Shown in pieces: positions 1-64,000 of a stretch of DNA of 64,000 bases. Origin of the DNA: Cystobasidiopsis lactophilus. Taxonomy: Eukaryota > Basidiomycota > Agaricostilbomycetes > Agaricostilbales > Chionosphaeraceae. The notes under the pieces were generated by a model, which worked only from the letters and a program-made list of their open reading frames with translations, made no database searches and was not told the DNA's origin. Each line of letters begins with the position of its first letter. The first letter of the stretch is position 1. The DNA lies in NCBI GenBank assembly GCA_001599975.1, contig BCIO01000005.1:124001-188000 (forward strand), given 5' to 3'. A program made the position numbers and the translations under genes.

Positions 1-884
1 CAGCACGACTTGCACGGTGGCTCCGGCCGTACTGGGACACATTCTCAACTTCCTGTTAGAACAAATGGCCACAATACACCTACTTCACATACGCCAGGTA
101 TCGAGTAGGCATGATGGCAAGGCAGGCGTCTGTTACGAAGAATAAGGATCAACTTTGAGCGAAGGCAAGCCGTTCAGAATCGCAAACTTACGCATAGTTT
201 GTGCCGACAAGTACACCAAGTAGGTTTGCCATGCAGTGGGCGTAAAGTCGTAATAGAAAGACGCGCAGGCCATCTGTCCATGGATGCGTCAGTCGCAAGT
301 AAAGAGAGAGGCAGGACGGTCTCCATACAATGAATGAAGCGAAAATCCAATTGGTGGATGGTGCACAAGTTGCCTGGCCAAGCATGTTGTGCCAGCCTGC
401 TCGTGGTGATGAGCACCCAGTCACGAAGCAGTAGCCCATGCCAAAACTGACCAGCGATCCACGCGCAAATGGGGCCATAGCCGGGAGGAGCCAGGCGATA
501 GGAGGCGTAGTACAAGCCACCAGCGGTGGGCATAGAGGATGCCAGCTCGCCCATGGACATGAAGACGCAGATGGCGAAGATTGAAGTCAGAGGCCACGCC
601 CAAACCAACCCCGCATATCCGGAGTATCCGATGGTGGCATAAAGAGAGCCGGCAATGCCGACGAAGAGACCAGTAACGGCAAATGACAGGCAGTAGACCG
701 TGAATGTGTTGAACTCGCGCTGGGTGGCGAATCGGATTAAAATAAATCTGCGGTGAGCAAAAGGGAAGCCAACCTTGAACTCAGCACGGTAACCTGATGC
801 GCACAGCTCTGTTAGCCTGTACCTAGAGTCAAGTGAGTAGATCGCACCCACCCAGAGACTCGAGGTGGTCGTTGTCCGCTGCAT
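1..884 (-). CDS. APC-family amino acid/choline permease, N-terminal part (runs off window)
   Basis: Plasma-membrane transporter of the amino acid-polyamine-choline superfamily, nearest in pattern to the fungal GABA/choline permease group (UGA4, HNM1/BAT1-like), which are known as proton-coupled importers. Reading leftward from 884, several short introns keep one frame. Seen in order: 'GYRAEFK', 'NTFTVYCLSFAVTGLF' (first membrane helix), 'MGELASSMPTAGGLYYASYR' and 'LAPPGYGPICAWIAG', which is the family signature. After an intron at about 400-450 come 'WHNMLGQA', then 'DFTPTAWQTYLVYL', then 'PTRYLAKLR'. Members are usually 500-560 residues, so about half lies outside the window. The first Met at 884 is the simplest start, but another intron follows it almost at once and the exact N-terminus is uncertain. 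Substrate cannot be told from what is visible. Confidence 0.8.
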
Positions 885-1728
885 GGGTCGCGCTCAGTCT
901 GCTGAGGGATTCGCCGCTGTCAGCTACCGAAGCAACGCCAGTGTCAACTTCGTCTTTGCCCATCCTGGATGATATGGGAAGAACAAGAGATAAAGAAACC
1001 TATCACTTCGTAGGAGTCCGAGTCCCAGTCCTGAGCCAATTCGCGGAGAGATTAAGCGTTCAAGCGTCGTCCAAATTTTAGCAGCGCAATCAGTAATGTA
1101 CACGCCCATTACACGTCTCAAGCCATGATTTCTCCACACTGACGAATGAGTGCGAGGGATTCGAAAGCAGACAGGCAGCAAGGCTCCTTCAGAATTGTGC
1201 AAGGCTCAGGCGTAGTACAGCGGGACTGGCAAGTTTGGCAGCGACTTGGGGTCTGTTTAGGGGTCCCTTATCTTCGATAGTCTCCCATCTTGGCATTTGC
1301 AATTGTTTCAGTCTCGCGAGAGGCAGATCGAAAGAGCAGAGAGCGCAGGCGCCACAGCAGTTCAACAGCGGGCCGGATCATCCTGCTCGGCATCGCACAT
1401 CGCGTGTCGTGGGCTGCTGGCACCGGGCGTACGTCTTCATTCGTGCATACGGGGTGTAAAAGAGGGTGCCGGTGAAGCCTTTTATTGGAAATGGTGGCGA
1501 AAAAGGCTCAAGAGGGCGGTTCCAGCGGCGAAGGTAATTTTGATGGCATCATGGCGCTTCTGGGTTGATGTTTCGTGGCCACTGAGCAGTTACAAGGTAG
1601 TGCCTTCCAAAGTCGTACAATCGACATTGAGCTCCAAATGCACGTAAACCCGTTTCTAGCTTCCAATCCGCCCCTGCCTTCTCCACAAGGTCCACAGCAA
1701 CAAAAGCACGATACCAGCGTGACTAAAA
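885..1728. other. Intergenic region upstream of the permease
   Basis: No gene recognised on either strand. It should hold the permease promoter and the 3' end of the next minus-strand gene. Around 1350-1440 there is weak resemblance to 3252-3380, upstream of that next gene (shared 'gcgccacagca' and 'gcacatcgcg'). This could be an old duplicated upstream block, but the match is short. Confidence 0.4.
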
Positions 1729-2999
1729 TCAATGTTTGATGCAGCCTGTTAAAATGGAGAGGAGATCAGCGCGCTAGGCCAGGAAAGATGAGGCTCTGAA
1801 CAGAATCGAACTGACCTGCATCGAAGAACGAGGTCAGAGACTTTGCGTTCTTGACTAAGCCCGATAGATTCGCCACGTATTTGCTGTAGGTGATGCACTT
1901 TCCAGAGCCAAACGAGTAGGCACGGCAGGTCTGGTTTGAGGTGCAATATGATTGACAGCTTGCAAAGCTCGAAACGCCGCTGTAGGTGGCAATGGTCTGT
2001 GGACAAGGAGCGTTGGACTCGATAGAATTCATGGATCAAGGTCCTCACCTGGCTCGTAGCCGATGAGCCCGTCAAGAGGTTGGCTTGGACGCTGCAGCTG
2101 CGCGAAGGGACGCATTCGATGTCATAAAGTGCTGTGGTGACCGCCGACGACGCCTGGTAGTTTCCAGTTGCACGGAGGGCAAACAATTGGCATTGGCGAC
2201 CGGCAAAGCTGTAGCCAAGGCAGTGGTAGTTGGTCGGCGACGCGCATTGCATGTACTGTGTTTTTCTCATAAGCGCTGGGTCAAGCTCCGCACAAAGACG
2301 CTACACTTACGCAATCGTAGGGGGTGTACATTGAAGTGGTGATGGTTTTTAGAAGTGATTTGTATGAGGTGAGCGCGGCACTGGGGATCCCCGTTTTTCC
2401 ACAGGTGGCCGCCGGAAGAGCGCACTGATCAAGTATCAGCGCCTGTGTCTTCTAAAAACTGGAGAACTCACGGCCTTGTCAAAGAAGGTCCAGTCTGAAA
2501 GGGCGCCCCCGAAGTTTCCGAAGTACTGGCTAGTTGACGGCACCGAGAACACTACGCGCGCGAATTGATAATTGCTTCAATTGTGATACCCGTCTCACGT
2601 ATCAAGACGAAGAATCACGTACAGTTACACTGGCCGATTCCAGATTGAAAACTGGCACAGGCGCCATTTGCTTTGCACATCTGTCGATTCGAGCTCGTTC
2701 CGGTCAGTTAACCTCCTGGGCTTCAAGCGGCGACGCGACTCACGCTCTGACAGGCTACAAAGCCGGGTACGCCATTAGTCGACGAGATGAAACCAACATC
2801 TTTAGCATGATCTTGCTGATCTGATTCAGAGCAAAGAGCATCAGCCTCAGAGGGACGCGAGAGTTCGCGATCGCGAGCATCGAACAATAGCAGGCTCACG
2901 ATTGGAATATCCATTCTTGTTACAGGTTAGAGCTCCTTGCGCTTGCGGCAGGAAAGCAAAGGCGGCCAAGAGGAGAGCGGTAGCGACGGACGAAAGCAT
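1729..2999 (-). CDS. Secreted Cys-rich protein with three PAN/Apple-like modules
   Basis: Predicted secreted or cell-surface protein. The start at 2999 opens a clear signal peptide (MLSSVATALLLAAFAFLPQA, then QG|ALTC). After splicing, three repeats share the pattern C-x3-C ... C-x-(S/A/G)-(F/Y)-x-(S/F)-G-x-x-C-x-L/T: 'CQSMCKANGACASFQSGIGQ', 'CYMQCASPTNYHCLGYSFAG' and 'CQSYCTSNQTCRAYSFGSGK'. This looks like the PAN/Apple fold, known for protein or carbohydrate binding. The assignment is mine from Cys spacing, not from a strong motif. Introns at about 2835-2890, 2694-2745, 2555-2610, 2419-2472, 2256-2310, 1988-2050 and 1749-1817 keep the frame. The last acceptor gives a short tail 'DAGCIKH' and a stop at 1729-1731. 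No enzyme motif is visible. Binding partner unknown. Confidence 0.6.
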
Positions 3000-3707
3000 G
3001 CTTGGCGGATGCAGAAAACAACAGCCACCAAAAGGTACAATTTGGGCAAGAACACGGCCGAGCTGGTGGTTTGGAACAAAGGAAGTCGCCCCTGATTTTT
3101 TGGCGGGCCCTTCGGGGCCCACCGCCTCTTGCGAAGATCGACGCGCCTCCTGACGGATCCCTGCCCACCGCCGCTCGGGGCTCTGTTTCCTTCTGTCGCC
3201 AAATATAGCGCAGCACATTCCAGAGACACGTAAAGCCTTCCCGCACAACCGTTGTACTACTGGCGATGCAGCAGAAAGCGAACGCGCCACAGCAATTCAT
3301 TAGACAGACTTAAGTATCTCCGCCATCCCTCTCGGCTTTGCACATCGCGCCATTGGGCGTAGTCTTAAGTGCAGCTGGCATGAATGATCGGGCCGATGGG
3401 GATTTTTATTGCCAAAGGCGCGCCAATCGAATTCGAGCATTGTCAGAGATTCATTTAGGGACAAGTGGCAGATCGGCGACGAGCAAGCCTGCTTTCCAAT
3501 GGCGCACAACTCTGACGAGCGTCTTTAGAGCCTCACGAAGGCATGCAGCATCCGACAGATCAGAAGAAGAACGTCGTCGCCCGGAGCAAGCCTGCCAGTG
3601 TGCAATGCGAGCGAATCGCCACTGCGTGACGCCGCCGGTCCGACAGTTTCTCTTTGTCGGTCGCCCCTTATGTGAGCTAGCACGCAAAGGCACCCATTTG
3701 AAGAGCC
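3000..3707. other. Divergent intergenic region
   Basis: Lies between the minus-strand PAN-like gene and the plus-strand ankyrin/SR gene, so it probably holds both promoters. No convincing coding sequence, RNA gene or long repeat was seen. Confidence 0.4.
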
Positions 3708-5414
3708 ATGCTGGACTGTGAGGCCAAAGGACCACGGTTGCCACCTGCGGTCACCGAGCCAATGCTCAGAAACAGGTTGTCCGCTTCTTGCTCTACTACA
3801 GCCGCGGTAGTGCCTCCAAACAACGCGATGGAAGTAGAAGCAGTAGCGTCACCAACAAAAGCCATGGAGTTCCTAACGAAGGCCTGCCGTTCTGGCAACC
3901 TTTACGAGGTTTTACGCACTCTGAAGACGGGATCCAAACTGGATCTCAACAGCTTTGTGGACCTGGGCGGTAACGTGGCCGAATCTTTTACGATCCGGGC
4001 ACACGCTCATCGGCGGACCAATTCCAGAGGAAGGCCGTGAGTAATAGAACGGAGCACGATTGCTCCGGTTTGACAGCTCTCCAAGCAGTCACCCTTCCCC
4101 TCGTTGAAGTCTTGCGACATTGCAAGACAGCGACTGACGACACGGACCGCTTTCGTATCGCCTGTGCTCTCCTGGCCAACGGAGCTGACCCCGGCGCAGA
4201 GAGCTTGATGGGGGCCGATTCATACTGCCCGCTTCTCGATTTCAAGCCCACTCCAGATGTGCCAGCATCGCAAGACATCGCCAAGGAGCTCCTGCGTGCC
4301 GCCACGTCCGAATATCTGCCTCGTAAGCTGGCTCCTTGATCAGCATGGATGCGCGTTTGATGTGGCCACTTTAGCTGCCGTCGTCCACAGTTTCTTGGAC
4401 AAGACCGCTGCTCAGCTGGATAGTCATTTCAACAGCACCTTCCGAGCGCCATTTCTCTCTGCCACTCCTAAGCCAAAGCTCACAAGGACCGCACTCTCTG
4501 CCAAGCCTTCCCCGACCGCACCTAGTTCGCCCCCTAGTCCTTCAGTTGCAGTTTCCAAGCTTCCTAAAGAGCCAGCCGCTATGCGAAACCCACCCACAGA
4601 GCCGCTGGCCATGAGGGCTACCGCCACGTCCCGCATGCGTGGGGTACCAACGACGAGCGAAGCTTTGATTCGTACTGTCGTCCAAGAGACACCTCTCTCG
4701 TCGCCGTCCCATTCTGTCGGAGATGATGATGACTTGGAAATCATCGATGCTGACCAGTGGGAGCTCGAAATCCAAGCGCGCAGACAAATCCACAACAGCA
4801 AGATTTCGCCATCGACCTCGTTGGCGAAAAGCCACCCACGCGTTCCTGCCGATGGCAGACCTCGTTCTCGCAGCCCAGGCACTGATCGGCAACGACGCTC
4901 TTCCCCAACCTGCCATCGCTACTCGCGGTCGGTTTCACCTCGTGCCCATCGCCACCCCCGTTCCCCTTCGCCTTCCTTTTTTGCGCATGACTTCGACCTT
5001 TTTCGCTCGTCCAGACGATCCAGAAGCCCCTACCATCGCAGACGATCGCCGTCGGCATCGCGTTTCTCAAGACGGTCTCCCTCGCCATGGCCCCAGTCTT
5101 CCAGCTACCGGGTTTACAGAGAGCCGAGTAGGTCAGAAGTCCGACAGCACCAAAGTAGCCGCCATTTCCAAACCCTGCTCGACGCAATTAGTAGCATTAC
5201 CCTCAGAACCGGCAGCATCAAGGCTAGCGTTCCGGCGGTGCTCTTGGCGCTGGGTGATCATCCCGCCCGGTTGGGCTACACCTCTCCTTACGACTTGATT
5301 CGTGAAGCCGAGATGAGTGGCGTGATCGAAGTCGGGAACAAGCATCGGACGCCCTGGATCACCATCCCTAGACAGAGCGCAGAATTGGCTCCATCCCTTC
5401 GCCGGCGCCGCTGA
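3708..5414 (+). CDS. Ankyrin-like, SR-rich protein with C-terminal OST-HTH/LOTUS-like region
   Basis: Not a gene I can name. Spliced parts: an N-terminal region with 'MEFLTKACRSGNLYEVLRTL', typical of an ankyrin first helix pair, and a second ankyrin-like stretch 'RIACALLANGADPGAE'. A low-complexity middle follows, rich in RS/SR/SP dipeptides (about 4860-5110, e.g. 'RSRSP' and 'RRSPSP'), as in splicing or RNA-processing factors. The C-terminal block (about 5155-5375) has 'LLDAISSI', 'SVPAVLLALGDHPARLGYTS' and 'YDLIREAEMSGVIEVG'. Its helix-turn-helix spacing and terminal strand resemble an OST-HTH/LOTUS RNA-binding domain; this is a tentative call. Introns at about 3970-4028, 4038-4079 and 4322-4373 restore one frame. 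Start could be 3708 or the in-frame Met at about 3828. Inferred role: RNA-associated regulator. Confidence 0.55.
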
Positions 5415-5748
5415 TGGTCTCACAGGATTCATGTTCAAACTTGCTGGGCTGGGCACGTTGCTCAGTGGCTGTTGTGCTGCAGCTGTGTCTTTGGATGGGT
5501 TGTTCGGGTTTTGGGTTTTGGTGTGGCAGGCACGGCTTCAAGAGAAGGCAGTTGGGGAAATGTCCATGGAGAATTTCGTGCTTGTCAAAGAGCCACTTTT
5601 TGGAGTGAATGGTGCCATGCCAAAGTTCATCTGTTCCTCTTTGGAACCGCCACAAAAGATCGAATTAGAAACCAATGAGCTCTAGCAAGATTCGTTGCAT
5701 CTATGTCTATGTCGTTCGTCCGAGTTGATGGGAGTACATTCCAGTCTC
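5415..5748. other. Convergent intergenic region
   Basis: 3' regions of the convergent ankyrin/SR gene and the GNAT gene. Nothing else recognised. Confidence 0.4.
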
Positions 5749-6652
5749 TCATGACGCTGCGGGGGGAGTGGGCTTCCACAAAAAGCAAGGAAAGCTCAGC
5801 TTGCCCGCGGGGTTGGCCGCATCGATCCAGCCCGTCGCAGCGAGCTCGAAATCTTCCTTGATGTATAGCAGCTGGCCTTGGTCGGAAGCCTCGAGCCAGA
5901 CGGGCACGTTCTCCTCTTGAGCTTGGGCCGTGCCCCAGCGCAAAAGAGCGCGGCCAACGCCTTTGCGAGTCCAATCTGGCCGAGTGGCCAATAACGAGAG
6001 ATAGCTGGCCCTTCGTTTTGAGAATCCGAAGTGGAGGTGAATATTGAAGCGCTCACTAGTGTGGTGTAGACCCGAGATGCTCACGCCGCAAGCGGAACGT
6101 TTCGTTCTTGAAGTCCTCCCACATCTTGACATTGTCCAGCCTGCCCTCCGGATAGCCTGCAGCATCACCATATGCACAGGTCAGACACTGCGTTCCGAAA
6201 GGAATGAAAGGAAGCGGACCATTGGGATAGTACTCCTTGGGGATGGGGACGCCGGGCTTGCTCCATTCCGCCAGGCCAATGATCTCGCCGCTGAGAGAGA
6301 CGGCCTTTTTCCAGACGTACTTCCCAGAAGCAAAGGACACCTTGAACTCCTCCTCTTGGTCCTTGACCCGCTCTGGGTTCGCCGGGTCTTCGAGCGGCTG
6401 TGGCGGCAATCGGCCTTGAGCTTTCGGGAGACGGAGAGAAGAGGTCGTTAAACTCACGACGCCCCAATTGATCAAGAGATCAAGCTCTTCTCGGCCATCG
6501 AACGCTGAAGCCCAGCAGCGAGCGAGTTCAGGAATCTTGGGGGATCGAGTCAGCCTCTCGAGCCCTGCACCACCAAATGAGGCGGGCAACGAACATCTTC
6601 GGGAACGCAATCTTGGATTATGAAGTCCAAAGTCATCTTCGGAATTGGTCAA
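5749..6652 (-). CDS. GNAT-family N-acetyltransferase
   Basis: Predicted acetyl-CoA-dependent N-acetyltransferase of the common fungal GNAT type. An N-terminal 'KIPELARCWASAF' matches the usual first strand-helix. Mid-protein there is 'IIGLAEWSKPGVPIP'. The acetyl-CoA loop is intact: 'LLATRPDWTRKGVGRALL' carries the R/Q-x-x-G-x-G/A motif as R-K-G-V-G-R. The last motif 'VWLEASDQGQLLYIKEDFE' is typical of the C-terminal strand and helix. An intron of 51 nt at about 6003-6053 joins 'HLGSTPH' to 'YYLSLLAT' and restores exactly the family pattern; an upstream intron lies near 6412-6454. The first Met at 6652 is assumed. Substrate not predictable; many relatives act on small molecules. It is not close to the two tandem GNAT genes at 59-62 kb. 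Confidence 0.75.
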
Positions 6653-7307
6653 AGCTCGAGGATCAAAAGCGACAAGAATAGGCGAGTCAAGGCAAGCGAG
6701 AGGACGGCGGCGAGTGGCGAGCTGACAAAAGCGGATTTGGCTGGCGCTCCCTGATCAATCCTTTAATGCAGCCGAGAAAGCTTAAGAGATAGAGAATAAA
6801 GAGAAATACAACGTCTCGAGCGAAGCCGCGCTTCCGCTGTGTGAGTGCTGTGTGTTAGCTCTCCGCCTAACACAGCACCCTCTCGTGACCTGTGACAAGC
6901 GACACCAAAATTCCGCGTCTGAACTTCAGTCTGAGTGGCGACCGTCGACCCTGAGCTGTTCAAGGTATCACGCGTGATATCGAGAGGCAGCAGGTCCTTC
7001 TCCAGCCTGGCAGCTTCCGCGATCTGCAACTTGCCGCTCAAGATTTTCTGGCAGCCTGGCTAATGTAGCGGCCTTCTGCTGTCTTTCCTGGCTAGCGATG
7101 CACTGGTGCTGTTCTTCGATACAGTGCCAGCCAGAACAGATCAGAACAAGACGCGAAGGACGACGCGCAAGCTGATCAGGCAACTACTATCAGGCATAAG
7201 CATTGGCTAAAGCTGCGATCCAGGCATGGCTCGTTGTTGTTCGAAGCTTCTGTTGTTGCCTTCTGCCAGGTGTCTTCTGTCCCTGTTGCTCCCGTCGACC
7301 GTCCGAA
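6653..7307. other. Divergent intergenic region
   Basis: Probably the shared upstream region of the minus-strand GNAT gene and the plus-strand mucin-like gene. No gene recognised; several short open frames here have no coherent pattern. Confidence 0.4.
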
Positions 7308-10035
7308 ATGCTGTTGCCGCTGTTTCTGTTGGTTGCTGTGCCACTGGCCGGCGCTGCCGGGTTCGCCCAGTTTAATTACATTCAGGACGGCGACTTCGAG
7401 CTGGCTAACCCGACAAACTATTGGAGCACGGGCGGTGTCTCGTTTACCAGCACGTACACCTCACCAGACGCCTATTCTGGATCCTACGCCAAAGAGTATC
7501 TTTTGACCTCTACCACCGTTCAAACTGCTCAGACTGTCCTGATCCAATATCTGGATGTCCCTGTCCCGGCGGGAACCAACTATGTCCTCACCTTCTACAT
7601 GTCCTACTCCAATGTGAATTCTGCTGCAGTCAGCAGTGAGTGTCCCAAGCAACGCACTGCCTCTCTTGCTGAACACATGCCGCCCACAGCCAGCTTGCTC
7701 GTATATTCATATGATGCATCACAAGCCCATAACGACATCAGTGAGCTTTATAACAATCTGGGAACAGATGGAATCGCGACGACGATCCCCGGTGGCGGAG
7801 GGGCTCTCTATGTGCGTTTCGCCAAAGCCCAACCCACGCGCATTCCACCCGACTGACTCCAGCTTTCCTCAATCCAGCGGAAATTCTCACTCGTAGGCGT
7901 TTGGCAGACAGTATGAAGCGGAAACTCGAACGCTGAGAGCGCCACGTTCTCAGACTGGTATCACTACACATGGCATCAGCGTCCTCACCTTTCAGCTTAG
8001 TGCGTCGCCAACTACGAGTGGTCAGGCGTCCTTCCTGTTCGACATCGATTACATCACTCTGCGTGCGCCGCTTCTCTGCTTTTGGACCTAGTCAGAGCTG
8101 ACAAAGGCCACCTCCTGGTGCAGTTGGAGACGTCGAGCCGGTCAATCCGACCAGTATGTCGACGACTTAACTTCTGACTTGCTGTCTGTTTTGACCGTGA
8201 GCCTCAGCGACGACCACGACTACGACCGCAACTTCGACCACCTCGACTTTTCCAGTCACTAGTGCGCCTTCTTTCGCGCATAAATCAAATTGGATTCTTC
8301 TGACTCTTCAAATTGCAGCTTCGACCGCGTACTTCATTCCCCAGGTGACGACAATTCCATCGTCAACCCGTAAGTGAAGCTTTTTCGCCTTCACCCAACG
8401 CGGGAGCTGAAATCGCAGGAGCAGTCACCGTGCAGCGCCTTTTGACCTCAACAGAAGGTATGTTTTTGCCAACTGGCGTGGTGTGCTCAGTGCAGGCTGA
8501 GCCCAAGCTCAATAGTGGATCTGGCAACGACTTCCACCACGAAAACAAAGACTGGTCTGGATCTTTTCTTTCAAACATGAGTTGTTTGATTCTCAAGTGG
8601 CGCTGCTACAGACATCGCGACCATTCAGCCTCTGACGACCTCGGACCTCACCAGCACTGTTGGTAGGGCCACGCTTCCCCTCTACCCGTTGACGCTTCTA
8701 AACCGACTGTGCTTCAGTGGTCGCTTATTCTCGCTTGACCACCACCACATCTCCATCATCCACGGGTGCGTTGGTCTTCCTGCCCAATAGCTTCCAGCGC
8801 ACATCTCTTACATTCAATTGTCGCCGGCCTTCAGTTACTGAAACGAGTACTCCTCAAGATACTACCAGTGCGTCATGCCTTCTTTGGTGCCCGGTACCAA
8901 ATCCAAATTGTATCACTGATTTCGGTCGACTTCCAGCATCCACTGTCACTCCCAGCACTGCGGTGACCAGCGTGGCCTTCTCGACAGTTCCGTACGCCAC
9001 GTTGACCGAGACCTACACAGGGTGTGCTCAATTGTCTGCAAAGCTCTCCTTGCGCTGATTTGTCTCTCGAGCAGCCGAGCGAGCGTTCAATACACAACCC
9101 GGACCGTTGCCCGCCCTACCAAAACCCACGTTCAGACGATCTATGTCGTTCATACTGTTCGACCTACGAAGAAATGCTCCCGAAAGAACGCCTTCCATGC
9201 TGTCCAACACAAGCGGGACCTGGTGGAGCGTGCGCAGCCCACTCTCCCATCCGTGACGCAGGCAACAACGACCTTCACTACTACCACCTCCACCGTCATC
9301 ACGACTACAACGACCACGGCCACGTCTAGCACGCTGACGGTCACGCCTGTCATCCTCGTGAGTCGCGTCGCCATTTTGCGACCTTGAGTTGCACTAATTC
9401 ATTGAGCAGCCGACCGTCACCGTCGTTGGCCCAGCCGACGTTTCCTTGACCTACACGACCAGCTCGACAACCACGACTACCTCGCTCACCGAGACGCAGC
9501 GCTTCTTCACCGAGACCACGCAGACCACGACGCTGCCCCTGCAGACCGTCTCCCAGATCGAGTACGACTTTGTCACTGGTCCACCGCGCTACAACAAGGT
9601 CGTCACGGCCCCGACCGCCTTAACGACGACGACGACCAGCCTGCCAACCGGGACCGTGACCGAGATTGACGAAGCGGCCACCCGGACCGACATTGTGTAG
9701 GCCCGAACTTGATGCGTTCTGACGTCTTGGTCTGACTTCTTTCCTCTTTCTCCAACAGTGGCACGACCACCTCCTTGGTCGGCAGCGGCTTGTCGATTGA
9801 CCACACGAGCATTCACCCGACCATCACCAGGTTGGTTGTTGCTGCGACCCTCCTTTCCAGCCTTTCCGCGTCTGACTTTGGGCCACGCAGGGTTGTCAAC
9901 GTTACTCCTAGGCCCACCAAGACTGTCACTGTTAAGAAGACGGCTACGTGAGCGCTTGCTTCATTCCGGTGGCGTTCTTTGAGCTCACAAATCGGCTGCA
10001 GCGTGACGGTCCTTTTCCCGTCGTGCCTTGCTTAG
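7308..10035 (+). CDS. Secreted lectin-like head with long Thr/Ser-rich mucin-like tail
   Basis: Predicted secreted or wall-bound glycoprotein. Start at 7308 gives a signal peptide (MLLPLFLLVAVPLAGAAG). The head (about 7360-8070) has the beta-sandwich pattern of a carbohydrate-binding or galactose-binding-like module: 'YIQDGDFELANPTNYW' at its start and 'ASFLFDIDYITL' at its end, after splicing through introns at about 7637-7690, 7811-7878 and 7931-7973. The rest is many short exons coding Thr/Ser/Val-rich tracts such as 'TTTTTTTATSTTS', 'TTTFTTTTSTVITTTTTTAT' and 'PRPTKTVTVKKTATV', ending at TAG 10033-10035. Such tracts are usually heavily O-mannosylated. No GPI signal was evident. Inferred role: surface adhesion or coat. 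Exon joins in the repeat-rich part are less certain than in the head. Confidence 0.6.
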
Positions 10036-10212
10036 TTATCTTTTCGATATTTCTCGATCCCTCATGGAGCATACCGTACTGCCTCGCGAGGCTTTGAGTC
10101 ACAAAGTGGAGCTGTATTGTTTTGAAGCCTGTCACACCAGCTGTGAAACCTGGCGTTGTTTTGAATGCCCCATTTCTTTCGCCTGCCACCACCGCCTTGT
10201 ACTTGGGTCATC

Positions 10213-13200
10213 ATGCGACGCGCAGCACAGGGGACGAAGCGGCCAGCGTCGACGTCGCAAGACTTGGGCGGCGGCGAGCAGCGCCAGGCCAAGAAGGCGT
10301 CGCAGCCAGCCTCCAACTCGAGCCGGGCCATCCAAGTGTTTGTGCGCTCGCGCCTGGCGAACGACGGCTTGGTGCGAGTGCCGCCCATAAAGGGAAGCGA
10401 AGTGCTCGTGGTCAGCAACAGCAATGGCCACAGCTCGGCACAGCAGGCCGCATTGCTGGGCCCCGGTTTGGACGCGGGCGGCGGGTCAGCCGAGAGCAGC
10501 AAGGCCTACTCGTTCGACGGCTGCTTCGGTCCTCAGGCCGATCAAAGCTTGGTCTTCAACGACGTGGTTGCGCCGATGCTCGAGGACTTGTTGGGCGGCT
10601 ACAATTGCACAGGTGCGTTGGCCTTCTGATGCCTCACTGTCATGGTCTGACGTAAACCGTCGCTGCGCAGTCCTGGCTTATGGCCTCACTGGCACTGGCA
10701 AGACGCACACCATGATTGGCGACCTCACCCCTCAGCTGAACAACTACGGCCCGAAAGCCGGCATCGTCCCGCGCGTGCTCTACAAGCTCTTCCACCTGCT
10801 CGAGCAGTCCGCCACCGAATACTCCGTCAAAGTGTCCTTTATCGAGCTCTACAACGAAACCCTGGTCGACCTCAACCCGCTCGGCAGCCAAAAGCCAGAG
10901 CTCAAGATCTTTGACGATGCCACCAAGAAGGGCGTCGTCATCCAGGGCGCTCACGAGACCTTGATCGCCTCACCGCAAGAAGGCATCGATGTCCTCACGC
11001 GCGGCGACCAAAGGCGGCAGGTGGCGGCCACCAAGTGCAACGACCGCTCCTCCCGCTCCCACTCCATCTTCCAGCTCACCGTCCACCTCAAGGAAGTCGC
11101 TTCCCTCTCTGGCTCCACCACTTCCTCCACCTCCTCTGGCACTGCTTCTAAAGGCTCGACGGAAGACTTGCTTAAAGTGGGCAAGATCACGCTGGTGGAC
11201 CTGGCCGGCTCGGAGAACATTGGTCGGTCGGGCGCCAAGGACTCCCGCGCCCGCGAGGCCGGCATGATCAACCAGTCCCTGCTCTCCTTGGGAAGGGTCA
11301 TCAACGCTCTGGTCGTCGATGGCAAGACGGCTCACGTGCCTTATCGGTGCGGCCCCATCTTGCGCAAGAATGGTGTCATTTGTTGACTTTTTTTGAATGA
11401 CCACAGGGAGTCCAAGCTGACTCGCATCCTGCAAGACTCGCTAGGTGGTTCGACTAGGACGGCCATCATTGCGACCATCGCGCCCGACTATTCCAACTGG
11501 GAAGAAACTCTGTACGTGGCGTTTGCCAGCCCCTGTCTCTGTCGACATTCACCCAAATTCTAATTCCTCATCTACCCCCTGAATCTTTTTACAGTTCAAC
11601 GTTGGACTACGCCCTTCGAGCCCGTTCCATCCAAAATAGGCCCGTCTCCAACGCGCGCATGACCCGAACGGCCTTGATCAACTCGTACGCCGGGGAAATC
11701 GAGCGCCTCAAGGTCGACCTTGTCGCTGCCCGCGAGAAGAACGGCATCTACCTCTCGGACGCCTCGTGGACCAACTTCCAAGCGGAGCACGAAGCCCGGA
11801 GATTAGGCTTGGAGGAGTCCACCAAGCAGGTCGACTTGCTCGAGATGATGCACCGGACCATCTCCGAGCAGTTCGAGCACTCTTTGTCGCTATTAGGCGT
11901 CAAGGAAGGGGAGATTGCGGGGCTGGACGAGGAGAGGCAGATGCTAGGCGCTCAGCTCCAGAGCGCGCAGGAAGACTTGCAGGGGCAAAAGGCCAAGCTG
12001 GAGGAGGAGACCGCCCGGCGTCAGGCCTTGGCTCAGGGCAAAAAGGAGTGGAAGGACTGGGCTGGGAAGGCGATCCGGGACACCCAAGGTTTGAGGGAGA
12101 AGATTGGTCCGTTTCATCTTCGCTTTGACTTTAAGGTTGGAAGCTGATGCTGTGATTACAGCACGCAAAACGGCGGTTGAATCCTCCAACTCTTCGACCA
12201 TTGCTCAAGCGTCGAGAGCGATGGGGGTCAGCACCAGCTCTTTGGCTACTTGCCTCTCCGACTTTGAGGCGGCACAAGCCCAATTCTGCTCCCACCTCTC
12301 GACTGCGCTCGACGCTTTTGGGACTCAAGCCATCGATATGCATCTCGAAAACCAAAAGCTCATCACTCAACACTTGGAGGCGCTCACCTCGAGGGCAACT
12401 TCGGCAAAGGGCCAGCAGGGCGATGTCGATTCCGCCGCTCAGGACCTGATGGCCACCGTAGCCAGCTCGACAGAACGCCTTGTGGATCTACTTCATTCCT
12501 CGACTGCTCAGATCCAGCAGTCCCACCGCCAAACGAAGGCCTCCCTCGTGGCCCAGTTCAACCTCTCCAGCAACGCGGCGATCGAAGTCTTCCGCAAGCT
12601 TTCTGAACAGGCCAACGCCATCGAATTGAAAGCACAAGCGGACGACGAGGCGTTCCAGCGCGCTGTCCAGGCACAATTGGCCAGCGAGCGAGAAGCCATG
12701 GCCGCGGAAAATCAAAGGTTGGCCGAGCACAATCGACACCTGCAAGCCCTGCTAGACAATCAAGCGGCCTCAGCACAGCAGTTCTCGGCACAGTTCGTGT
12801 CCAATATGCAGGCCCAGCTATCGACTTTCTTCCAAACCCACTCAGCAACGCTGCAAGAGTCGGCAACCCCACTACAAGCTCAGCTGGTGGAAGCGTGCGA
12901 GGCCAGAGCGCAGGCTACGCAAGCAAGAGAGGAGAGCTTGAGAGCGTTGGCGTCGCAGCACGAGACGGTGGTGGAGCATTACCGGCAAGGCTTGGAGGAC
13001 GTGCAGGATGTGGCGGTGGACCAGATCAAGGTTTGTCCGCATCTTCCCTTGGTTGTGAGCAAGCACTGATGATCGAACGACTGCTAGGTCATCCAAGCTG
13101 GCCAACTTGCGGTCGAGGTTCTCGGGGAAGATTGCACGATGGACGACCACCTCTTCGCGCTGACCCAAGGCGCTGAAGACCTGGCGACCGAAGTGGCGGC

Positions 13201-13768
13201 CGAGGTCCGACAGTCATCCTCCGCTTTTACGTCAGGTCTGTACGCCGAACGGTCCTCCACCGATTCCTCCCTAGCGGACACCCGCACGGTCCTCCAAGGC
13301 ATCCACCACTCGCTCGCCCAATCCTCCGAAATGTTATCCAACTCTTCCGCTCCTCTTTCGCAGCAGTTTCAAGCGTTTCAGTCTAACAGCTCGCGCTACT
13401 TGTCGCTAAGCAAGACATCACTAGCTCAGCTCAACCAGCACACTTCCACCTTCCTCTCTCACCACCGCGACCAAGGCGGCTTGCTTCTTGAAGACGCACC
13501 GACTGGCCACACTCCACGTAAGCGACAGTGGCCATCATTCGATGAACCCGAGCCGCCATCGCCGACTCCGACTGCGCCGCCACCGGTCGCCCCTGCGCCT
13601 CCAGTCCAGCTCGACAAGGCGCTGCGCAAGTCAACGAGCGCTTCATTACGCAAGTCGGCTGCCCAAAGCAATGCACAGCCGGCCTTCAAGGTGCTCAGCG
13701 ATAAAGCGAACGTTTTGAGTGCGGTGGCGCGGCACGATTTGGGCAAGGCTAAGGCACTCGCGTCATGA
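10213..13768 (+). CDS. Kinesin-5 (BimC/Eg5-type) mitotic motor
   Basis: Plus-end-directed tetrameric motor that slides spindle microtubules apart in mitosis. The motor domain begins near residue 38 ('[10 protein letters not shown]'). Visible hallmarks: P-loop '[12 protein letters not shown]', switch I 'NDRSSRSH', switch II '[14 protein letters not shown]' (the kinesin-5 signature), then '[20 protein letters not shown]' and '[20 protein letters not shown]'. A long coiled-coil stalk follows. The tail carries a BimC box, '[15 protein letters not shown]', whose TP site is the known Cdk1 target for spindle targeting. The P-loop has Leu where nearly all kinesins have Gln (GQTGTGKT). Introns at about 10613-10670, 11346-11406, 11512-11594, 12107-12162 and 13032-13088. 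Its 3' third is duplicated downstream as decayed fragments at 15838-16605 and 18700-18838. The gene itself reads through without defects. Confidence 0.93.
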
Positions 13769-14003
13769 TATTTCGTTCTTTGAGATTCTCGTTCATTTAT
13801 CTCCTTGTACATGCTCACATAGGCCCAGCTTGGGCTCTTTGTATTCGGATTTCGGATTGCGATGTGATCTCTTGCCGACAAGTCTCGACAGTTCTAAATT
13901 ATAAGGAAGGCAATGTTCTAACTGCAAGCCAGCTGCTCTATTGGCGAACACGACGTGGAAATCGGCCACGAATGGCAAACGGTGCAAACGACAACTCCTA
14001 GCC
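13769..14003. other. 3' region of kinesin-5
   Basis: Short 3' flank. It resembles the flanks at 16606-16840 and 18839-19043 (shared 'tgca..ccagctgc' and following bases), as part of the triplicated segment. The intergenic space continues beyond it with fragments described separately. Confidence 0.5.
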
Positions 14004-14276
14004 TCAAGCGGGCTGGGAAGGGTGATTTAGGGGCCACTTGCGAGCCGCTTCCGCATTCATATCACAGCACTTCTTGCACAGGACAAGGTTGGGGTATTGG
14101 AGGTGAATGTTGCGCGAAACGCCACACCTAATGGAACTTAGAACCGACGGAAGGATGGGGACCTGGCTTGACGTACTGTTTGCACAAGGGAAGCTTGACG
14201 TACTGTCTGAACAAGGGAAGTCGACGTGTTGGCCGAGGTGTAGGAGCCCTGCAACAGGCGTGGGAATCAGCGCCAA
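14004..14276 (-). pseudogene. Fragment of Cys-rich gene, copy 1
   Basis: Minus-strand remnant related to the Cys-rich gene at 19044-19502. The clear part is 'CGVSRNIHLQYPNLVLCKKC', aligning with 'CGCQPHNNSKHRLCAQC' of the fuller copy and 'CGIFPHNGQQDDRCEQC' of copy 2. The upstream CxxC exon is not recognisable here. The frame also contains the 27-bp duplicated stretch at 14166-14219. Called a fragment because no complete partner exon is visible; a shortened working gene cannot be excluded. Confidence 0.5.
14166..14219. repeat. 27-bp tandem repeat, two copies
   Basis: Two head-to-tail copies of a 27-bp unit beginning gcttgacgtactgt, at 14166-14192 and 14193-14219, differing at two positions. 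Length is a multiple of three and it falls within the Cys-rich fragment copy 1 on the minus strand, where it codes a repeated Phe-Pro-Cys-(Ser/Ala) stretch. Confidence 0.85.
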
Positions 14277-14699
14277 AAGTTCTTCGGGCGGTCAGGTCAC
14301 GAATGCTTTACGTAGCTGGGCAGAGGAGTCTGCGCGCTCCAAATGAACTAAATACGCAGGCAGAAATCAGGTCAGCTCTAGAGATACACGCACTGGGCTA
14401 GACCTGCTTCAGGCTTGGGCTGCCCAAGTGGGGACTGTGGAGCGGCCGCTCGTTCTGGCTGCGGGCTGTGGACACGCGCTGCATCAACTGCAGGGTCCGA
14501 CGTTTCGTGGGGTAAGGAGACGGCTTGCGCAGCTGAGGCTTTCCTGCGCGCGGAATCTGAGTATCTTCTCACAGTACAGATGAAGGGTTACGCCTACTTC
14601 CACTGGTCTTCCCAGGCCTTCATCTTTTCCATTCCCTTAGCACGACCATCTCGCACCGCGAGGAGATCCAGAGCGGAGTAATCTTTCGGGGGTTGTTGG

Positions 14700-15062
14700 T
14701 CAGGCATCGACAGAGGCGTTTTGGATCACGGGCTTGAGAAAAGAGGAGGGCAAAAGGCAGACACCGGTAGTGGGTAAATGAACTGGGTCGTGGTCGAAGT
14801 CCAGCTGGGGGAGAACCAGGTTTCGTCTCAAAGAGGGCGGTGCATCTTGCACCAGACGCTGCAGAACCCTGGAGTACCCGGATTCAGATGGTCCGAACAT
14901 GCTGGGGAAGTTAGTCGCAGAGGCAATCTGAAATGAGGATCGAAGGGTAGTTCGAAGCGAAAGACGCAAAAGGCATTGGCGAAAGAATGGCACGACAGCA
15001 AATTCTATACTTTCACCCCAGGCCTTTCTTTCACGTTCGATACCCGAGAAGACCCGACACAA
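14700..15062 (-). CDS. Unrecognised open frame of 120 codons
   Basis: Open on the minus strand with a Met start at 15062 and a later Met near 14900 ('MFGPSESGYSRVLQRLVQDA'). The C-terminal part ('VHLPTTGVCLLPSSFLKPVI') has plausible protein composition, but I do not recognise it and no second copy was seen in units 2 or 3 of the surrounding triplication. It may be a chance frame in decaying DNA. Confidence 0.2.
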   Translation of the reverse strand: MCRVFSGIERERKAWGESIEFAVVPFFRQCLLRLSLRTTLRSSFQIASATNFPSMFGPSESGYSRVLQRLVQDAPPSLRRNLVLPQLDFDHDPVHLPTTGVCLLPSSFLKPVIQNASVDA

Positions 15063-15482
15063 AGAAGGCAGGCATTACAAATCTGCCTGCCACCAACTCC
15101 AGCCTCGTGTGCCGGGAATGTCATGTTGGCGGGAGTCCGCAGTAGAGAGAGGCAGAGAGGTTCGAACGTCGAAGCCATGCGTCAACGCAGGCTGGTAGGG
15201 CTCTTGACAAGAGGTCTCTGACTTTAGAAGTACCATTAGACTTCGATTTGACAGGGATTACAGCCAACAGGCGAAAGTCGGCAGTGGCGTGAGGACGATT
15301 CTGGCTCGCAATTTAGCGGGCGCCAGTGAGCCAAATCGAGGTCAGAGCATTCACGAGTCATTCGAGGCAAGAGCTACATGTCAAAGACACCAAAACCAAA
15401 CAACCAGCATTCAGGACTCGAAGCTCGAAGGTGCTCGACGCACTCCAAGAGGCAAAGTCCTCTCCGTATGCAACGACCAAAT

Positions 15483-15540
15483 GTCTGAGCAGCGGCTTAG
15501 CGGCTGATCGAGACGTCTATCTGAAGGGGGTGGACTGATT
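15483..15540 (+). pseudogene. Vestige of eIF3k 5' coding end, copy 1
   Basis: About 55 bp still matching the first codons of eIF3k (20213-20265): 'tctgagcagcgg', then 'gatcgagacg' and 'gggtggac'. It has indels, no start codon and no downstream exon. It marks the right end of unit 1 of the triplicated segment. Confidence 0.6.
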
Positions 15541-15837
15541 CCAGCAAGCAGACGTGGCGCTCTTATAGGACTGCTCACCTTCAAGCTCGACTTGGAGGCC
15601 AACTTCGAACTGATGCCTCGGCTTCGTCTGCCTCCGGTCCCTTGCCTCTGCTGCGCTTGGTGTCTTGACTTGGATTGATTCTTTGCTTCTGTGGCTATCT
15701 GTTCCTGCGCTGGCTGGAGTTTGTGGCGACTGGGGGAGCTGTCGATTGGCGTCGAGGTTCGTTTGACTCCTTTGGCCTTTTCCGTCTGGGCTGTTGGCTC
15801 ACGAGTCGTGCAATACATTCACGCTGTACATGATATA

Positions 15838-16605
15838 TTGGCGTCGCTGCACGAGACGGTGGTCGAGCATTATCGGCTAGGCTTGGCGTACTTGCAGGAT
15901 GTCGCAGTAGGCCAGATCAAGGTTAGCCCGCTTTTTCCGTTGTTTGCATCGAGCCCTGATTATCGAACGACTATAAGTCATCCAAGTTGGCCAGCTCGCG
16001 GTCGAATTCTGGGAGAAGATGGCACGATGGACGGCACCTCTTCGGGCTCACCCAAGCCGCTGAAGATCCGACAAGCGAAGTGGCGGGCCGAGGTCCGACA
16101 GCCATGCTCCTCTCTTACTTCGGGTCTGGATGCCGAGCGGCCCGCCACCGAGGCCTCCCTAGCGGACATCCGAACCGCCCTTCCAGGCATCCACCACTCG
16201 CTCGCCCAGTCCTCCGAAATGTTATCCAACTCTTCCGCTCCTCTTTCGCAACAGTTTCAAGCGATTCAGTCTAACAGCTCGCGCTACTTTTCGCAAAGCA
16301 AGACATCACTACATCACCTCGACCAGCACACCTCCACCTTCCTCTCTCACCACCGCGACCACGGCGGCTTGCTTCTTGAAGACGCACCGACTGGCCACAC
16401 TCCACGTAAGCGACAGTGGCCATCATTCGATGAACCCGAGCCGCCGTCGCCGACTCCACCGGCGCCGCCACCGGTCCCCCGGCGCCTTCGATTCTCAGCC
16501 CAGCTCGACAAGGCGCTGCGCAAGTCGACGAGCGCTTCATTACCCAAGTCGGCTGCTCAAGGCAATGCACACCCGGCTTTCAAGGTGCTAAAGCGAACGT
16601 TTTGA
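15838..16605 (+). pseudogene. Partial copy of kinesin-5 tail, copy 2
   Basis: Matches kinesin-5 from the end of the stalk to the stop region. It keeps '[20 protein letters not shown]', the following intron (about 15922-15977), '[20 protein letters not shown]' and the whole BimC box '[15 protein letters not shown]'. It lacks the motor and most of the stalk, and the C-terminus departs from the parent ('FKVLKRTF' then stop). The frame stays open from about 15691 because intron and exon happen to be open together, giving a misleading 304-codon frame. No promoter or start expected for a motor is present. Could be transcribed, but I infer a non-functional fragment. Confidence 0.85.
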
Positions 16606-16846
16606 GTGCGGTGGCGAGGTACGATTTGACCGAGATCAAAGCGCCAGCGTCACGATTCCTCGTATTCAGGTTGGCATTTATCTCCGTATGCATTTTCAAG
16701 ATGCGCCTGCTTGGGACTTTTATACTGGGCTTGCGAGTGACAGCAGTTCTAGGCAAGACGAGGAACGAATGAAATTGCAATTCAGCTGCCGCTCGCAGTC
16801 GAAGCGGAATACATCGGATCGCGTGTAGCCCACCCGGCTACGCTGT

Positions 16847-17134
16847 TCAGCGCTGTGGGTTTGTACCGTAGTAGCGATCGGCACGTTTCCTGTCGTTGTC
16901 GCAGCATTGCTCGCAGCGGTCATCTTGCTGGCCATTGTGGGGGAAAATACCACAGCTAGATGCATCACTGATTTGGCGAATGGACTGCGCACATAAGAGG
17001 CGATTTGACCTACATGTTGCATAAGTGAGGGGCGGCGCGAGGGTGCTGTACGGGCGGCACCGGGACGCTTCAGTGGCGTAAATGCAGGCCGTGAGCGTTA
17101 TTTCTGCCGACGTGGAAGCAATACAAGGACTCAC
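16847..17134 (-). pseudogene. Fragment of Cys-rich gene, copy 2
   Basis: Minus-strand frame whose C-terminal part, 'SDASSCGIFPHNGQQDDRCE' followed by 'QCCDNDRKRADR', aligns with copy 3 ('MDAASRCGCQPHNNSKHRLC', 'AQCYNNVRQAMAN'). The nucleotide match includes the shared 'ctagatgca' and the 'cagcattg' cores. The N-terminal CxxC exon is not recognisable. It lies at the same distance after kinesin copy 2 as copies 1 and 3 lie after theirs. Confidence 0.5.
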
Positions 17135-17959
17135 TACACCGGGATCTTGGAAGGTTTGGACTTCGTCGTTGGGGCCTTTGAGCGTGGCTTGTCGCTGCAG
17201 GGCCAGGCTTTAGCGCGAATGACAGACACGAGGGGAACGGTATTCTCACGCCTTTTCCTTGTTTCCGCCTTGTTCCTTGTTCATTGTTGCCTTGCAGCAC
17301 GGGTTGCAGCGAAGAGATAGCGGAAAGGGACAGACGTTCCCTGCGATGAGCTGAGTGGTGGGAGCAGGTCAAGAAGAAGGGCGCAGGGAGGACTGGAACT
17401 GGACGGGTGGTGTTTCACGTCCAAAGCGAATGTGTAGCTACCCGGGTGTACCCGAACCAAAGTCGTCCGAAGTTTATAGAAGCAAAATCCAAAAAAGGGA
17501 GCTCCCATCACTTTTCCCCCTGGTCCAATGCTTGTCGGACTTCAGAGAAATGGCACCATACTGCATTGTCTGCATTGTCATTATTTGGCATAGCATATAG
17601 AGTTATTCATGAGGGTAGAGACAGTGATTGAATCTTAGGCAGTGCAGTACCCGAGAGTACCCGAGCCAAAGACGACAGGACAAAGGCAAGGCCTGTTTGT
17701 GCAAGGCATGAGGGACTGGTGAGCAGACTGGTGCAGGCATTGGTGCAGGACGCGGTCAAGGACGGCGTCCGGTGGCAAAGTTGACAGAGTTGAACATGGC
17801 AGCATTGGCGCTGTCGAGCCAGGGAGCTCCTTTGCGCTGGCAAGACTGTTTGCGTATGGTAGTCGAAGATCGTGGCAAGAAGCGGAAACAGCCGACAGGA
17901 CAAGAGGTCGACTTTGTGGCAGAAGCCAGAGCGCCGCACAGCCCGGTCAAGGCTGGAGA
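17135..17959. other. Decayed intergenic DNA with ACCCG-type short repeats
   Basis: No gene recognised. It carries acccgggtgtacccgaacca at 17440-17459, exactly repeated at 29717-29736. A looser copy lies at about 17649-17667 (acccgagagtacccgagcca). See findings. Confidence 0.4.
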
Positions 17960-18190
17960 AGTCTCTAGATGGTCGAACAGCCGCAACAATCCTAACAAAC
18001 AGCGGAAGCAAGGCAACCAGCATCGACAACGAGAGACCATGCTCGACCAGCTCCAAGAGCGAAGTTGCCGTCGACAACCAACCCACCCACTAGAAACGGC
18101 GTCTGAGCAGCGGCAGCAGACGCTCATCAAAGGCGTGGACCGATACAGCACGCAGAACGTGTCGCTGCTGGAGGATCGATTACCTGCTCA
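17960..18190 (+). pseudogene. Copy of eIF3k 5' end, copy 2
   Basis: Aligns with 20045-20310, covering eIF3k upstream DNA and its first codons. Shared stretches include 'gagagaccatgctcgacc', 'ctcatcaaaggcgtggacc' and 'cgcagaacgtgtcgctgctg'. The ATG of eIF3k is lost here (aacggcgtctgagcag in place of aaatggcctccgagcag) and the match fades after the codons for 'NVSLLED'. Inferred non-functional remnant of a tandem duplication. Confidence 0.8.
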
Positions 18191-18699
18191 AAGGCCAATC
18201 GTTCCAAGGGCTGGTCGACCCGAGCGGCTGCGCGTCTGAGACCTTACTTCTGCTGCGCTTGTTTGCTTTGGTCGTGCTCTTCGACTCTGTGGCTATCTGA
18301 CCCTGTTAGGATGGGCTCTAGCTGGGGTTGCGACGGGTCCAAAATTGACGTTTCGCTCAGTACAAGGTGCGCTCGAGTCTTTCTCTCCTCTACATTGGCG
18401 CTGGTTGGCCTCAGGGCTTAAGTAACAACAACAGACATGCTGATGTTAGCGGTTTAATATTGCGTGCGGCCCGAAAAGTCTCCACGGCAGCCCGACTACA
18501 GCTTACTCCCTCTCTCCTGACCCGTCCTTCTCTCGTCTGTTCCGCCCCCGAATGACTCTCTCGCGACGATATTTTCGAGATGTAGATTCGACTCGTGTAC
18601 GGCACTTAGCTCGAGTGTAAGCCTCGTCTCAGTTTCGTCGCGCGCCGCCACCCGCTCCAGTGTCCCCGGTCCAACTATGAACCCCATAGCGATACGCAA

Positions 18700-18838
18700 T
18701 ACAGTGGGCGGTGCTTTGCGCAAGATGGCTGCTCAAATCAATGCGCAATCGGCCTTCAAGATGCTCAACTATAGGGCTGACTGGTTGAGGGCACGGTGGC
18801 GAGGCAAGACTTGGGCATGGCCAAGGCTCTCTCGCTCT
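18700..18838 (+). pseudogene. C-terminal fragment of kinesin-5, copy 3
   Basis: About 130 bp aligning with the last codons of kinesin-5: 'LRKMAAQINAQSAFKMLN' against '[18 protein letters not shown]' of the parent, followed by matches through the former stop region (ggtggcgaggcaagacttgggcatggcc). The BimC box is gone. It is the most eroded of the kinesin copies. Confidence 0.75.
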
Positions 18839-19043
18839 GAATGTTTACTTACATGGAGTGGCCTTTCAGACATCTCGTTGTTGTACAGTATTAGTTGGTC
18901 TTTGAAGTTTGAAATGTTGTCCATGATATGACGGCTTTCATTCTTGATTGCAGTCCAGCTGCCCAACAGAACGGCACAACAAACACGAAACTTGTATAAT
19001 GACGGGCCACATCTATAGACGGGATGCAGTCTCTGGATGCTCT

Positions 19044-19502
19044 TTAAACATTTGTCTTTCCATAGGTCGAGGGCATGTTAGCCATCGCTTGTCGAACGTT
19101 GTTGTAGCATTGGGCACAAAGACGGTGCTTTGAATTGTTGTGAGGTTGACATCCACACCTAGATGCAGCATCCATGAACGACAGGACATAGTGAAGGAAG
19201 CCTTGCTCCGACGCACATATCGCACAGATGGCTCGCCATGACAGGCCTCGTTACGACGTCGACGTTCTGACGCCTAATGCAGTTTGATGAGGGCGCGTTT
19301 GGCAAACCGTCCGAGAAGGTAGGACCTACCCTCCATGTGGCTTCTCATCGCCGCATGTGCGACAGTAATTAGTGGTGCCGTAGAAAGCTGGTGCTTGGCG
19401 ACACCTGAATGCAGCAGATGCAGATGAGCCAGGCCGACTGATACAATTGGGCTCGCCGCACCTCGGACATTCGCGATTGGTGATGAGATCTTTGTTAGCC
19501 AT
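19044..19502 (-). CDS. Small Cys-rich, putative zinc-binding protein (fullest of three copies)
   Basis: Not a named family. A start at 19502 opens 'MANKDLITNRECPRCGEPNC' and continues to 'NYCRTCGDEKPHGG', two CxxC pairs like a zinc ribbon. A splice donor follows (gtaggt at about 19326), and a second exon reads 'CAICASEQGF', then 'CGCQPHNNSKHRLCAQCY', ending at a stop at 19044-19046. The Cys spacing suggests two zinc sites. The exact splice phase between the exons is unresolved: the best-looking acceptors do not give the preferred frame without adjustment. Two shorter relatives lie at 14004-14276 and 16847-17134. Between kinesin-5 and eIF3k this was probably the ancestral middle gene. Confidence 0.45.
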
Positions 19503-20207
19503 CCTGCAGGGTCCAAAAAATCTCGCGAACACGAAGGACCGCCGAAATTCGAGGTCTAGGGTCGACGGGGGGAAGCAAAAAGCCAAGGAACGACTTTCCA
19601 TCTCAGGCGGGCGGTGCAAAATGTGCCAGACCGGCGAAAAATCCGAGCCTTCAACCCCCTTGCAGAGAGCCAGTTGCCAAGAAGTCGTCAGAATGGCAAG
19701 ACACTAAGTACAAAGGGAAGGCGACTTGGAAAGGCGACCAGGGCATTACTCTGCCAGTATTCCAACATCGTAGATATATAGGAATTCAAAGGCAGGTGCA
19801 GGGAGGAAGACGAGTTGGTCAATGGTGCCTGTGGGCACGACGGCTTTCGAAATGGAACGAGCACGAAGGCGGTGCAAACGCCAGAGTACGGGAGGTTTAC
19901 TGTGGATAACCGTGGCTTGAATAAGGTGTCAGACTGACCAGCAAAACTCGCATAGGCAAAGACTTTGGGAGCGGCAATGGTCTGGCAGTGCGGCAGTGGC
20001 ACCGAGGCGTAAAATCAAACCCAGACCAGACGAGAGCATTGGTGGGCAACGAGCAGTTTAGAGCAGCCATGCGGACACGCAAGCGCAACAAAGCAGGGCG
20101 ACCAGCATCCAAAACGAGAGACCATGCTCGACCGGCTCCAAGAGCATCTTTGCCACCTGCAACCAACAAATCCCGCACGCACGCACGCACCAACAGAATC
20201 ACCAAAA

Positions 20208-21386
20208 ATGGCCTCCGAGCAGCGGCCGCAAGAGATCGAGACGCTCATCAAAGGCGTGGACCGGTACAACACGCAGAACGTGTCGCTGCTGGAGGATTAC
20301 CTGCTCGAGCGGCAGGTGCAGCGGGACGAGTACGATTTGCTGGCCAACCTCGCCATCCTCAAGCTGTCAGTGCCTCTTGCTGCTCTCTGTGTGCCTTTGT
20401 CTGTGCTCTACGCGTGTGATGAACGACAATTATCGACACATTTAAGGAAGCCACTGCGCTCTTGACTTCAAAAATACCAAAATTTATTAGCTCTATCTGA
20501 TGCCTCTGTTTCCACTGCCCTGCCTGCCTTGGGTGACCAGCAATGCTGACTGCTACTGCCCACACACAGATATCAGTTCAACCCAGACCTCGTGCCGGAC
20601 CCGACCTTGCCAGAGAACGCGGACCGGCCGTTCACCATCTTTTTGATCCTCCTCAAGGCCCTCGCCCACAGCCCGTTCGCCAGCGACTTTAGCTTGGGCC
20701 TGGCCATGCTGTCTGACCAGATGGTTCGTTGCTTGTCCTCGTGTAGCCCTTCAAAGTTGCTGTGGCTGATGCTATTTCCAACGAGCAGTCACCGCTCTTC
20801 TCCTCGCCCGCCGTCCTGTCTGGCTACGTCGCCTTGCAAGAGCTGTCCGCTTTGCTGCTATCCCGGAAATTCACAGACGTTTGGCAAAAGGTGCGCCCTG
20901 GTCCTTTACCCTCCTCGACGTCTGAGCACACCACTGACTCCGTCCGTTCGTTGGGATTGGTGTCACAGGTCGAGGCGCTCAAGACGACGGACGCGCCGCT
21001 CCAAAAAGCTTACCTCTCCGTGCCCGGCTTCAACAGCACCCTGCGCCACTCCATCGCCGAGCAGGCCATTCGCCCCATCTTCACCACCATCACCCTGCAG
21101 CGCCTCCAGACCTGGCTCGGCTTCCCCTCCGCCTCGGAACTGGACGTCTTCCTGTCCGAGGAGCTCGGCTGGAAGGTCGAGGACGACTCGGCCTTGGTGC
21201 CGCCGGTGGACGAGGAGGAGGTCGTCTCCAGTGAGCCGGCCGCCAAGGTGGCCCTGGTCGACGTCGAAAGTCGGTGCTGCTCGCTCTCCACATGCTTCTG
21301 TCGTGACTCATGTCTCTTTCTTCGTCACCTTGACAGAACTGGGCAAGATGCTCAAGCAGACGGTGCAAGTGCCGGTGTCCGCTTGA
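20208..21386 (+). CDS. Translation initiation factor eIF3 subunit k
   Basis: Non-core subunit of the eIF3 complex, which assembles the 43S pre-initiation complex in the cytoplasm. The start 'MASEQRPQEIETLIKGVDRY' and the next exon join 'LANLAILKL' to 'YQFNPDL' match the family pattern (LEANLAVLKLYQFNP). Later parts 'LILLKALAHSPFASDFSLGL', 'FTDVWQKV' and 'IRPIFTTITLQRLQTWLGF' correspond to the HAM and winged-helix (PCI/CSN8-like) region; the C-terminal 'ELGKMLKQTVQVPVSA' ends at 21384-21386. Introns at about 20366-20569, 20723-20760, 20889-20968 and 21268-21335. An ACGC microsatellite (20176-20191) lies just upstream of the ATG. Its 5' end is present as decayed copies at 17960-18190 and 15483-15540. 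Confidence 0.92.
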
Positions 21387-21629
21387 AGCTGAAGGAGAGA
21401 GGAGGAAGGGAATGTATTGGGATTCGGCGTGCGGCCAGTGGCTGACCCTTTGCATTCCGTTCATATTCCATCCTAGTCCATTCTGGGTGGCGTCTTTCGA
21501 GGATGCACCAAAAGTCATGGCCCCTCGGAAGCCGTTCAGGCTTTCTGGCGCCCCTGCCGCCTGTCAACCAACGTTCTCGCAGTTTTCGCCCTCTTATTCG
21601 CGCTCTCGTAAGTTATCGACTGGCAAGCT

Positions 21630-23912
21630 ATGGCCAGCACCTCAACGCCCGGCTCCAGCAGCAAGCGGAAGGCCCCCAAGCTGCCCCCCGCTCCGACGCA
21701 CCCGATGGACAAGTTCAAGCACCAGTCCTTCCCCAGCCGCGGCAGCTGGCTCGAGGCCTGCAACAAGGAGCTCAACCCTCGGGGCTGGAAGCTGGTCAGT
21801 TGATCCCTCGCCTTTTTTGGCCTGAGAGCCTCGACAAAAAGGAGGGAAAAAGAGCTGGTGTTGACGCGCTTTCGTAAATTGTTGTGATTTTGCAGGCGCT
21901 CAATGAAAAGGACGACAAGGCGGCGCCCAACACCTGGCTATACCAGTGCTCCAACTCGACTTTTGGCCCGTGCCCGTTCCGAATGCGTGTCGGCCTGGTC
22001 GAGGAAGGCCGCTACAAGACGGTGGCCTACTGCCCGACCCACACCCAGCATTCGACCATTCTGCCGGATAAGCGAAAGCGCGACACCTTGCAGCTGCTCC
22101 AGAACCAGGACAGCGACGAGGAGAACGACGTGCTCGAGGCCGCCAAGGAGCACTTCATGTCCGTCTCCGACTACAAAGATCTCCTCGCCAGCCGCCCTCG
22201 CAAGCAGGCCCAGGCCGCCGCGGCTCGAAAGGCGGCCGAAGAACGGGCTGCCAAGCCACCCAAGGAGTACAAGAGGCCGGGAGGGCCCGACTCGAGCGGG
22301 TCTGACCTCCAAGAGCAGTCAGACAACCGGCTGAGGGAGAACTACAAGGAGGACGCGTCTGCCTCGCGCCTGCCCAGGGTCGGCCGCGTCTTCGAGACCC
22401 TTGAGGCGTTCGAAGAGTACTGCCAAAGCGCGATCCCGCTCGATTCGGTCGACTATTCGCTGAGGAACATCACCCGAGGCCCAAAGTTGGTCGAGAAAGG
22501 CTGCACCCACCGCGGCCACTGGAACTGCACCTCGGACTCGTTCCGAATCTGCGTCGAGCGCACGATGGAGAACAAGTGGTGAGCGAACCTTCATGTGGCC
22601 AATCTGCCTGCTCTCTTCGCGCTTTGTTGAGCGTGTTTCGTTTTGCGCCACGGCAAGGCTCGTCACGCGAGCCATTTACTTCCACGACATGGGCTTTGCC
22701 GACTCCATCGAGGGCGACCCGAAGGGCTCGTACAAGCGGGGCAAGACCATAGGCGCGAAACCCAAACCGCGAGTGAAGAGCGCCAGCACCCCGAACGTGA
22801 TGGAAATCGACGGCGAATCGGACGATGACGCGCTGGAAGAGGAGGAGGATATGGGCACGAATGAGTTCAGCCCTCCGCCGAGCGGCCGCAAGATGACGCG
22901 AGCGGTGGCCGCCAAGTCCAAGCAGGTTGCTCGCAAAGTGACCGGCAGGAAAGACAGCTCGTCCTCGGTCACCCTCAAGCTCCGAGGTGGCCTGCCTCCT
23001 CTGCGACCTGACTCGACCGGCAAGCCCGATGTGCCTTCCGGCCTTGGCAGCTCCAGCAGCCGCCGCTCCCGACAGTCGCTCACCAAGGGTACCGCCAAAA
23101 GCTCGGTGTCTCGCGTCGTGCCTCGTGTGGACACTGATGAAAGCTCGGACGAAAACGCAATCGCAGTCAACGCTTCCGTTTTCAAAGGCCAGCGCAGCAT
23201 CGAAGTGGACGGCTCCGCTCCGTCTTCTCAAGGATCTCGCTCTGGCTCCCGCCGCCCCGTTGCTGGTCCATCCAGCAGTGCGTCAGCCGGTGTCGATCGC
23301 CAAATGAATTCCGGATCTGAACCACCGCGCAAGCGCATCATGACCAAAGCGTATCGTCCGGCGCCGCCGAGGCCCATGGACGACGCGCAGTCCATCGAAG
23401 ACTCTGAGTCCGAGTCGTCCGGCGGCCCATCAGGAAGCACTCCGTCCGACAACCTGACGCAGATCGCACTGAACGCTGCCGGCGCCGACGAAACGCCGGA
23501 GGCACTGATCGAATTTCTGAACGAGCTCAGCGCGAGTCCGTCTTCTCCCTCCTTTTTGAGCTCTATGGCGGCCACTGATGCACTGCCCCCGCTAGCTCTA
23601 GGCGATGTCGCTGGCAAGGAGCTGTTTGGCCTTGGCCTCACGTAGGTTGCGCTAGCCACATGCTGCCTCTTGCAGGCTCACGGACTTTTGCGTTCGCATC
23701 CAGGAGCAAAGAGCGCATCGCCAACTTGAAGCCGGAGCAGTGGGACCGCTTCATGGACAGTCGAGTGGCGCGCACCACGCTGAAGCCCTTCGATGCGTTT
23801 CTGCTCAAAGATGAAGGTGTGTTGCGTCAATTGGCAATCAAACCCTTGCTGTATGCTCACATGATGGCTAGTCGGCGGGTGGCTGAAGAAGCACTGGGGC
23901 ACAACGACCTAA
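21630..23912 (+). CDS. Putative DNA-binding protein with two Cys/His modules
   Basis: Not a gene I can name. Module 1: 'FPSRGSWLEACNKELNPRGW', then 'WLYQCSNSTFGPCPFRMRVG' and 'YCPTHTQHS', a C-x7-C ... H-x3-H pattern resembling FAR1/WRKY-GCM1-type zinc domains of transposase ancestry. Module 2: 'FETLEAFEEYCQSAIPLDSV', then 'GCTHRGHWNCTSDSFRICVE', with similar Cys/His spacing. A long Ser/Arg/Lys-rich, acidic-patch-containing disordered region follows, then 'SKERIANLKPEQWDRFMDSR' and 'FDAFLLKDE'. Introns at about 21796-21894, 22580-22657 and 23641-23706; a last one near 23817-23873 gives a stop at 23910-23912. Inferred nuclear regulator. The family resemblance is from pattern only and module 2 could be something else. 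Confidence 0.6.
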
Positions 23913-24108
23913 TTTGTACTCTCGTCTGCCTTAGCACAACCTCATTTCTGTTCTTGTTTCCAACCCTGCCCCACGGGCTCTTGCAACTCTCGCAGCTTGT
24001 TTGTCGGAACATCTCAATTAGAAGCAGTCCAATGTTTTGAAGACGTGCGGGGCACGATGGCTTGCCATGCCAAAATTTCAACGCGAAAGGCCGAACAAGC
24101 AGGGCAGT

Positions 24109-26296
24109 TTATTTGTAAAGGTTGGCCGGGCCAGAGAAGTTAGGGAGGGTAACCTTGAAGACCATGTACTGGTTCGGGTTGGACTGGCCAGTGGCGACTG
24201 TGTAAGGGAGCGGTAGCTCAGCACGGCAAATTGGGTCGAATGAAGGCAAAGCAGCATACCGGCGTAAGGGTCTTGATAAGCGCCGGTGGCCTCCATGAAG
24301 CCATTTGTAGTGATGAAATCATTGTCCGCAAAGGTAACTAGAAGGAAGTCCGTCAAGCAATGCTGGATGGACAGAAGGCCTGCGAGCTTACAGAGGAAGT
24401 AGTCATCGGGATTCTTGCTGTCCTTTGCAGAGACGATGGCGATGGACTCGAACTTGCCAACGATGTCAGAAGCAATGGGACTGGTCGGATGGTGGGTTAA
24501 AACCTAGCTCGGAAACAAGGCAAGGGGACAAGGTTCGGACGCACGGTCCGTTTTGGATGCCAGCCTTGCTGAGCTCGACGGGGTCAATCAGCGAGACGAA
24601 GGAGACGAATTGGGCAGCGTTGACACCTGATTTGAAAAAGGTTGGAATGTGTCCGGGCGAAGCAATAAAAACACGCACCCTTGGCCAAGACGTTGTTGAC
24701 GGCGATGGGGTTCGTGGGCAAATCGAACTTGGTGTTGGCGATATTGGTGACGCCAAGAGTGCTGACAAAGCCGATGTTTTTGAAGGCAGAGGTGAGCTGC
24801 TTGTTGCTGGGAGGGATGTCGCCGTTTCCAGCACCCTTGCCGTCGCGGGCAAGAACCATGAAAAGGTTGGGCGAGACGTAATGGAGTTCAGAGCTGGCGT
24901 AGACGGTGCCATCAGAGGCAGTGGGCAATTGGACAACCCATTCGCCGGTGAGAACGGGCTTCTTGCCAGAGATGTTCCATTGGAAGAGCCGTGTGAACAT
25001 TCCTTTGCCTGATGGCCACACAGCAATGAATCAGCATCGGATTTGATACAGGCGCGGGTAGATACGCACCCTTGCCATCAGGGGAGTCCTGGATGGTGGA
25101 AGATTGAAGCAAAGCGTAGATGGTCTTGCCATCGGGCGTGATGGTGAGACCCTCGAAGCCCTCTGTATAGACCCATAGGTTCTCAGGTGATTATCACAGA
25201 AGCATAGGCAGCAACAGTACTGACGGTTAGGGGAGCGGCCAGTGACCGGGTTGGCGTTGGAAGTGAAGTTCAAGTTGCCGTTCGCATCGTAAGGCAGAAT
25301 GGCGGCAGGGGGAGCAATGGCGCCAATCATCACACCGGCAGAGTTCATGTGGTAGACGTAAGGTCCATACTGAGAGAGTCAAGCCTTTGTCAGGTCAATC
25401 GTTCATTGCGACGCAGAAGTGTGACACCCACCTCGTCGGACATCCAGATGTCGCCGTTGGGAGCCAGAGCGAGGCCCTCTTGGTCGATACAGACCGCGCT
25501 GTTGGGTCCGGCAATAGGGACGGGAGGGAAGCTAAGGGCATCAGTCAGCGCACAACTTCCAAGATGCGAATTCAGACGCCGGTCGACATACTTGCCGAAG
25601 GCAGGTCGAACGCCAGTGGGATCGAGGCCAGTGGTGTACTTGTTCTTAGACTTGGGGTCGGTCCACTTTTGCGACTTGACGAAGGTCTGCAAGCGAGCGT
25701 CGTTCAGAGTTGCGCCGGCAGCAGGCCAAGGTGAAGGCTTACAGCACCCATCGAAGCAGCAGCGCCGTAGGAGGTGTTTCCAGAGTAAGGGTTGAACGTG
25801 AAGTCGACGATCTGGCCGCGCGCCTCGTAGTCGATTGTTCCTACGCGAGATAGTGCAAGAGTGAGACAACAGGTCAAACAGAAGCACTGTAGACTGACCC
25901 TGGGTGTTCCAACCGCGATCAGGGCCGGTGACCATGGTGCCAGAGCTGTGGCAAAGGAGCACCATCAGCTTTAGCGAAAAGAGAGTCGCGCTCGAGTGAA
26001 AACTACTCGCAAAGTGCCATCAGCGTTCTTGGTAAAGGACTTGGCCTGGAGGTAGATAGCGGAGCCAATGCCACCGAGAGTCTCGCCGTATGTGTCGACA
26101 GCGTTGGGCAGCGAGCCGAAGGCGACCAGTCCCTTGTTGGTGTACGCTGGCCTCGGCTTCAGGCCAATCACGCGCAACTTTGAACGCACGATGACTCACT
26201 GGTTTTGCCGACAGTGCAACTGCGAGGCTTAGCTGGGCCAGCGGACACGCCGGCGGTGAAGGTGGCAGCGCCGACCAAAGCCAACGAGAGAAGCAT
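24109..26296 (-). CDS. Secreted phytase-like esterase-domain protein
   Basis: Belongs to the 'esterase-like activity of phytase' beta-propeller group common in fungi. The start at 26296 gives a signal peptide (MLLSLALVGAATFTAGVSAG). Diagnostic stretches after splicing: 'DTYGETLGGIGSAIYL', 'VTGPDRGWNTQG', 'CIDQEGLALAPNGDIWMSDE' followed by 'YGPYVYHMNSAGVMIG', 'EGFEGLTITPDGKTIYALLQ', 'SSELHYVSPNLFMVLARDGK' and the end 'NPNQYMVFKVTLPNFSGPAN' before a stop at 24109-24111. These include the acidic clusters expected for metal binding. About ten short introns, all in frame, and a length typical for the family. Known members are described as phosphodiesterase or phytase-like; substrate is not predictable. 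The gene looks intact. Confidence 0.85.
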
Positions 26297-27206
26297 TGTA
26301 TTTTTAGGATGTTAGAACTGATTAAAACGCGAGAAAGAAAGGATCAAAGTTAAGTTGTAAAGGAGTGTATAGAGGGCAGAGGGCCGAAAGAGATGAGAAA
26401 GGCGAAAGGACTGATGGAGCTGAAAGGTGGTGGAGACTGCTGGAGCAAGAGAGCGAAAGCCCATCTTCGCCAAAATGTTGCGGGTGCAGACTACTACTGA
26501 CGAACGTGCGCTTTGCTACCTAGAAAATAACAAGAAGTCGCCCTATAGCCGAGGTTAGGCAGAATTCATTACGAGGCGCGTTCGGAGGGTTTGGAGCGTG
26601 GCAGCCGCGACCGAAGTGATCGGACGCGTCTGCCCTATGAATCTATGAATAGCCAGGCTGGGAGCATTGCCAGGCGACTGGCATCAAGGCCAAGGGATGA
26701 CGCTAGAGATAGGGTGCAAGCGAGGGAGAGAGCTTGAGCGTATTGACGAGAGGGCGACGCGCAACACAAATATGTGGGTGTAGAGTCTCTAAGACGCCTG
26801 ATCGCTCAGTAAGAGCATTGAAGGAGATGGGTTGAGAGGCGCGTGGGTTGAGATGGAGAGGCTTAGCGCTGGGATGAATGCAGATGTGGGCGGTGAGGCA
26901 AGTTAGAGCGAGCATGCTGGCAGCCAGCGTCTTCGTCTAGAGGCGGTGCGGTATCCGAGCATGCTCCAGCTAAAGGACACAGAGAGCCATCCCCATCGCA
27001 CCCAAGCAGTGCTCGGACGCAACAAAGCTAGGGCATTGGGCGGTGGCGAACCTTTGTCGCATCGGAGCTGACGAGGGGAGCAATTCTCTGCCTTCGCGGG
27101 CGCAGACGGCAATAAACAGTAAGCAGGCAGCTTTCACAGAGGAGCAGTTGTAACAGCCAGCGAAGCAGATGATTTGGCCTTGGGTCTTGGCGCTCCTCTC
27201 TGGCCC
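26297..27206. other. Intergenic region upstream of the phytase-like gene
   Basis: No gene recognised. It contains the phytase-like promoter and pyrimidine/purine-rich stretches (about 26330-26480). Similarity to the upstream side of the PMP3-like gene begins only at about 27184. Confidence 0.4.
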
Positions 27207-27621
27207 GGTTTCAGCCTCCCCTCGCTCGGGCGGCAGACGCAGGCGGGCGAGGGCGGATGTGGGCAGCCGCGTTCCTCAGCATTGAGGCAGTGTAAGTGAC
27301 GACTCCATAGGCCAAGTCACGAGCAGAGGTCAAAGTCCGAGGTCGAGAGATCGCTTCTTGCTCCGGAACCGAATCGAGCGAGGTTGCGCCAGAATGAGTG
27401 GTCGCGGGCCCCGAGCGCCCAGTACGTTGCTTGTGACTCCTGAAGCATTGAATACAGGATGCTGAATCGTGCTCGATGAGTGCAGAGGTGAAGCGGCACC
27501 ATGTAGGCTTCACTGCCCCGTGCCCATCTATTCCGGCGCAGCTGACCGCCATATTGCCAGGGTTTCCAATTCTTGATCTTCATTTGTGGCATGTTGCTGC
27601 CCCCGTTGGCCGTCGCCGTCC
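27207..27621. repeat. 415-bp perfect direct repeat, copy 1
   Basis: By eye identical to 29973-30387 over its whole length, at an offset of 2766 bp. Imperfect similarity extends about 20 bp further left. The copy ends abruptly inside the second coding exon of the PMP3-like gene. Confidence 0.93.
27476..27621 (+). pseudogene. Truncated head of PMP3-like gene
   Basis: Carries the start codon, first coding exon, first intron and the first part of exon 2 ('FLIFICGMLLPPLAVAV') of the gene at 30242-31184, then breaks off into unrelated sequence at 27622. Everything encoding the second membrane helix and the tail is absent. With its full upstream region included it could still be transcribed. Inferred non-functional. 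Confidence 0.8.
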
Positions 27622-28927
27622 AAGATGAAAGCGAGGGAGAGATCTCGAGCGTGTTCAGATTTTGGCTCGACGAACAATTGATACACGACAAAAGGCATTA
27701 GACACCCAAGGCTTGAAGATGCCGGGCTGAGTGAGAGTATATTATGAAAGGGATGGCTCGAGGCGGATTGCAGTGCGGTGGCGAGGCTCCATGTTGGGGC
27801 GACTGACGGCAAGCGGTGGGAAGCGCATATGATCGCTGAAGCGCACCGGTCTCTGAAAGCTGCTGGGAAAATCATTGATTCACCTTGTGCCCTTCCAGAA
27901 ACGGTAGCAGACCAAATGGAGGTGCTGGCGACCAACAGATGAAAGGAATTCGCCACATCATTGGTGGAGTGGACTTTTGCGCCAGTGACCTCTTGGGCTC
28001 CAGGAAACAGAAGAGACGGATTCTTCAAAGCCGTCGTAAAGACAGAGGAAACTCCGGCGCTAATGAGACCGAGTGGCGAAGTTGAATGCCACATCCGAAC
28101 GTGAAAGCGAAGCGAGCTTGGGCTGCAAAAAAGTGCTTCCACAATGTCTCCCGCACAAGACTACTTTATGCGGATCACCAGAGTAGCATCTTCAAGTCGA
28201 GCCGGCCAAATTCCTGCTGCTCGTCGGCCCTCTCGTTCATCGAGCAGTTTTGAGCCGACCCTCAATAAAGGCAAGGCGGTTTCTTCGCCCAGTCCAGAAT
28301 TCTTCAGCGCACACACCAAGTCTTGAACAAGTCAGCGAGCCGGACTTCTAGCAATGTCGCGGCGGCAGTCCAGGCGAGCATCATGATAAATTCTTTCGCC
28401 TCGCTGGCCACCGCGCCTGCAAGTGGAGTGGCGGTTCAATCACCCATGCTCAATTAGTGCGTTCATTGAAGTGTGCACTGTTTCAACGAATTATGGGACC
28501 CGTCGCTTTCCCCAAAAGCCGGAAGCAGGTCCTAGTGAGAACTGAGAAGTGGAGAACAATCGTCACAATGCAGGCGCAGGCTAGCCACATACGGCAGATG
28601 GCAGATTTAGCGAGGTATGGCGCAGAGGAAACAAGTAGTTTGGAGCACGGATCATAGCTGATCAAGCAGTGAGACCTCACAAGAAGGCTCCCATGGCGGC
28701 AGCTACCCCCACCGCTTCGTGGCAGGCGCATCCCTCACCGCACTGCGGTGCTCCATGCCTAAATGCATGTCGTTAGACTGGGGAGGGGGCTGTTCTGAAG
28801 ATACGCTCACAACACGCAAGCTGGAGGTGTTTTAGGAGTCGGAAAATAGTGGCGAACGGGACTGCCACTAATACGAGCATGCCATGTACGATCAGAATAC
28901 CACGTGGCTTGACAGTGGTGACGTGAC

Positions 28928-29119
28928 TCACATGCCGGCTTGTGGCGGAGGACGGTGGTTGCTTTGCTCCAGTGCTTCAGTGCCGACCTTGCTCTCCCGC
29001 GCCTTGACCAATGCGATAGCGCGCTCGCCTCGTCTGATGGCAGCGTCTGCGTTCTTGATTGCCTGGTTGTAGTTATGTTGCGCAAGGGCAGCCAAAGAAG
29101 TCGGCCTGTCCATGAGCAA
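28928..29119 (-). CDS. Small unrecognised protein, related to its upstream neighbour
   Basis: Short frame with 'LAQHNYNQAIKNADAAIRRG' and 'ERAIALVKAR', an Ala-rich helical segment. It resembles the frame at 29180-29371 ('LSDADYKCALQENDAVIKLG', 'DTAVAAAKNR'). A splice donor directly follows the end of the upstream frame, but I could not find a junction joining the two in one frame. Either two tandem small genes or two exons of one gene. Confidence 0.3.
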   Translation of the reverse strand: MLMDRPTSLAALAQHNYNQAIKNADAAIRRGERAIALVKARESKVGTEALEQSNHRPPPQAGM

Positions 29120-29179
29120 AAGCTGCTAGTTCAGCCAGTCTTCGAGCAGCATGCGAAACCCGCTCGGGGTGAAAAGGTC

Positions 29180-29500
29180 TTACAAGTGCGACGGGCGAGG
29201 TGGACTAGGAACAGGAGTCCTGGTGGCGCCTCGATTAGGCATGCCGCCTTGCGGGTGACGCTGGCGATTCTTGGCTGCAGCGACGGCAGTATCCCCTAAT
29301 TTGATGACTGCGTCGTTCTCTTGCAAGGCGCACTTGTAGTCAGCATCTGACAGCGGCTTGTCCTTGGCCATCCAGGCGAAATCGTGGAAGATGGTCGCTG
29401 GTTCCTCAGAAGAGAGCAGGGGAGAGCCACCAACAACCGTCAGTCCTGGCAACGCTTTGTACAAAGGGCTTGCAAGACCCGGTAGCACCCGAAAGCCCAA
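29180..29500 (-). CDS. Small unrecognised protein, related to its downstream neighbour
   Basis: Frame from Met at 29500, or more likely Met at 29371 ('MAKDKPLSDADYKCALQEND'), to a stop at 29180-29182. The helical stretch is similar to that at 28928-29119. The C-terminal part is Pro/Arg-rich. No family recognised, no signal peptide at the 29371 start. Confidence 0.3.
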   Translation of the reverse strand: MGFRVLPGLASPLYKALPGLTVVGGSPLLSSEEPATIFHDFAWMAKDKPLSDADYKCALQENDAVIKLGDTAVAAAKNRQRHPQGGMPNRGATRTPVPSPPRPSHL

Positions 29501-29972
29501 AGTGTTCAGAAGCCGTCAGGGTAAAGAGAGCAAGAGGACAAAGGGACTGCCTGTCTCGATTCTAACAGACGAAAAGTGCAGTTTAATGGGTGGTTGTAGT
29601 CTTTTGGAAACACCTCTTTATGGTAATGGCGACGGGAGCCCAGTCAGGGCGGAAACCACCAGAGAATGGATGGCGACAAGCCCACGTCCGGCAGTCAAGT
29701 CCAAAGGCGGTGCAGGACCCGGGTGTACCCGAACCAGAGAAAACCTCAGTTCATTCCCATGGCGGCCAGACAGGAGACAAGCCAAAGTAGTTGAGCGCAC
29801 TGGGCGGTGGCGAGCGCTCTCGCCTCCGGATTAACTGGGCCAGCAAACCTCTGGCCTGGTCTGCGCGAGCGAATACAGGCCATTCAGCGCCATCTTGTAC
29901 AGCGAAACAGTCCCCAGCCAGACCAGCAAAGCAGCCGATGTCGCATTCGGTCTTGGCGCTCCTCTCGAGCCG

Positions 29973-30387
29973 GGTTTCAGCCTCCCCTCGCTCGGGCGGC
30001 AGACGCAGGCGGGCGAGGGCGGATGTGGGCAGCCGCGTTCCTCAGCATTGAGGCAGTGTAAGTGACGACTCCATAGGCCAAGTCACGAGCAGAGGTCAAA
30101 GTCCGAGGTCGAGAGATCGCTTCTTGCTCCGGAACCGAATCGAGCGAGGTTGCGCCAGAATGAGTGGTCGCGGGCCCCGAGCGCCCAGTACGTTGCTTGT
30201 GACTCCTGAAGCATTGAATACAGGATGCTGAATCGTGCTCGATGAGTGCAGAGGTGAAGCGGCACCATGTAGGCTTCACTGCCCCGTGCCCATCTATTCC
30301 GGCGCAGCTGACCGCCATATTGCCAGGGTTTCCAATTCTTGATCTTCATTTGTGGCATGTTGCTGCCCCCGTTGGCCGTCGCCGTCC
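29973..30387. repeat. 415-bp perfect direct repeat, copy 2
   Basis: Second copy of 27207-27621. It contains the upstream region, first coding exon, first intron and part of exon 2 of the intact PMP3-like gene, so this is probably the source copy. Confidence 0.93.
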
Positions 30388-31184
30388 GCTGTATGTCCCT
30401 GGCTATCGCTCCCAGGACCTAGGGCTGATCCAGGCAACGAACAGTCGGCATCGGCAAGGACTTCTTCATCAACGTTCTGTTCACCGTATGTGCACTTCTA
30501 TAATTCTCAGCCTACGTACTGACAGTGTGCCACAGATCTGCGGCTATTTCCCAGGCCACGGCCACAACTTTTACCTTCAGAACATCAGAAATAACTCCAA
30601 CAAGGCACGCTCACCGAAATGGGCAATTAAGTATGGCCTGGTGAAAGATCACAACAAGAAGCTCAAGAGTCAGCGGGAGTGGGCCAACCGGTACGAGCAG
30701 AACGTGCCTAACAACGCGTACGAAGACGACAGCAGGCCGGACGAAGACGAGTGGGGCAACCCGGGTTCGTCTCTGCCTCTTCATTTCCAAGATTTTCAAG
30801 GTCTGATAACATTTTGCGGGGTCGACAGTGGCGGCCACTCAGCCCAAACGTGTCAATGGCGCCGAAGAACACTTCGAGCCTTCCTCCGCCAAGTCCCTCG
30901 AGCGCCGACCTTCCCGAGAGTCCTTCAGCGACAACGAGGAGTTCTACTCGCACTCCGACTCCCGCGCCGGCCCGTTGCCAGGCCAAGAGGACGCTTCGAA
31001 CAGGGGACAGAACAGGAATTTGCGCAACTTGGTCACTGGCACCACTTCCACCGAGCGCAAGGGCAAGAAGGACCGGTTCGCCAAGATGGAGGCGGAGAGG
31101 AGCTCGTATGGTCCCACAGGCGGCAGCGGACAGCAGCAGGCAGGGAAGGAGGTCAATTCCGATGACTTGCTCCACGACTTTTAA
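30242..31184 (+). CDS. PMP3/SNA-like small membrane protein (UPF0057) with long C-terminal tail
   Basis: The UPF0057/PMP3 family comprises small two-helix membrane proteins linked in yeast to membrane potential and cation tolerance (Pmp3) or, when tailed, to vacuolar sorting (Sna2-4). Spliced: 'MSAEVKRHH', then 'FLIFICGMLLPPLAVAVRFG' and 'IGKDFFINVLFTICGYFPGH', which matches the family core (LPPLAVFL ... DFLINxLLxxLGYxPGxxHA). Family members are often 50-60 residues; here about 150 more follow, hydrophilic, with acidic and Ser-rich segments ('SRPDEDEWGNPG', 'RESFSDNEEFYSHSDSRAG'). Introns at about 30269-30329, 30390-30440, 30486-30536 and 30764-30828. Stop at 31182-31184. The tail makes a Sna-type sorting role the better guess. 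The 5' third is duplicated at 27207-27621. Confidence 0.85.
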
Positions 31185-31624
31185 ACATCCTCGCCTTCGC
31201 CCTCGTCCACCTCCGCCATTCGCCTTGTCATTTTACACGCCGCTCTTCACTCGGCATTTAACTGCGCTTCCGCCGAGCTTTGGAGACCGCCGCTTCCAAT
31301 TTGCCACCGCCTGCCCGCGCGCGCCCACTTCACTCTCCACCACCTCCCTACATCTCCCATTTTGCCCACGCCACATCAAAAGGACGCTGCGCCCCCTCAA
31401 GAATCACCTTTCAGCCAGATGGGACGCTTGCCTTTACATTTTGTCTCCAATAGCTTCATCTTGCCCTCCCTTTCTCCGAGGGTGCGCTCAAAAGTCTCCA
31501 AACCTTGTATTACTACCTCCCGTTCTCGCTTTGCGCACCGTGATCTACACGCGTTATCCCTTTCACATCACATCAAACTGAAAACTACTATAACAAATTT
31601 TGAGATTCAGTGGCACAAGGCGGA

Positions 31625-33616
31625 TCAAATCCAATCCTTGCCCTGCTGCCCTGCCCGCAAATCCGCCGAGTACGGGCTCTCCTGGAACCTATTCGGCAGA
31701 TGAAAGGCTGACTTCCTCCCTTGCGAACTCTGGCTAGGTTGGAGGGCGAACGACTCTTCGGCTGCTGAGCCTTGCGAATAAACAGACACGGCTGAGACTC
31801 GAGATGGCGCGCGGGCGGAGGGGACAGAGAGGAGGTTGGACATTGATGTCGGCCCTAGATTTGAAGGTGGTGGAGAGTCGGAGGGGATGTTGAGCGTGGG
31901 AATGTCCAGCGTCGGCGCTTTCTCTGAGATTTTGTCGTCGAAGGATGGAGTAGGCGAGTCGGAGGAGAATTGGTTGTAAGGGTGGTAGACTTGGCCGCCG
32001 GGAGCGTAGGAAGCTCTGCGGGCTTCAGAGTTGAAAGAAAAGCGGTTGGGGCGGATGGCGGTCGTCACTGGCGCTGTGGAGGGAGCCGCTTGCTTGCGGG
32101 TGTGGTTCCGGCGACAGCAGTAAGCCAGCAGCGCTCTGTGGTCATATTCGTGAGTTGGAAAGGAAGCATAAGGAGACCAAGAGGAACGAACAGGAGGATG
32201 ACGCCGACGCCGATGCAAGCCCCAATGATGCCCCACTGCGTGCCTTTCGCTAAAGACTGCCAGCCCGTCTTTTCTGCTTTCCCGCCGCTGCCAGTAGACG
32301 TAGGCGACGTCGCAGCTCGAGATTTTGAAGAGCCACCAGCAGTGGCTGTGGACGCTGGTGGCGTGTAGGTAGCGGAGATTTGGGATTGGACAGATTGAAC
32401 GGCGGCCAGCCCAGCACCGATCGCCAAGGACATGGGGGAAGAGGTGCTATCCGCCGCATTGGCGTACCAACTCCTTTCCAGCAAATCCGGGATGTCTGTG
32501 CGATTTCCTCCGATGGTAAGCTCGTTTCGAGGCGAGCTAGGGTAAATGAAAAAAATCGCACTCTTCATGGTCCAGCCTGAAGACTGGATGTAGGTGTACG
32601 CCGACTCAAAGGCCGAGATGGTCCTGTTGTGGTGCTCGTGCTCCAAAACGATGATGCCCGGGTTCTGGTCGCCCGTGAACCAAGTTTTGAGCGTCCGCTG
32701 CAGCTGGGCGTCCGACTGGGGCCCCGTTGCGTTACAAGACGGGTCCACGTTGCCAGTGTCTAATAAGCACCAGTCTGTGCATGTCAAAAGGATCAATGAG
32801 AGTCCTGGGAGGTGGCTGACTCGGAGAGCCTAAATCCGCACCTTTTGAATCATGGTTCCAGATCACACTGCTCGAAGAAGTGAGCCAAGAAAAGCACGAA
32901 GGGCAAGGGAAGACGAACGTGGTCAGGCCAAAGACGTTCTTGGCGATGGCGCGCACTCGGTTGTCCACGTCTCCATAGGGCGGCCGCCAGTACATGGGCA
33001 CGATTCCGCCCGTCGAGTCATAGATGATCTGCGCCGTCCACCCGAGCTCTCCCAGCACTTGCTCGTCCGTCAAGGTCGACATCAAAGGGTGCGACCAGGT
33101 GTGCACGGCGAGGTGGCCTCCAGAGCTGTAGGTCTGCTGAAAAACCTTCGGGTTTTCGAGGATGCGCGAGCCGATCAGAAAGTGGGTGGCGGGGATGTTG
33201 TTTGAGGTGAGAAAGTCGAGCATGGCGGGCGTGGCGTCTTGCGGGCCGTCGTCGAAGGAAATGCCGATGGTGCCCGCGGGAGCCTCCATCACGTCCTCCG
33301 AGGTGTTGCACGCCGCGAGCGAGTAGGAGCAGATGGACGCCGACGCCGGGTTGTAGCCTGATGGGTACTCGGGCCAGCCCGCAACGTTTGTCGAGTTCAA
33401 GAACCCCGGAATCAAGCCAGCCGCCAGCGCCTTGTTGTACGTGTCCACCCAGGCCTGCAGCGGCTTGGGCCCGATCTGGTCCATGGGCGGGTAGTTAGAC
33501 GATGCCCTCTTGTAGAGATGCTCGAGGGTGTGCCGCTTGCCAGAGCCGGGAAAGTGGGCAGCAGCGGCCTGCGAAGGTCCAAACGCGACAGCGGCCATAA
33601 TTAAGAAAGGCAGCAT
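31625..33616 (-). CDS. Chitin deacetylase (CE4) with C-terminal membrane anchor
   Basis: Converts cell-wall chitin to chitosan outside the cell. Start at 33616 gives a signal peptide (MLPFLIMAAVAFGPSQAAAA); an upstream Met at 33652 is possible. NodB-domain motifs are all present: 'ISFDDGP' (catalytic and metal Asp), 'HTWSHP' (metal His), 'RPPYGDVDNRVR', then across two introns 'WNHDSKDWCLLDTG', and 'IIVLEHEHH'. A Ser/Thr-rich stretch follows, then one transmembrane helix 'WGIIGACIGVGVILLFVPLA' and a basic stop-transfer 'CCRRNHTRK', with a cytoplasmic tail of over 100 residues ending at 31625. GPI anchors are the more common arrangement in basidiomycete chitin deacetylases; here a type I membrane topology is inferred. 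No defects seen. Confidence 0.9.
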
Positions 33617-33956
33617 GTCGGGCGCTCGTTTGACGCGTTTTTCTATCGACAAAATGAAGGTGGGTATGTAGCAAACAGGTAGAAGGGGCAGAAGGCCAGC
33701 TTCTTAGCAAGGTCGAGTCGTCGTCGGCGGCAAGCTTCAAAGTTCGAGTTTCGAGTTGGGCGGGAAGGTTGCCGATCGCCTTCTCTCAGTGGCGTGCTCT
33801 CAAAGTCGGCATTGCTGCTCCGACGCGAAAAGCTAATTCGACCCGAGATTTCAATGCAACAGCTTCGTCCCGCCGCCGGGCAGTGGCAGCTCCAATCACC
33901 TGTGCAGGCAGCCAAAAAGAACGATCCTTGGAGAAAAGCTTGGATCGAGGGTGCGT
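33617..33956. other. Upstream region of chitin deacetylase
   Basis: Promoter region and possible 5' UTR of the deacetylase. No separate gene seen. Confidence 0.4.
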
Positions 33957-34420
33957 GCAAGCTTACTAGTCCTGTGAGGTTCGGGCTCATGTGCCAGCTT
34001 ACTAGTCCTGTGACGTTCGCCCTCATGAAAACATCCTAGCAAATGGGATGCAGTAGGGCAGGGGCTCACCATTGTCTGCGCGCACGGCCACAGCGGAGAT
34101 CCTCAGGTACGAATGTCGTGGATGAAGTGGGGTGCTAGCTCACTCGTCGCGCCCTGTGAGGACTCCACATTACCTATCCTGGCAAGCGGGATAGGGGTAA
34201 GAGCGCGGCCCACCATTTTCTGTGAGAGGACCAAGTGCAGAATCTTCAGAGCAAGCCACAGATTGACAGTGTGCCAGCTCACAGATTCTGTGAATGTCGT
34301 GTTACCCTCTATCCTAGTAGGATGTGGCGGAGAACAGTGCTCACCATTTTCCATTCGGCCAAACTGCTGGACTTTGCCTGTGGACTCTGGGCATCCTCCA
34401 CAGGAAGGAAGAAAGCGTAC
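33957..34420. repeat. Degenerate ~143-bp tandem repeat with splice-like structure on minus strand
   Basis: Three diverged units starting near 33994, 34126 and 34269, plus a short extra copy of the left edge at 33957. Shared features per unit: 'agctyac....cctgtga', a 'tatcctag.a.gggat' core, and 'gctcaccatt'. On the minus strand each unit reads as an exon end aatg, a donor gtgagc or gtgggc, an intron of about 57-62 nt with a 'taggat' core, and an acceptor tcacag. I could not join the exons into one long frame. Inferred: tandem duplication of an exon-intron pair of an unrecognised minus-strand gene, now perhaps decayed. Confidence 0.6.
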
Positions 34421-34959
34421 TCATGTAATACACTCGAGCGGCAAGCAGCATCTGTGACAAGCGACTAAAGCAAGATCCAGAGATGGAATAAGGTGGGTGT
34501 GCTCTCACCTTTGCTTCCCTTCAGACTGTGACCTGAAGATCAAAACACATCTCCTGAGATGATGCAAAGCAAAAGCTCACCTTGCATCCAACGTTCATCT
34601 CGCGGCGCAAGTCTGGCCCAGCTCTCCACCCGTATTCATCTCGCCAGGCCATCAATCCCGCCCACGCTTCGCTCTGGCCATGTAGCATCTCGTAGCATAG
34701 AGTAGTAGCAGTTTCACAGCTTTCAGCGCAGCATCGCTGTCAAGGTGGCGTGTCGGTTCTCTGACAGCATGACAGCTTGGCCATGAGTCGGGGCTCGGAG
34801 GGCAATGGGCACGGCGCATCATCCACGTCCGCGAGCACTCAATAACAGCATTGTAGAGGCTCAAGAGTGCATAGTGCAAGTCGCAAGAGGTCGCAAGGCA
34901 GAGTTCGCGAGCAAGCCTCTGCGCACATCAACGTTGGAGCGCAACCGTGTTCAAAAGCG
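34421..34959. other. Intergenic, with further splice-like signals on the minus strand
   Basis: On the minus strand acceptor 'cttgtcacag' near 34450 and donors near 34508 and 34580 continue the pattern of the 34-kb repeat, suggesting the 5' exons of that unrecognised transcript. The right part should be the mS37 promoter. Nothing else seen. Confidence 0.3.
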
Positions 34960-35385
34960 ATGAGGGACATCCCGCTCAAAGTCAAGCCTGTTCGTTCCCT
35001 CTACATTAGGCACTATAGTACATTGCTTGAAGTACGGTGTCGGACGAACAGCGACGACTGGCAGCGTCGACGCCGTGCTTGATCCCGCTCTCGGCGCTGC
35101 TCAGCTGCTGGGCTTCCACGGGCGACTTGCTCAACGAGCAGCGCTGCGTGGCTTCGTTAAAAGACTTGGAGGCTTGCATGGCTACCGCTGTGCGTTGTTG
35201 CCCTTGCTTTAGCTCATTTGTGGGCTGGGTCTGAAGTCCAAGATGCACAGAACACAATGGCCAAACCGAAGAAGTCGTCGATCAACTACCGTTCGTGCCT
35301 CTTGCCTTTGCCTTTGTACAAGCTGGTACTCAAGCCTTGGTGAGGACGAACAGACCTGGCTAGACTGGGGACGGGCCGGAGATGA
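34960..35385 (+). CDS. MRP10: Mitochondrial small-subunit ribosomal protein mS37 (MRP10)
   Basis: Component of the mitochondrial ribosomal small subunit and a twin-Cx9C protein imported by the Mia40 route. Three exons: 'MRDIPLKVKP' (34960-34989); an intron of 62 nt; then 'RRLAASTPCLIPLSALLSCW' and 'ASTGDLLNEQRCVASLKDLE' plus 'ACMATA'; then 'NTMAKPKKSSINY' and, after a last intron, 'HLARLGTGRR'. Both Cx9C pairs are present (CLIPLSALLSC, CVASLKDLEAC), and the tail 'INYHLARLG' is the family hallmark. About 80 residues, as expected. Two introns use the rarer donor gttcgt and the acceptor gacgaacag. Stop at 35383-35385. The frame shifts between exons hide this gene from simple open-frame searches. 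Confidence 0.9.
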
Positions 35386-36316
35386 ATGCGAGCGGACGCC
35401 CATCCAAAATTTTGATCTCAAGCCAGCGACGGGCTCTACAGACTCAAGTACTCAAGCCAGGTTCGTCTGCTGCGCTACTATAGACCTTGTGGACTTGGTC
35501 TGAAGGAGATGTTGGGCCAACAGAACACTGAGGGTGATGGCCAAAGAGCTCGTCCGGCCTGGCCCTCTGCATCCACACCTTGACCAGCGACCAGCCATCA
35601 ACGGGCAGACGGATCACCAGAGGTCAGCTTGTACACACGCACACGCATGCCTGGCAGCGTTCGACCCCCCGCTTTAATTTGCACTTTTACACGCACATGC
35701 TCAGAGAGCGGCTTCCCTTGTTGGAGCGCGGTCCGACCACCACTGTCTTCGAAAGCTTCTTTTGGGCCGTTGATTGCCCTCTCCACTTCTTGGGATCCTT
35801 GTGGACGGTCGATGCGACACACATGCTGCTTTCGAGCTCGAGCCAAGTGGTGCGCACGACGGCGGCCGCGGGGCCCTAATGAAGCTCAATCCGGCTCCTC
35901 TCAAACTTTCGCTGGTGCGCCGCGCGTTGCTTATCACCCAAGGCTTTCGCTATTGCGTCTGGCGATTCAGCTTCCCACGGCACAACTCGTATAAGCACGC
36001 ATGCCCGAGGAGCGCAAGTGGATGAAACCCGGTCTCGATGTCCCTGCAACTCCTTTTGGCCAGGTGTGTGACGCGCGCAGCATGTCACCTCTCAAAGCAA
36101 AACAAGTGTGACTTCCCTTATTATCGACTGCCCCACTCCTTTATACTGTAATCAGAAATCACTCACACGTCCCCAACTCCTTGCGCATCCTCCACCACTC
36201 TTCTCGTCCTTCCCAATAAACGGCTTGCCTCTGCCTCTCTTTCAACTTTCGTTTTTCTACTCTCTTTCACTTTCAACCAACGAGACTTGACGTCCCCCCG
36301 CGCTACTCAGAGAGAA
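35386..36316. other. Intergenic between mS37 and thaumatin-like gene 1
   Basis: Some coding-like stretches on the plus strand (35661-35760, and 'MPEERKWMKPGLDVPATPFG' at about 36001-36060), but I could not connect them into a gene. A small unrecognised gene may be here. The part after 36100 is pyrimidine-rich and looks like the promoter and 5' UTR of the next gene. Confidence 0.3.
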
Positions 36317-37708
36317 ATGCTGCACGTTTCAATTTTCACCCTCGCCCTCGCCGGTGCCCAGGTGTACGGCCGGACTATCACCGTCAAGAACTCGTGCTCT
36401 TACACCATCTGGCCAGGTTCGTCCCGCCCTCCCATTTTGAAATGCCCAAGAGGCAGTTCTCAAAGGAAGGGGCCGGACAGCTATTTTCACTTCGGTCAGT
36501 CTTGATCTCTCTACCTTAGCTCAACGAGAGAGCTAACAAGAAAGGTTCTTTTGACAGAGCGGCACGGTCCCTAGCCAAGCGACGGGCTGGCAAGCCAACG
36601 CCGGCACTTCCGTCTCGTTCACCGTCGCCGAAGGCTGGGTTCGTGATCTCCACCCTTTTGCTTCTACCACATAAGCTAATCGTATAGGGTCCACGAACAG
36701 GACGGAAGGATCTGGGGCCGGACTGGATGCTGTGAGTTTTGTCCTCTTCCAAAGGCGTCGGGAAGGCTGATTTGTGAACGGGCAGCGTTCACCGGCTCGA
36801 CTTTGCCTTCCACTTGTCAGACTGGTGAGTTTCTGTCTCTTTGATGAGTATGAGTCACGGCTGAAAACTGGATGAAAAGGCGGCTGCAATGGTGGGTGAG
36901 CCGCCACCTCAGAGATTCGAGAGCTCTAATGGGAATTGCTTCTTCATCTACAGGCGGCCTTCTCTGTGCTTCGGTCGGAGGCACTGGTGTCCCTCCCGCT
37001 TCCTTGTAAGTCGCGGTTCTCCATCCAGGCCAAGGATTCGCATTTCACTGTCGACTTACAGGGCCGAGTTCAACATTGGCGCGGGCGGCACGGACTGGTA
37101 CGATGTGTCCAACGTGGACGGCTCCAACATCCCCATCGCTATCACCAACAATGTCGGCTGCCCGAGTTCGTCTCTCGCTCCTTCTTTCAACTTTCTTTCA
37201 TACTGACTTCCTGTGCGATCAGCCCCCTCTTGCAAGGTGGATCTGAATAAGAACTGCCCCGTCGAGCTTTCCTTGGTCAAGAATGGCGTTACAGTCGGTG
37301 TAAGCCCTCTCGCTTTTTTGCAACACACCTCGCCACCCGGGCTGAGAAATGGGAAGGACAGTGCTACTCGGCTTGCGCTTCCGGCATCGACTACCCTAAC
37401 CAGAACTCGCCTTATTGCTGCACTGGCAACTATGCCACGCCCGAGACTTGCCCTGTCAGCGGGGTCAAGGACTACAACTACTTCAAAACCAATTGTCCTG
37501 ACGCGTTCGTTTCCTTCCCTGTTTCCTCCTTGTTCTGACTGACGAAAAGTGGTGCAGATATGCTTACGCTTATGATGAAGGGTGAATCGTCCTCTGTTGC
37601 TGAGGTTTGTCGAGTTTGGGCTCACGCATCGTCTGAAGGTCCGCCTCTGCGCTTTGGACTTGCGCCTCCAGCAAGGCCGCCAACTACGCCATCACTTTCT
37701 GTCCTTAA
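36317..37708 (+). CDS. Thaumatin-like secreted protein 1
   Basis: PR-5/thaumatin-like beta-sandwich protein, known in fungi as secreted glucan-binding or glucanase-like proteins. Signal peptide 'MLHVSIFTLALAGAQVYG', then 'RTITVKNSCSYTIWPG'. Further exons give 'GWQANAGTSVSFTVAEGW', 'DGRIWGRTGC', 'STLPSTCQTGGCNGGLLCAS', 'AEFNIGAGGTDWYDVSNVDG', 'CYSACASGIDYPNQNSPYCC', 'DYNYFKTNCPDAYAYAYDEG', 'SASALWTC' and the terminal 'NYAITFCP' with stop at 37706-37708. The REDDD-type acidic residues of the cleft (D/E in 'AEFN', 'DWYDVSNVDG') and the full disulphide-rich domain II are present. About ten introns; one boundary uses acceptor gaacag before 'DGRIW'. A shorter paralogue lies at 41530-42602. Confidence 0.9.
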
Positions 37709-38275
37709 AGGAGACACACCTCTTCTGAGTGCACAGTTTTCGGGTTGTACCATAATCGCTCTTGCAAAGTTGAACTTCCCGCCGCCGAGCTCCGGCGCGA
37801 GCTGGCTTCTTGACCTCGGACCGTTCACTTCTGCTGCTGCTTCTTTCTACCTGATGCACCATGCAGGCTCATGAGACTCATTGCCTTCTCGCGCCGCCTC
37901 AACGGCTTTGTAGCGAATGCTCAACCGAGGACTCTTCAAGCTTGCTCCTATGTATGATGATTTGCGAAATGCCTTGTTCTACTTTCAATCCGAATTTCAG
38001 ACATGCCAGTCCCCGTCTCTTGTCTCCGAACGAAGCTTGAAAACGCCCACAAGTTGGCCAAGTGCCCAGGACAAAGGGCTTTTTGCGGCGTCCGCTGTGG
38101 GCAACCCTCCGAGTCGACTCGGAGTCTTTAACCCAACCAACTCCGGGCATTTCATTTAACAAGCTCTCATCACCACTACCACAGTTCACCTTCAGCTCGT
38201 GGTAAGCCTTCTCGCTGACATGCAAGCATCCGTTTTAAGGGCAGTCCTGCGCCTCTCAGTGCTTCGCATCTTGAA
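37709..38275. other. Intergenic between thaumatin-like 1 and family A gene 1
   Basis: No recognised gene. An 80-codon plus frame at 37917-38159 has no pattern I know. It probably holds the upstream region of family A gene 1, including a possible 5' intron donor at 38200 (gtaagcc). Confidence 0.35.
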
Positions 38276-39047
38276 ATGGCCGTGCCTGCGGAAGAAAGCG
38301 CTCCATACGTGTCTGGCCGACTCCTCTTCCATCGAGATCACGGTACCGCGGACAACCTCAAAGCGACGCCCATCCTCAGCGTGCGTTTCGCTGTCCATCG
38401 TGCTGGGACCCGCCAGGTCGCCGAAGCCAGTGAGGTGGCCCAAATCGAGGCCCACTTTGGCTTCATTCACCGTCCCGTTGTGCGCACCAAGGCTCTACAA
38501 GTCACAGCTCCGGGAGTTCGCGAGCCTCTGACGACGGTCGACCGTTCGCGGGTGAAGATGCAAAGCACAGCCTTCTTGTCTTCCGTTGCAGTATCCATGT
38601 CTCGCGAGATCTACAACAGCTTTCTTCCACATCCGGAAAAGCACAGGACTTTAATGTCCTTTCTTTGGAACAATTTTGAAGGGGCCCGCGTCCCTTCCGA
38701 TGCCATGGCCGACGATGGATCCGCCGTGCCGGGCTGCATCCGTGGAAACTTCATCAGCAGCATGAATCACGGAAGCTGGCGACGAGCAGGAACTGGGCCT
38801 CGCATCTCAAATGACAAGATTATCATGGCATGGATTCACAACGAACAGCTCGAGGTATTGTCTTGATTACTTTCCCTCTGAGCCGAGTCTCATCTATTCT
38901 CCCTAGATTGAAAGTTCTTCCTCGCCTGCCTCTCCTGGCAATGGCAAGAGAGACCAAGCTTGGGATCATGTCAAAAGGGATCTGAACCGTCAGTTCCCGG
39001 GAATGATTCCGGACCACACTCCCACCCCAGACGTCCTCAAGTCTTAA
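38276..39047 (+). CDS. Unrecognised protein, family A gene 1
   Basis: One long exon (38276 to about 38853) and a short second exon (38908-39047) joined at 'HNEQLE|IESSSS'. About 240 residues, no signal peptide, no membrane helix. Segments 'VSGRLLFHRDHGTAD', 'PILSVRFAVHRAGTR' and 'VPGCIRGNFISSMNHGSWRR' align with family A gene 2 at 39914 ('VAGPLTFHH', 'PILGARLAMYPAGAA', 'VPSSVRGKLVKSMDRPGWHP'). No known domain recognised. The charged C-terminal exon 'GNGKRDQAWDHVKRDLNRQF' looks helical. Start may lie further upstream if there is a 5' exon. Confidence 0.6.
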
Positions 39048-39080
39048 CCGGTGGCACAGCACATCGTCATCACCATGTTA

Positions 39081-39107
39081 TTCTTCTTCTTCTTCTTCTT
39101 CTTCTTC
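39081..39107. repeat. (TTC)9 microsatellite
   Basis: Nine perfect ttc units directly after family A gene 1. Confidence 0.97.
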
Positions 39108-39246
39108 GTCACCATCGCCTCTTTCTTTCCGCCCACCTTGCTCGCTGGTCTTGCAAGAGTTTGAGCTTGCTTCGCTACTCATCTGGCATCCGTAGTCGTG
39201 CATTTACATTATGCTTGTTTTCACCCACCCATTCCGAATGGACAGT

Positions 39247-39360
39247 GCATCTGTGGGCCTCACCTCTACTTTGTAGCGCCACCATCGATTCCCTTTTGCC
39301 ACTCGTTATTCTATCTCTGAACCCGATCCGGTGGCCATCCCTTGATGAGTTTGATTGTAC
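39247..39360. repeat. 3' flank repeat of family A, copy 1
   Basis: Shares 'gcatctgtgggcctcacct' and 'cgccaccat' with 40730-40845, and the following tct/gaacc and 'gatgagyttgat' positions. Each copy follows one family A gene, so the duplicated unit included the 3' flank. Confidence 0.7.
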
Positions 39361-39913
39361 TGAGCATTTTGAGGTCCTGAAAAGGGACAATACAGTCCGA
39401 GGACAACCATTGCCCAGCCAGTCGTCGGCAACCCCTTCGAGCAGCGAGTGGCGCCTCTTGCTCTGTTCCCGGCAAGGTGATGCCGCAAATTGGAATCCTT
39501 AGCACTCTAAGATGCTCTATGAAAGTGCTGCAGCCCAGCGCTCGCCAGCCCAGCTGCTATAGCGACTCGTCTTGGAGCCGGTCGCAGAGACGCACCATGC
39601 GCCTTTTGGCCAGTCGAGCGAAGGCAGCCGGCTGCTATGGGACTTCTCTTGGAACGACTGGCTTCCTGATCTCATTCAAGGACTGCCTCGATGCCTCTCC
39701 AGGACGACTTTCTCGTCTTCTTTCTGTCCTTCCGCGGATGCCCTTTCCGCGGAGTCCAGTATGCGAGCTCTCCCGCTTGTCTACCTGCAGCCGCGAATTA
39801 CGAAGACTTTGTGCTCTTAGCGGCTTGGCCCGAGACATTCTTCCCAGCCCGCTTTGTTCAACCCCCTGCTCTTGCGTTACGTCTAGTCCATTGCCACCTT
39901 CAAGCAGTTCACT
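39361..39913. other. Spacer between the two family A genes
   Basis: Upstream region of family A gene 2. Open frames here overlap on both strands without any coherent pattern. Nothing recognised. Confidence 0.35.
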
Positions 39914-40486
39914 ATGCACTCAAAAGAGGTCCTTTCCGACATGGAACGGCGAAAGTATGTCGCCGGGCCCCTGACATTCCATCACGTCGACGTCGCTGGC
40001 GTGCCCATACTCGGCGCTCGTCTAGCTATGTATCCTGCCGGTGCGGCGGACTTCACCCCGAGCGAAGAGCTGGCCAGAGTCGAGGCCTTGGTCGACGTGG
40101 AAGAACAAGCAGGACCCCGTTTGGCGTCCCTCCGGATTAGCTTCAAGCTGGGGTTTTGCTCTCCATCCTTGTTCAAAATTTTGATGGGCCAGTTTTTTGC
40201 CGCTCGCGTCGCCGTGAACGCCACTGTCATCGAAGACGGGAAGACGGATCGAACTGTCCCGAGCAGCGTCCGAGGAAAGCTTGTCAAGAGTATGGATCGA
40301 CCCGGGTGGCATCCGGGCCCAAAAAAACTTCACAAGGAAGGCGACCATATGGTACTGACATTGCTTCCGACCGAAGCTTCCGAGGTATGACTATCAGTTA
40401 ACTTCTTGAATGGCAATGTTGACAGTCGTGAGCAGATCCCTGTTCGCACTGAAGGGCGCCCTTCAAAGGAGGGAGGGGGACGCTGA
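39914..40486 (+). CDS. Unrecognised protein, family A gene 2
   Basis: Main exon 39914-40385, then an intron whose acceptor near 40433 gives 'QIPVRTEGRPSKEGGGR' and a stop at 40484-40486. Without that intron the frame stops at 40390. About 175 residues. Related to family A gene 1 by 'GPLTFHHVDVAGVPILGARL', 'LFKILMGQFFAARVAVNATV' and 'VRGKLVKSMDRPGWHPGP'; identity looks low (about a quarter to a third of positions by eye), so the duplication is old. It keeps the same order: main exon, short charged last exon. No domain recognised. Confidence 0.6.
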
Positions 40487-40729
40487 TGTGCCATCACAAT
40501 CACCCTCTTGGGCTTCGAGGTGAGCCTCCACCGCTTTCTTCATAAATATTAACTCAGCAACTCTTCCAGGCTTCCATCCTGGCTCATCTATTTGGTAACA
40601 CCGTCTCCCTAGACACTTGTCCGCTTCCTTCCCCTCCCCCTTTGCCGCCTAAGACAAATCTTCTAAATTCCTCTCTTCCTTTTTGTAGCTATTAGTGCCC
40701 TTGACGTGAAAATCCTGTTGTGCGCTGGC

Positions 40730-40845
40730 CCGCATCTGTGGGCCTCACCTTCCTTGCAACGCCACCATAGAATCCTTCTTTTCTTTTTTCTCCGGCTCTG
40801 AGCCTCAGCTTGCCGCGGTCTCTGGATGAGCTTGATCATGAGCGT
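40730..40845. repeat. 3' flank repeat of family A, copy 2
   Basis: Partner of 39247-39360. Confidence 0.7.
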
Positions 40846-41529
40846 ACACCAGAGCCGAAACGGGCCACGCGAGCTGCGCACCAATTTTCGCCACCGGCGG
40901 CGTCGACTCGGAAGCCCATGCGGCTTCCCAAGTTGATCCCGAACACATGCCTGACCTCTCCTCGTTTCTGAGCTTATTCTTTATGCTACATCTCAGTTGG
41001 TTCTGCACAACCACGTCCTCGAAACGACGCCATTTGGCTTTGTACCGCCGGTGCAAATCAAGCTGTGCTGTTGCCAGTTGCCAGCTTCAAGTTCTCTGCC
41101 GATGCCAAGTTTCGGAGGCCTCTGATCAGAGAAACGCTCGCTATGTAGTCTACATGGTGTTCGTGAGCCCTGTCTAAGCAGGCGGTGGAGACATGTGCGG
41201 ACCAGCAGCTGCTTAAGAGAGGGCCTCAGAGGCGAAACTCTCCGGTGAAAGTTTGGGATTGAGCCTTCCTCGATGCGGCGGTTGCCACCTAGCAGCTGTT
41301 TTACCATCCCATCTGTCTTTGATCCGCGGTGTCGGACCGCGGAATCGCTGTAACAAGAAAGGCTATTGGCGACCGGCCACCCTCTCCCTCCGCTTTCGCG
41401 CCATCCTCACAGCCGCCACTGACAGAGGTGCTGGTCTCTGCTGTAGCGGTACGGAATGCACTGACAGTCCCTCATCCCTCGCTGTTAAATCTCAGCCTTC
41501 CTCAACGTCGAGTGCGAATGCAAAGGAAA
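40846..41529. other. Intergenic upstream of thaumatin-like 2
   Basis: No gene recognised on either strand; several short frames without pattern. Confidence 0.35.
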
Positions 41530-42602
41530 ATGACTGCTGTGGCCCTCGTGCTCTTGGCGCTCGCCAACGCGATTGCTGGCCGCACCATTGCTGTATCTAA
41601 TGCTTGTCATTACCCCATCTGGCCCGGTTCGTCTCCCTCGTAGTATCATCGAGAGGCACTTCTGATTCTAGCTGGACAAACTACCGTAGCTGTCTTTACG
41701 CCTGTTAGCATCCCTTTCTCTACACCGCCTTCATTCATGAAATTAACGAGACACGCATCATCCAGGACGGGCGCGGACCTGATCATGTTAAGGAATGGAG
41801 GGCTACTCCTGGCACATCCGCGATGCTCACCGCGCATGAGGGCTGGGCGAGTACCCATTCCTCGCGCCTTCAAGCCGTACTCTGACGCTACTCTGCTTGA
41901 TGCAGTTCGGACGGATTTGGGCTCGAACTGGCTGCTGTAAGACTTCCCTCCCGCCGCGTCGTCACACAGGGGAGCTCAGAAGCTAACGCATGAGACGAAG
42001 CGTATGACAGAGCCGATTCGCATCAGAATTGTCCAGCCGGTGAGTTGATCGCATTCATGGCCGCAGCGAAGGCTCATTGTTGCGGAGCGTCCCAGGCGAA
42101 AGTACAAGTGCGCGCCATAGGTCACCTTCCAAAGCCCTAGACAAGTTACTTACTTGCCTACAGCGCGGCTAGTTTGTGACACTCTCAAGACTGGCCTCAA
42201 TCCCGTCTCTCTGTGCGACATTCTTTTCTCTCACACACGTCGGGGGACCGCTGAACGATTGCGGCTCCCAGCGCCGAGTTCGACATTGGACCGGACCTCC
42301 AGACAGATTATTACGACGTGAATAACGTCGACGGCGCCAGTATGTCCATTGCCATCACCAGCAATGCGCCCACTCGGGGGCACCTAATCGGTTTCTCTCT
42401 TTGGAGGTGCGTAAACGACATTTTCCGGCGATCGTATGGCTGACCTTCACATTCCAGCTAATTTCATCCCTTGGATCATTCTCAGTGAGTTCCCTTTGCT
42501 TTCTGTAACACTGGCAGACCGGGCTCACAGCAAGATTTGCAATGGCTCAGCGCCGACCAAAGCCTTTGGTCGGCGGACTACGTCGTCACCTTTTGCCCTT
42601 GA
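41530..42602 (+). CDS. Thaumatin-like protein 2, short form lacking the Cys-rich middle
   Basis: Signal peptide 'MTAVALVLLALANAIAG', then 'RTIAVSNACHYPIWPG'. Later exons keep thaumatin order: 'WRATPGTSAMLTAHEGW', 'FGRIWARTGC', 'SYDRADSHQNCPAG', 'TGLNPVSL', 'AEFDIGPDLQTDYYDVNNVD', 'MSIAITSN', and the terminal 'SADYVVTFCP' with stop TGA at 42600-42602. Intron positions match thaumatin-like 1, so this is a DNA-level duplicate. The region between 'AITSN' and the end is only about 150 nt of possible exon. The whole CYSAC ... YAYDE domain II of gene 1 (about 60 residues) is missing. One splice donor would be gcgagt (GC type) at about 41848. Either a shortened working form or a decaying gene. Confidence 0.6.
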
Positions 42603-43360
42603 CCATTGGACCAGCAACACGCTTCTCTTTATCATAGATTCATTGCAAAATAGAATTCGGGCGGTGGCGGCTCTCGCCACTCTCGCGGGCGCGAGTGGCG
42701 ATCCGCTGCGCGGCCCTTGATCGCTTGATCTTGAACAGTCGCTTGCAATTCACGCTGTCTTTCAGGTGGCTTTAAATGCTGGAACCTACGGCCGAGGCCA
42801 GAGGGAGATATCTTTGGACGACCATGAGCACATGTCTCCAACAGTCCATCAGCAATGGCTCCCGCGCTTCGAAACTTTGTTGGCAGCGGTGTGCCCGCCA
42901 ATCTGCTTTGGACTGCTGCCTGCTACCCTCTTATTGCACTCAATATTGCTGGAAAGGACCCTCTCGATGAGATGCATAGCCATCTCTTATGCTGGACACC
43001 CCAGACTGCCTCAAATTTTGCCACACCGTGAAAAATGTGTGCAGAAAAGTGCAGAGCAGACTGCCGATTTGCTATCCTGTCTATCCTTTAATGATCTTGC
43101 GGCTCTCATTCGCGGCAAGTTTGAGAGCGCTAGCCTCGAGACGCGTCCCTTCGATCCCGCAGAGGCACCAACCCAAAGTCTTAACCGTTTGCAAAGTTAG
43201 ACTCGTCATGACCGTCCGTGATCGGTTGTCTCATTCAAGACATTTGGCCACCTCACCAACGAGGTAGAGGAGCTTTGGCCCCTCATTTGTCTCATTTTGG
43301 CTGTTCAAGTGAAGTCTGCTCTGCTTCCACCGTGTTCCTCTCTAGCCAACTCAGCTCGCA
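42603..43360. other. Intergenic between thaumatin-like 2 and the membrane/coiled-coil family
   Basis: No gene recognised. It contains an imperfect palindrome near 42660-42700 (ggtggcggctctcgcc, cgcgggcgcgagtggcg) and open plus frames to 43200 without pattern. Confidence 0.35.
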
Positions 43361-43434
43361 ATGTCTCTTTCTTATCGACGTAAGTGTGTACCGTTGCTTC
43401 AAGACATCACCAGCTGAAGCCTTGGCCGACAGCT

Positions 43435-44051
43435 ATGCTACTGGCCATGATGCGCCGTACTGCCGTGCGCCCCCTAGGACCCCTCGGTCGCCGCTGTCAG
43501 TTGTATCTTGTGACTCCAGAATCTTTCGGTCTAAAGCTCATACTCAGATCTCACCGATCCTGCGGCTGCCACTGCTCCCCGCGAACCGCCCAAGTCAGAC
43601 TGCAACTGCCAACCCGACAGTACGACAGTCGTTTTCGCCTGTTGCGGCTTTTTTGCCTGCGTGTATGCAGTCTATCTTGGAGGAAAGTATGCGTTCGATC
43701 TGGGCCGCGAGAACCAGGTGCGGGTTCACATTTATTTGCCTCTTCATGCGACGAACTGAGCACTCCGAACACAGCGCTCCAGGAACGACCTCGAGACTCT
43801 CAAGGCAGACTTCAAGCGCTACGAAATCGAGTCAAGGGAAGGTTACAAACGGCTGGAACTCCAGAACGCGCAAACCGCGAGCAATGTTGCCATTATCACA
43901 GGCCAGGTGCGGGTATTGCAGGAACGTCGTTGAGCACTTTGTGGGTGATTAGATCCTGCACACCTTCATGTCTCGGTCAATCACTGTCGGAAAGCGCCTC
44001 TAGTTGGAAGGACCTTTGGCAAACATCGGCTTCGCCCCGCGTGCACCTTGA
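43435..44051 (+). CDS. Membrane/coiled-coil family member a (mitochondrial-type)
   Basis: First of four related genes. Exon 1 'MLLAMMRRTAVRPLGPL' is a basic, Ser/Thr/Ala-rich presequence. After an intron, 'DLTDPAAATAPREPPKSD' leads to one membrane helix 'TTVVFACCGFFACVYAVYLG' and 'GKYAFDLGRENQ'. A second intron precedes the coiled coil 'RSRNDLETLKADFKRYEIES' and 'REGYKRLELQNAQTASN'. A last exon gives 'LEGPLANIGFAPRAP' and stop 44049-44051. An intron acceptor (gacag) lies directly before the ATG; an alternative start at 43361 (MSLSYR) would read through this junction. Inferred: single-pass inner-membrane protein with a coiled coil. No known family recognised. Confidence 0.6.
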
Positions 44052-44201
44052 CGCAATGTTGTACGGTGGCCTAGGTTGCAATCGGAATTGACTGTCTTCT
44101 ATGATATCAACGTTGCGCTTTCAGGAAGAACAACCCAGTAGTTAGTTCGCCACCGGACGATCCGCTTCGGCAGCCAAGGCGAAACTTGACCTTCAACCAT
44201 C

Positions 44202-44539
44202 ATGTCGAACGATTGCCAAGCCCAAGCTTGTGACTTGCAGTGTGTCCTGCATTTTCGTTGTCCCATTTTCATCTACTGATATCGCCCGGCGCACAGGAAC
44301 TGCCGTGCGTTTCTTCCCTCCCCCATCCCGCGCAAAAACGCCCGGGCTGACAAAAGCCGACAGTTAACGCCAATACCTACGCTCCTGACAAGTGTGATGC
44401 CGTGTTGAGAAAGCTCTACAAGTGCTGCTCAGAAATGTACAAAGCCAAAGGAGGAACGGCGGAATCGACTGCGTGTCCGAGCTTGGAGATGACGCAAAAG
44501 AAGCTCAAGGCGCTCGAAGGCGGGCCGGCGGCGAAATGA
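44202..44539 (+). CDS. CMC4: Twin-Cx9C mitochondrial protein Cmc4
   Basis: Small intermembrane-space protein with a CHCH fold, imported and oxidised by Mia40; exact role in yeast unresolved. Three exons. Exon 1 (44202-44239) gives 'MSNDCQAQACDLQ' up to the split Gln codon. Exon 2 is an 8-nt microexon (44297-44304, GAACTGCC). Exon 3 starts at 44364. The joined protein reads 'CQAQACDLQNCLNANTYAPD', then 'KCDAVLRKLYKCCSEMYKAK' and 'ACPSLEMTQKKLKALEGG'. This matches animal and yeast Cmc4 (CQxxACxIQxCLxANxY...KCxxVIxxLxxCC). About 73 residues. Stop at 44537-44539. Too finely split to show up as an open frame. Confidence 0.88.
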
Positions 44540-45420
44540 AGGACGGGGGGTGAGTGCTTCATTACTTTAGGTTCTGGAGAGCAGGTTTTGACGGCAAGAG
44601 TGCAGATTGATGGAGAAAAGGTGAGCGCAACTGAATCCGCCGCAGCTTTCAAGTCCTGGTTGGAGACTCATGCAGCTCCTTTCAGATCCTCCAGTCCGCT
44701 GCAGTGACTGAGCACGTATGCCTCTGTATATGCTGCCTTGCTTTCCAAGGACCGACGTCAGGAGAGAAAGCCAGGAGTCGGGTGGAACTCAAGGGATCTG
44801 GTGAGCCTGGCGCTTCTGCTTCTTACCCACTTCCTTGTATTCATTGTGTCCTCCAAGGTTCATGCACGGGTGCATTCTTGGTTTGAGAGGCTTTGCAGTC
44901 ACACGTTGCCATGATAAGAAACGAATGGTGAGCCGACCTCTTCGTTCTGATGTGGGCATATCCTGACAAGCAGAGGCTAGTCTCACAGAAGAGTTTGGGT
45001 CGTAAAAGAGTCGCTGCGTTTTGAAATACGGCGAACTCACCTTCCAAAGTTTTTGGGCGCGGCTTCCGGACTGACTGGACGGGCATGCCGGAAATTGTCT
45101 CAAGAGCCGTTGGGACTGACGACGATCTTCGGCTCTCGCCTTGGCCGGTAAATGGCTCCAACTTTGTTTTTCCTCCGCGATCGGCCGTCACTGCATCCCT
45201 AACAACGGCGGTGACTCGAGGCGCTGACCTGGAGAGGAAGGGCAGTTGGTGCTGACGAAGACCCTCGGCCGCGCCGATCCTCAAGCCCGTTGAAACGCAC
45301 CATTAACTCTTGCTCTGCTTCTACCATCTGCTTTGTAGTCGTCTTGCTGAATCATTGCTACTGCTCAAGTGGGTCCTGCTTGTGTACAAGGAGGGCTTGA
45401 CTGAGTTTTATGGGCAGTCG
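44540..45420. other. Intergenic between CMC4 and family member b
   Basis: No gene recognised. A 147-codon minus frame at 44841-45284 has no pattern I trust. The last 100 bases should be the promoter of member b. Confidence 0.35.
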
Positions 45421-45950
45421 ATGTTCGCTGCCAACTTGCGCCGCGGTGTGGCTCGTCCTATTGGACATCGCTGTGTGTCACTTCGTTGCTTTTTTTTGCC
45501 CGTAATTGACCCTTTGTGAAGCGTTTGCGGGGCTTAGCGCCTCGACTTCCACCGGCCGCTTCTACAGCACCAGTCAGGGCGGTCCTTCACCTTGGGAACC
45601 AATGAATGACCGTCTCACCATCGCCGGAGTATCATCTTTGGTGCTGGTTTTCTTAGGGGGTACATACTGGGGGATCCGTCGCGAAGTGAAGGTGGGCCGC
45701 TGTCTGGCCCGAAAGCCTGCATTTGCGCTGACTGAGCTTCCAGGGCATGGAGCTGGATCTCAAGCAGATCATCGAGACGTCAGAAGAAGTCCACGCAAGC
45801 ATGGCGGCACTCTCGAACAGGATAGAGGATGCGGCGCGCCAAGTGGAGGAAGTCAAGGATTTCGTCGAAGGACACAAGGAGAGGCGCGCCAAGATACTAG
45901 AGAGCCTTGACAAGATTTCGAAGGACGTGGGTGGCAAGGCGTCATGGTGA
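45421..45950 (+). CDS. Membrane/coiled-coil family member b (mitochondrial-type)
   Basis: Exon 1 'MFAANLRRGVARPIGHR' is an arginine-rich presequence. An intron after one base of the next codon leads to 'SFAGLSASTSTGRFYSTSQG', with an R-x-(F/Y)-(Y/S)-(S/A)-T motif typical of mitochondrial processing sites. One membrane helix follows, 'LTIAGVSSLVLVFLGGTYWG', then 'IRREVK'. After a second intron comes the coiled coil 'GMELDLKQIIETSEEVHASM', 'AALSNRIEDAARQVEEVKDF' and 'VEGHKERRAKILESLDKISK', stop 45948-45950. The terminal TGG TGA overlaps a good donor (gtgagt), so an extra 3' exon is possible. Same intron positions and layout as members c and d. Confidence 0.65.
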
Positions 45951-46707
45951 GTAGCCATTGATTGTCGGTGTTCTCGTCCTTTTCGGCTCTCATGCATATG
46001 CATTCAAGACAGAATCCGGTTGTTCTTTAAGGGAAGCCGTCCAGGAGGCAGGGTGCGCTGGGACGACTAAGCTCAGCAGATGGAAGACTTGCTTGACACC
46101 ACGCATCCACAAGTGAGGGCCGCGTCGCCTTTCCCCTTCTGCCCCATAGCCCGCTCGTCTCCTGGATTGAGGGTTCTCTTTTCGTTCTCTCCTTTGAATC
46201 AATGGACACATCCGACTGCGATTGTAACATTCGGCCAGTCAAGGCCGGACCGCCACCTCAGTCGTGGGGCCCGGCAGCGCACAGGAACTTGGCGCGGGTT
46301 GTCGCTGTTCTGCCATCAAAGCTCTGCTGTGAATCTTGCTGTCGCACCTGAGACTGACGGACGGTGTCATTCGAAGCCTGCTCTTGAGCCCTGTCTCGCT
46401 GGAGTCGCTTGCCACCCACGAGCAGGCAAGGCGAAGTGCTCTTCAGCGTTGACCGTTATGCCCCACGCCATTGTTCATCATCGTGCCGCTTTTATTGACT
46501 CGAGGATGTGGTGTCATGCCGGCTGCCGCTGATGCGCAAGTTCGGCTGGCTTTCAGCTGCTCATGAGCCGCTGCTGTCCATTTTGCTCGTCTCATCTTTT
46601 GCTCTTCTTCCATTTCTGACCTCCTCAACTTTTGGCTCTCGACCATTACTCTCAAGTAGGTGTGCTATTCTCTAGCAAGTCTGTCAATCTCATTCTCCGT
46701 ATAGACA
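45951..46707. other. Spacer between family members b and c
   Basis: 3' flank of b includes 'attgtaacat' (46223), also found after c (47375) and d (48704). A likely 5' UTR intron of c (gtaggt at 46656, acceptor atag at 46704) ends three bases before its ATG. Confidence 0.4.
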
Positions 46708-47250
46708 ATGCTGACCGTCGCAAGCCGTCGCACGGCCCTGGCCGTTCGCTCCCTTGGGCCTCGCTGTGAGTCGTCTCATGCTCTTTCAAAGGCAACTCTG
46801 ACAGTGTCATACAGACCTCACTGTAGTTCTCCGTCCGACCGTTCGCCGCTTCAGCAGCACTCGCCCAACCAATGAGCAGTCTGCCAACCCCGAGGAGCCG
46901 AAGAAATGGTACAACTCCGAGGAATTCAGTCAGTCTCTAGTCGTTGGCGCTACCGTTTTCGTCACGAACTTGGTCTGGAATTGGGCCGATGTGCGGGTTT
47001 CCTTAGTTCCGCTCTCGCGCTGGTTGATTTTTCCTTCCTTTTTTATTTGACCTTACAGCGCATGCGCGGGGATATGAACGAACTCTTGAAGAACTCTCGC
47101 GACGAAAAGGCCTGGCGGGAAGCTCAAAGCAAAGCTCGGAAAATCGAAGAGGTGCAGGCTTGGAAGGGCAAGCAAAGGGCGGCTACGGACGAGGTGGTCA
47201 AAGGCATCGACACCTTGGTCGCCCGCGCCAAGGCTGAAAGGACATCCTAG
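46708..47250 (+). CDS. Membrane/coiled-coil family member c (mitochondrial-type)
   Basis: Exon 1 'MLTVASRRTALAVRSLGPR' then an intron after the first base of a Tyr codon. Exon 2: 'YLTVVLRPTVRRFSSTRPTN' with a processing-site-like RRFSST, a hydrophilic linker, and the membrane segment 'FSQSLVVGATVFVTNLVWNW'. After a second intron at phase 0 the helical C-terminus 'RMRGDMNELLKNSRDEKAWR' and 'EAQSKARKIEEVQAWKGKQR' ends at 47248-47250. N-terminal exon and intron phase are nearly the same as in member d ('PR-Y-L-x-V-x-L-R-P'). Inferred mitochondrial inner-membrane protein; function unknown. Confidence 0.65.
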
Positions 47251-48039
47251 CAACCCAAGCGCCTAGTCTGGTGAGTGGTCCACTGCTAACGCATTTGCCA
47301 CCACACCCGCTGATCCTCGACCCCAGACCTTTTTCCTCGCCCATTTCTTTCCGAGCCCTCGCGTGAACTCCCATTGTAACATCACCTATGCATGATCACC
47401 CCTCTCCCTCGTCCATAAACATGACTCCGCTTTTGCGAACGCTACGTTTTGCCACCGGTGCTTTGATACTGCAAACCCTTCTTCACAGAAGCAGCTGGTA
47501 ACCTCCTCATTTCCAAATTGAGGATCTTATGTGACCAATTGTGGGCTCGTTCTGCGGGAAGCCCCGAAAGGAACCAGCATTGACACCATCCAACCGGCGT
47601 GAAGAAGCGGGCTGGCTGCCGCCACCGACTTTGCTCCCAAACTCTGTTCAGACCTACTTTCTACCTGTACATTTCTCCAATCAGTACAGGACGCGCATTA
47701 TGAAGACCCCCATTTGAATGCACATATAACCACTGGAGCCTGAACGGCCCTTTGCGCGTCCCACCGGCTGTCACTTTTCGCGCGCCTTGACCGCTGCTGT
47801 TTCTCATTTTATGCTTTGTGACTCGAGGAAGAGACTTGCCCTGCCGACACACCGTTGTAACGTCACTGACGAGCGCCCTCGGCTCGTTGACGCCCGTTGA
47901 CACCCGTTGGCCCTTATAAATGCTCAGCTTCATTTCTTGCTCCCTTCTACCATCATCAGCTTCCCCAACCTTCATCACTCAAACGAATGCAAGCATTCGT
48001 CCTCTCTACTCCACGCCTTCGCTGACGTTAGTGCAGACA
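47251..48039. other. Spacer between family members c and d
   Basis: Contains 'ttgtaacatcacc.atgca' (about 47375) and 'cgttttgccaccg' (47447), both repeated after member d (48704, 48775). The 3' flank was therefore duplicated with the gene. The right end is the promoter of d. Confidence 0.45.
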
Positions 48040-48562
48040 ATGCTGTCTACTGTGACTCGGCGTGCGGCCATCAGCCCCTTGGCTCCACGCTGTAAGCCAT
48101 TGCCCGCCTGGCCGCCGATAATGACTGAGCATTACAACCAGACCTTGCTGTCGCTCTGCGTCCTGCCCTCCTCCGACGCCCAATGGGACGATCTTACGCA
48201 ACCGGCCCCGAAGGCGGCCAGGACACGCCTTCGACAAAGGACACCCGTTCGACAAGCGTGCTCGATTGTTCTCTTGCCTTCTTATGGGGTGGCGTGACCG
48301 TTGTCGGGGTGTCCTGGTTCGCGGGGCACAAGCGAAAAGTGCGCCTGCTCTTCCTCTTCCCCAAAACGGGTGCCTAACCACACAACGGCAGCAATGGGAC
48401 CAAGAGATCAAGGACAAGAACGCATTCGCCTGCATGAAAGTCGACGTGCAGCACTTGAAGAAAGAGAGCGAACGGACGTTTGATCGCCTGCTGGCCCACG
48501 ACCGGAAGATCGGCGAGCTGGAAAGCCAGCAGCGCACTGCTTCGTTGAAGACGACACTCTAG
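48040..48562 (+). CDS. Membrane/coiled-coil family member d (mitochondrial-type)
   Basis: Exon 1 'MLSTVTRRAAISPLAPR', intron after one base of a Tyr codon, exon 2 'YLAVALRPALLRRPMGRSYA' followed by 'TGPEGG'; RSYAT is a typical mitochondrial processing site. The membrane helix is 'LAFLWGGVTVVGVSWFAGHK'. A second intron at phase 0 precedes the coiled coil 'QWDQEIKDKNAFACMKVDVQ' and 'HLKKESERTFDRLLAHDRKI', ending at 48560-48562. Closest to member c by exon 1. Splice acceptor cag lies three bases before the ATG, as in member c. Confidence 0.65.
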
Positions 48563-49103
48563 AACATCGATGTGTGGAATGTGCTCATGGAATTGCGCCC
48601 TGTGAGTACATCTCGTCCTAGAGGGTCGTCCTCCCAATGCTCATGCTCACGTTGGCATCCCAGAGGACGGCGGAGAACAGAAATCGACAAATTCATCGCC
48701 ATTTGTAACATCACCAATGCAGTTGCAACTCTCCATTCTCATCTCAAAGCAAACGCCGCGACTGAGCTCAGCGTCCCGTTTTGCCACCGCGCGATGGGAG
48801 TCATCTGGTCACTGGCCAATATTCTGACCTTACCGCTGTCCCCATTGATATACTGAGAGATCCTAGAGCCCATCTGAGACCCAAATTACAAGCGAAACGG
48901 ACGGGGAACCAACATTGCCACCCGGCGCGTCTGTCGATCCGCAGCCCACTCCGGCGAGCTCTGAGTCGTTCTGGTCGACGGCCTGATTGACGACGCTACA
49001 CGATTCCAATACACTGAGTTGACGACACGATGCAGATCTAAGCGCGGCCCAGCCTAGATCGCAGCGACCCGCAGGCCATCCACAGCAAGTGACAAAAAGG
49101 CCA
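48563..49103. other. Intergenic upstream of PMT4
   Basis: 3' flank of member d (duplicated block near 48704-48790) and promoter of the O-mannosyltransferase. Nothing else recognised. Confidence 0.4.
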
Positions 49104-52100
49104 ATGGAGTCGTCCGCCCCTCGCGCGCGGCGGCCTTTGAACTTGGCGGTGGCGAGCGACGGGGACGAGAAGGAGTCGCTCAGACACTTGCCTGACACGC
49201 CCTACACGCCCAAAGAGCCGCTCACGCCCATCAATGCCTCGTCTTCCAGCTCATCGAGACCTTTGGCCGCCGCTGGCTCCGACGACCTGTTCAACTTGGC
49301 CACTTGGATCAAGCCGGACCCGCTCCTGGGCAAGGAGAAGGCGGATGCCCACTCAAAAGCCAACAGCGGGCCGCTCGCCAGGCTCGGCGGAGGGCTCGAG
49401 AAGCTGCCGAGGGGCGAGTGCTTCGTCCTCGCCGGCCTCGTCTTCCTCGCCATGCTCGTCCGTTTGTGGCGCATTGATCGGCCGTCGAGCGTCGTGTTTG
49501 ACGAGGTGCATTTTGGAGGTGCGTTTGGACAGCTACCACTTGATTTGGCGCTTGGTGCATTGCTTAATCCAGAGGCTTTGCGCACGCACAGGGATGGCGG
49601 GCAAATACCTCAAACGGCGCTTTTTCATGGTGCGCAGATGTCCTACCCTCTATCAGCCAAGCTGAATGCTGATGCATGCGCACGAATCGCACAGGACGTG
49701 CACCCACCGCTCGCCAAGCTGCTCATCACCCTGGCCGCCTTTGTGTTCCGCTTTGATGGCCACTTTGACTTCAAGGACATTGCAAAGTGGGTTGATGAGC
49801 CTACCGTATCAGTTCCGCGCAAGATCTGATTTTTCGACTTCCATTGCCTACAGAGAGTACGGCCCGGACCATGTGCCTTACATCCCCATGCGCCTGGTGC
49901 CCGCGCTGTTCGGCATCGCCGTCATCCCCATCTCCTACTGCACCGTGCGCCAGCTCGGCTGCCACTCGACCACCGCCGTCCTCGTCGCCTTGCTCGTCAC
50001 TTTCGAGAACGCGCTCATCACCCAATCCCGCCTCATCCTCCTCGACTCTCCTCTAGTGTTCTTCACATCGGCCACCGTTTGTGCCTGGTCCGGCTTCTGC
50101 TGCGAGAACACCACTCGACCATTTACGAAGAGGTGGTGGCTCTGGCTGGCGGGCACCGGCTTCTGCCTTGGCTCCGTGCTTTCGGTCAAATGGGTCGGCC
50201 TCTTCACCATCGCCACCATCGGTGTGTCCACCATAGTCGGGCTGTGGGACCTGCTGGGCGACTTGCGGCTCAGCATGAAGACGCTCTTCCGCCACTTTGT
50301 CGCCCGCGCCATTTGCCTGCTCGGCATCCCGGCTTTTGTGTACATGTTCGTGTTCACCGTGCACTTTGGCGTCCTCTCCAACTCGGGCGACGGGGACGGG
50401 TTCATGACTTCGGAGTTTCAGCACTCGCTTAGAGGGCATGGCATGGACGACACTTTTGCAGGTGGGTTCGAATGCTCACTTTATGAGTCGAGTCTCATAC
50501 GATTCTCTGCTTTCGCCCACAGACGTTTCGATTGGCAGCAAGATCAGCATCCGGCATTTGAACACCCAGGGCGGCTACTTGCACTCTCACTCGCACAACT
50601 ATCCGAGTGGCAGCAAGCGTGGGTTCACGTCTCCCCTCCCATCAGTCCTGTGAACTGATAAGATCTCTGGGAGCCCACAGAGCAACAAATCACTTTGTAT
50701 CCTCACCGAGACGACAATAATGTGTGGACTGTGATGAACACCACGGCCGACCCAGATTTCGACCCGCTGGTCAACACGCCGGTGCGGCACGTCACTGACA
50801 ATCTCTTGATCCGTCTGGAGCACAGCACGACCGCCAAGAAGCTGCACTCGCACGACGTGCGCCCGTCCGTGTCCGAGGTCGACTGGCAGAACGAGGTGTC
50901 CGGCTACGGCTTCGACGGCTTCGACGGGGACGCCAACGACCACTGGGTCGTCGAGATCGAGAAGGACTACACCAAGGACCGGCAGGCCAAGAAGCGCCTC
51001 AAAGCGTTGCGCACCCGCTTCCGCCTCCGCCACCTCTACACCGGCTGCTACTTGTTCTCCCACAAGGTCAAGCTGCCGGATTGGGGCTTCGAACAGCAAG
51101 AAGTCACCTGCAACAAGGTGTGCACTCATTTCCCTTTCCTTTTGGTGCCAAAGACTAAGTGGTGCTCCCCCTTTCCCGCAGAACCCAAGTCGAGCAAACT
51201 CCATCTGGTTCATCGAGACGAATGAACACCCTCTTCGTAGGGCCATCTCACACATCAGCAGATCTTTGCTGACCTGAGACATGTCTTACAGTCCCAGCCA
51301 ATGCGGAAAAGGTCAACTACAAGCGGCCGAGCTTCCTAGCCAAATTCAAGGGTGAGCAGCGCCGCCACCTTAGCTCCAAGTCTGAAGCTCAGACTCTCTC
51401 CTGCATCACAGAGCTGAACGCAGTCATGTGGCGAACAAACGCCGGCCTAACGGATCGCCACGCATACGACTCGAGGCCGGAAGCTTGGCCCTTTTTGCGA
51501 AGAGGCATCAAGTGCGTTGCTCTCCCCAGCGATTCCTTGTGAATTTGTTGAAACGAGCTGTTGCACAGCTTCTGGGTCAAGGACCACCGCCAGGTCTACC
51601 TGATGGGCAACCCGTTCATTTGGTGGTTCTCGTCGCTCTCCATCATCGCCTACCTTTTGATCCGGGTGGTGTTGATCTTGCGGGCCAAGCGGTCCCACCA
51701 AGACCTCAACAATTGTGCGTGATGGCTGCCTACCTTAGATGGGCTTCGCTGATCTGTTTCGGTGGCCTTAATCACGCACAGCCACGATTTCCTTCTACGA
51801 CCGCCTGTGCGCCTTTTTGACCATCGGCTGGGCGCTACACTACTTGCCCTTCTTTATCATGCAGCGGCAGCTGTTCCTGCACCACTACCTCCCTGCGCTC
51901 TACTTCGCCATCCTCATGCTCGGCGCCGTGTTCGACCTGCTCACTTTACACGCCTCGCACCGGAATCGGGCCTATGCGGCCGGCGTCATCCTCCTGTTTG
52001 CGCTGTATGCCTTCCACCACTGGTCGCCGCTCATCTACGCCGGGCGGTGGACGAAGAAGGAGTGCGAAAAGGCAAAGTGGCGCGAGCACTGGGACTTCTC

Positions 52101-52567
52101 GTGCAACGACTTTCACCAATCTGTGAGGCGTTCGGACTTCCCCTTCAGCAGCATAACTCTAATGATGCCTTCGATGTCTTTCTTTTGCCTCGCAGTATTC
52201 CCAATACCAACCTAAAGCTCTGGCGGACGTTGACCCTGGGTCTCCAACGCACACCACCGCGGCGCCTGTACTCGAGCCCGGGCGCAACTTGTTCAACGAA
52301 AAGATGCAGCACAAGCCGGCGGCGCAGAGCACCAACGCGGAGGACGTCGCCAAGGTGATCAACAACGCTGCGGCGGACTTGGACGCCGAGCTCGAGCTGG
52401 CCGCTAAGGCCGAATTGGAGCGGGTGGCGGAGAGGGACGAGCAGGCGCCGATCCCCAACGCGGACGCGAGGGTGGAGACGGCCGCGGCGGACAAGGAGGA
52501 CGACGTGGACCTGGCGGTCAAGGAGGCGCTGGCAGCTGAAAAGGGCAAGATAGAGGACGACGAGTAG
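49104..52567 (+). CDS. PMT4: Dolichyl-phosphate-mannose-protein O-mannosyltransferase (Pmt4-type)
   Basis: ER membrane enzyme that transfers mannose from dolichol-P-mannose to Ser/Thr of secretory proteins. After a disordered cytosolic N-terminus, 'RIDRPSSVVFDEVHFGG' holds the catalytic Asp-Glu pair; splicing then gives 'MAGKYLKRRFFMDVHPPLAK' and 'FRFDGHFDFKDI'. Several membrane helices follow. The lumenal MIR region shows 'NTQGGYLHSHSHNYPSGSK', 'TLYPHRDDNNVWTV', 'HDVRPSVSEVDWQNEVSGYG' and 'SHKVKLPDWGFEQQEVTC'. The C-terminal block has 'LPFFIMQRQLFLHHYLPALY'. The FDEVHFGG/RRFFMDVHPPLAK combination favours Pmt4 over Pmt1/2. An Ala/Glu-rich tail ends at 52565-52567. At least nine introns. It runs convergent with UTP4, about 100 bp apart. 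Its likely clients include the mucin-like protein at 7.3 kb. Confidence 0.88.
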
Positions 52568-52665
52568 CTTCCCCCCTTCAGGAAACCCCCGCTTGTATGC
52601 CGAACACAAAGTTGAAAAGAATCTAACGAGAACAATGGACAATGCAAAGCGAACTCCCTCTAAGC

Positions 52666-55563
52666 CTAAGCCGTGCCATATTTGCGAACTTCCACCGCCG
52701 CGGGCAAGTCCGCCAAGAGGTCGATGAACGGCCTCTCGACGACGAGCAGCTCGCCGTACTTGGAGTACTCGACGCCCAAGATGTCGTTGAACTTGCGGGA
52801 CATCCTGGCATGGACGACCTCTTGCGGCGCCGGCTTGTTGTCCTCCTTCTCCCCGCCCCGCTTCCTCCCCTGCTGCGCCTTGGGCGCTTCGAAGCCAGGG
52901 ATGGGCAGGCGGACCGAAGTGGTGAAGTTTGCGCCCCAACAAATCAAGCTCGGCGGGGAGGCCAGGTTCTTGGGGTCGGTCGGATCGGGAAGGGGTTCCA
53001 TGGTGAGGCCCAACAACTGCTCTCGCGGTTCGAGCAAAGGTTTGGGCGGGTTGAGGTGCAGGGTTTCAGCCCAGGGCGCGGGCTGCTTCTTGGACACGTC
53101 GTAGATGTAAAGCTGGCAGTTGATAAGCCCAATCACCAGGCAGTTGGGGAGGTGCGGGAGGAAACCGATGTCCGCGATGGGGTAGGCGAAGGTGGGCAGG
53201 TACCCGTGAATCTGTTTCGATATAGCTGCCAACTTCAGCATGCTTTGGGTCAAGCCTGCTAGAGGGGAAGGACGACGAACCTGGAGGGTAGAAGCAGAAA
53301 GGACAATGATGGACCGACTGGAGTCCGCGACGGCCATCCATTTTCCAGTCGGATTAGAGCGGATGTGGGTGATGTGCGCCTGGACGCTCTCCCCTCCTCC
53401 CAAAAACGGAGCGGCCGGTTCTTCCTCTTCCTCTTCATCGCTCGAATGGTGGTGGTGACCATTGACGCCGTTGGAGTGGTGGCCGTTGATGCCGTTCGAG
53501 CCATTCTTGACGCCACCAGAGCCATTCTTCAACTTCGCAGGCCCAGCCAAGTGGCGCCCGCCACTGCCCAGATTGAGGACTTTAAAGTGCGACACTTTCA
53601 CCTCCTCCTCGGCCAGGGAGACTCCAACGAGGTAAGTCTCCTCGGAAGTGGTGGGAGAGGTGGAGAAGAAGAGGGAGCGGGAGTCGGGGGTGAAGTAGAT
53701 GCTGCTCGCTGCCAGATGCTGGATGGAACCAAGAACAGGGTGGGAGGCAAGGGCGGCTGAGAAGGCCTTTGAGAGCCGGACGGAGTAGGCCGAGGAAGAG
53801 TCGGAGTAGCGCTTGTGCTTCTTGGCGCTCTCCAACCCTGGCTGTGGCTCCCACGCGCGACCTATCAGAACAATCGCTTGGCTGATAAAGGCGAGAGAGC
53901 AGGACCAACCTGAGATAGCGTCCACACTCTCAACCTCCACAAATCCCCAAGCACGACCCACTTGCCATCCGGCGACAACCCGCCCACCGTCGTCCCACCT
54001 CCTCCGCGGGCAAGTTGCAAATGGACGACTTTCCCCCATTCTCCCTTTCCTTTGTCCGCTTTGAAACTCCAAATCGAACACCCATCTTGCCTCCTGAGCA
54101 TGACCAACCCCTTGGTCGGCGCAAAAGCCAAACGAGGGGAGGTGGTAGTGACGAATGAGACTTGTCGAATCGACCCAGACACAAAGGCATTTTCAGATTC
54201 GGTAGGGTTAGAAAGGGGAGTGAGGAAGAGCGACATGTCCAACCCGCCCGAAATCAAGGTGGGTCTCCCTTTTTTGGAAGAGGAGGAGCAGAGGAGGGCT
54301 CGGATGTCGTGTGAGTGAACGCGGCGGGTGGCTGTTAATGACCACTCTTGACGTTTCGCCTTGCCAGAGGAGGAGACGAGGGAGAACTGGCAGATCCTTT
54401 GGTCCGAACTGGCCGAGTAGACCGTCTTGCCGTCCTGTGCAGGATTCCAACAGAAATAAGCAAAGGAATGTGCAATGCTTAAAAAGGGGAGGAGGGAACG
54501 CACAGGACCTAAAGTGAGCGCGAGGACGTCCGACTTGTGCGCTTTGAAGGCGTGCAGCTGGGTGTCGGAGCGGGAATCCCAGAAGACGACTTGGCCCATC
54601 GAGTCGCCGCTTATAACCATCCCATCTCTGTTCGTCATTTTCCACCTTGATCAGAACCTCCTTCTCCAGAAGATCTAAAAGGGAAAGGCGAGGGACGAAC
54701 CTAGTGATGACGACGGCCCAAACGAAAGTCTGCTGCCTGTTCCCCGCCGCCCGATCCAGGGCCATCTTCCCGACGCACTTGCCAGTGGTCACATCCCACT
54801 TCCTCAAACTAGAATCCGAGCAACCCGCCACCACCGCCTGTTCGCCCGCCCAAGCTAGGGACAACAACTGGACGGGCGCTGAGATGTCCAATGTGCGCAC
54901 AGGCGAGAACGAGTCGATGTCGATTAGGTGAATATCGCCTTCTGAGCCTGAAGCGGCTAAAGTGGTGTGGGAGGGAGAAGGGCAGAGGTCAAAGATGGCT
55001 CCTGATTCCTTCCCCAGCGGCAGTTTCCCCTTGATATCCCCAACCAGAGTCGAGGAGGCAGAAGGTAGCCAGTGCCATTCTAGGACTTCGTTAGTGCCGT
55101 TGGTGCCGAATAAGCGAGGTGGCGAGCATCGCAACTTGGCCCGATAATCTTCCCTCTCTTGTCCTGCATCAAACAGCTCTTCCTCCTCTTCAGTGAGTGC
55201 AGATCGATGGGTCCAAACCAACCTCTCCACCGTCGTCCCTCCTGGCAAAGTGGAATGTAACACCCAGCGATTGGCGAGCGAATAGTAAACCTCGACGCTC
55301 CCGTCCGTTCTTCCAACCGCCAACAGTTGACCTTGTGAAGCGTATGGGCCTAACACCAACCCAGCGTCGACTGAGGATGGGGAGAGAGCGAGGCAAGTGA
55401 TGGATGAAGGCTGGTGCGACACAAACCGCAGGCGATGGCACGCCAAAGTCCGGTTCATCCTCGATGTTGAAGGTGCCGCATCGTCGTCGTCGGTGTCGGA
55501 GCTGGTGGATGAAGAAGCGACGGGCGCAGCCAAGTGAAGAGCCCGCTGCTTGCCTTGACGCAT
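52666..55563 (-). CDS. UTP4: U3 snoRNP component Utp4 (cirhin-type WD40 protein)
   Basis: Nucleolar beta-propeller protein of the t-UTP/UTP-A subcomplex, required for rDNA transcription and pre-18S processing. N-terminal 'LRFVSHQPSSITCLALSP' is the family opening. WD-type blades follow: 'LLAVGRTDGSVEVYY', 'SSLRKWDVTTGKCVGKM', 'MVISGDSMGQVVFWDSRSDT', 'TVYSASSDQRICQF', 'GGLSPDGKWVVLGD' and 'ITHIRSNPTGKWMAVADSSR'. The C-terminus 'FNDILGVEYSKYGELLVVER' and 'PFIDLLADLPAAVEVRKYGT' matches the conserved Utp4 end. A His/Asn/Gly-rich and acidic insert (about 53400-53530) is low-complexity. Introns near 54640-54705, 54432-54510, 54310-54365, 53863-53915 and 53220-53285. Start 55563 (MRQGKQ) is chosen; 55590 or an internal Met at the family opening are alternatives. 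Confidence 0.88.
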
Positions 55564-56015
55564 CGTTGACGCTGGGCAAAGGGGCAACACACAGAAAAAT
55601 TTATGAGGAGGAGCACACGTGATTTCGGCTAATTGTCGTGGGGTTTTGGGTCGTCGCTGATCGTGAAAAGCAGCTTGAACAGCAACGACGATAAGGCATT
55701 TCAGATGTGCAAAAAGTCCCCCCAGGAGAGCGAGGGGCGTGCCCGAATGTCATTGCCTTGATGTCAAATCTCTGAGGATTCATTGGCTTTGGTCTGCCTT
55801 TTCCGATCCTTAATGCAGTTTCGTTGGCGGTTTGACAAGGGGACCAGGCGAACGGCCCGGGTTCTCGCGCCTAGCCACAGCAAGATCAGAAGGACGCTCC
55901 GAGCCGAGGGAGGTAAGGACGTTCTCCCAGCTCTGTCATCTATCATCGCCGCGAGGCTCTCCGTTTTCCTTCTCTGCCACTTCCATCAACTGTTCGCTCG
56001 TCTTCTCAGGACGAA
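55564..56015. other. Divergent region between UTP4 and family B gene 1
   Basis: Probable promoters. The last 80 bases (ctccgttttcc ... cttccatcaa) resemble the 5' flank of family B gene 2 (57926-57976), so the upstream region was duplicated with the gene. Confidence 0.5.
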
Positions 56016-56996
56016 ATGCTGCTGACGGCCAAAGTATATCACAAGACTGCCGCAGCAGCTTTGCGACGCCGAGATTGGGAAAGCGTCCGAGCGTCTGCGA
56101 CGCCGAGATTGGGAAAGCGTCCGAGCGTCTGCAAGCTGCGTGGGCCGATGTCAACAGACTCAAAGAAGTGCTGAACGAAGAACGGATCGAGTTTCATGCC
56201 TGGCCCGAAGTCATCAAAGTCACCTGCGTCTGCCTGCTGCACGACCGCCGACCCAGACCCTTAGGTGACGCCACGCACTACCCCGGCTTTCAAGCCGTTG
56301 AGCGCTGGCTCTTTCCCTGCTTGAATCCCATCCGACACCTCTTGTACCTCACCCACCGGGTCTTGGCCGACATCGACCCTCAAAGACACCCCGCCGCCAC
56401 CAACATCGACACGGCCGCCCTTGGCATCCCCGTCGAGGACGCAACCAAAGCAATGCACGGCTACACCCTCCGAGAATTCGAAAGCGCCTTGGAAGCCCTG
56501 GGAGAGTCGACCAACACCGTCTCGCGCTCGACAGCACTGCCTTTTCAGGCGAAGGAGGTGAGCCATTCGAAAGTGCGTTCGGGTCTCCCACAGTGCATCT
56601 TATCTGGTCTATTTCCAACCCCCACAGCTGTTCGACCTTGTTGACGAGTACTTCAAGACGTTCGACGCCGAGTTGAAGGTACTCCGCCTACATTCCGAGG
56701 CGCAGCTCAAGGCCGGCTTCTACTTGGAAGGTCTGCACACCCTGCAGGAAATTCAGATCGTGAGTCCACACGTTCCTCTATGAGTACGTTTGCCATGGCC
56801 GCGATATGTGCTGACGAACGCTTAGATGAGCGAGCGGCATCTGGCGCAGCAGCGCTTGCGCACTAACATCAGCGTCCGAATCTTGGAGCTTCACAAGCAT
56901 CATCTCGAAGCCTCGACAGATGTCCAGGCTCCCAAGCCACCCGCGGTCGGGGCGAGCGGGCCCGTGGGTGTGGGTGTGGGATCCAAGCCCGCTTGA
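56016..56996 (+). CDS. Unrecognised helical protein, family B gene 1
   Basis: About 260 residues, no signal peptide. Start MLLTAK at 56016 followed by a donor gtatat; the exact acceptor is unclear because of a 34-bp tandem duplication (56063-56130). The main exon then reads 'ERLQAAWADVNRLKEVLNEE', 'WPEVIKVTCVCLLHDRRP', 'AVERWLFPCLNPIRHLLYLT', 'GIPVEDATKAMHGYTLREFE'. Two more exons add 'LFDLVDEYFKTFDAELKVLR' and 'MSERHLAQQRLRTNISVRIL'. A Gly/Val-rich tail ends at 56994-56996. The same segments recur in family B gene 2. Mostly amphipathic helices; possibly a coiled-coil or helical-bundle scaffold. No domain recognised. Confidence 0.65.
56063..56130. repeat. 34-bp perfect tandem duplication
   Basis: Two identical 34-bp units, 56063-56096 and 56097-56130, starting gcgacgccgagattggg. 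Length is not a multiple of three, so it must either lie partly in an intron or shift the frame at the 5' end of family B gene 1. Confidence 0.95.
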
Positions 56997-57976
56997 GCGC
57001 ATTGTACTCCCAGCTTCACCCTGTTTCCGTCTGCAATCCTAGACTTATTTTCCCGTAAAATTACCTAGAGGAACTCTAGGTCCTGTAAACTGTTTCTGTA
57101 ACGCGATTTTTTCATGACGCGCTCAAATTTCAGACCGATCGTGTTACAGAGCTTTTGGCTAGCTTCCTTCGTCATCACAGAACCAGACCGGTTGTCGGCA
57201 GGCGAGAGGTTGAGACTTCCGCTGCTTTCGGACGCAAGCTGAACGGCGGCTTGGTGTCGAGGTTCGTTGGGCGAGGGGGCGCCAGCGAAGCGCGCCACCG
57301 AGCATGGATTCCTTGAATTGGCGATGCGAACAGCGGGCAGGAGGAGAGCTGAGAACTTAGAATCGGGTGGCAAATTTGTTTATGCCTTGGCTGCCTCCAG
57401 ACTGCCTCTCAACGGGCGCCTTATAGGCTTGAAGGAACGAGCACGTATAGTGCTTTGAGACGTACCAACAGTTCCTCTAGGTCCCAGCGGCTAAGCCGTC
57501 ATTCACTCTAGTCGTCAACGTGGGACCTTGGGTTGGTAATCTGAACCGTCCATTCGCCACCGACCACCGGTTCGCCTTTGAAGCCGGGGCACTGCGGCCA
57601 ATTTCTTGAGTCATGGGGTTGCTCTGCTTCGACCTCCCACGCTGCTCAGATGGCCATCGTATTGCTGACCGTCAAGGAAGTCCCAGGTCCACTGCCGGGA
57701 GTGCCTCTCCCTTTCGCAAAAAAATGTCCTCTCTTCGCGTGGCACCGGTGGCTGTTGGCCCTGCTGTCCTTGGATCCTACATGGCAATCTCACATGTGGC
57801 TCAGCGGCTCATAGGGGTTTCCCAAGTGAATCGAACAATGCCTCCCGGGATCAGAAGGTTGCTCCGAGTCCGAGGGCGCGTAATGGTCTCGCTGTCTTCT
57901 GATTCTTCAGAGAGCACCGCAGCGCTCCGTTTTCCTCTCTGCAACTTCCATCAGTCTTCCTTTGCATCAAACCACA
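56997..57976. other. Spacer between family B genes
   Basis: No gene recognised. It contains a block at 57540-57600 (ttcgccaccgaccac, then tttgaagccgg) that recurs upstream of both GNAT genes (58990-59060 and 60480-60560). Confidence 0.45.
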
Positions 57977-58903
57977 ATGCAGACTGCAGAGCCCCATCAC
58001 GACCTTGTCGCGACCTGCCAAGAGGAGCTCAACCAAGCTGAAGCCAGCCTCAAAAGCGCGTCGGCGAGAGTCGACAGGCTGGCCAACGAGCTGAAGCACA
58101 ATGCCACCAAATTGGACGTCAAATCTTGGCCTCGCGTCGTCAAAGTGGTCTGCGCCTTCATGTTATACAATCCGGACGCGGCCCCCATTCACGAAGGCTA
58201 TACTGCCATTGAGGCGTGGCTCCGCCCTCAACTTGATCCCATCAAAGCACTCGTCCACTTCTCTCACGAAGTTCTGTCTGGTCCCTCCATCTACACCGAT
58301 GGCAGCTCGAGGCCCCAGGCGGATGTCAGCTACTTTGGCATTTCGCCGCAAGACGCCACCAAGGTGTTGAACTCCTACACTGTCTCCCACTTCAACAAGG
58401 CTACGAAGGCCTTGGGATTGCCGATCGGCGCTGGCGCTCCTGCTGCCGCCGCCGGCGCTATCGTGCGAACCGCAAGCCCGGAGAAGATGACCGGCGTCCA
58501 CCCCCATCCCGAACGGGCAACACCGCCCGCTACGTCCTCGCTGTAGCTGCTCCCGGTCGCTGAAGAACATTTTCAAACTGCCTCAGAGGGGCTCAAGCAG
58601 CTCCGCGAGCATCGGCTAACGCTGGTGCAAGCTGGCAAGCCTTTGAGTGGCCAGAACTGTCTCGTCATTTACTTAGAGGTGAGCTAAACTGCACGCCTGT
58701 TTGTGATCTGATCCATCCTTGACTGGTCTCTGCTTCGTCAGTTGAGCGCCAAGCTGCAAAAGTTGTTGAGTATGCACGCTAGGATCGGTCTCGATGTCAT
58801 GCACCTCTACCACGCTCACATTGGACATCTTGAAGAGGTCGAAACTGCTCCAAGTGGCGCAGGGAAGGCACCGTTGGCGGGTGCCGGGCATGTTAAACCC
58901 TGA
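57977..58903 (+). CDS. Unrecognised helical protein, family B gene 2
   Basis: Start 'MQTAEPHHDLVATCQEELNQ' at 57977, then 'WPRVVKVVCAFMLYNPDAAP', 'AIEAWLRPQLDPIKALVHFS', 'GISPQDATKVLNSYTVSHFN'. An intron ends at about 58542 (gctgtag), giving 'LLPVAEEHFQTASEGLKQLR' aligned with the second exon of gene 1. A final exon 'LSAKLQKLLSMHARIGLDVM' ends in a Gly/Ala-rich tail with stop 58901-58903. Intron positions agree with gene 1. The N-terminal exon here is uninterrupted, unlike gene 1 with its 34-bp duplication. No known domain; same caveats as gene 1. Confidence 0.65.
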
Positions 58904-59277
58904 CAAGTGGCAGTGAACAAATAGATGTTTCCTGTTTCCCTTGCAAGACTTTCTGGTCCTGTAGTCTCTATTTCTCATACGACAGATGAACTGGCGTTCT
59001 CTCGCCACCGACCACTTGTCAAATGTCGTGCCTATTCTCGCTCATTTTTGAAGCCGGAGCCTTGCTCAAGCGCGACGAAGTTGGCTTGAAGTAATGCCGC
59101 GGCTTCCAGTGCTTGAAATTTGACTCCAAAGCCGTCCCAGGGCTGCAAAGCTGGCCTGCCCAAGGACCTCGCGTTGTTTGAACAGACTCCGTGGGAAGGT
59201 TTCGTGCTTCGAGCATGAGGCGGTGTCGCTTCCCAGGCCTTGGCTTGCTCCCTGACGCCGAAGAACGATGCCCAAAG

Positions 59278-60311
59278 TAGTCAAACTCGAGCCAGGAGAT
59301 GCGAACCTTGGTGCGGCCCCGGTTTGCTGCCTGGCCAAGGGAGGCATACTAGAACTCAAGACTGCATGCCACGTGCAGACTCGATCTTGCAAGACTTGGC
59401 ACTCGTAGGAGCAAGAGCTTTCAGCGAGAGCAAGCGTGAGCGTTCAGCCCCATGCCAAAACTTGAAACCCAAGGCTAATGAGGACTCGAAGACATCAACC
59501 AGTCCAAATGGCTCTTCAAATCGCGTTCGGTCCGTTCTCTCTCTTCAATGAGCCGTTCATGACTAACGTGGTTCCTCGCGCACACGCAATCAGCTGGAAG
59601 AATACCGGGGACCCTGGCTGGGCACTTTCACCTTCTTGCTCTCCCAATTCCTGCAGCACGGCTCGGTGTACATCTTGGACAACCGGCAAGGCTTCATCGT
59701 CTGCCATGCACCTGGGAACACTGCTCCTCCGCCCTCTGTTGACCGCGTGGCCGCTCTACCTTGGTTCCGCGAGATGGACTCGGAGCAACTCGCTGGCTTT
59801 GCAAAGGTTCTTCTAGCTCCCTCGAATCTTGGAGACGTTGTGCTCAGATAGTTACTGCTCAAAGTTGATGGCGAAGTCCAAAGAGGTGTACGACGAACTG
59901 TACGGCGATGGACATGCGTACGGGGCCGAGCGGTTCAACGTACCGTTCGTGGCTGTCTCCCCGGAGATGCAGGGCCAAGGCTACGGCAAGATGTTGCTGG
60001 GCAAGGTTTGCGGCTTGGTTGGCTCTCCTTCTGGCTTCAGAAAAGGGTTTGGTGAACTAATTTGGAGGACGACAGGCGGACGAGTAAGGCGTGGAAGTCC
60101 TGCTCTCCACCGCGACAGCCGCAAATGTAAGCTTCGTCTCTTAAACTGACCTCTTGCCTTGTCTTTACAAGCCATTGCGGTACAGCGCGATTTTTACAGC
60201 AAGCACTTCAACTTCAAAGTCTCGGCCCAGTCAGAGGTGGAGGCCGACGGGATGGGCCAGCTTTCCACCTGGTTCATGGCCCGGCAGCCGCTGTCACCGG
60301 TTTCGGCTTGA
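59278..60311 (+). CDS. GNAT-type acetyltransferase, tandem copy 1
   Basis: Predicted acetyl-CoA-dependent acetyltransferase. Multi-exon: 'MPKVVKLEPGDANL', 'RADSILQDLALVGARAFSES', 'DINQSKWLFKSRS', 'LEEYRGPWLGTFTFLLSQFL', 'VYILDNRQGFIVCHAPG', 'LPWFREMDSEQLAGFAK', 'SKEVYDELYGDGHAYG', 'NVPFVAVSPEMQGQGYGKML' (acetyl-CoA loop Q-G-Q-G-Y-G), 'EVLLSTATAANV' and 'RDFYSKHFNFKVSAQSEVEA', with stop at 60309-60311. The RDFYxKxxFK ending is the normal last GNAT motif. Every intron restores a frame shared with copy 2. The gene looks intact. Substrate unknown. Confidence 0.75.
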
Positions 60312-60716
60312 AGGGGATCGCCTGTGGAGGTTGTCGGCGGGGGTGTTCGGCGACTGGGCATAACTCTTGCCACTTTGGGGAAGGTTCTGCTCTGCCACCC
60401 TAGCGCTTGGCGTCGTTTCTAAGGCACTTTAGAGCCTTCGCGCTTCTATCTGCATCATTTGCATGCGCCAACTGAGCTGGTGTCTTTTCGCCACCAACCG
60501 CTTGCCCGACTCCCAGCCGCCTGTCAGCCAGTGGCTCGGGTCGCCTCGGCTTTGGTCTGAAGCGACGTTGGCTCTTTCCCTCTCTCTCTAGTCGTTTTAA
60601 GTCCCTACATGCCCTAGGAAGCGACGGCCCCTGCTGCGACGTGTTCTCTGACCTCTCGTGCCGCCTGCTCTCTTTTTGAGCACAGTGCCATTGCTGCCGA
60701 GCAAATTCCCCAAGAT
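60312..60716. other. Spacer between the tandem GNAT genes
   Basis: Contains the repeated upstream block (tcttttcgccaccaaccgc at about 60482) shared with the upstream regions of GNAT copy 1 and family B gene 2. Nothing else recognised. Confidence 0.45.
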
Positions 60717-61789
60717 ATGCCAAAAATCGTCAAATTGGACCCCAAAGACTCTGAATTGCGTGGGCACTATTGCTTTACGGCACTGTGACAAGCCACGATT
60801 GGAATTGAGGTTGATTTGCGGCCGCGCAGAGGCTATTCTTGGAGGTTTGGTGCAGCTCGCGATCAGAGCTTTCAGCGAGGTGCAGCGTACGCGCTTCCGT
60901 CTTCTCGTGACGGCGAGAAGGCGACAAACAAGAGTTGAAAGAGCCTTTTGAGAGCAGAAATCAACCAGACCAAATGGCTCTTCAAGTCCCGCTCCGTCAG
61001 TCCTTGTCCTTGTCACGATGGTGCCACTCTCACCAGATCGAGATCAACAGTTTGAAGAATGCCCAGAAGCTTGGACCGGGACCTTCTCTTTCCTTTTCGC
61101 CCAAGCCATCCGCTTCGGCTCTATCTGGATGTTGGACAACCGGCAGGGCTTCATCGTCACTTATGCCCCTGGACAAGCTGTCTCCCACGATTCAATGGCG
61201 AAAAGCATGGCGGATCACGAATGGGTTCAGCAGTTGGACTCGCATCAGCTCGCGGGTTTCACTCTAGTGAGTGCTCAAGTTTGTCTCCTTGCCTTGCATT
61301 TGGCTCAAGAGAAGCGCAAAATAGCTGGTGAAACGGAGTCAAGAGAGTTCTGATAGGCTTTATGGGGACGGCCAAGCGCACAAGCTGGCCAACTTCAACG
61401 TGCCGCTGGTGGCAATTGATCCAAATGCGCAAGGCAAAGGGTTCGGGAGCCTGCTGATGAAGCATGTGTGCGACTTAGTGCGCATCCTTGTTCTTCTTCT
61501 CTTCATCTTTGCGTGGGCTGAAGGGGTCGTGACAGGCGGACGAGCAAGGCGTCGAAGTCCTGCTGGCCACCGCTTCACCTCCAGGCGTGAGTTGGTCTGC
61601 CACATCTCTAGATCCTCTTGTTCATTCATAACATGCGAGGATAGCGGGACTTCTACGCTAAGCACTTTGGCTTTCGAATTACGGCTCAGGTGGACTTCGA
61701 AGAGGAGGACCTGGGCAAGCTTCGATCTTGGTCCATGGCTAGACCGACGAAAAGGGCAAGAGAAGGAAAAGGAGGGGAGAGGGGTGTAG
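60717..61789 (+). CDS. GNAT-type acetyltransferase, tandem copy 2
   Basis: Paralogue of copy 1 with the same exon plan: 'MPKIVKLDPKDSEL', 'GRAEAILGGLVQLAIRAFSE', 'RAEINQTKWLFKSRS', 'FEECPEAWTGTFSFLFAQAI', 'IWMLDNRQGFIVTYAPGQAV', 'HEWVQQLDSHQLAGF', 'NVPLVAIDPNAQGKGFGSLL' (loop Q-G-K-G-F-G), 'ADEQGVEVLLATAS', 'RDFYAKHFGFRITAQVDFEE' and a Lys/Arg-rich tail with stop 61787-61789. About half of residues agree with copy 1 by eye. Intact. Substrate unknown. Confidence 0.75.
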
Positions 61790-62360
61790 GGTGTGTGTAT
61801 ATTACATTATAACGGGGCTGGGGACGAGATTGTCAATAGTTTACTGCCTCGGTCGGGAGAGAGGCCTAGTCCCCCTCTCCTCTATTTGTCTTCCGCCATC
61901 TCCGTTTACTACTCGTCGTTTGAGGCAACCTAAGCAACCCAATACGCCGCCGGCACTTTCGCTGCCCCCGCCTCACCCAACCCGTCTGCATCAGAGTCCT
62001 CCACCGCCCTTTTGGGGGGACCTATCCATTGGTTCCCGTTTGTTGTATTGGTATAGAGATGTGTAATGAGCGCCAAACCGAGTGGGTATTGAGGGGTGGA
62101 GGCTGCGTGCTGGCCGGGGTGAGGGAGTGGTGCTCCCGCTGAGCGGCCAAAGTGGTGAGTCTTGAGGAATAGGCAGCGTGACTTTCAAGGCATACATTGC
62201 TCCTTGAACAAAAGCATCAACGAGTCATAGTCCTGTGGTGGTCACCGAAAAAACAGTCAACTACATGATTACCGGAGGTGATGCACATGCGAACACTCAC
62301 GGCGTTCGTAGCTTTAGATGCCAGACTAGATGCCATTCGCGATGCAGCTCAGCAAGATGA
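61790..62360. other. Convergent intergenic region
   Basis: Between GNAT copy 2 and PET191. Pyrimidine-rich and simple in places (about 61870-62020). No gene recognised. Confidence 0.4.
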
Positions 62361-62788
62361 TTATAGCGCTGTCGAGAAGGAGAACAAGGCAAGTCGATAA
62401 GTCCTCTTTGCCATCCCGAGTTCAACCGCGCAGAGAAACCTACCAGCGTCCACAGACTTGACACTCTCACTGGGCGGAGCAGCAGCCGATGCGCTATTCG
62501 GAATGCCTCTGAACCGCTTTCGCATGTCCAACTGCAAGCCAATATCCCCTTTCAAAACCTTGAAATTTTTGGAGTGGAAGCAAAGCCTACGAGCGCCCGC
62601 TTGCATTCGAACAGCGCCTTCCTCTGGAACTGGCACTCTTGCGGCAGCTCGTCCATGTGGTTCTTGAGGCAGTCCTGCACGGCTTCCCCCGGCGCCGACT
62701 CGCGCAGAGGGTGGTTTTGAAAGACGGGCGTCTTGATGATGCACAGCGCCAGGTCGGTGCGGATCTGGCCGCATTGCGTTTGCGACAT
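62361..62788 (-). CDS. PET191: Cytochrome c oxidase assembly protein Pet191/Coa5
   Basis: Twin-Cx9C protein of the mitochondrial intermembrane space needed to assemble complex IV. Start at 62788: 'MSQTQCGQIRTDLALCIIKT'; then 'CLKNHMDELPQECQFQRKAL' and 'FECKRAL'. An intron (about 62536-62580) joins to 'LDMRKRFRGIPNSASAAAPP'. This fits the family pattern C-x-x-(I/L)-R-x-x-L-x-x-C ... D-C-L ... L-P-x-x-C-x-x-x-(R/Q)-x-x-x-F-x-C-K-R-x-(L)-(L)-D-M-(R)-x-R-F. A last intron gives the end 'SVKSVDAAL' with stop TAA at 62361-62363. About 110 residues with a short C-terminal extension beyond the yeast form. Confidence 0.9.
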
Positions 62789-63104
62789 GATCAAGCAGTT
62801 CAATAAAGGTACTAGAAAGTGGAAAGGTGAGGGTGGAGTGGAGGTCGGGGTGGGAGACAGTTCTTTTGCTCCTCGACGATGATGGCCTCGGCGAGTGCGC
62901 GACTTCAGGTCTTCCAATGTACATGCCCAATGACTGCGTTTCTATATGACATCCGTGACTTTTGAACCCAACTGCTGCATCGCTGCTTCTTGGGATCAGA
63001 TTGGCGGGATTGCAGCGAGAGATCGGAGTCAAACTTGCCTTGCTTCGCCTCGGAGAACACCTTCTCGATCCCTCACTGCCCTCTTGACTCCCTGTCCATC
63101 CTTA
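62789..63104. other. Upstream region of PET191
   Basis: Promoter of PET191 and probably the 3' end of the next minus-strand gene, whose last exon may reach about 63034. No other feature seen. Confidence 0.35.
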
Positions 63105-63360
63105 GGAGCTAGATGAGTGAGGAGGCCGACAGAAGAGTGAAAAAGGCTCACTCCAACCCCTTGCCACCTTGCCAAATCCATGCAACCCAAGTCCCCTGCC
63201 TCAAGGGTCTTTCCTCCCTCTTCCTGCCCTGAACCCCGCCAACTGAAGAGGTAGATGAGCTACTCGTACAATAAAAGACTACCAAAGCTTACCTCGAACC
63301 CTTGCCAATCTGGCAGCCCCCGTGCAACCCCAGATTCCCTAGCCAGCACGATCCCGCCTA
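63105..63360. repeat. Degenerate tandem repeat of an exon-intron unit (two copies)
   Basis: Two diverged units, about 63105-63235 and 63245-63360, sharing 'tagatgag', 'ggctcact/gcttacct', 'ccttgcca..ttggc', 'tgcaaccc' and 'ctagcc/ctcaag'. On the minus strand each reads as an exon ending '(W)QG(G)KGLE' or 'DWQGFE', then donor gtgagc or gtaagc and a short intron. It resembles the arrangement at 34 kb. Reading frames of the two exons do not join cleanly. Confidence 0.5.
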
Positions 63361-63420
63361 ACAAAATAAAGTCAAGCTACGGCATTCTTGTGTAGGATTG
63401 AACTCACTTGATCTTCCGCC

Positions 63421-64000
63421 TCAAAGCCAGGTCCAATACCCACCCAACACTCGGCGCTTCCCTTGTCCCTTCGCCACCTGCTTCCAGGGGTCCGCCGCGC
63501 CCATTGACTTTTTTCGAACTCGAAAGCCTGCAAGCTTGTATGGGTCACTGTACTCGTGCCATATCGTTTGACCATCAAGGGGCAGTGCACCATTGAGGGG
63601 CAGTGCTGGAGAACTGATCGAGCTGCGACGGGACCGGCCATCGACCAACTTCTCTGCCTTCGGGAGGGGCCGCTTGGCCAAGACGTCTTCGAGCTTTGAT
63701 TGATTGATCAGAGAGACTCCAACGAGATCGTCGACCAAGTGCAACATACCTGGTAGTCAACTTCGAAGGCCGCCGACTCTAGTCTCCAAAGACGTCCGAC
63801 TGGGGACGCCAGAGTAACGAGGCAGCTCGAGAGTTCCAGATAGCATTTTCGATAGATGGCTTCCAGTTCAAGGAATTCATTGCCCCTGAGCCTGTACAAC
63901 CTAACTGCACTCTGGAGTGCGCGAAGAATTGGCAAGTACTGCGCCGTATCGCTTTGTGCCCACTGCGCGCGCACCACACGGAGTAGGTCAAAGGCGGCCG
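63421..64000 (-). CDS. Unrecognised gene, 3' part, runs off window
   Basis: Minus-strand exons: about 63747-64000 ('FLELEAIYRKCYLELSSCLV', 'LWRLESAAFEVDYQ'), an intron beginning gtatgt (about 63690-63748), then 'LEDVLAKRPLPKAEKLVDGR' and 'IWHEYSDPYKLAGFRVRKKS'. A further donor (gtgagt) near 63408 leads into the repeated exon-like units at 63105-63360. No family recognised. The 5' part lies beyond the window, and the choice of frame in the first exon is uncertain. Confidence 0.4.

Follow-up and report, generated by a model that had tools for sequence, protein, structure and literature searches.

Duplications with breakpoints inside genes are known from strains of one species, where they likewise give rise to chimeric genes and to pieces of genes, some with changed expression. 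The locus analysed here differs from those cases: its junctions are old, it has three units, and no open fusion frame is seen. According to a review (PMC3449122), closely spaced paralogs undergo conversion more often. Ectopic gene conversion between close paralogs, as portrayed there and in work on yeast polymorphism (PMC2515631), likewise gives patchy identity; in contrast to those systems, the exchange proposed here pairs an intact gene with truncated remnants of itself, and the pattern is a mirror image for two genes at opposite ends of a single array. Neither this locus nor such an arrangement in fungi is described in the titles and opening lines of abstracts listed from open-licence papers, a scope that leaves absence unproven. 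The processes at work are known ones, neatly displayed.

The stretch of DNA analysed, here called the window, comprises 64,000 nucleotides, and coordinates are positions within it. Kinesin sequences are labelled K, k2 and k3, those of eIF3k e1, e2 and E, and the Cys-rich frames and spacers C1 to C3. The reading that we consider likely is that of a single old array whose two intact genes have since undergone gene conversion, each with the fragment lying closest to it.

Layout of the array

At the left end lies an intact gene, K (10165–13768, forward strand; the exact 5′ start is left approximate), with a Pfam Kinesin match of 1.4e-59, its last intron at 13031–13087 and its last exon at 13088–13768. 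The predicted protein identifies it as kinesin-5, its nearest PDB relatives being kinesin-5, cut7 and KIF11/Eg5 (E values from 6.9e-71 to 1.6e-57). The intact gene at the right end, E (20124–21386, forward strand, with its start at the ATG at 20124 or that at 20209), is eIF3k-like by its predicted domain, CSN8_PSD8_EIF3K (PF10075; E value 7.1e-08 on the unspliced frame and 1.9e-10 on a hand-entered spliced protein). These matches bear out the placing of the two intact genes in the earlier note. Kinesin-5 and eIF3k are generally regarded as essential genes, and a duplication of this kind would be harmless.

Self BLAST and alignment revealed three direct, adjacent units of unchanged order and strand, each with a kinesin tail (forward), a Cys-rich frame (reverse) and an eIF3k head (forward). 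The distances from the kinesin stop to the eIF3k start, or their counterparts, are 1717, 1441 and 1371 bp. Homology begins at 12947, within the kinesin tail exon, which is the left breakpoint of the duplicated kinesin tail and 3′ flank (12947–13834, forward strand), and it can be followed to about 20412, within eIF3k intron 1 on the same strand, where the alignments end. No match was found between 12700–12946 and the stretch to the left of 15838, as 962 of 1000 random places reached the score. It is apparent that the units are direct tandem repeats with outer breakpoints within two genes, as had been proposed, and that both outer genes are whole.

The significance of the four fragment alignments was assessed with 200 dinucleotide shuffles each, and in no case did a shuffle reach the observed score. 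K (12947–13769) matches 15838–16656 of k2 at 715 of 811 positions, and 13574–13762 matches k3 (18642–18834) at 139 of 186. The eIF3k head at 20063–20412 matches e2 (17983–18283) at 235 of 291 positions and e1 (15356–15687) at 213 of 310. The earlier note had drawn kinesin tails at 15838–16605 and 18700–18838 and an eIF3k head at 17960–18190, and alignment to the respective parents was found for all three (0 of 200 shuffles).

The fragment k2 (15838–16715, forward strand) has eight small gaps relative to K up to the stop and retains the kinesin intron (identity at 42 of 55 aligned sites), a retained intron having been pointed out in the earlier note. The third tail, which had been called almost gone, persists in its final ~190 bp as k3 (forward strand); the first ~600 bp are undetectable, since the shuffles reach the score in 101 of 200 cases against K and 67 of 200 against k2. 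Both head fragments lie on the forward strand. In e1, the most diverged of them, the frame meets a stop at the ninth codon, counting the ATG as its beginning. Where E has the ATG at 20209, e2 has ACG; in e2 an upstream in-frame ATG remains at 18039, and that frame ends at 18239, short of k3. No open eIF3k–kinesin fusion frame was seen in the sequence of either junction.

A Cys-rich gene had been assigned to all three units. The frames in question lie on the reverse strand at 13990–14190 (C1), 16830–17030 (C2) and 19030–19502 (C3, open frames for which the gene model is uncertain). Similarity between C2 and C3 is solid (0 of 1000 random places reach it), that between C1 and C2 is weak (10 of 1000), and that between C1 and C3 is by itself unsupported (292 of 1000), so that C1 is a weak relic. 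An intact Cys-rich gene model was established in none of the three units.

Divergence of the fragments and spacers

The earlier note had taken the graded decay of the fragments as a measure of relative age. The two halves of one junction are expected to be equally old, yet at the first junction k2 differs from its parent gene at 96 of 808 sites (0.12) and e1 at 59 of 188 (0.31, over 20091–20306), while at the second e2 differs at 22 of 180 (0.12) and k3 at 47 of 186 (0.25). The order holds when one stretch of the parent is used: in the final 190 bp of kinesin, k2 differs at 21 of 180 sites and k3 at the same 47 of 186, and in the eIF3k coding head e2 differs at 6 of 89 and e1 at 21 of 87. The repeats themselves are real by the alignments given above; their divergences show decay that increases to the right among the kinesin copies and to the left among those of eIF3k, rather than along one gradient.

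The spacers are more diverged still. Local scores were 48 for C1–C2, 40 for C2–C3 and 43 for C1–C3; copies of C1 simulated at 24 % change, a yardstick drawn from 55 intron sites, scored 1002–1434 (two indel rates, with 20 runs for each). Even at 45 % change the simulated scores were 70–226, and since the real spacers fall below these too, insertions or other scrambling may act besides age. Weak similarity is kept in four of eight tested spacer pieces (1 to 5 of 1000 random places reach it); for the other four the counts were 26 to 277. As spacer divergence lies far above that of k2 and e2, these two fragments appear younger than the units that hold them. Each junction being half old and half younger, and the spacers being far more diverged than the younger fragments, decay does not give ages, and the sequence comparisons indicate that fragment divergences were reset after duplication. 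Two independent tandem duplications of different ages at nearly the same breakpoints, with decay reflecting age and no conversion, would account for unit order and spacing; they are contradicted by the discordant junction halves, and the spacers and the e1/e2 sequence described below speak against them as well, so that we regard this history as distinctly improbable.

Patches of probable exchange

A bounded tract of excess identity within an older duplication, and a change of sister relations between its inside and its outside, are both observed. A scan statistic places a high-identity patch between K and k2 at 13299–13726 (forward strand), with 24 differences in 420 sites inside and 85 in 447 outside. 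The patch has a limit to its left and to its right, and none of 500 permutations reached its value. An 83-bp run is identical between K and k2, silent positions included, which suits copying. Past the patch, at 13727–13790, K, k2 and k3 lie at roughly equal distances from one another (13, 13 and 7 sites), and the change in sister relation among them reaches a p value of only 0.02. Within 13574–13726, k2 alone differs at 10 sites and K alone at 3, which fits a decaying fragment and leaves the direction of transfer unfixed.

The K–k2 changes comprise 53 transitions and 56 transversions (C>T 13, T>C 14, G>A 13, A>G 13). RIP-like hypermutation as a cause of uneven decay was rejected, as no transition bias is seen in this pair.

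The patch shared by E and e2 is by itself weak (15 of 500 permutations reach it). The fragment e2 is nearer to E up to the equivalent of 20303 and nearer to e1 past that point. In the first part E pairs with e2 at 54 sites, e1 with e2 at 14 and E with e1 at 8; at 20304–20412 the counts are 16, 37 and 12 (Fisher p 5e-8 on 54/14 versus 16/37), the part to the right of 20304 being a low-identity MAFFT alignment. It might be supposed that unit 2 (k2–C2–e2) is a young unit set within an old junction by unequal crossing over with an array-free haplotype, as k2 and e2 are both at 0.12 and e2 combines E-like with e1-like sequence. In that case C2 would be expected to be a recent copy of C1 or C3, yet it scores 48 against the former and 40 against the latter, versus 1002–1434 in the simulations for C1 at 24 %, and the K–k2 patch is bounded at both sides; this origin is rather unlikely.

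Retention of k2 by selection, for instance if its expression from the e1 side yielded a tail peptide, would be in keeping with its open frame at 15679–16605, with 220 aligned codons free of in-frame stops and a pairwise dN/dS of 0.45. That ratio is near the value of at least 0.5 that, by our own reasoning, is expected if only K is constrained, and neutral runs stayed open in 17 % of 2000 with 50 changes, 30 % with 35 and 9 % with 70. The eight small gaps also shift the frame and the splice acceptor is changed, so that selection on k2 seems highly improbable.

The shared junction and a proposed history

Between e1 and k2 lies a stretch (15688–15837, forward strand) whose first ~115 bp recur at e2 and were not detected in eIF3k. 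The e1-like continuation of e2 past eIF3k homology spans 18284–18413 (forward strand). Over 15680–15801 and 18278–18413, 84 of 118 positions are identical, which 0 of 1000 random places reach; trimmed to 15708 onward, the match is marginal (23 of 1000). Since the two head fragments have in common a sequence of which no trace was detected in eIF3k itself, the junction between eIF3k head and kinesin tail probably arose once and was then copied, and the two fresh duplications of the earlier note are unlikely. The start of the kinesin part is missing from k3, which confines this comparison of the two junctions to their left side.

Under the preferred reading, one old array with later conversion, an ancestral block of kinesin-5 (forward), Cys-rich gene (reverse) and eIF3k (forward) would have undergone a tandem duplication with breakpoints at 12947 and near 20412. 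This would have made one junction of eIF3k head and kinesin tail, leaving each gene whole at an outer end, and unequal exchange between units may then have copied the junction to give three units. Inner fragments and spacers would have decayed over a long time, until ectopic gene conversion of K with k2 and of E with e2, presumably from intact gene into fragment, reset those two, the distant k3 and e1 escaping.

If so, the case is a clean warning that fragment divergence within tandem arrays is no clock, since resetting is possible for a copy beside an intact gene. The opposing gradients of two genes at two junctions allow conversion to be told apart from duplication age within this one locus. 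As the event at the second, PMP3-like locus described below looks recent, the region could serve to measure the fall-off of conversion with distance between a gene and its own fragments.

Genome searches and the PMP3-like locus

Genome searches with the first 58 residues of the C3 Cys-rich frame, 19290–20410, the C1 spacer, the e1–k2 stretch and the PMP3 stretch matched the query place only. The kinesin-tail search also found k2 and the eIF3k-head search e2. As k3 and e1 were missed, the searches are blind near 70 % identity; the copy of 15688–15837 in e2 was missed too, so its absence elsewhere is not shown. The kinesin motor had no match in plasmids, no small RNA matched Rfam at gathering score in 9–32 kb, and ARAGORN found no tRNA in the window.

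An assembly artefact is barely credible, as the array copies differ by 12–31 % and the C1 spacer and 19290–20410 are each found once in full. Nothing in the kinesin/eIF3k array suggests one; for the identical PMP3 stretch a misjoin is conceivable in principle.

That stretch belongs to a PMP3-like locus which, from sequence comparison, shows a similar pattern. Its left unit (26715–27621, forward strand) holds an upstream-flank copy and the probable first exon of a PMP3-like gene, ending at 27621, and its right unit (27626–30387, forward strand) runs into the PMP3-like gene, with a Pfam Pmp3 match (1.2e-07) just downstream of 30387. The segment 27209–27620 and its partner show no difference across 412 columns, as against 91 differences in 311 columns of the collinear flank (0 of 500 permutations reach this), and the event looks recent. 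A 15-mer motif common to the two loci occurs, with one mismatch allowed, just as often as its backwards control (3 versus 3).

It is doubtful, if worth stating, that truncated fragments beside essential genes form a lasting system of nearest-neighbour exchange, in which either intact gene goes on trading sequence with its own closest fragment over long periods, one end of the array mirroring the other. Dead fragments would then remain usable templates, from which changes might pass back to the tail of kinesin-5 and the start of eIF3k, and the PMP3-like locus, ~6 kb away, would be a fresh case of that habit.

As a base rate, self-similar pairs were tallied by ourselves from the matches listed for 264 kb of the contig (C5). 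There were 51 at E 1e-4 or better, 31 of them separated by less than 15 kb and with a length of 60 bp or more, and of these 26 were direct. The patch scan covered 11 of the direct pairs, picked largely for their scores and with the PMP3 pair extended leftward. In the other eight, 4, 9, 15, 18, 45, 53, 159 and 186 of 200 permutations reached the observed value; three pairs gave 0 of 200, namely K–k2, PMP3 and C5:345775–346023 with 347522–347771.

Arrangement and breakpoints of the kinesin-5/eIF3k array

The window belongs to an assembly with a total of 22.1 Mb in 8 contigs, which looks fungal from its genes and short introns. The flagged region is bounded on the left by an intact kinesin-5 gene (K), the motor of which is best matched by PDB kinesin-5, cut7 and KIF11, and on the right by an intact eIF3k-like gene (E). 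Between them lie two kinesin-tail fragments, k2 (15838-16715) and k3 (18642-18834), and two eIF3k-head fragments, e1 (15356-15687) and e2 (17983-18283). Each matched its parent gene with a score reached by 0 of 200 shuffles, confirming the main parts of the repeat described in an earlier note. The order is K-C1-e1/k2-C2-e2/k3-C3-E, where C1 to C3 are spacers; all units are direct, with 1717, 1441 and 1371 bp, respectively, from kinesin stop to eIF3k start. On the minus strand, C2 and C3 carry a clear Cys-rich frame and C1 a weak one, and no intact Cys-rich gene could be built from any of the three spacers.

The left homology edge (12947/15838) is sharp and falls within a kinesin exon; leftward of these positions no match was found between the two sequences (962 of 1000 random places do as well). 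On the right, homology extends through eIF3k exon 1 into intron 1, to approximately 20412, and for e2 all but 5 of 1000 random places scored lower than the intronic part (20378-20412 in eIF3k). Because homology starts in a kinesin exon and stops in eIF3k intron 1, the outer genes are whole, as had been claimed, and these edges support the proposed tandem duplication. Such a product is to be expected when a tandem duplication disregards gene borders, which is a known class of event (PMC5460883).

Divergence of the fragments and spacers

Graded decay of the fragments had been taken to indicate relative age. A junction arises in a single event, so its halves should share one age; this was not borne out, and the dating is not supported. 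At junction A (e1/k2), k2 differs from K at 96/808 sites and e1 from E at 59/188, and at junction B (e2/k3) the values are 22/180 for e2 and 47/186 for k3. The ranking is unchanged over the same parent stretches, where differences number 21/180 for k2 and 47/186 for k3 (last 190 bp of kinesin), and 6/89 for e2 and 21/87 for e1 (eIF3k coding head). The younger halves, k2 and e2, are those adjoining their own intact parent.

The kinesin intron, which differs at 13/55 sites (24 %), served as the yardstick for free drift on both sides. At that divergence, simulation predicts a C1-C2 local alignment score of 1002-1434; the observed scores were 48 (C1-C2), 40 (C2-C3) and 43 (C1-C3). Of eight spacer pieces tested, four retain weak similarity, with scores reached by between 1 and 5 in 1000 random places; in the remaining four the count is 26 to 277. 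A shortfall of this size indicates that the units are old and that k2 and e2 were refreshed later. Since the scores lie below even those simulated at 45 % divergence (70-226), some scrambling on top of point change is likely.

Signs of gene conversion

A bounded patch of K-k2 similarity, at 13299-13726, contains 24/420 differences, as against 85/447 outside it (0 of 500 permutations reach this). It covers a tail motif that we take to be the BimC box of kinesin-5. No RIP-like bias was found in the K-k2 changes. Past the patch, K, k2 and k3 are roughly equidistant (13, 13 and 7 sites). In the eIF3k alignment as far as 20303, E and e2 are united by 54 sites and e1 and e2 by 14; in the poorly aligning part, 20304-20412, the counts are 16 and 37. 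The sister relation thus switches near 20304 (p 5e-8, with the right-hand part poorly aligned). The E-e2 patch alone is weak (15 of 500 permutations reach it).

Beyond the detected eIF3k homology, e1 and e2 have 84/118 positions in common; 0 of 1000 random places reach this score, but 23 of 1000 do so for a shortened stretch that starts at 15708. This shared sequence favours the copying of one junction by unequal exchange over two separate duplications.

It might also be supposed that k2 is a used sequence: from stop to stop, its open frame spans 308 codons, with no in-frame stops across 220 aligned codons and a dN/dS of 0.45. However, when 50 changes are introduced in neutral simulations, 17 % of the runs remain open as well, and k2 carries frame-shifting gaps; we take it to be a dead fragment.

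Taken together, these data make it probable that the array is old and that each intact gene was later converted with its nearest fragment (K with k2, E with e2). The processes are known ones, ectopic gene conversion among them (PMC3449122 and PMC2515631), and the array illustrates them attractively in mirror image.

The PMP3-like locus and other direct pairs

A tandem unit was also found upstream of a PMP3-like gene (26715-30387), as a direct duplication into the gene with left and right units at 26715-27621 and 27626-30387. The upstream copy stops at 27621, the counterpart of 30387, by eye within the apparent first coding exon. The exon assignment is inferred, because the Pfam Pmp3 match (1.2e-07, hand-spliced protein) lies directly downstream of 30387. 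In the collinear flank, 91/311 columns differ (29 %), and 412 identical columns follow; approximately 1.8 kb of the right unit (27806-29625) is missing from the left. The locus appears to represent an earlier phase of the process proposed for the array. When 11 of the 26 direct pairs in a 264-kb sample were scanned for patches, the two strongest (log-likelihood gains 85.6 and 18.4; next 11.5) were those of the two loci described here.

The C2 spacer (17415-17477) and the PMP3 upstream flank (29695-29754) are alike at 48/59 positions, a score attained by 0 of 1000 random places; 14836-14880 belongs with them. Across the 22.1 Mb of the assembly, exact copies of GGGTGTACCCGAACC lie only at the first two places, and those of GGCGGTGCAN{2,32}TACCCG only at 14836 and 29706. 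Either a promoter element common to both or a further exchange may account for the similarity.

Two further cases lie elsewhere on contig C5, beyond the window. A third close direct pair (C5:345775-346023 and 347522-347771) has a sharp high-identity patch (3/84 differences inside, 43/165 outside). A cluster of several direct copies approximately 1.5 and 3.1 kb apart, with 65-78 % identity, at C5:358015-363510 is probably a tandem gene family. Within the window, a weak direct pair was observed at 59490-59715 and 60956-61172 (66 % across 233 aligned columns).
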